NCBI GenBank assembly: GCA_034687125.1
Contig: JAQGBZ010000519.1
Location: 1-36,202, forward strand
Length of the DNA stretch: 36,202 nucleotides
Direction: 5' to 3'
DNA from: Neelides folsomi
Lineage: Eukaryota; Arthropoda; Collembola; Neelipleona; Neelidae
The notes under the pieces are model-generated. The model ran no database searches. It saw only the letters and a program-made list of their open reading frames with translations, and had not been told where the DNA came from. Below, one piece after another: positions 1-36,202 of this stretch (the stretch's first letter is position 1; every line of letters begins with the position of its first letter). Position numbers and translations under genes: made by a program.

Positions 1-141
1 CTAATAATATATCACAAGAATATATGTGTAACATATAGAATAAAACAAAAGAATACTCATTTTCCAAACTTGCCAATTCATTCTACTCACCTGTTATATT
101 CATTTTTGATTGAGATTTTTATTTATTTGATTTAAAATTAG

Positions 142-2844
142 GACTTGACCCTGCTGGCCCACTGTTTGAATCATACGATCCAAAAGCTCGGTTAGATTCT
201 GACGATGCTTTATTTGTGGATGTAATCCACAGCAATGGGGATTCGCTTCTTATGGGTGGACTTGGGTCTTGGGAACCGATGGGACACGTTGACTTTTACC
301 CGAATGGAGGAAGAGTTCAGAAAGGATGTTCAAATCTCTTCCTTGGAGCTGTCAGAGATTTAATTTGGTGTAAGAATTTATATTTAAAAATTATCATCTT
401 GACCTTAATATATTTAAGAAAATGATTCTTGGAATTTATTGGGCCAATGAAATCTTCAAATTATAAAATTGTTAAATAAAATCTTTAAATTATAAAATTG
501 TATAAAAGGTTAATTAAAATTAAAAATTAATAATTCCAGCGGCTTCGGATGGGGATGGACGAAGTTTGTGTAACCATCGGAGAGCATACAAATTCTTCAC
601 TGAAAGCGTCTCCCGCCGTTGTCCCTTCCCTGCCTTTGCTTGTGAGAGCTACGACAAATTCCTCACCGGTTCTTGTTTCACATGGGACGCCAAGAGCTCT
701 GGGAACATGGGCTACTACGCTGACCGACTTCCAAATCCCAAAAAAGGACTTTTGTATCTTATTACAAGGGAGGATGAACCTTTCTGTGGTAATTATTTAA
801 ATTAATTTTTAACTACCTATACAGGATGGGCGATAAGTATCTTTATTTTTTACAATTGTTTATTTAAAAAGAAAGATACTTTTGGCCCACCCTGCATTTC
901 TAATATTCAATATATATATAATATTTTGCTAATTAAAATGTCTAAAATATTATTTTATTTAATTTCTAGCCAATCAGTTCCGAATCTCAATAGAAAGCAG
1001 TCCGAGTCCCGCTCCGATCACTACATACGGAGGCCTCGAAGCTATTCTCATCGGCCATGATTTTATCAATGAAACTTTCCTCGTTACACAGTGAGTTGGA
1101 CCTAAATAATTAAATTGACACAATTAAATTAATTACAATTAATGAATTAATTAATTCAAACCGGAATACAGAATATTAATATTTGAACGTTATTTGAACA
1201 GGTCAGCTAAAGAGAGCATGGTGGCTGGTTCCGTTCTCCAACGAATGATCGTTGCACATCCTGCAATCACTGAACCTGTTCAAGTGACCCTTAAGTACAC
1301 CGCGTACCAAGGGTGGCTCTATTCCGGAATCTCTCGTTGGTCTTTGGATCGTCTGGTCATCACCAACGCTTATGGGCAATCGCTGAGTTTCTGCGCTCGC
1401 GGTCTTCTCCTCCCTTCCGCCATTCCTGTCACTGTTGGACTCACTCCCGGGATTTGTCAAAATTTCCCAACGCCCTCGCAGGCACCTCGACCTCAACCAC
1501 CACAATTTCCCTATGAGCCTTTCTCACCCGTAAGTTTACAACTTAACAATTAATTAACTAAATACAACTAAAATGTAAATTCTCAATAGACTGAATTTTA
1601 ATTAATTTTATTAATTAATTTATTAATTGTTATTAATTAATTGTCATTAATTAAAATATTATTTTCAGGAGACTTTGGACAACGGAATGGGACCTGAGAA
1701 TTCTACTGTTTCTTTTGAACCTCTCACCAAGAACATTTCCACCGGAATGAAAGAAGACGGAAACGAGATGGGAATGAAACCACCGCCGATGGTCCTCAGC
1801 AGCAACCACCATGAAGAAAGTTTAATTTACCATTCGGGAGATATGGATTGGTCCCAATGGCATCCACTAACTCCAATGGCTCCATTCCAAGGTGGAACTC
1901 CGGTCGAAACTTTCCCTCCGCCGGACGAAGACGATTTAACATTCGAACCGCCTTCTTCCACCGACGATGGGAAAAACGTGTTGGACCAACGGGATGAATA
2001 TGACGAAACAACAACCATGAGCCCTTTCGAGGAAGAAGAAACTTCGGATCCAACCAATTTGCAAAAACTTAATTTGTCCGCATCGAGTCCGATGACTCCT
2101 TTGTATAAAAATATCAATTACTTGATTCATAATAACACGCGGCTGATGGGATCCATTCATTTGAATAATAAAACATTAAAGGGGAAATCCCGACTATGCA
2201 AAATGCTCCTCAATCGGAGACGGGACAACAATGGGACGGCGAGCAAAACCGAGAATTTCGAATGTCTACAGGAAATTGAAGAAAGTGAAATGGCGGGAGA
2301 AAAAAATAGTCAACATGTCCTCTCAAGTAATTCATTAGTGGAAAATCGTGGGCTTTTCACTCCGCTAAATACAGCGATGACGAGGAACGTTGAAGGGAAC
2401 TTTCAAGTTCCTCCACAAAGCTTCTGGACAGCTCTTGAACACGAAAACGAAGAAATCCAACAACATTACATTCCCCAACAAAATGGGAATAATAACAACA
2501 ATGGGAGTAATGCAATTTACGAAGCAGCAGATCCAGACGTCATTTTACCTCCCCATTTATCCTACATTTTACAACAATTGGATAATCAGGGTTTAGGTCC
2601 GAAATCCGGGAATTTAAACGTTCATCATCAAAAACGGTTAATTCCATCTTCAAGAGCGTTGAAACATCGACCGGTTTATATTTCCGGCCGACGGCAATCC
2701 AAAATCCTCGAATTGAATCCAAATCAACTTCATCCGCAACATTTAAATTATATGAATTTGAATCAAGCGCCTTTAGCCCAAAACCATCACATGGTAAATC
2801 CTCATGAATTGTCAGCGATTCAACAACAGCAACAACAACAGCAA

Positions 2845-2882
<38 letters not shown>

Positions 2883-3249
2883 ACAGCAACAGCAACAACA
2901 ATGGAACGGCGGAAATTATGGGAGAATTGGCCGATTTCCATCGCACTTTCTATCAAGAGCTGGAACAGTTCCAAGTCCTGTCCATGGAGGGCAATATATG
3001 AACAATGGTGGGAAAAGTAAAGGGTACTATATCCTGCCTTATTATTCCAACAGCGTTGTGAGTGGCGGGCGGGAAGGACGAAGGATTGTTGGTCGGCTTG
3101 GAAGTCAGCACAACAATGTGAACATCTCGAGTGGGAATAATGGGAAATATTTTGAGGACATTTTAGGTCGACGAAGAATTCCATTGGCACCTTCATTGAA
3201 TCATCATCACCCAACGGGCCCATCGATGAGAACTCCTAACAAGATATAA
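142..3249 (+). CDS. Pancreatic-type (neutral) lipase, 3' part, with long polyQ-containing C-terminal tail
   Basis: Five exons, 142-369, 540-788, 970-1090, 1202-1529 and 1669-3249, join in phase with GT-AG introns. The gene starts upstream of the window. The first exon carries [10 protein letters not shown], the motif around the catalytic Asp of the lipase/vitellogenin family, and the family motif FVDVIH. The second exon carries [10 protein letters not shown], whose His matches the catalytic His. Cysteines about 24 residues apart frame a full-length lid loop. The nucleophile Ser (GxSxG) must lie upstream. Exons three and four encode the C-terminal beta-sandwich (PLAT-like) region. The last exon adds about 526 residues with no recognisable domain, rich in Asn, Gln, Pro and His, including 27 consecutive Gln. 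Such a tail is not part of the usual family architecture. The protein is probably a secreted lipid or phospholipid hydrolase. A candidate poly(A) signal, AATAAA, lies at 3591-3600. The lipase call is firm; the role of the tail is unknown. Confidence 0.9.
822..894. mobile_element. Tiny palindromic MITE, copy 1, in a lipase intron
   Basis: A 73-bp near-perfect inverted repeat beginning CAGGATGGGC and ending GCCCACCCTG, with the arms almost meeting in the middle. A related 62-bp element lies at 12754-12815 and shares the core AAATAAACAATTGTA in opposite orientation. TA precedes the left end, as expected of TA-targeting Tc1/mariner-type elements, but the right flank has lost it. The element sits wholly in the intron between 788 and 970. 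That these are MITE copies is inference from structure and two occurrences. Confidence 0.6.
2821..2901 (+). repeat. CAA/CAG repeat encoding 27 glutamines
   Basis: Eighty-one bases of mixed CAA and CAG codons within the last lipase exon, encoding an unbroken run of 27 Gln. The interruption of CAG by CAA suggests selection or drift toward a stable protein tract rather than a pure microsatellite. Length polymorphism between individuals is likely. Confidence 0.95.
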
Positions 3250-4342
3250 AAAGAAACTACTTAAGAAAGAAATAATGAATTTAAAGTTGCGTGCATTTTA
3301 AATATGATTATTCCTTTTCCTCAACGATACCAAATCTAATAGTCATTTCCATTTGAACTACGCTAAAAATGTATTTTAGGGAAAATGATGGAACTTGACT
3401 TTTTTCTTTGAATGACTGGAAACTTTTATTTATTTTTGTATGTAGTGGAAATATGTTTAGTTAAATATGTTTAGTTAAATATGTAAGAATGTTGAATCAA
3501 ACAATAAGTTTAAATTCAAGTGAAGACGCAAAGGAAAATATTTTTATAAGAAAGCTTTTGTTTTAAATGCAGAAAAATTAGAAAGTTGTGAATAAATAAA
3601 AAATATTACATTTTATATAAAATGAATACAATGAACATAACGTACCTGTATTTAATAATATTAGGTTCTTATATACTCAAAAATTGAGAAAAATTAAAAT
3701 CTTGTGATTCATTTGTATTATAGGTATATCAAATGTGCTTTTACAGATAGCTTTAAAATTTGTAAACTTTATATTATATAGGAAGTTAAGCTAAAAATTA
3801 TATCTTATTTATTTATATAACCTACCCATAAAACTCAATTCCCCCACCTTTACTATTATATAATAATAATAATTGTAATATTGTAAAAAAATTGTAAAAC
3901 TTAAGTGCGGTGAATATCTGATGGTTTCGAGAACATGGTTATACTTAACCGTGATAAATGTAATTAATTAAATTAAATATTAATTTTTATTAGTGCATTT
4001 ACATTTAAAAGAAGGTTTTATTTTGTTGGAACAATGATACAATATATGTACCTAATCTAAATCTAATATATATAATACTACATATATATCGTACCTATAA
4101 AACATTTTTAGAAATAAAATTAACATATTTGAGTTATACAAATAATTAAAAGAATTAATCCATTTTGCAACCATTGCACAAAACTCTCTCTTCTATTATT
4201 CTTGCATATTTAAAAACGACCTTTAATCCATATTTGTCATATAAACATTATTTATGTTTAAAATAGTCTTTCTCATTATGTCTATTGAATGATTTTGTAA
4301 AACGCATGAAAATCAGCAAGTTTGCGTTGCATAAAGTTTGAA
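3250..4342. other. Lipase 3' UTR and intergenic AT-rich DNA
   Basis: No coding exon is recognisable. Near the left end are AATAAA signals (3591-3600) and a short direct repeat of about 15 bp with the core AAATATGTTTAGTT (about 3450-3485). The rest is AT-rich spacer; the promoter of the next gene should lie toward the right end, but no clear TATA box stands out. Confidence 0.5.
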
Positions 4343-5240
4343 ATGAAGATTTACTTGCTTAGTTGTCTTTTCATCCTCTGCATCTTTGGACCTTTGGTTG
4401 AAGCTCAACCAGAGAATGAAGCATGTCCTGAAGGTAAATGCGACGAGGGACTTTATTGTCATTCAAGTCATAAGAAATGTCTCAAGCAAAAAGGGGAGGG
4501 AGTTAACTGTGGATTTCACGAAGAGTGCACAACGGACCACTATTGCAAATTCGAGGATGATCAAAAGCCACCTCAAGGCAAATGTGCGAAGAAGATCGCA
4601 AATGGCTTTCCATGTTCCCAATCCCCAGAATGCATAAATGGATTTTGCGAGGACAGTAATTGCAAATATCCACTTTATGATTGGGCTCAAGCTCCCAAAA
4701 TTCCAATATGCAACAGTTCCGACCAATGTGGAGATGTGAAATATGTAACTTGTGAACTTGCGAATACGCCGAATGCACTGTGCGTTGAAAATAAAAAGCC
4801 TTACAACGTGGCGAGCTTTCCGGGGAAGAAGTGCAAAAATGATAGCGATTGTACTGGCAAAGAAGCCTGCATGCCGGCAAGACTTGTCTGCCAAAATAAG
4901 GAGATAATTAAAAATGTTTCTCTCTCTGACATTTACATCCTTTCGACGAAGAAAACTCTCTCAATTGGTGACAATTGTACTCATGTTGATCAGGTCAAAT
5001 TAACAATATTTATTAATAATTAAATACAATTTTATTTAAAAGTAATGAATTTTAATTTGAGATTAATTTTTGGATTTTTGATTAAAGTGCCGTTATGGAC
5101 TTGATTGCATCAAGAGTAAATGTTCGGGAAGTTTGGAAAATCCGCCTGATGCTGACGTTGGCGACAATAGCGGATGGAAATTGGATGTCAACTTTGCCCT
5201 TTTCTTCGTCGTGACCTTTGTTCTTACTCAAATTAAGTAA
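4343..5240 (+). CDS. Secreted cysteine-rich protein with repeated Cys modules, probably GPI-anchored
   Basis: Two exons, 4343-4993 and 5088-5240, joined at phase 0, encode 267 residues. The ATG at 4343 is chosen because it directly precedes a classic signal peptide (MKIYLLSCLFILCIFGPL); the frame is open upstream of it but without an ATG. The body holds about 20 Cys in repeated modules of the form G-x2-C-x4-(D/E)C-x5-C-x(7-10)-C, like EB or Dickkopf-type cysteine modules. The second exon ends in NSGWKLDVNF followed by a hydrophobic stretch and the stop, the pattern of a GPI-anchor signal. Function is not recognised; an extracellular surface protein is the safest reading. A poly(A) signal lies at 5311-5316. 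The cysteine-rich exons at 12011-12554 have a similar spacing and may be a distant relative. Confidence 0.75.
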
Positions 5241-5599
5241 TGAAAAATCATTGAAAACGACTTTCACTTCCTTCTTGGCCTCCAATTAAATCCTATGTCA
5301 ACTATTAGATAATAAAAGTGTATTCACAATTGCTAAAATTCATCATTTTTATTTTTTTTAATTAATGCTTTTAACACTATTAATTAATTCAGCTTTTGTA
5401 TATTTAAAAGTCATAACTCTCACATGAAAAATTAATCACTCAAAGTTCCTTCTTACTTATTTTGCAATATGTCGAATAAAGAAAGATAAAGATATTTAAA
5501 AGCGAATGTCCAAAAGTTAATGAATGGAATAATTCAATAAATGAATTAATTGGCGAAATGAATTGGAATATGAATTTAACATTGTTGGTCGGGGTGTAC

Positions 5600-5710
5600 G
5601 TTGTGGGCCCTAAAGTGGGCACATGTGCCAAAATTGGGCACATTGGACCCAAATAGAGGCACATTGGACCCTAAAATGGGCACATTAAAGTGGGCACATA
5701 TGCACAAAAT
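5600..5710 (+). repeat. Degenerate tandem repeat with core GGGCACAT
   Basis: The motif (T/G)GGGCACAT(T/G)(T/G)G, often followed by GACCC, recurs about five or six times with a period of roughly 17-30 bases, in a locally GC-richer stretch. It has no coding potential. It could be a minisatellite or a cluster of binding sites. Confidence 0.6.
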
Positions 5711-6199
5711 AAGGTACATGGGCTCTTGGACTCTCTAACTTGTTCTTGTCTGACAACGTTTTTTACATTTAAACTTAACACTCCTGATAAGACGATATTC
5801 TGATACCTTTTATGTATGAAATAGGTAATTTTAACATTGTAAGTATGTATTAATATTACTATCTATGTATTTAACATGTATGAGATGTAAGTATCAGTAC
5901 TTTATGTAGCAGTAGCAGGTAATGCAGGTATTTATGTTAATCCCTCTTTCTTTACCATTTATCATATCTATCCATCACAATAACTTAATTTCCTTTACTT
6001 GTAAAGCTTTATAGATCAACTTCAGTTCTGCTCAAATTTCACTGCTTGTTTTGAAGTTTAATAATTTTTATTTATTTTATCAATTCTTAAGTTCAAGGAT
6101 ATCTTGAGATATCTGTTAATTTCAGAAAGTTCGGACATTGAACTTGGATTGGAAATATTGCGTATTAATATGATTATTATAATAAAATGAGCTATATAA

Positions 6200-6454
6200 T
6201 ATATGGTTCCCAAGTATGTGATGCCGGTATGGCTTTGTTAAAGGAAGGAGATGATTCGTTGCAGTGTGGATGAGGGCGGCGTCATGTGACGTCATAGGTG
6301 AGTATAAGGGATTATTATATAAACAATTGTATGAGTTTTACTCACCCCACTTCCTCTAATCCGTATTCCGAGTTAGTTGTGTTTTGGGTTAATCTATTTT
6401 GAATTAATAAATATATATTGAGTGTTTTTATAAACCAAGACCTTTCATTCAGCA
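6200..6454 (+). mobile_element. LTR-like segment (possible solo LTR), boundaries uncertain
   Basis: A CRE-like TGACGTCA (6287-6294), a TATA box TATATAAA (6316-6323), a likely initiator about 25-30 bases on (near 6350) and an AATAAA poly(A) signal only about 90 bases after the TATA (6406-6411), ending near TTTCATTCAGCA. This U3-R-U5 order in 250 bases is typical of retrotransposon LTRs. No second LTR, primer-binding site or internal genes are present, and no target-site duplication could be fixed, so a free-standing promoter is an alternative. Confidence 0.3.
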
Positions 6455-6988
6455 TACTTAAATAAGGTGTTTAGTCTTCATACTAAACATCTTAGCACTT
6501 TCACCCTAAAGATCAAATCATCTTTAATAATGCGTGATGATCTGATTGGGACTAAATAATCGAAGAGACAAACAGATTACGCATTAGTATTCTTCCGATA
6601 TTGAAATTATAATGACAAGATGAAAAGAAAACAAGATGAGAACAAGTTTTAAGAATTGATTTAATTTAATAAATAGTTTAAAAAAATTGAGATCTTGCAA
6701 AGTTTAGAAAGCTTGTTTTCCTTGTCAAAAGCATATTTCTAAGAAAGAGCCACTAAAAACGAGAAAGACAATAACCAAATTAATGTTAGCAGTTATTTTA
6801 TAAAAATAAATTAGCAATTCATAGTAAATGTTACTATTAATCATCACATTTTTTGAGATCTTAGATAAAGAAATTGTATATAAAGAAACTCACAAACTCC
6901 CATTCCAATCAAATCCACTAAAAGTCCACAACGCTGACAATCCAGAATTTTTTATAAGATTTTGAAACTCCTTCATAATCTCAGCATT

Positions 6989-7697
6989 ATGAAGGTAATT
7001 AATCCATAATACATATATAGAAATTGAACAATGAAAATAATTTTGAATAATGTAATAAAATTAATTATTATTTAATTAAAAATATATATTATTTAATAAT
7101 AATTAATAATTTCTATTTTTTTAGGTTTTTATTCTTTTGGCTGTTGCCATTTCGGCCGTTATTGGACAAAACGTTGATCAAGAAGGCTTCCTTTCAGCCC
7201 AAAATTCAAATTCTGGCGCCTCGGTTTCTGGTCTTCTCAGCCCCCCAATTGGGTCCAATATTTTCAGGCGACATCTTCGCGACCCCCGTCCAATTTTTAC
7301 ACCAAACACCGAAGGAGACCTTTGGTTTCCTCCTGAAGATACCCAAGGACTCATCCCGCCCTTCCAGCCAAAATACGTCGCTCGTTCACATTTCAAGTCA
7401 TCTTCATTTCCATCTGAGAGCAAAACATTTCCACTAATTTTGCCCAACTCAAAGGTCTTTCAAAGGTCGCAGGTCGCAGGTGAACTGTTGCCTAATAAGA
7501 AGCCCTCCCATAAACAAGCGGTCCCCCGTGGCGGATGTTACCGCGAATGTGGCCCCCGGGGATGTTACATTAGATGTTACGGATAATGTGGAATATATTA
7601 TCCTAATTTTCCTAACTACTATCCGAATCCGAATTATTGGACCCTTCTCTACCAAGATCCTTATTATGAGAATTATTATTATTACTATTATTTGTAG
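6989..7697 (+). CDS. Short secreted peptide gene with in-frame TAA (7584-7586) followed by an open 36-codon tail
   Basis: Exon 1 (6989-6994) encodes only Met-Lys. After a GT-AG intron, exon 2 begins at 7125 and completes a textbook signal peptide, MKVFILLAVAISAVIGQ. The mature part ends in a short cysteine- and glycine-rich motif (CYRECGPRGCYIRCYG) at a TAA at 7584-7586, giving 155 residues. In the same frame, directly after this stop, 36 more codons continue to TAG at 7695-7697. This tail is strongly biased (Tyr, Pro, Asn; for example YYPNFPNYYPNPNYW) and resumes with Cys-Gly, so it looks like a continuation of the same protein. Either the TAA is a nonsense allele or sequence error, or it is read through. 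A poly(A) signal AATAAA lies about 20 bases after 7697. The family is not recognised; it could be a cuticular or antimicrobial-like secreted peptide. Confidence 0.65.
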
Positions 7698-9628
7698 GAA
7701 TTGAAGGGATTAAATAAAACATTTAATCTACTTCAAATTGGGATAGCTTTTATTAATTTTTAATTATCTTTAATAGTTCAAAATATAACAATTTAATGAG
7801 TTATTATTTTATTTGTCTATATATAAATATCTACTATATTTCTATTCATATATTAATATATTTGCTATTTGTTTCTACCTATTTATTTTTCTATCCTTGT
7901 TTTGCAAATTTCACAACCCCAAAAATTGTTTTAAAAAATGTGAAAATTCAATCTTGATTAAAAATATAATTAAAAATTCTTAAAAATATTTTTTTTGCAT
8001 TTTGCATTGCATATTTTATAAATAGAAATTATAGGTAATAATTGTATTACTTATTTGGATTATAATTCATTTTATCAATTTCATTTAAGTATTTGGTTTT
8101 TATCCAACTAGATCTTTATATGAAAATGAGCCAATGCTATGAAACTTGAGACCTGAACACCTGAAAAAAAGAGTTTTCTATTCCGAGAATTCTCCTTGGC
8201 GTGTCTCCATTCCTTGGATTCACAAATATTTATTTGATTGTAAATTCTGTAAATATTTTAATAAATATACCAACTTGCAATTAATGTGTTTCTTAGGTGC
8301 TTAATTGGTTTATGCAGTGGTATGGATGTGTAAATGGGTGTTGATTGTGATTGTTGTTGCTGCGCCTCCTTAGGCTGCTGCTGTCACAGAGTCCACATTA
8401 TCAAACTCTGTGTGGAAAAACATTTTCCGCCAAGTGATTAAATTAAATATTAAATCATTTTAACATTATCAAATAGAAATGTATAACTATGCATGTATTA
8501 TGTTAAATATTAAAACTAAATGTAATGCAATGCTTAAACTTACAATTATATAATTTCTTAATCTTATACAGACCCTTTGGTCCTTGATACAGACCTACTA
8601 AAATATGTATGGAATAAATAATTTTAAAGGAAGGATCGGAGTTTGTTAGTTTGAGTGAATTTCTGGAGAGAAGTAAATAAGTGGAAGAAGTGAAGGAAAA
8701 ACTTCATGATGAATGCGTTAAATTCTCAAGGGAATCTTCATTTAAACTCAATTCTTTTTAAAATTTTCAAAATTTATTTGTTTCCCTTTAAATAAAATGT
8801 TGTTTTATAAACTTTTCAGCATTTTTTTTAAAATTTTTAATAGTATATCTAAGTTGTTTAACAAGACAAGACAAGATGAGAAAATGCTTTCATATTAAAA
8901 GTACACATTCATTTTTTCACGTACAAAACTATTCAATTCAATTTATAATTTCTCTTTATATATATTCTAATTAATTTTTAATTAACAGAATTTCATTCAT
9001 AATACATAAATGCATAAAATATTAAAATGCTTCAATATTTAACACAAGTAGTAAATGAAATTGTCAACTTGTGAGTTGACAACAGTGAATGAGTTGATCA
9101 TTTAAATCTCATATAAATAATTAATTCAACAGAAATTCGACGAAATGAGCTAACTCATTAGTATAATTAATAATTATATTTGACAAGTACTTGTTTCGAA
9201 ACGTAAATCAATTTTATAATTGTGTTAATAATGTAACACAATAAATTCATATAATATATTATAATATAATTGTAAATTCATTACAAGTATGAATCAATGA
9301 TGACTTTTATAAATTTATGATTTAAATAATATAACATAGCTTCAAATTCCCATTTTCAAATTAATAATTTAATATTGATAAATAATTGAATTTCAAATTA
9401 TAATGAAGTAATACATGTATGGATATTTTCATATAAAACATTATTTATTGACTACTGTAAATGATATCATTATAATGCATTAATATATTATGATATTTCA
9501 TTTATAATTCTTTTAAATATATGTACATCTTATAAATATAGCCTTGCCCAGAAATTTTATTCAGTAATTGAATTTTAAATAAAACATAATATCTTCAAAA
9601 TATAGCTTTTAAAAGTTCAATTTAAATA
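7698..9628. other. AT-rich intergenic region
   Basis: No convincing gene. Local features: a pair of small hairpins near 8385-8430 (CACAGAGT paired with ACTCTGTG, then GGAAAA paired with TTTTCC) and extended AT-rich sequence before the ionotropic receptor. Confidence 0.5.
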
Positions 9629-11665
9629 ATGGGTATTATTTTAAGTTTTGTTTTTGTGCTTTTATCACTGTTAAATGGTTTGAATTGTTTGATACATTTG
9701 GACAAATCGTTACAAAAAAACAATTTTTACAATGTTTCTAAAAATTTTAAACTTTTTCATCTATGCCTGAACATTTTAGTTGGACAATGGAATAACTACG
9801 AAAAAGGTTCAACTCTTCCAAACTTATATAGAATTTATTTAAATGAATTTGGATCTCCATTTATTATTCAAACTATTGAAAATAATTTATTTTATAAGGA
9901 AGATAATCTTCAAAATTTGAGCTATAATTTGCCTTTATTGTTTGGCCCAAGTTCATTTTATCAATTAAAATTTATCCAGTCTCGAGCAATATTTTTTATT
10001 TACCCATTTTCAAATGAAATTGATAAAAAAACTCAATCTTTATCTAATGGGATGGTGAATATTAGATTTACACGATTATATATAAATATAAATCCAACTT
10101 ACACGATATTCAATTTAAAAAAATTGAAGAGCCCTTCAAAAATATTTTTGGAAAGTTATACTTATAATTTCTTCGTTCGATCAAATTCTATAATCCTCAT
10201 TTGTGAATCAAATGAACTTCCTTCAATTATAAATGTTTTTTGTCCAACTTGTTCAGATAAAGTATCCAGATATATTGAATATCGTCAAACCCTTTTACCG
10301 TTACCAGACGATTTGAATATTAAAAAATTAAATTTATTTATTAGAAGTATAAATAAAAATTTGAAAGGAGCATCGTTAAAAATATCTTCTAAGGATCGTT
10401 TACCATTTCAATCTTGTAGTAAATTAAAATTGTCATCTTTCCAATTGTGTGGAACATTTGAAATTGTTAAAAAATACAATTTTTCAATTTATGTCCAAGA
10501 TAGTAATAAAGGTGATTATTTTGCTGTTTTACAACCTGAGGTTATGTATCAATCTGAACAATTCGAGCAATTTTATTCAATTGAAAGTTATTTTAAAGGG
10601 TCATTTTGTATTGCAGGAATAAAAAATGATTATTATAATTTTATTACGATTGTGAACAAAAACTATTTAAAATATAATTGGTTAACTCTAATTGACCCAT
10701 TTGATACATATATGTGGATTTTAACTATTATTTCTCCAATTAATATCTCTTTTGTATTAGCAATCAGTTATATAAAATTACAAAAAAAGAGTTTTAAATC
10801 TGTTTTAATTGAAGTTTGGAATTTGTACACGTTAATTGTTTTGTCTTTTTTTGATCAAGGTAAAGGTTTAACATTAGCAATTATTAAAGATAAAAGTTTT
10901 GCTCATTGTGTTGGTATATGGCTAATATTTGTAATGCTTCTAAGTAATTTTTATAAATGCGGTTTGTTTTCTGATTTGTCTACAGAAATTCCTCCGAATG
11001 TTCCAAATACTTTTGAACAAATTGTAAATTACAATTATTTAGTTTTGACGACAGATAGTCTTATAGTAAACTTTACTCAAATATTTAGTACGTTTAAAGT
11101 ATTAATTAAAGATTTGCCTTCTCATTCAGCTGAAATATTAAATTTATACAACAAAACAATTTTTTTAGTAAATTCTGTAAACTTCAGCGATATACATAAT
11201 TTAGTATTTGATTATAGATTTAAACAAAACTATTATTTTAATGCTTCAATTCCATCAAATTTTATTTACATTGGGTCCGAATTTTCTATAAATATTATTG
11301 ATCATCTTTTAGAAACATTTCCTGATATTTTTGTAATTAGGAACAAAGTCATTGATGGGAAATTTGTTGTAAAATATCTTTGGCCGTTTACAAAAAACTT
11401 CATATCAGATATTTTTCCAAAAAATATTTATTCCATGAACGAATTTGGACTTATAAGTTTTTGGGAATATAATAATTTGAAGAGACGGAAAATAAAATAT
11501 TATAAAGTATATATAAAAGAAAGGGATTTAGTCTCATACCCGTCCCCTAACATTACAAGTTTAAATGTAAATAGTTTTCCTCTTCAACCTTTATATACAA
11601 CTTTTATATTTTATTTCATTGCATTACTTTTCGCATCCCTCATTATTATATTTGAAATGATTTAA
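9629..11665 (+). CDS. Divergent ionotropic receptor (IR), single exon
   Basis: An intact 678-codon ORF from ATG to TAA with no intron. The N-terminus is a signal peptide (residues about 1-20). It is followed by a long ectodomain, then a membrane segment near 361-383 after the motif DPFDTYMW, a short hydrophobic pore-like loop near 398-412 followed by FFDQGKG, a second membrane segment near 423-446, a further extracellular part, and a final helix at about 653-678 that ends the protein. The order S1-M1-pore-M2-S2-M3, with M1 preceded by an aromatic-rich P-F-D-x-Y-x-W, matches arthropod chemosensory ionotropic receptors, which derive from glutamate receptors. Ligand residues could not be assigned. 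Intronless divergent IRs are often lineage-specific, so the ligand cannot be predicted. AATAAA occurs at 11700. Confidence 0.75.
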   Translation: MGIILSFVFVLLSLLNGLNCLIHLDKSLQKNNFYNVSKNFKLFHLCLNILVGQWNNYEKGSTLPNLYRIYLNEFGSPFIIQTIENNLFYKEDNLQNLSYNLPLLFGPSSFYQLKFIQSRAIFFIYPFSNEIDKKTQSLSNGMVNIRFTRLYININPTYTIFNLKKLKSPSKIFLESYTYNFFVRSNSIILICESNELPSIINVFCPTCSDKVSRYIEYRQTLLPLPDDLNIKKLNLFIRSINKNLKGASLKISSKDRLPFQSCSKLKLSSFQLCGTFEIVKKYNFSIYVQDSNKGDYFAVLQPEVMYQSEQFEQFYSIESYFKGSFCIAGIKNDYYNFITIVNKNYLKYNWLTLIDPFDTYMWILTIISPINISFVLAISYIKLQKKSFKSVLIEVWNLYTLIVLSFFDQGKGLTLAIIKDKSFAHCVGIWLIFVMLLSNFYKCGLFSDLSTEIPPNVPNTFEQIVNYNYLVLTTDSLIVNFTQIFSTFKVLIKDLPSHSAEILNLYNKTIFLVNSVNFSDIHNLVFDYRFKQNYYFNASIPSNFIYIGSEFSINIIDHLLETFPDIFVIRNKVIDGKFVVKYLWPFTKNFISDIFPKNIYSMNEFGLISFWEYNNLKRRKIKYYKVYIKERDLVSYPSPNITSLNVNSFPLQPLYTTFIFYFIALLFASLIIIFEMI

Positions 11666-12010
11666 TGGTAACTTATTAAAAAATTGTTTAATAACGAAAA
11701 ATAAATTAGCAATATACTCTTGCGTCGACGAGTCAATGCATTTGGGCTTTGAAACTTTATTTAGATTAACATAATTATAATCTATAGCAATTTGAATTGT
11801 CCTTGTGGTGATCTAAATCATGTTATAGTATCTATCTCTAGTACCTATAGCTAGTAGTTATTACCTATTACCTATAAACAGAATAATAGATAAATTATCT
11901 GTATATAATATATAATCTTTGTCAACATTTTAAAACTAGTTTAAATGAATTAAAAAAACTTGGATTGTTCCCATTTAAAATAATGCAATTTATTTGTTCA
12001 AAAGCTACTT
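11666..12010. other. Intergenic spacer
   Basis: Contains the receptor's poly(A) signal near 11700 and short repeats of TACCTAT/TAGTTATTACC around 11840-11880. No coding exon seen. Confidence 0.5.
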
Positions 12011-12554
12011 TTATATTTGAAACAAGTTATGATGACAATGCCTATAGAATATGTAAAATGTCGTTTTATAAAAATACAGGTAAAATGGAAACTGTAAAGA
12101 TAGGGAGAATAAAAAGTTGTATTTTTTTCCATTTCCTTCGGGAGGTTCTCCATTGTTCGAACTACAGACCAAAACACCCTCCTTGTTAATTTTGCACAAC
12201 AAAGTCCTTGCACAATCAGCGTCGTATTCACATTTTTCACCAAAATTCAAACCTTTCAAATGTTTATAATATTTATAATGCATTATTAATATTTAGTTAA
12301 TTAATCCATATATAACAAATTTAAATTATAATTATGTAGTTATATTACTGAATAATAAAATGTGTATTATTATGATTATTAAAATTATCGATTATCGTAC
12401 TGCAAATTTTTGACTTTGAACAAACTAAAGGTTTAACACATTCTTCTGTATTTATACAATGACCATTTTCCTTTCGTTTGCAAATGTATTCTTCACACGT
12501 TGTATCATTATTTTTGCATTTATTCCCATTTAAGCATTTTCCATCAATTTCTAC
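12011..12554 (-). pseudogene. Two orphan exons of a cysteine-rich (EB-like) protein, probable gene remnant
   Basis: On the minus strand an exon at 12554-12401, preceded by a 3' splice AG, encodes cysteine modules including GKCLNGNKCKNNDTTC and ECVKPLVCSKSKIC. A GT donor follows, and the next exon starts at 12252. The junction is in phase (A+GT gives Ser) and continues with EKCEYDADCARTLLC before losing cysteines after about 12140 and reaching a stop at about 12011. The C-x4-DC-x5-C spacing resembles the secreted protein at 4343-5240. No start codon or signal-peptide exon was found upstream (12555-14418), so this is either a partial gene with a distant first exon or a decaying copy. Confidence 0.5.
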
Positions 12555-14418
12555 CTATTGAGATTATGAAATCAAACACAAATTAAAGACAAAAACCATT
12601 AGAAAAACAAACTTCGTCTTTACTAATTATTCTAAAATAAATCTAAAAATTCATTTCTAAAAATTTATTAAAAAATAAATACACTCGTATGTGTAATTTT
12701 GAATTTGTATGTTAATAGCGTCTAATTTTCTTGATGTTAATGCATATTATGTACAGGGTAAACTTTTTTTAAATAAACAATTGTATAAAAAGAAAGCAAA
12801 TTACGGTCTACCCTGAACATGTGAGTTTCTAATTAGTGGTTATTTAATTAGTACCGCACCAGTAAAGGTAAATCGACAAGAAATCGTTGATTAATTGGTA
12901 AAATAAACAACAATCCGGAAACTGAAATTGTCTTTTATTTAATTATCGCCAGGATTTTTATCCAGGCTAAAAAATACCAAAAAGTCCAAAAGATTGGAAT
13001 TATGACGTTCCTTGAAATAAATTTATTATTTTCAAACAAAAAAGTAATTTTAAATGAACAAGATGGCGAAGCTTCATCTAACAAAATTATTTAACATAAA
13101 CGGAATTTGTCAATAATTTATACAGCTTTTGTAATGGAAGGGTCAAATTAAAACTTAATGCTTAATTCAAGTTCGCATTTAGCTTTAACAGATTTAGCAT
13201 TAATAATTTTATGAAAATGAAATGAACAATTGTTATTGTTTACAAGTAGCAAAATGTCAATGCATCAGAGTCCTCTCAAAATTCAGTTTCGAAGAACAAT
13301 TATTTATTTCCGAAAATAATAATAAGGTTTTGGCAAGGATGGTTTTAAAATTAATTGAAGATTTGTGCATTCATGATCGGAATCCGATTTCTCTTTCTTA
13401 CCTATTTTCATTGTTATATAAAGCTATCATACCCACACGGTATATAGCCATATACTTGTAATTTAAAAATTCATTTAAATCCATTCAATTCAAGTTAAAT
13501 AGTTTTATTATACCTTCGTGCATAAGCACGTATTTATAAGTTCTAAAGTTAATCCTATTATACTTGCTATGGTATATAGATATTGCTATAATTATTTGAA
13601 TACTTAGGATTAGTCATTGTTGTGAATCATCAGAACCCTTTAGACCTTTAGAGATTAACGTCGACCTTAAGTGCCTAATTTAGTTTATTTTAATCTTCAT
13701 TAAACATTACTCATTCCTTTCCTATTCACTTCTTTTACGCAAGAAAATTGTATCTTTCTATTTTGAACTTTCTTATTCACTATCTTTATATACATAACAG
13801 TACATAGGTACATACATAAAATATTCTATACTTGCAAAGAAATAATTTAATCTTTGTTAACCCTAAGTGATTCATTGTAAATATAACAATATTTATATAA
13901 TCTATTATTGAATTCTAACTTATGATTACGGGCCCTATAAAAACCCAAGAGAAATTGTATTCAGGGAATTCGGTCTTAGATTTTCTGGGAGGAGGCTCTA
14001 ACTACTATCCACTAAGGATTGCCTGTTAAAAACGGGTACCTGTGAATCGTGGGGAAAAGTCTCAATACAGATTTATTTGTGGTTTAAAATTTTCCGTTCT
14101 CGTTTATTGCATTATATTCATTTGTTTAAGGCTCCATTAGAATCGGTTTTTCATATACGTTCCTAGTATCTGTTTATTAAAATTTCTTTTGTATATTGAA
14201 GAGAATCCCTTCGTGAGTTCTCAAAATCATTTTATAGGTCATTGGAGGCCTCATAATAACATTCATCCTCCCATTTCAATCTTTTAATTCAAATCTGTTC
14301 TTTGATGTTATCAATATGAGCCTATCAATATTTGTTATTAAAAAATTCATTTGAAACAATATTTATTTTATTCATAAAAGCACTTACATAAATTCTTAAA
14401 ATATTATCTTTATCTATT
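12555..14418. other. Intergenic region with one MITE and a promoter/LTR-like segment
   Basis: Apart from the MITE at 12754-12815 no gene is recognisable; the open frame at 13222-13461 has no supporting features. Around 13930-14060 is a GC-richer stretch with TATAAAA (13936-13942), resembling an LTR or promoter. The motif GTCATTG occurs on both sides, near 13614 and near 14238, which may or may not be a target-site duplication. Confidence 0.4.
12754..12815. mobile_element. Tiny palindromic MITE, copy 2
   Basis: Begins CAGGGTAAAC and ends GTCTACCCTG, preceded by TA. The internal TAAATAAACAATTGTA matches the reverse complement of the element at 822-894. The arms are more diverged than in copy 1. 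Confidence 0.55.
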
Positions 14419-17400
14419 TTATGTTATACAGTGAAAGAATGAGCATTGATAGGTATACAAATTGAATATGGAGAAAATCATTAAAAATAAAGATAATGAC
14501 ATTTTTGCACAATTATTTTTATTTGGCTTTTGGTTCTGAACTATGAACCACTGTGGGATTCTCGTTACTAGATCTCCTTCGCGCATCTCAACATTTTCGC
14601 CAACTTTGAGCAGAGTGGAATTTAAAGATTTACGACTTGAGTTAAGCAATTCGCTATTATCCTCCACGAATTTTTCCAACTGAAATTATACAAAAGAGTT
14701 TAAAATATTCTGATATGTAATAACCTATTAACTACTTATTTAAAAATTACACTAATGGTAAATTACTTTCAAAAGTTCATCTTTTGTATTAAGAAAGTTT
14801 CCGACGTTTGAAATTGTCGTCGCGATTCCACCTGCAGTGCCATATCTAAAACAATTAAATTTTAACATTAATCGAACAAAACATAAATACATATAATTGA
14901 AATGTGCCAATATTGTCATATAATAAATAAGTTTTACTCTTATTACTTTTTATCAATAATCTCCTTTAGATTCTCATTGAGAAATGTAAAGAAAAGAGAT
15001 TTAGCTTCTGGATTGACAGCAACAAATTGCATAGCTAAAATTCTATCTTCTTTTTCTAAGCCCCCTTCTTCATCAACGGTGATATTCAAAAGCCTAAATT
15101 CATATCAAAATTGTTAATTTACAATTATTTTTTAACTATATATAATATCACATAAATGGTTTTTATTACTTTTCCAGTATAGATTTAGTTTTAGCTGAAG
15201 CTATTGCTCTTAAGATTCTTCCTTGCTCAACTCTTGACCTTTCTTCTTTGTACCGATTGAAAAAGAAATCTGAAATTGGAGATGAACCAAATTCAACAGC
15301 AGCGCAATAAACCTCCAATCGAATATCCGCTGGAATTCTTCCCAAATATTGAAAATTAACAACGATAAAATTTTTAAGTTTATGTATGATAATGATAATT
15401 AATTAATAATTATCCTAACTCGTTTTTCTTTGGATTCATTATTAGGTTTGTGATGAGTTCTGACACATAGTTGTTACAGGTTGGAACTCCAAGTCGACAT
15501 GACCATTGAATGAGCAAAGGACGGAGAAGGCGAAAGAGCGGAGATTCGTCGCTTTTGTCTTCCATTCCAATCAATGTTAAAGACGAGGACAATTTTCTTT
15601 CAAAATACTCCTTAAACAATAATTAAACGTTGAGTCAATTATCTTAGATTAGGTGTAAAATCTATTGGTGTAAAATCCTCAAAATGTTATTTCATTTACT
15701 AACTCTAAAAGCCCCAAATTCTGTTTTGTCGTGATAAAAGAAATCATAGATTTTCTTAAGATTGTTCGTAACGGATTTCCAAACCACAAAATTTGTTTCT
15801 TTATCGAGATATGTTGTTAGATCCAAAGCATCTTCAATGTTAACTAAATCTATTATAGTGAAAATAAACCAATAATTAGTCATTACCTATTAAAGATTAT
15901 GGTAGTTAATTAACATAAATTTTAAATGCATTATAATATCGGGATCAAATGAAAGGGAATTTATGATATTGCTTTTCATTTGAACATCCCGATACTTACA
16001 ATTTTTAATAACATAAAATACATAATTATTTATATTTAGTTTTTAAAATGAAACTTTTAAAGGCAGCTTTAAAATAATCATCGATAATTTGACTTCTAGC
16101 AGATGGTTTGATCATTTCATGATTTTGTTCAAGCGTCTTCAATATATTTGAGAACAAAATTTCGTCATATAAAACTCGATAGTATCCTTAAAATTATAAT
16201 TTTTTTAAAATATTATATCTTCAATATAGATACAAAGTATTCATTTTCAAAAATATATATAGAAATGTTATTTACCAACAGTCGAAGGATTGACAAGTAA
16301 AAGCGGTGAAGATTCTAACTTAATTTGAATGATCGTTGAAGCAGTTTTGAGCCAAAAATTTGGGCACTCGTCTCCAATTTCATTTCCAATTGTAAAAGTT
16401 ATTGGGATTGGCCAAATCGTTTCATCATCTGGTTGTCCAAATTTAACCTTAAATAATAATAATTATAAGCTCAGATCAATTAAATAGCAGAGTTTATAAA
16501 CCTGTGAGAATCTGAATGTGTCGTCTGCAATGTAAGAAACGTTGACCAACGGAACTCCGCTTTGTAAAGTCCAAGGATCAAGAATTTCTTTTACAGGTCC
16601 ATGTGACATGCACTGACCTGGAGATTCATCCAATGCTTCTTGAAATGCCGAATATAAATCATCCATTGTTGACCCATTATAGATCCTTAAGAGAAAAAGT
16701 TATAATTATTTATTGTCTATAAAATATAACTTTTGTTAATTTTAATTGCTCAATATATTCTATACAATTTTGTACTCTATACAAATACTAATAATATACC
16801 TATTTGAAAGATATTTATTGACCCCTCTGTAAAAAATGACATCAGTGAGAAAAGACAAAGCCATGCGAAGAATCGACCCTCCTTTTTCATAAGGAATTCT
16901 TGTAAAGATGTCAGCAACTGCCGAATAGTTTGCCGGTGGATTGTGAAGTGGATGAGATTCACGACCCTCATCAAACTCCATTGCGATTTGGAGCGTGTTG
17001 GTGAATTGGAGCCAAGGGTCAAAGCTTGGATCAGAATGGGCCACTCCGGAATGGCCAAAGAAGGTCGCGAATCCTTCTTTAAGCCACACGTTTTCCCACC
17101 ATCCAACATTCACCAGATTCCCGAACCATTGATGGGCAAGTTCATGGGAGACAACGTAGTTGATTCGATATCTCTCTGATTCACTCGTTTCACCTGCCAT
17201 GTAAATGATGATTGGTTCTCTGTAAATAATCACAATTGGTCAATCAATTAATTTGATAAAAACAAATAATTAAATGTGTAAATAATAGTAAATATTAATT
17301 TCAATTAAGTTTTTACTTGTATGTGATGGCTCCCCAATTTTCCATTGCATTAAAAAAGAATTTGGGAACTGCAAGCGAATCCACTTTGTTTAATGGGAAT

Positions 17401-18761
17401 GGAATTTGGAAAGTTTGTTCAAAGTAGGAAAGAACCGAAGCCGTTAAATTCGCCCCGTAAATTCCTCCTCCTTTCTCGATCAATTCTCGACGGCCATAAA
17501 CCTTTAATAAATTATTTTAATAAATTATCTAAAAATCGTTATTTGAATAACTTGGTTTTTCAGGGTTAGTTTTTCATAAATAGAAAGAAAATAAAATGGC
17601 AATTTGTTACCCGAACAGGTCGTCCTTTAAATGCCCAATGCGGAGCTTCGTGGAAAGAAAAATCGTGGACCATGAAAGCCACAATGTAACTTGACATCCT
17701 CACAGTTGTGTTGTATTCGTCGATAAACCATCCTGGGCGTCCTTCCCTTTAAAATTTGAAAACTGATCAGTGTTGCTGTTTTTATAGCACAAATGACACT
17801 GTGACCTTACATTGGAATGGTCGTAATAAGATTCATGTTTGAAGTTGACCGATAATCTTCTTTTCTCCCAAGGCGGATATTATAAGTAGCTCGGAAATTG
17901 GGTTCGTCAAAGCATGGAAAAGCTTTTCTTGCATGGTATGGAGAAAAAAGCGTAGTGGCCAAATAACTTTATTAAAAATAAATATAAAATTATCAAAATT
18001 AACAATATAAGTAAAAGTTTGTCAAACCACACGATGTGATTATTAATGGCGTACATTAAGTATATAGATATATCACTAAATTAATAAATAATTTTTATAG
18101 GTATTTAGTTAAAATAAACTACCGTTTTGTCATTGAATGAAAATCAAAATACGAATCAAGATAAAATCCATTAAGTCGATCCTCTGGCAGTTTCGTAATA
18201 AATTCCATGCTCAATTTATATGATTTTCCAGGTAATAATTCATTTGTGAGAGAAATGGTCAAGAAATCAAATTCTCCAGTTGTAACATTCTCCAATTCCA
18301 ACATTCCACCAATTTCCAAATCTTCAACCTTACAAATTGAATTTTATTAATTAATATATATTATTATATATTTTATTAATAATTCTTGTCAGTTAAGTTT
18401 AGATTGTTATTGACCAATTTAATAAAAATAAACAAAGTAATTGCAATTAGGTAGATATTATGTATGTACTACAGATAAGATAATCTTAATGTTAGTATAC
18501 CTTAACAGAAGAAATATTAACGGTAACATTTGAAGCCAAAACAATGATTTTAGTCGTTTCAAAAACTTCCACTTTAACGTCCATGACTCCATCCGCAGTG
18601 AACGTTTCTTTCCCATCGAAATCCTCCAAATAAGGTGTGAGAAAAAGATTATAATGAATTGGGGAAACTTTATCTGGGAGTCGAAATTCTTGATTCATCT
18701 CTTCAACTCCAATCCCTTCCCGTAATATTAGAGCAAAAAGAAGGAGTTGATAATGCAGCAT
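14419..18761 (-). CDS. Aminopeptidase N (M1 family), secreted and probably GPI-anchored
   Basis: Fifteen exons on the minus strand (18761-18501, 18328-18123, 17966-17811, 17746-17611, 17501-17317, 17219-16800, 16685-16502, 16447-16276, 16186-16055, 15849-15704, 15610-15420, 15337-15170, 15093-14947, 14845-14767, 14679-14419) join in phase to 947 residues, a normal M1 length. The Met at 18761 starts a signal peptide (MLHYQLLLFALIL). The zinc motif HELAH is at residues 340-344, with the third ligand Glu363 in WLKEGFA (HExxH-x18-E). Tyr425 in PYEKGGSILRM matches the transition-state Tyr. The substrate-binding GAMEN motif reads NAMEN (304-308). The ERAP1_C-like half has the family signatures GYYRVLYD and PADIRLEVYC. 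The C-terminal hydrophobic tail after a Ser/Asn-rich spacer suggests a GPI anchor. The enzyme trims N-terminal residues from peptides, often at the gut surface. Confidence 0.92.
15937..15994. repeat. 58-nt imperfect hairpin in an aminopeptidase intron
   Basis: TATCGGGATCAAATGAAA is followed, after about 20 bases, by its near-complement TTTCATTTGAACATCCCGATA, giving a stem of 16-18 bp with a 3-nt bulge. The stem is unusually GC-rich for this intron. It may be a minimal MITE or a small structured RNA. Confidence 0.6.
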
Positions 18762-19715
18762 TGTGCAATCTTTTAATAAATAAAAAATTCCCAGTTTAAT
18801 TTTAATCCTATATTTGATATTATTTGGATATTTGATTTTAATCGTATATTTGATTTTAATTGGATATTTGGCTCACTTTCTAATGATAATTACACGAAGA
18901 AAATTAATAAATTAACGACTTACACGAATAACATTAAAGCTTAGTAAGTTTTTTTTAGTAATTGCAATAATGTTCAAAGAATGTTATTGGACTTTGGGAA
19001 TTTTTAAAGGATTACTGAACCTTGTGACATTCAAACAATATGATTCTGGAATTGAAGAGTCAAACCCGTTTTTGTGGACTTAATATGCGAAACCATGAAT
19101 TGAATGTTTCAAATGGAGTGGAGTTTGTTCATCTTCATTCTTCAACTTGTATCTAATACATTAATAACTTATACCGCATACCTAATATAATATCTAATAC
19201 AAATTGTATTATGTATTTACTTTCCCAAATGAATCATGTAAAGCATACAGAGATATCGTCATGTATTGACATCAGTGTCCTTGTAAAATTTGAATGTAAA
19301 TCTGTTAACATTAAATAACTATCGCTTTAAAACCTCTATTGTTATTCCCTACAAAATGGAACGTGATAAGAGAGATTATAGAAAAGCATGTCAATGAAAC
19401 AATCAACATTACATGAGTGATTATATATGAGTATTTATTTGATTATTAATAAATCAAATTATGTAAAATCCCAATCATAAATTCATAATTCTCCAATCTT
19501 TCAAACAATCAATAATTATACAACAAAAACGTGGAATTTGTAATACATATTAAAAAGTTTTTTTAAATTAAATAAGTAAAATAAATTATCTAAATTATTA
19601 GATATTAACAATAGTATGTACAATTGTAATAAAGTACAATTTAAAAACAACATTTTAAACTTCACAGACATTGTGAATTACATAAAATAATAAGTATTGT
19701 CGCAAAATACATTTT
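18762..19715. other. Aminopeptidase promoter region and intergenic spacer
   Basis: The segment just beyond the aminopeptidase start codon contains a tandem repeat (18796-18870). The rest is AT-rich, with the 3' end of the neighbouring membrane-protein gene at its right. No coding exon seen. Confidence 0.5.
18796..18870. repeat. Short tandem repeat, unit like ATATTTGATTTTAATYG
   Basis: About four degenerate copies of a 17-20 bp unit with the core GATATTTGATTTTAAT, located 35-110 bases upstream of the aminopeptidase start codon, within its presumed promoter or 5' UTR. Confidence 0.6.
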
Positions 19716-20725
19716 TTAGATTTTGGGCTTTTTTTCATCTTTGGATGTGTAAACGGAAATCACAATGAATGCAGGAATTAAAACTATAATTATAACACAA
19801 GTGCAAATTATGAAAACGAAACAACTGACGGTCATCCCACACATCTTTAATCGCTTTGGTTCGTTTGGGAGTGGCGGTGGACGCTAAAAACAATTAAAAT
19901 ATTTAAATTACATTAAACAATTATAAATAGTTTTAATTTAACTTTTATGATTCTTTATGTTAGTTAGTTAGTTATCTTTTAGGGTATTTAACCGTAATTT
20001 ACAGTTAACAAAATATTTAATAAGTAATTGATTAAATTCACCCCAGATTCAATTCCTGATAAAACAATAACAGTATTTGGTTTTTCACTAATTGGTTCTT
20101 CCTTAATTGGTTGAATTTCCTCTGATTCTTTACGTTCTTCTTGATTCGATCCATGTCGGTCTTTTTTATGCGAATGCTTCTTGTGTTTCTTCCCATGTTT
20201 CTCATGTTTATGAGTTTTCCCTTTGCCTTCTTGTTTCGCAGTTTCTGCATGAATTTCCTTTTTGGCTTCTTCTTCATTTTGATCTTCAATCGGTTTGTCA
20301 TGATCTTGGGTCTCTGAAACATTCGTGTTTTTCCTTTTATTAATAAATGACAGCCGTTTGAACTTCATTTTCTCCACTTCTTCTTTTGGTTCTCGAAACG
20401 ACAATTTTTCTTCTGTTGTGGATCTCCGAAGCTGTTTGGGTTTTGGGTTTTCACCTTTTTCGCCAAGATCTTTCCCCTGATCTTCACTACGACGGTTCGG
20501 TTTTTCATCTTCATGGACTTCATCAGCTGCATTCTTAGCGTGGGGCTTTTTTTGCTTCTTTGAGTTTGAAGGACGCTTCTCTTGTGTTTGTTCGCCGTGT
20601 TGATGTTTTTTAAGATCTTCGTGTTTGTCTCTATCTAAATCATGGGAAAGTTTCTTTTCGTTTTGGGGTGGATTGTTGTCTTTACTATCTCTACTATCTT
20701 TCCTTCTATTTTTCTCTCTTGTCAT
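19716..20725 (-). CDS. Highly charged single-pass membrane protein, function unknown
   Basis: Two exons, 20725-20042 and 19883-19716, joined at phase 0, encode 283 residues. The first 228 residues are extremely polar, dominated by Lys, Glu, Asp, His, Asn and Arg, with a histidine/lysine cluster (HKHEKHGKKHKKHSHKK). No folded domain is evident and the region is probably disordered. Exon 2 encodes a Pro-rich linker (RPPPLPNEP), then a Cys-containing hydrophobic helix of about 25 residues and a short KDEKKPK tail. There is no signal peptide, so the likely topology is a cytosolic N-terminus with a C-terminal anchor. The composition recalls triadin- or junctin-like proteins, but those place the charged part on the other side of the helix; no assignment is made. 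The ATG at 20725 is the first in frame. Confidence 0.7.
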
Positions 20726-21129
20726 ATTAACAATGTTAACTATATTAAAGTTAGTGTTTAGTTAATATTTAAATTTCATAAAATTTAATTAAAAACAAAT
20801 TAATGTTGATTGATAAGTAACTTTAGCTATAGAAAGGAAATGAATTTAAAAGTTCAAATCTTTAAATTATCCAAATGGGAAAAATAAATATGAATTGAAG
20901 TCAATATAAATAAAATAAATTATACAAAATACTTAACTATAAATACGTTTAGATAAATCAACCAATGGGAAATTGAATTATTGAATAATATTGCCAGCAA
21001 TAAGTCACATTATTTATTCAATGATTCATAATTGAGTGATAAGACCGGATCGTACCGGAATTTGTATAATATGTAAATATAACATACTTAAAATTTTGTT
21101 TTTTAAAGTGACTTAAGTAATAAAAATGA
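20726..21129. other. Spacer between the membrane-protein gene and the M16 gene
   Basis: Contains the probable promoter of the minus-strand membrane-protein gene and the 3' UTR of the M16 peptidase gene, with a minus-strand AATAAA at 21013-21018. No coding exon seen. Confidence 0.5.
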
Positions 21130-24100
21130 TTATTCTCCAGGAGGACACCACTTGGACAAGAAGCAGTTGGTGAGTGACGGGAGAACGTCGAGCTTTTTCC
21201 CAAGCCTTTAAAAAATAAAGAACGTAATTAATTAATTAAAATTGCAATAAAGAACAAATTAAATTATTAATTATTATTATATTAATTATTATTTTACTTT
21301 GCGAATCCTTCAACATGTTCAGCAACCTTGTCTGTTGGGCAAATAAGTGCACAATTGGTTGGTTTCATGAAAAGTGCTCCTAAGTATTTTGCCGTGGAAT
21401 CTCTCAATTCTTCAAGAGTGACATCAGCAATCCGATTGATCATTTTCCTACAAGATAGTAAAATTAATTGCATATAAAATTACAATTAATTATAGTTAAT
21501 ATCCTGAATTTAATGTAAAACGTTCAATGTAAAATTTTTAATGTAAAATGATGTAAAATAACATTGGTCACAATTCTCTGAATTTTAAGTAAACTAGGAA
21601 ATTTTTAAATACCTTGGATGATCCCCTGGAACATCTCTATAATAAGAGCAGAGTGAAGAAGAAGCAAGTGCAAGTGGAGTTTTCTCTCCTTCGATGATTT
21701 CAAAGATGAGTGAGCTTTTGGCCGAAACCAAATATTCCTCACTCCAAATGTCCTTCTGGTCAAGGTGGGCCGTGATAAGTCCAAGAGCCACTTTGTATGC
21801 TCCAACAGCGTCAGTGCACCGGTACAAATTAAAGTAAATTAATCCCTCGTTTGGTCTCGCGTCCATCCAAAATCCATAAGCAAATCCAGATCCTCGAATT
21901 GCTTTGAAAAATGGTCCCTATTAAAATAAAATAAAATTAATTAAAGACATTTACGATTAAATTAATTAGACATTTACAATTAAATTAATTAGACATTACA
22001 ATAAAATTAATTAAGGAGATTGTAATTCAATTTTATTCCTTTTATAGCTTTTAGGTAAAATTACCTCAGTTTGACAAAAGTATTGCATCGCAGTGAGAAG
22101 AACTGGAAGTTCTGGATTTCCAAAATGAGTAATTCCGCAACCAGCTTGAGTAAAGAAAGCCGAGTCTTCAGAACCAAGTCCCAATACAACTTGTTTCGGA
22201 ACACTCATCAAGTCTGAAGATTCTTTCATCCATAATGTGTCAGGGCCATTGGCCAATCTGAAAATTAAACATTAAAATAATAATTAAATAAACATTAAAA
22301 AAGCATAAAATATATTGTTTGACAAAAATGTGATAGCATAATTAAGGTAAAGATATTCAATAAAGTAAAACGAGAACAAATTAAATTAAAACTAATTAAA
22401 ATTTATTTACCTCTGGCATTTAACAGCTGCTGGGTCAAAATGCAAAGTTTGAGTGAAAAGTTTATTCACATCAATTCCCGTCCCACTGAGAGAATTCTCA
22501 AACTTGTCAACATTCGTCGCAACGTAAACTGTCAAATTGGTCGGCTCGGTCAATTTTTTGCTGATTCCTTCCAAAACCTTCATGTTCTCCGCCCCTTTTT
22601 TGTTCAATGACCCAGCCAAGTCTTTTAAAAACGCTTGTTGGCGAATCAAACTACTTGTCTTCACATTTGAATCCATTTTGTACACAATGTCTTTGAGAAG
22701 TGTCGTGGCCATGCGATTTCCCTTCCGCTTCATTTGATTCACATCATTGGCCATTTTAGTAGCCAAGACTTTAATTCTCTCAGGATTCCAAATCGTTTTC
22801 CACAACAGACGATGAATCCAATTGAACCCAACAACACATTTTTCCAATTCGATCTGAAGATTGAGACACACAACGTGATTGTATGCTCCGCATTTAAATC
22901 GACCACCGCCGTCAACTCCAATGGCTGTCGAATGGCTGACCAAATCTCTGTTCAATCCCGCAACGACTTCTTCAAAACTCAGAGTTGTTCCGTCTTCGAG
23001 CGAAATTGGAGATTCTGTGAGAGCTTCAACGTACAATGGGAGAAATTTACGTTCTTCTAACGTCAATGTTGAAGTGTCCATCAGAAGTGTCACCTGAAAT
23101 ATTTAATTTTTTTAATTTAGTTAACTTACAATTAGTTAATTAATTATTAATTAGCTTGATTTTCGTATGAGTTATTAATTGATTATAAATTTTAAAATTT
23201 GTACATACGTAAATGAAATTAGACTTGATATCATCGACATAAAGTTTGCATTTAAGATTCTCAGCAAATTTGCTGTTGTCGTGTCGAGTGATGTCGTGGA
23301 AACGGATGGATTTGGTCGAAGGAACACTGCAGGCTTCGAGGAACTTTGAAGGCACGGGGACCTTTTAATAAATTATGTTTATTTTAAATATAATTAAATC
23401 CCATAAACCGAATATGTATATTGGTATTGTGATTATTTAAATTGTTAATTAAATGTAAAGATGTAAATTCAAAATTTAATTTACGGAATTTTCTTGAATG
23501 GCTGATTCGAGTTCATGAGCAAACTTATTTAGACCATCTTTTCCAACCCTCTCAACTCTCCCTTTAATTCTCATTTCTTCTTCTTTTGACAATTGCTTTT
23601 GTTCCTGTTAAATGTGACAAATTGTTAACAACAAATATTTAACATAATTCACATTGATTTTGATTAACAATAAGATAAATAAAGATTTGAATAAAAAATA
23701 CCTTTTGACTTGCGATGGCATAAACTTTGACCCATTCTTTGTTCAACAAGCGATGACGAAGCAAATTTGTCCAAAAGCTGATGTCTTTTTCTAAAAGATC
23801 CTTCATGATGTTTCCAGTGTTAAGGCGAGTTTTGAACTAAATTTAAAACAGTTAAAATTCATATCATTTCTATTACAGTACAAGTACAGTAATTAATAAG
23901 TCATTATATACTTTTTAATGATGAAAAATAAGTTTTTCTTCTTTACCTGTGCTTCTTTTGAAGATCCATAAAGATAATATCCAATAACGGAGTAAGCAAT
24001 GGATGAATGTGGAGTATTTTCCATCGAGCTCAATTCTTCTTGATATGAATTTCGAATTACGTCTTTCATCCGATTCATGTCAAAGTCAATCATTTGTTTC

Positions 24101-26287
24101 TCAAGAACAGCTTTGAGTTTGGGCGAAATGTTTTTCACTTCTTTGGGAGGAACAGATTCAAACTCGAATGTGTAGCCCATTCGCATATTTTCGATCTCGC
24201 TATATGAAACCTAAAACATTTTATATATCATTATAAAGATTAGGTATATAAACCAATTTAATTATAAAACATTACGTGTAAAATAAAGCAATTAAGCATC
24301 AATACATACTGGTATTGTTTACAACACATAAAGTAATAAAATGAGTAAAATGATATTTTACCCGACTAGCAAGTGGAGAGTCATTTTCGACAAAGGCAAC
24401 TTGTAGAGGCCCGACTGAACTATCGGTGAGATAATCTAAAAGCAATCTGATCGCATGAACCCTGAGAGAATAAATCAAATAATTAAACAATAGAACATCT
24501 GTATCTGTAAATAAAATAGTAATTAAATATATAACATCGAAATTGTTGTTTACAATTCAATCTCATCGCATTTTGGTCCACTAAGGGCAATGTTGACAAT
24601 CGCTTCTGGATCTTCGTCTTCTTCTTCTTCATCAGCTGGGAAATAAATTGTTTTTTCGCTAGAAACTTTCATTTCTTCAATTTCTTCCCTCCAGGGATGT
24701 TCCCAATGATCAACAACTTTTCCCTATTTAAAAACATTGAAATTAAGTTTAATTTGATTTTATGAATGATTAAAATTTAGTATTAAAATGTAAATATAAT
24801 TTCAATCTTTTCATTTTAAAGTAAATAAATAATTTAATTCATTTACCTTTTTAACTAATTTTTGAACACATGGTTCAAGAGCCTTAAACAAGTCTTCTGG
24901 CTTTACCATTCCGCAAACAACAACACAGGCGTTTTTGGAATTGTAGAATTTATTGTGAAATGCCTTAACCTGTAAATTCATAACATTTTTATAGTAATGA
25001 ATCATTATCATTATCATTAATCATTAGTAATGAAAGTAATGATAATTCGTAATGAATATGAGATGCGAATTTATAAAATGTATTTTTTAAATAACAATTG
25101 ACCTTTTCATTGTTGCAAGTCTCTCGTAAGTTCTTGAGCACTCCACCGGTGATCCAATGATAACCAGAAGTTGGTGGATACAAAGCACGAACAACTTCAA
25201 CATAAGACAGATTCTCTCCAGTGTTCTCAGTTGCTTGAATTTCAGAATAAACAACCCCAGAATCATTTCCTTCCCCATTGATGTGATAAACTTCTGTGAC
25301 GAATGCCGTATCCTAAATTCATAAATTGTGTGAGTTTAATAAGTTAACATTTATTCACTAAATAATCTTTAGTGAATCAATGAAATGAAAATGATAAATG
25401 AGGTGAATAGAATTCTAAAATTAGCATGTATGAAGACTATTCATTCATTTACGGAAAGGATCGGGTGCATGATATGGTCCATATAGATTGGAAGAAGCGT
25501 GCAAAATCCTTCGGATCCAGCTGTTGTTAATGTGTAACATGTGTGATCCACGTCTGCATTCAATTTTAATAAAAAAAGTTTAGCTTTTATTTAATTATAA
25601 TTAACCATATTAAATTATTTAAATATTAAGCAACTCACCGGTCCATGCATTTGTCCCAGAAGCCAAACATTTATTGGCCAAATTGTCCAGAACTCCCTTG
25701 TAGGGATAATCCTCGCTGCCCATAAAAATCAAATGCTCCAGAGTGTGCGGCAAACCATCGTCATCTTCGGCTTTTGTAGCTAAATTAATTAATTAAATAA
25801 TAAATAATAATTTTAAAATCATGAATCAATTAAGAAAACAAAAATTATAAAATTAAGGATATTTAAAATTAAAACCTAAGCAAATGTATCCATTGATGAT
25901 CGGGCCATTGATCTCGGCCAAGACGACTTCCAGACCAGTAGATTTCGAACGATATTTCGATACCGGATGGATGTTGTTTGCCGTGGTCGAGAAAACGAGT
26001 TCGAAATCGGAGTTTGAGTCGGCCATTTGTCCGATCTTGTCATCTTTCAGCTCCACGACCACATTATTATCAATTTCGGCTGCCATTCGACTAACGAATG
26101 AAGTCTTGAGTGTTGAAAAGACTCGTCGGGTCAACGAACTTGGTTTGGTTCTACAAACTACTAGGGTGAAGGGTGAAAGGTTAAGGGCTTTTACGAATCC
26201 TAATTGGGTTTTTTGTGAAAATCGCCGAGTCACTTCGGTATAAGAAAAAGGGAAAAATGACCGAAATGCTCTGAACCCTGAATGCAT
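21130..26287 (-). CDS. M16C zinc metallopeptidase, C05D11.1-like (presequence-protease relative)
   Basis: Sixteen exons (26287-25876, 25779-25639, 25553-25453, 25312-25103, 24969-24847, 24723-24554, 24461-24362, 24210-23947, 23836-23702, 23604-23485, 23361-23209, 23093-22411, 22257-22065, 21917-21613, 21447-21298, 21205-21130) join in phase to 1111 residues, the single-chain length of M16C enzymes. The inverted zinc motif HTLEH is at residues 149-153 in the signature GLPHTLEHLIFMGSEDYPYK, followed by ASGTNAWTD. The likely third ligand is Glu242 in GVVYSEIQ. The C-terminal half has IRGSGFAYG, the Arg/Tyr substrate-binding motif of the family. These match the C05D11.1-type branch of animals. 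M16 enzymes degrade unfolded peptides inside a clam-shell chamber. Residues 1-67 are rich in Arg, Ser and Phe and nearly free of acidic residues, like a mitochondrial presequence; Met68 (MAAEIDNN) could start a cytosolic form. Confidence 0.92.
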
Positions 26288-26584
26288 GTGTTTACATAGA
26301 AATTACTTTTCGTATTCCTACCATTGAACCAATAGCTCGCAAACGCGCGGATTCGAAACTATTTATTATTACATGAAGAGAATGAAGACCGAAGAGGATG
26401 AAGTCGGATGAAGTTTTTCAACGAAGAATCTTCGACTTCTTCGGATCGGTATCAGTAGAATTATTTTTATAAATTCATAGTCATCCACCATATTCAGAAA
26501 TATTAATACGAGTTTATAATTCGTGTGTTAAATTATAACAATAAAGTGTAGTTAATTTATTAAAAACTTATAAAATTGAAGATT
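26288..26584. promoter_or_regulatory. Candidate bidirectional promoter between M16 peptidase and Mesh1 fusion gene
   Basis: Only 297 bases separate the two start codons, which face away from each other. The interval contains a CCAAT box (near 26327), a GC-rich patch with CGCGCG (near 26341) and several GAAGA-type repeats (near 26375-26450), with no TATA near either end. It must hold both 5' UTRs and core promoters. Confidence 0.6.
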
Positions 26585-28222
26585 ATGGAAGCTTTATTAG
26601 AACCAGAAAGATCGTCACCAGAAGCTGAACTTTTGGACGATTCATCAGTTGACGAAGACCATGAAGATGAAGAAGTTGGGTTATTAACTCCAAAAAAGAT
26701 ACAAAGACAGGGTCAGCGCAGCATCCATTATTCTCCTCAAGAGAAAGCTAAAATTGTTAAACTTTATTCCGAGTGCATGTCAGGGCTTAAAGTTCAGAGT
26801 TTATGGGCTAAGGAATTTCCTAATAAGAAAGTTCCAGCTGGAACGACGATTCGCCGAATTTACAAAAAGTTTTTAGAAACGGGGACGGTCGCCAATAAAT
26901 ATCATTCACTGAGGTCAAAGAAAGCCCAATCGCTCGAGAATATTGAAAAAGTGAAGAAGATCTTTCTAAAATCTCCGAGTAAGTCAATTCGTCAAGTTGC
27001 TTCAGAAGTTGACATTCCCCATACGACAGTCGCTCGAATCCTCTCGAGTCTTAAGGGAAAAGAAGGAGGTCAAATCAAAAGGGCGAGAATTATGAAATTT
27101 AAGACTGAACCAACAAAAGCTGTTGAAATCCTTCAAAAGAAAAGTCCAAATCTAAGTGATTTTAATTCCGAAAAGGGGATGAATAAAAGTGGCGTTATCT
27201 CAAGAGATGATAAAAAGTGCAATAAAAAGAAACGTTCTAAAACTGATGATAATAATAGTATTAGTGCTAAAAATTGCAAACAATTCATAGAACTTGATGA
27301 CGAGAATCTTTCTTATCATTGCAATGATAAGAATGACGATGAAGTTGGGGAGGATTCGAATCCCAAAGAGACCTTGAGTCTTAATTTAGAAACCGAATCG
27401 CTTGTTGCTGTTTCTGACCCTTCAATCTCCATTATCCACATCATGAATTCGGTTGGAAATTATCTCCCGGGACTTTTCCAGGCAATTGTATTTGCAGCTG
27501 AGAAACACAAGAACCAAAGACGAAAGGATCCAGAGAAAACTCCTTATATTAATCATCCACTTGGTATGATCAGAATAATTTTATCTATGTTTACTAAAAA
27601 TAAATAATGTTTATTCCTTTTATGTAAATAATTGTAATTTAATTGTGTATATTTTAATCTTAATTTTAATGTCATTATCATATTCTTCAGGTGTTGCCGA
27701 TATCCTTGTGAGAGAAGGAGAAATCGAGGATTTGGAAATTATTCAAGCAGCAATTCTTCACGATACCGTTGAAGACACCGATACAACTCTTGAGGAAATT
27801 AAAGCTCAATTTGGAGACAAGGTCAATAAACTTCAATAAATTGAGATTTAACAATTTCTGATTATTCTTATTTTAAGTAAAGCATGTTTAATAAATCTAA
27901 TCTTAATTAGGTTGCCGAAATCGTTGGAGAGTTAACTGATGATAAAAGTTTAAAGAAAGAAGAGAGGAAGGCTCTGAGAATTGTGAATGCTCCCAAGAAA
28001 TCCTACGCGGCTCAAGTTATCGGAATGGCCGATAAATTGCACAACCTTCGAGATCTAAAAAGAGTTCTTCCTGATGGATGGACGGAGGAGAGAAGAGATG
28101 AATATTTTAAGTGGGCTAAGGAAGTCGTCAAATTCTATTACGATGCGAATCCTCAACTTTCTCAACTGCTCCAGTCGTTATTCGCAGAACGCGAATTCTA
28201 TTTATCATCTCAACAAACCTAA
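26585..28222 (+). CDS. Mesh1: Transposase-type HTH domain fused to Mesh1 (HDDC3) HD hydrolase
   Basis: Three exons, 26585-27563, 27691-27821 and 27911-28222, join in phase to 473 residues. Residues 1-45 are acidic. Residues about 48-100 (YSPQEKAKIVKLY, TTIRRIYKKFLETG) and 113-155 (SIRQVASEVDIPHTTVARIL) form two helix-turn-helix units like those at the N-terminus of insect DDE transposases. A charged linker follows, with a putative nuclear localisation signal (KKCNKKKRSK, 210-219). From about 285 the protein is Mesh1, with all metal and catalytic positions kept: His324 in YINHP, His350-Asp351, Glu354-Asp355 (HDTVEDTD), and Asp411 and Asn415 in ADKLHNLRD, spaced exactly as in human and fly Mesh1. 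Mesh1 hydrolyses the 3'-pyrophosphate of ppGpp in vitro and the 2'-phosphate of NADPH in cells. Linker and hydrolase start share one uninterrupted exon. Met288 could start a plain Mesh1. No DDE catalytic domain is present. Confidence 0.88.
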
Positions 28223-28958
28223 TTTATTTCTGTTTTTTACATTGTTTTTTAAAGGGGCACCATTTCTAACGCCCCAGAAAATTTTTAAATGTGATATAGC
28301 CAAAATGACTGGCTAAGGTCAGTCTTCAGTGACACATAGAAAGGATAAGACCTCTTTAATTCGAACTTTGGGGCTTAATGATACATTGACTTAATAGAAA
28401 CTAAATCCTGAACATTTATAAGCTATTTCATTTTTGTATTTGCTATACTACCCCACTTGCTATTGCTAGGACTTCAGGCTCGCCATAAAATAATCAATTA
28501 TATAACCTAATCAATTAAATAAATAAAAGTAAATAAAAAAGTAAAAAATTAATTGTATTTAAATTATTTTATCGCTCCAATTACAGGCTCTGATAAATTT
28601 GATTGTTTCAATACTCACCTCATAGACTTATCATTTTACAGTATTTAATATCCTCTATCAGTACTATCATCTAAATGAGTCAAGTACTTATAATGATAAT
28701 AGGGAATATTTTATTATTTATTCATCACCATCGCAACTCACAGTTAGAGTTAATAATTAATATAAAATTCCAATCCAATTATATTTTATATGTTGTTTAG
28801 CTCAAACTCATCTTGAAAGTTTTACATCTTATGCTTATAAATATAAATTGTCTACTCAAATACTAATTATATAGTAATGGCTTCTCCCGATTCTCTCTCA
28901 CATATGTAAAAGTAAATAAAAAAACTCTTCAAATAGCATGAGTTTTTTATTCAATAAA
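28223..28958. other. Intergenic region
   Basis: No coding exon seen. A small GC-rich hairpin, GGGGC ... GCCCC, lies at about 28253-28275, just after the Mesh1 stop codon, and minus-strand AATAAA for the GH5 fragment lies at 28946-28951. Confidence 0.5.
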
Positions 28959-29434
28959 TCAATTGAAAGCTAATGGCGTAATTAACACTGCAATATTGTT
29001 TTGATTAAGATTGATCCAACCATTTGACACAGAATCAAAAAATGGCCATGTACTCGAGTTCTTTCCTTCTTTAAAGTTCCACATGAACCATCCAGCAGCT
29101 TGTTCGTAAACTCCGATTTGCTAGCGAGCAAAGTCAACTTGATTTTGGCATTTTGTCGGCGTTGCAAGGGACCATTCCCCCACAACGGTCAAAAGCTTCG
29201 CATTGGATTGTTGGAGCGGAGCAATGTGATTGCATGGATATGCAGCTTGTTCCTCGCTAGTCATGTTTTTTAATTTGGGCTCAAAAACTTGATACAAATG
29301 AGTGTCGAGCATCATGGAATTATGAGAATCCTCTGCCAAGTAAAACCAATTAGCAAAACTTATAAATGCGTCGTGAATGGCAACAACGACAGTTGGATTA
29401 AATTGCCGAACATTGTAAAACCTCGAATCCAAAA
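28959..29434 (-). pseudogene. GH5 exo-beta-1,3-glucanase-like 3' fragment with internal stop
   Basis: On the minus strand one frame carries GH5 (fungal exo-1,3-glucanase type) signatures in the family order: VVVAIHDAF, LDTHLYQVF, TVVGEWSLA with the nucleophile Glu, and AAGWFMWNFK near the end. A TAG at 29123-29121 interrupts this frame between FAR and QIGVYEQ; another 53 sense codons follow to TGA at 28961-28959. The N-terminal half, including the NEP acid/base motif, is absent, and an in-frame TAA precedes the first Met. The fragment may begin after a splice AG at about 29435, but no upstream exon was found. The gene is therefore truncated and interrupted, most likely a relic of a horizontally acquired or duplicated glucanase; such genes are known in springtails. 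A poly(A) signal remains at 28946-28951. Confidence 0.75.
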
Positions 29435-30396
29435 CTACATAGTGCATTTAATACACAGGAAAAATTGGGTAGTGTGTGGTACATGCTGAAAGTGAAATGA
29501 ACCAAATTGAACTTAATGTTAAAAGAGACCAGCATTAAAATGGTGATATAAATATCGATATTATCATTAATTTTTTTAATTAGTTAATAATTAACCAAAT
29601 AGCATGCAAAATTACAATTAAATAAATACCACAGTTTGGAAAATGTGATAGTTAAAGTGGAAATAAAAATTAAATTATTAATTGATATAAAAACGCCGCA
29701 CATTTTTTATTACCAGCAATTTGCGTTCAAAGAAAACTAACAATTGAAAAAATTATTAGGTATTAATTATAAACAAATAATATATTTTAGATGTACGCAA
29801 TTTGGCTAATTTTACTTAAAGGGTGTTTTTACGGTGCAAAGTTGATTATAAAATTACTTGTACAGTTGTTGTACATTGAAAATGGAACAAGCAAAATCAA
29901 ACGTGGTTTGTGGTTTTTCCTTATTAAATTTCTCCTTATCTATTCTGTATATTCAACGGGATAAATAAATATTCATCTTTATGGTTTCATTTCAGATTAA
30001 GACTAATACCGAGTATTTAAACAAAAAGTAAAGACCATTATTGTTATCACCATCATTAAGGCAAGAAACATTAAGTATGTAAAGGCTGGTATTCTTCCTT
30101 ATTTTTTTCAGATTATATTATTCTCTTTGCCATGTGAATAATTTCAAACTTTAATTGTCTGTAATTTGCCGGACAATAAATTCACTTTCATTCGTTCATT
30201 CATTGTAATCACCGTATCACCATCATATTAACTTTACATCCATAAATCTATATAAACTATTTAATATTAATTTTACAAATATGAACATCTTTAAATATCG
30301 TTTCTTTTCCTAGCCATTCTTGTAATATTAAATATATCCAGAAATTTTTTATTATTTAATCAAAATGTTCAAAATTAAAATTTTATTTAATAATAG
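29435..30396. other. Region upstream of the GH17-receptor gene; first exon unresolved
   Basis: The signal-peptide exon of the next gene should lie here or further left but was not identified. A short ORF at 29791-29962 begins with a hydrophobic stretch (MYAIWLILLKGCFYG); its nearest donor sites right after that stretch do not match the phase of the exon at 30397. The rest is AT-rich without clear signals. Confidence 0.4.
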
Positions 30397-33300
30397 ATCG
30401 AATGTAAGGGTTTTAATTCCGTCACGGGCGTCACATTTTCTCCTTATACAAAGAAAGGAGTCAATTGGGACCAATATAGTTATGAGGATATCAAAGCTCA
30501 ATTGAACACCATTGGATCAAAATTCAAATGGATTTCGACTTACAGCATGGGAGTTAATCGTAAATTACATTAGTTTTTAATTGAATAATTATTGTATCAT
30601 TTAACGTTTAAGACTAAAATTATTGGGAAGAATCTCCATGATAAAGCATAGATTTTCCATGGATGTTTTCCTATTTTCCATCGTGTAGTATCGAAAGTAT
30701 TTTTTCTTATGGTGAGATACCATTTAGTATTCGATACAAATCTTGGCTAACATTCAGTTACTCTGCAAAAATCATGTAGGTATTAAAACCATGGTTCTCT
30801 CTTATATGGTGACTCCATGGTGCACCAGATTCATTACGTATCCAGTGGTTCTCATTGCCATCATGGTGAGCTTTTCAGTGAGTGAATTTCACCATGATGA
30901 AGTGAAGGTGATAAAAGATCAATGTGGTAAATTCCCTGGTGAATTCTGGTCGTTTTTTGGTTTTTGACTTTATGGAGTCATCCACTGTGAGGGTTGTGAG
31001 TTTACTTTGGATGCTGAAGGCACTATGGAGTTGGTTAGATTTAAGCTTCATTGGTTTCACTAGGAGTTTTTTATGATTTCATTTTGAGTAAATCATGGTG
31101 AGAAGATCAACATTTTGAAAATCATGGGGTACGTGGTGAAAACTGGTGTGCATCATAGAGTCACCATAGATGAGATGGGAAATGGAAAATTCATGCTTCA
31201 CAATATAGACTCCATCATGATTTACCAGGAAGTGTCCAATAGGTAAATTCACTGTTTTAATAGTTTCATTTTTAAAATTTTATGGAATTTAACTAATTTT
31301 CACATCTATAGAATGGAATAAAAACAAAAATTGGTACGAAGCTGATGGGAATTGTTTAATTGCAAAAGCAGCATCGGATTTGAACCAAGGGAATAACACC
31401 CAATTGAAAGTGTCCATCGGAATTTACCAAAACGAAGTCGATTCGTCAATTGAAAATAAAGAGATTGAAAACGCGTTCAAGGCAGCCTCAGATGCAAATG
31501 AACGGTCTCCAGGGACCGTGTGGGGAATTGTTTTCACAAGCCAATACATCACCAATACCAACACGGCCAATCGAGTTTTGCAAATGATCCAACAGAATAA
31601 AAACAGAGGGATAAGGGTCGGGACGCGGGTTCACGTTTGTGGGATTATCACCGACGAGGGAAATCCAATTCAGCCAATTTTGGTCAAAATTGCCAGGGAA
31701 TCTCATTTCATCATGTGCAACATGTATCCAGCAACACATGATTGCCAAGCTCAAGTAAATTAAATTAAATATGATAATATAATAATAAAATGAGAATTAA
31801 ATATTAATTGATTAAATTAATTAAAAATTAAAATAATAAATTGTATAATTTATATTTTGTATAATAAATTAAAAGTGCTTAAAATTATTTCTAATAAAAA
31901 TTTATTTTTTTTAAAGGATGAAGGTGTGAGAAGATCAATTTCTGGGATTGGAAACTTGTTTTTACAATTCAAAAAAAAATTTCAGAGCTACAATTCCGAA
32001 TTAGAAGTGATGATTGGAGAAACCGGATGGGCTTCTGAAGGGCCGACTTTCAATCGTTGCCCAAACAACGTTGAAAACATGAAGAATTTTTGGTGGGGGA
32101 TGGCAGAATGGGGGCGGCAGAACAATGTCAAGATTCACTTCTTCGAGGGAATTGACGAGCCTTGGAAAGGAGGAGAAGAAGGAGAAAAGCATTTTGGATG
32201 GTGGTTCAGAAATGGAAATCAATTTCCGCCGAATCTCGTGGAAAAAGTTGCCAATGAAAATGTTCAAAATTCTAACCAAGTAATTGAAGAAGAAACCACT
32301 TGTGTTTTATGCGGTCCACTCATTGCTACAGGCGGAGTTTTATTCACGGGATTTATCATTTTATTTTTATTTTGGATGTATTTTCGTCACAAAAAAGTAA
32401 TGATTTTGAATTTATACCAATTAAAATTAATTTTACTTTTATAAGATATTTCTCTAATAATCTTAATATATCTGTACATAGGTACCTTAATTTACTTACG
32501 GATTAATATATATTAATCAAATATTTGAAGCAAAAATATTTGTTGCTTCAAATATTTGTATTTTTAAAATCACCCTTTACAACACAGCACGAGCTTACAA
32601 TTAGTAAATTAACTAAAAGCGAAATTAAAGAATTCCTAAGTGGGGTTGAAGATATAATATCCAACAAAAATATTTATGAGAATAAGCCGTTTGATAAAAA
32701 TTATGAAGTTTCGGAAAGTCAACTTATAACAGGCAAACATATAATAAAGGAGAGTATTCACTTAGTATACCTAACTGGGCTTCTATGTTAAAAATGTTTT
32801 AAATTTTATTTATTTTTTAAATTAATACTATGGAATGAAATTTAAATGATTTTTATATGAAATCAATAGATTTTGACATTAAATATGCATTTTATTCTGA
32901 CTAAAAAGAAGAAGCATTAAATTCTTTATAAAGTATTAGTTGGTATTAAGTATGTATGTAGATGAAAGAACAGTACAGTAACTTATAAATGAATCTTCAT
33001 AAAGGTGAATTCGTTGGAATATCTGGAAATAAAACGAATTACATTACCTAAATATTCCTTTTAAAAATTCGTATCATATGTTTTACGAGTTTATTATAAA
33101 ATAATTGTGTATTACCCTAATTAACAAAAAGTTGATCAATTTGGTTTGAAGCTGTGAGTATTCTCATTTTGGTGAGCGTCCTTCGTGGCTTCAACAATTC
33201 CAAATTGTAACGTCCAATTCCCAAGAACCAAACTAGCGCCGTGACATGCGAACATGTTCCAAGAGTTCTCAACCCAACCTTGCAGGAGCAATAGTTTCCG

Positions 33301-35957
33301 ACTATTGCTTCATTTCCTTCAACGTCTTTTTCAAATTGAACAAAAACTTTGTTTTCTCGCCCCAACAAATCGTGAAGTTAACATGAAGAGATTTGTAATG
33401 AAATTGTGAGTTCATCATTCTTAACGTTCATTTTGCAGTATTCAATGGCTTGCTTAGTTTGATATGTTTCCAAGAGTGAAAAGTTTCATATCCATGTCGT
33501 CGAGTCTGGGAAATTGGGCCAAGTACTCCGTTGAGCAAACTCTCCAGTCTTTTTTTAACAAACGTTTGTTCTCAAAAATGGGTTGTAGGATATTTGTGTT
33601 ATTGTAGCGTTCAAGTGCCAGGTCAGCAATCATTGTGGGAATTGGTGAGTCGTCAAACAATTTAGGGCTAAATGTGTTGATCAGAGCAGCACCAATCCTT
33701 ACAAACAACGTCAGTTTTTCCTTTTTCACATAGGGCATTTCGATGACGGAATTTAACAGTCCCCACTTTTTTAATCTGGTATTTGAAGACTCCACCATGG
33801 TCATGCCGGGTCATAGTCACCTTACGAGTTGAATTGGCTTCAAGAGTAGTGAATTGTGTTTGACCCTTTTTAATCAGTGACTGCATTGAATTTTTGAATT
33901 TCTTGAGCTGATAATTTCACTTTATCTTTCATGATTTTGATTTGCTTCAAAGAATTTTGATCAAACAATTTGTCAACATTGAGGTGATGACGGCAAGTTC
34001 TGTTTTTGAGAGGAATAAATATTCTCTTGAAATTCCACAATTGCAAGATTTCTTCTTTCGGAATTTCACATCTTCCGTTTTTTTTGCAAATGAAATAATG
34101 AGACTCTGACTTGTAACATGAATTTAGCTCAAGGTAAATGGATTTGGGATCTTCATAATCTTGAGTGCTTTGATTTTGGCTTTCTTTGATTTTATCCTCA
34201 TCATTCTCAAACCCAGTTTCTTCTATCTCAAAATCAATTGACTCATCATCTGTCATTTCTTCTTCTTCCTAAAAGTGTATAAAAATTAGTTGAAATATTC
34301 ATAATAATTTCATTTTAACATAATTTATTTGATATATAAAACGAGTAAAACATAATTAATCTACCTCGTCAGTAAATTGAATAATTTTGCCCTTATGTAA
34401 TCCAGTGCAATTAAGCCGTTCTTTTCTTTGATTTTCATAATTCATCATTGAAATTGACGTTGAAGGTATTGAATAATTATAATGGACAAGTTCATCTAAA
34501 TGAAGTTCACAGTCTTGTTTACGGTAGATTTTGAGATGAATGACCTTTGGCGATTTTAAACGACTCATCAATTCACAAATTCTCCCTATTAAATTGTATT
34601 GAAGCTTTTTCGATTTAATGAAAAATTCATCACTGGAAAAATGTAGCTGAAACAAAATAAATTATATTTAATTATGTACACTTTTGTAAATTAATATTTA
34701 ACCGTTTAATTTATGTAAATGTGTATTTATTAATGCTATGTCTTCAATATAATTTTCATTTAAAGATTTTAAACCTCGTATTTCTTCATAAGATAACTCC
34801 AAGACATGAGTGAGAAAAGTGATGTGAAATGATTATTTGATTCATGAATTGTTTCTAAAAATGTTACAAGTGAAAATTGAATTTTAAGATTGAAATTCGT
34901 AATATTTTTAATTAGTAATTATTAATGATATTTATTTGCTCTAGGCTTCAGTAACCATCAATTTTCCCAACATGGTATTTATTTTATTCAACTCTCCATA
35001 AAATTGTGTATATGATAAATGCTAAAACTCAGGGGAACTTTTATGAGAAGTGCTTTTGTATTCTTCGTACATTTAACTTGTCATCTAATTACATACATTT
35101 GTGACCCTAGCGGCTAGATTTTTTCTTAGTACTTACAATAATTTTCCCAATATGAAATTTATATATGTTAATCTAGGCACAATTGAGAATAGATTTTCAA
35201 AATATCAAGTTCCAAACTTTATGCTAATATTATGAAAAATATCTTTATAAATCAGCCCAGATCTCATATCTAATGCATACTCTCCTTTGGTTTAAAAACA
35301 GTAATTTAGTTGATATGATTTTTACCTCAGGAATTTTTTATATATTTTTTAAACCATTAATTGAAGTATTAGTAATTTTAATATTTAATACACTAGATAA
35401 AGGTAAAATTTTGGGTGAAGGTGAATTCGGAACCGTTTGTAAAGGCGAATTAATGGTAAATAATGCCAAGTGTGAAGTGGCGGTGAAAACTCTTAAGGAA
35501 AACATTGATGCTTGTTATTTAAAATCTATTTTATCTGAAATAAAAATTATGCAATACATCGGCACCCATCCAAACATTATTGGATATTTTGGCGCAAATA
35601 CTAAAAATTTGAAAATTGGTAAACTTGTTAATGTTGCAAATCATAAATTGCTGATTCAAATTTTTATAAAAATTTAATTTATTAGTGATATACATAGTAC
35701 ATACTAGTGATATTTAATTTTATGTTAAATTTTTAATTAAAGGAAAAATATGTGTTGTTGTCGAATTTTGTAAAAACGGAAGCTTAAAAGATTATATGTT
35801 TAAAAATCGAGCATTTTACGTGGAGAAATTTAAGTCAAAGAACAAAACTGAAATTGCTCCCTTTCTAATATCATTTTTTAATTGGAGTTGTGAAATAGCC
35901 AAAGGCATGGCATTTTTAGAAAGCAAAAAGGTCATTTCATGTTACAGTTCTAAATGA
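30397..35957 (+). CDS. Receptor tyrosine kinase-like protein with GH17 glucanase-like ectodomain, 5' end and catalytic loop missing
   Basis: Exons 30397-30559, 31312-31754, 31917-32396, 32588-32732, 35403-35618 and 35743-35957 join in phase to 553 residues. Residues 1-320 resemble GH17 beta-1,3-glucanases: VTFSPYTKKG near the start, the nucleophile motif GETGWASEG (Glu237), and FFEGIDEPWKGG with KHFGWW. The general-acid region, normally VGNE, reads FTSQ (129-132), so the acid is Gln. A transmembrane helix (about 335-357) is followed by RHKK. The juxtamembrane (SEIKEFLSGVED, KPFDKNYEV) has the layout of arthropod receptor tyrosine kinases. The kinase N-lobe starts ITGKILGEGEFGTV, with VAVK Lys439 and alphaC Glu456, and continues to EFCKNGSLKDY and EIAKGMAFLESKKVI. 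The frame then ends at TGA before any HRD or DFG; a weak donor after AAG (35930) could lead to exons beyond the window. The join at 32732/35403 uses a GC donor. Inferred role: a beta-glucan-sensing receptor. Confidence 0.65.
30622..31240. mobile_element. Long inverted-repeat (foldback/MITE-like) element in the first receptor intron
   Basis: The left end (ATTGGGAAGAAT..., AAAGCATAGATTTTCCAT) matches the reverse complement of the right end (ATGGAAAATTCATGCTT ... GTGTCCAAT). Inner arms also pair: TATGGTGACTCCATGGTGCAC near 30804-30828 with its diverged complement at about 31145-31170. The arms differ by an internal deletion. The block is GC-richer than its intron and full of ATGGTGA/TCACCAT words. 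No transposase is encoded. Confidence 0.5.
32501..32558. repeat. Two adjacent perfect inverted repeats in the receptor intron
   Basis: Positions 32501-32518 are a perfect 18-bp palindrome, GATTAATATATATTAATC. Overlapping its last base, 32518-32533 (CAAATATTTGAAGCAA) pairs perfectly over 16 bp with 32543-32558, leaving a 9-base loop. The pair lies just before the splice acceptor at 32587. Confidence 0.8.
33117..34655 (-). pseudogene. Decayed DDE_Tnp_4/SWIM-type transposon protein, antisense inside the receptor intron
   Basis: Minus-strand reading frames carry pieces, in order, of an arthropod transposon protein with a DDE_Tnp_4-like transposase and a C-terminal SWIM zinc finger. N-terminal exons lie at about 34655-34365 (phase 0 start after TTTCAG) and from 34269 (EEEEMTDDE...). 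They are followed by SLIKKGQTQFTTLEANSTRKVTMTR (about 33886-33815), MVESSNTRLKKWG with the conserved downstream region (33804-33454), and the SWIM motif CSCKVGLRTLGTCSH (Cys-x-Cys ... Cys-x-His, 33368-33117). Frames change near 33870 and 33815, TGA/TAA stops interrupt, and the catalytic DDE segment before QTQFTTLEAN seems to be missing. The element is inactive. The family name is from motif memory; a related Harbinger-like group is possible. Confidence 0.6.
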
Positions 35958-36050
35958 GATAAAATCATCTATATATTTGAATAAATTAATACCTATCTTA
36001 CTTATTGTATCTTTAAATGAATAAACATTAATCAAATTAAATTAAAATTT

Positions 36051-36202
36051 ATGAAATACAGGGTGAAAAGAGATTATAAAAACGCCTGGTTAGTCCTTCT
36101 TTTCTTGCATATAACATTAGTTAGCGGGAAAAGTTTAGGCGGGATGTCCTTCATAGGACTTTGTTTTCATTATAATATACCTACTTCTTGTAATTTTATA
36201 AA
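36051..36202 (+). CDS. 5' exon of a secreted or membrane protein, running off the window
   Basis: ATG at 36051 opens a frame that stays open to the window end (50 codons). It reads MKYRVKRDYKNAW followed by a hydrophobic core (LVLLFLHITLVSG), a plausible signal peptide with a basic N-region, and then GGMSFIGLCFHYN. It begins only 94 bases after the receptor stop, on the same strand, so it may be the next gene of a tandem cluster. The family is not recognised. If the receptor gene continues beyond 35930, this ORF would lie in its intron and be spurious. Confidence 0.4.
   Translation, partial: MKYRVKRDYKNAWLVLLFLHITLVSGKSLGGMSFIGLCFHYNIPTSCNFI

Follow-up and report, generated by a model that had tools for sequence, protein, structure and literature searches.

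Receptor tyrosine kinases with GH17-like, probably inactive ectodomains in springtails, and a separate capture in Neelides folsomi

Results

A GH17-like domain in frame with a transmembrane helix and a kinase N-lobe

The stretch of DNA analysed here (the window) is contig C519, 36,202 nt long, from the 75.1 Mb assembly of Neelides folsomi in 840 contigs. The original prediction of six + strand exons with matching phases was confirmed at the same positions: joined in phase (start phases 0, 1, 0, 0, 1 and 1), the exons give a product of 545 residues running from a GH17-like domain through a transmembrane helix and a juxtamembrane segment into a kinase N-lobe (Table 1), and the phases match those of three paralogous receptor kinases. 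Around the exons for helix, juxtamembrane segment and kinase, C519 and the loci C280, C803 and C541 share the same intron phases (flanks, by eye). All window exon donors are GT except that of the juxtamembrane exon, which is GC (CAG|GCAAAC); C280, C803 and C541 have GT at that position (flanks, by eye). Exon 6 ends at 35930 (KK|gt), where C803 has an intron too, and not at the stop at 35957.

Table 1. Features of the GH17-kinase gene and its surroundings in the window
Feature	Position	Strand	Basis or remark
Homologue of the C656 leader-peptide exon and following intron	30262..30396	+	Leader one base short relative to C656; without an ATG in the frame of exon 1
Exon 1: start of GH17 domain (first exon found)	30397..30559	+	Genome search, joined model
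Exon 2: GH17 domain	31312..31754	+	Genome search, joined model, alignment
Ser-Gln codons replacing conserved Asn-Glu (GH17 acid/base residue)	31539..31544	+	
Exon 3: GH17 C-terminal part (nucleophile motif included), stalk, transmembrane helix	31917..32396	+	Single open frame
Nucleophile Glu codon (GETGW)	32019..32021	+	Kept in the window
End of C656 homology	32200..32258	+	One base fewer than C656 near 32250
Transmembrane helix LIATGGVLFTGFIILFLFW	32319..32375	+	Hydropathy
Exon 4: juxtamembrane segment	32588..32732	+	Also present in other receptors of the family; donor GC
Long juxtamembrane-kinase intron	32733..35402	+	SWIM-zinc-finger-like reading frame inside, on the - strand
Exon 5: kinase N-lobe	35403..35618	+	Gly loop GEGEFG, VAVK; joined model, Pfam
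Exon 6: second kinase exon	35743..35930	+	Up to MAFLESKK|gt; 272 bases before contig end

In a Pfam check of the joined product the kinase half of the prediction stood clearly (PF07714, N-lobe, E=4.7e-23, with GEGEFG and VAVK present), while GH17 (PF00332) reached E=9.3e-6 and 25.9 bits, below its cut-off of 28.2; the same stretch scored 28.3 bits, just above the cut-off, in a six-frame search. The hydrophobic helix has a mean hydropathy of 2.23 over 19 residues and shares with the GH17 C-terminus one frame that is open for 207 codons. Peak hydropathy is 2.2 to 3.3 in the window, C803 and the Folsomia receptor described below, as against 0.55 in C656, a kinase-free GH17 locus of the same genome. 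All 304 compared GH17 codons of the window are open, as are the kinase exons present. A kinase C-lobe (catalytic Asp, DFG, AARN motif) was found nowhere on the contig up to its end at 36202, and the contig ending there places it out of view.

A start codon or leader was sought for the window gene and none was found. The exon homologous to the C656 leader looks broken in its sequence, and an alternative leader at 29791 (MYAIWLILLKGC...), which has phase-0 donors, was set aside as no matching frame was seen in C656. DNA homology between the window and C656 falls into four blocks, from 29813 to 32258, the last of which extends beyond the C656 stop. Because the window has one base fewer near 32250, that stop lies out of frame and the reading frame runs on into the helix; an assembly error at this point would undo the window fusion. 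For the window GH17 branch, dN/dS comes to 0.234, compared with 0.065 and 0.069 on the C656 and C345 branches, and fixing it at 1 costs just 0.41 lnL, so that neutrality is not rejected in this comparison of three rows with a distant outgroup. Taken together, the leader, the single base and the dN/dS values mean that the window copy could be decaying.

Two further features lie nearby on the - strand. At 28959-29447, adjoining the GH17 receptor, two exons that resemble the C-terminal part of a gene match fungal exo-beta-1,3-glucanases whose structures are solved (1cz1, E=1.6e-6); the larger of them has no Pfam match. At 33117-34661, within the long kinase intron, there are reading frames that possibly belong to a mobile element; one of them weakly matches a SWIM zinc finger (18.7 bits against a cut-off of 19.6).

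The same order of domains at other loci and in Folsomia

Searching the N. folsomi genome with the window GH17 part yielded six GH17 loci in all, the window and five others. In 3 of the 6 (C519, C803 and C541), a kinase of the same family lies downstream on the same strand, a coincidence for which about 0.006 loci would be expected by chance (rounded inputs: 6 GH17 loci, 50 kinases, 3 kb). At the other three loci (C656, C345 and C226) the frame stops immediately past the final conserved GH17 residues, and the 56 kinase matches of the genome search include none of these loci.

At both C803 and C541 the GH17-like domain is followed on the same strand by a helix, a juxtamembrane segment and the exons of a complete kinase. 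C803 could be modelled as one gene with eight exons, GT-AG introns and a complete kinase; the architecture of C541 was read from its reading frames, without a joined gene model. The best protein match of C803 is isoform X2 of Folsomia candida LOC110847588 (P0001; 578 aa; 29% identity, over 76% of C803), which holds a leader, a GH17-like domain, a transmembrane segment, a juxtamembrane segment and a kinase N-lobe, in that order, in one predicted protein. P0001 is named 'uncharacterized', its listed Pfam domains are kinase only, and the isoform ends before the C-lobe. Both C803 and P0001 have a hydrophobic N-terminus starting from an ATG (judged by eye). The predicted receptor order of GH17-like domain, transmembrane segment and kinase is therefore borne out at C803, C541 and P0001, and the three loci together with Folsomia rule out a chance juxtaposition of GH17 and kinase genes as a general explanation.

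Assignment of the C803 and C541 heads to GH17 rests on alignment to the window GH17 part (E=7.5e-34 and E=3.0e-16, respectively), because in Pfam C803 scores 27.9 bits against the cut-off of 28.2 and the C541 head goes unmatched even with E allowed up to 1. When proteins were searched once more for additional GH17 receptors, P0001 itself and one GH17 protein (P0070) came back and nothing else, which counts against a wide spread of such receptors among deposited proteins.

A receptor kinase family with exchanged ectodomains

The window gene is one of a large family of receptor tyrosine kinases whose ectodomains have been exchanged (ankyrin, Ig-like, LDLa, GH17). The 56 exon matches of the genome search attest to the size of the family, often with several matches per gene. 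Ankyrin-like frames match Pfam ankyrin in all nine cases tested (L026, L028, L030, L031, L032, L036, L042, L045 and L047), and in translation the ankyrin-type loci show a hydrophobic stretch and a juxtamembrane segment after the repeats; a receptor tyrosine kinase with ankyrin repeats as its ectodomain would be odd in its own right. An exon of C280 matches LDLa in Pfam, and 3 of 7 exons judged Ig-like by eye match an Ig family there, all below cut-off.

The C-lobe motifs read HADLATRN and DFG in C803, HADLAARN and DFG in C541, and HSDLAARN and DFG in C280. All three have another residue in place of the HRD Arg of the kinase (HAD, HAD and HSD; L048, L049 and L053), with the Asp, the AARN-like motif and DFG kept.

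C516 was weighed as a candidate for the 3' part that the window gene lacks, and discarded because it has a second N-lobe exon of its own. An orphan kinase C-lobe sits where the C803 contig ends, upstream of its GH17 receptor (C803:11579-11752, - strand, L048), with best matches to C280 (35 identical of 53 aligned) and C259b (35 of 56). That it might be the missing part of the window gene, which would then stand in tandem with C803, is a guess from sequence similarity, and stays one because the scores of further paralogs are close behind.

Separate ancestry of the window receptor

Both halves of the window gene have close relatives in the same genome, at different loci. Its GH17 part is 86% identical to that of kinase-free C656, and its kinase is 56% identical to that of C280 over 176 columns, compared with 33 to 37% for the other GH17 receptors. 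In the kinase tree C519 and C280, whose ectodomain is LDLa, form a pair with support of 99.3/100. Holding the four GH17 receptors together was rejected for the GH17 half (AU p=0.00038) and for the kinase half (AU p=0.00267). The window GH17 part groups with Allacma (SH-aLRT 89), and P0001 falls outside both the GH17 and the kinase group of the window copy. The window copy has an ancestry separate from the other GH17 receptors and is a later capture.

A kinase group of C803, C541 and Folsomia is not rejected (AU p=0.631) and is weakly supported (89/59), and long branches meet among these three in the GH17 tree, so that the older three may represent one capture or more. Overall, the GH17-kinase fusion probably arose at least twice in the lineage. 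Rows P0076 and C226 were left out of the GH17 tree, and the kinase tree left out C358 (72 filled columns) and loci that repeated an included gene or were unlabelled (e.g. L023); its ectodomain labels were assigned by eye, with a Pfam check on part of them.

Loss or change of the catalytic glutamates

Kinase-free relatives of C656 comprise 67 database proteins (28-55% identity over 26-99% of C656), from soil arthropods (Oppia, Orchesella, Allacma, Folsomia, Pseudolycoriella and Dinothrombium) and from cyanobacteria (one named Nostoc); unlike the receptors, they have no kinase among their listed Pfam domains, in a length-limited search from which full-length receptors were excluded. Together with C656, C345 and C226 they form the 70 rows without kinase of a joint GH17 alignment, in which the acid/base Glu is kept in 67 of the 70. 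Among the database proteins 64 of 67 keep it, in contrast to the receptors, where the window has Gln at this position, C541 Val and Folsomia Tyr. In C803 this column is ambiguous (Asp in one alignment; Glu after a seven-residue gap in another), and its nucleophile is Asp instead of Glu in both. A catalytic Glu is lost or changed in all four receptors, and the pair of acid/base and nucleophile Glu was found in none of them, with the ambiguity at the C803 acid/base position. The 'catalytic-type' ectodomain first proposed for the window gene is not supported, the acid/base Glu being Gln there.

In a profile search of solved structures, the GH17 heads match 4wtp, 6fcg, 3ur7 and others (the (beta/alpha)8 fold being judged by profile alone), and the acid/base column aligns to the acid/base Glu of Rhizomucor miehei RmBgt17A (4wtp). 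The roles of the acid/base and nucleophile Glu in that enzyme are described in PMC11005184, with respect to which our numbering is offset by 34, counted by hand. In the barley enzyme, the corresponding E94A change (acid/base Glu to Ala) gave no products as reported in PMC11080057. From the identity of the changed residues, the receptor heads are probably dead enzymes.

The receptors differ in how far they have changed elsewhere. We defined 43 conserved columns at >=95% in 67 kinase-free rows, leaving out P0047, P0055 and P0073, which lack the acid/base Glu. The window fills 42 of these columns and departs at 2, the acid/base Glu and the Asn before it, as against departures at 11 of 43 in Folsomia, 14 of 43 in C803 and 15 of 41 in C541. 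The older receptors (C803, C541 and Folsomia) have also changed at N187 and Y189, two cleft columns whose counterparts in RmBgt17A are Asn152 and Phe154 (own count on the profile alignment), residues discussed together with the aglycone subsites in PMC11005184; the ligand of the older receptors may accordingly be something other than glucan.

Window and C656 differ at 40 positions, of which 13 fall on the window branch with C345 as reference, the Asn and Glu changes included. The change from Asn-Glu to Ser-Gln comprises three adjacent base changes, and may thus be a single mutation; the chance of its falling at this site would then be a few per cent (about 12 in 304, own estimate) and not 1/861.

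The three metagenome proteins P0047, P0055 and P0073 are GH17 sequences without the acid/base Glu (D, N and Q, respectively). In the GH17 tree P0073 groups with the receptors of C541 and Folsomia (fork 85), and it could be a fragment of a further receptor.

Discussion

These results lead us to consider it likely that springtails have GH17-TM-kinase receptors with dead heads that hold glucan, the window copy being a later capture onto a C280-type receptor. As to the heads themselves, the most likely reading is that they are catalytically dead receptors with beta-1,3-glucan as putative ligand, and a role as a putative sensor of beta-glucan or fungal walls is plausible. The window copy would have formed when a duplicated kinase-free GH17 gene landed upstream of the transmembrane segment of a C280-type receptor. 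The cleft of the dead beta-1,3-glucanase would still hold beta-1,3-glucan, for example in fungal wall fragments, and multivalent glucan would gather receptors such that their kinases phosphorylate one another; in this way, the lineage would have turned a digestive enzyme into a sensor. More tentatively, and with less than even confidence, we suggest a stronger form, in which a beta-1,3-glucanase was joined to a receptor tyrosine kinase in springtails on at least two occasions, with a catalytic Glu lost or changed each time, and the head is a substrate trap (Glu to Gln in the window) that would sense fungal or algal wall glucan directly.

Several alternatives bear on the window copy. The architecture could be real in C803, C541 and Folsomia while the window copy is a decaying gene or a chance juxtaposition and no working chimera, a reading that we regard as rather unlikely, and which draws on the broken leader-homologous exon, the relaxed dN/dS with neutrality not rejected, the GC donor of the juxtamembrane exon, a fused frame that hangs on one base and a C-lobe absent from the contig. 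Against it, the 304 compared GH17 codons and the kinase exons present are all open, the splice phases agree with those of the paralogs, helix and GH17 share the open frame of 207 codons, and no conserved column is changed apart from those of the catalytic Glu and its neighbour. A single origin, in which the GH17 exons of an old GH17 receptor were overwritten by gene conversion from a kinase-free paralog, would leave the same GH17 tree and fits the division of C656 homology into four blocks (29813 to 32258), but the window kinase also lies outside the group of C803, C541 and Folsomia (AU p=0.00267) and pairs with C280 and its LDLa head, which makes such conversion improbable. Least credible is an assembly chimera or contamination: the contig is a 36 kb piece, one of 840, that ends within the gene, but close paralogs of both halves (C656 and C280) occur in the same genome, the join of GH17 and helix falls inside one open frame, and the same order recurs on two other contigs.

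The nature of the ligand is a separate matter. The GH17 head may instead bind a protein or another non-glucan ligand, its fold having been reused as a binding surface in the manner of Klotho; this we consider possible but doubtful on the comparisons at hand. The many conserved columns changed in C803 (14/43), C541 (15/41) and Folsomia (11/43), N187 and Y189 among them, speak for such reuse, whereas the window keeps every other comparable conserved column (40/42).

Known systems resemble these receptors in part. Klotho is a pseudo-glycosidase that works beside the FGF receptor, a receptor tyrosine kinase, so that a pseudo-glycosidase and a kinase are combined in both cases; Klotho has a GH1 fold and a protein ligand and is a separate co-receptor chain, whereas in the predicted protein P0001, and in the joined model of the window gene, a GH17-like domain that has lost its acid/base Glu, a transmembrane segment, a juxtamembrane segment and a kinase N-lobe make up one chain. 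The beta-glucan recognition proteins (GNBPs) of arthropods likewise use an inactive beta-1,3-glucanase as a fungal-wall sensor, but with a GH16 fold and no kinase. Tobacco CHRK1 and the plant GH18 receptor-like kinases are alike in carrying a domain of a glycoside hydrolase family outside and a kinase inside; they differ in that the domain is of the GH18 (chitinase) family and the kinase a plant receptor-like kinase, whereas the domain here is GH17-like, and no GH18 family is among the Pfam matches of the window, C803 and C541 proteins. CHRK1 is reported to lack the catalytic Glu. Direct reading of a polysaccharide by a receptor tyrosine kinase would, to our knowledge, be unusual in an animal. 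A description of the GH17-TM-kinase architecture was not found in the literature surveyed (open-licence papers, mostly by listing). For plants, PMC5485988 treats 91 sequences of GH18 receptor-like kinases, with the domain taken as predicted enzymatic, and GH17 was undocumented in animals before the whitefly case, to the knowledge of the authors of PMC11800479.

The presence in one genome of the kinase-free C656 and the window receptor, with GH17 parts that are 86% identical, makes the step from enzyme to sensor testable in a single pair of proteins, and the family as a whole is an animal example of ectodomains being exchanged on a single kinase scaffold. If the proposed reading is true, springtails would possess a pattern-recognition receptor made from a digestive enzyme, within a receptor family that exchanges its ectodomains.
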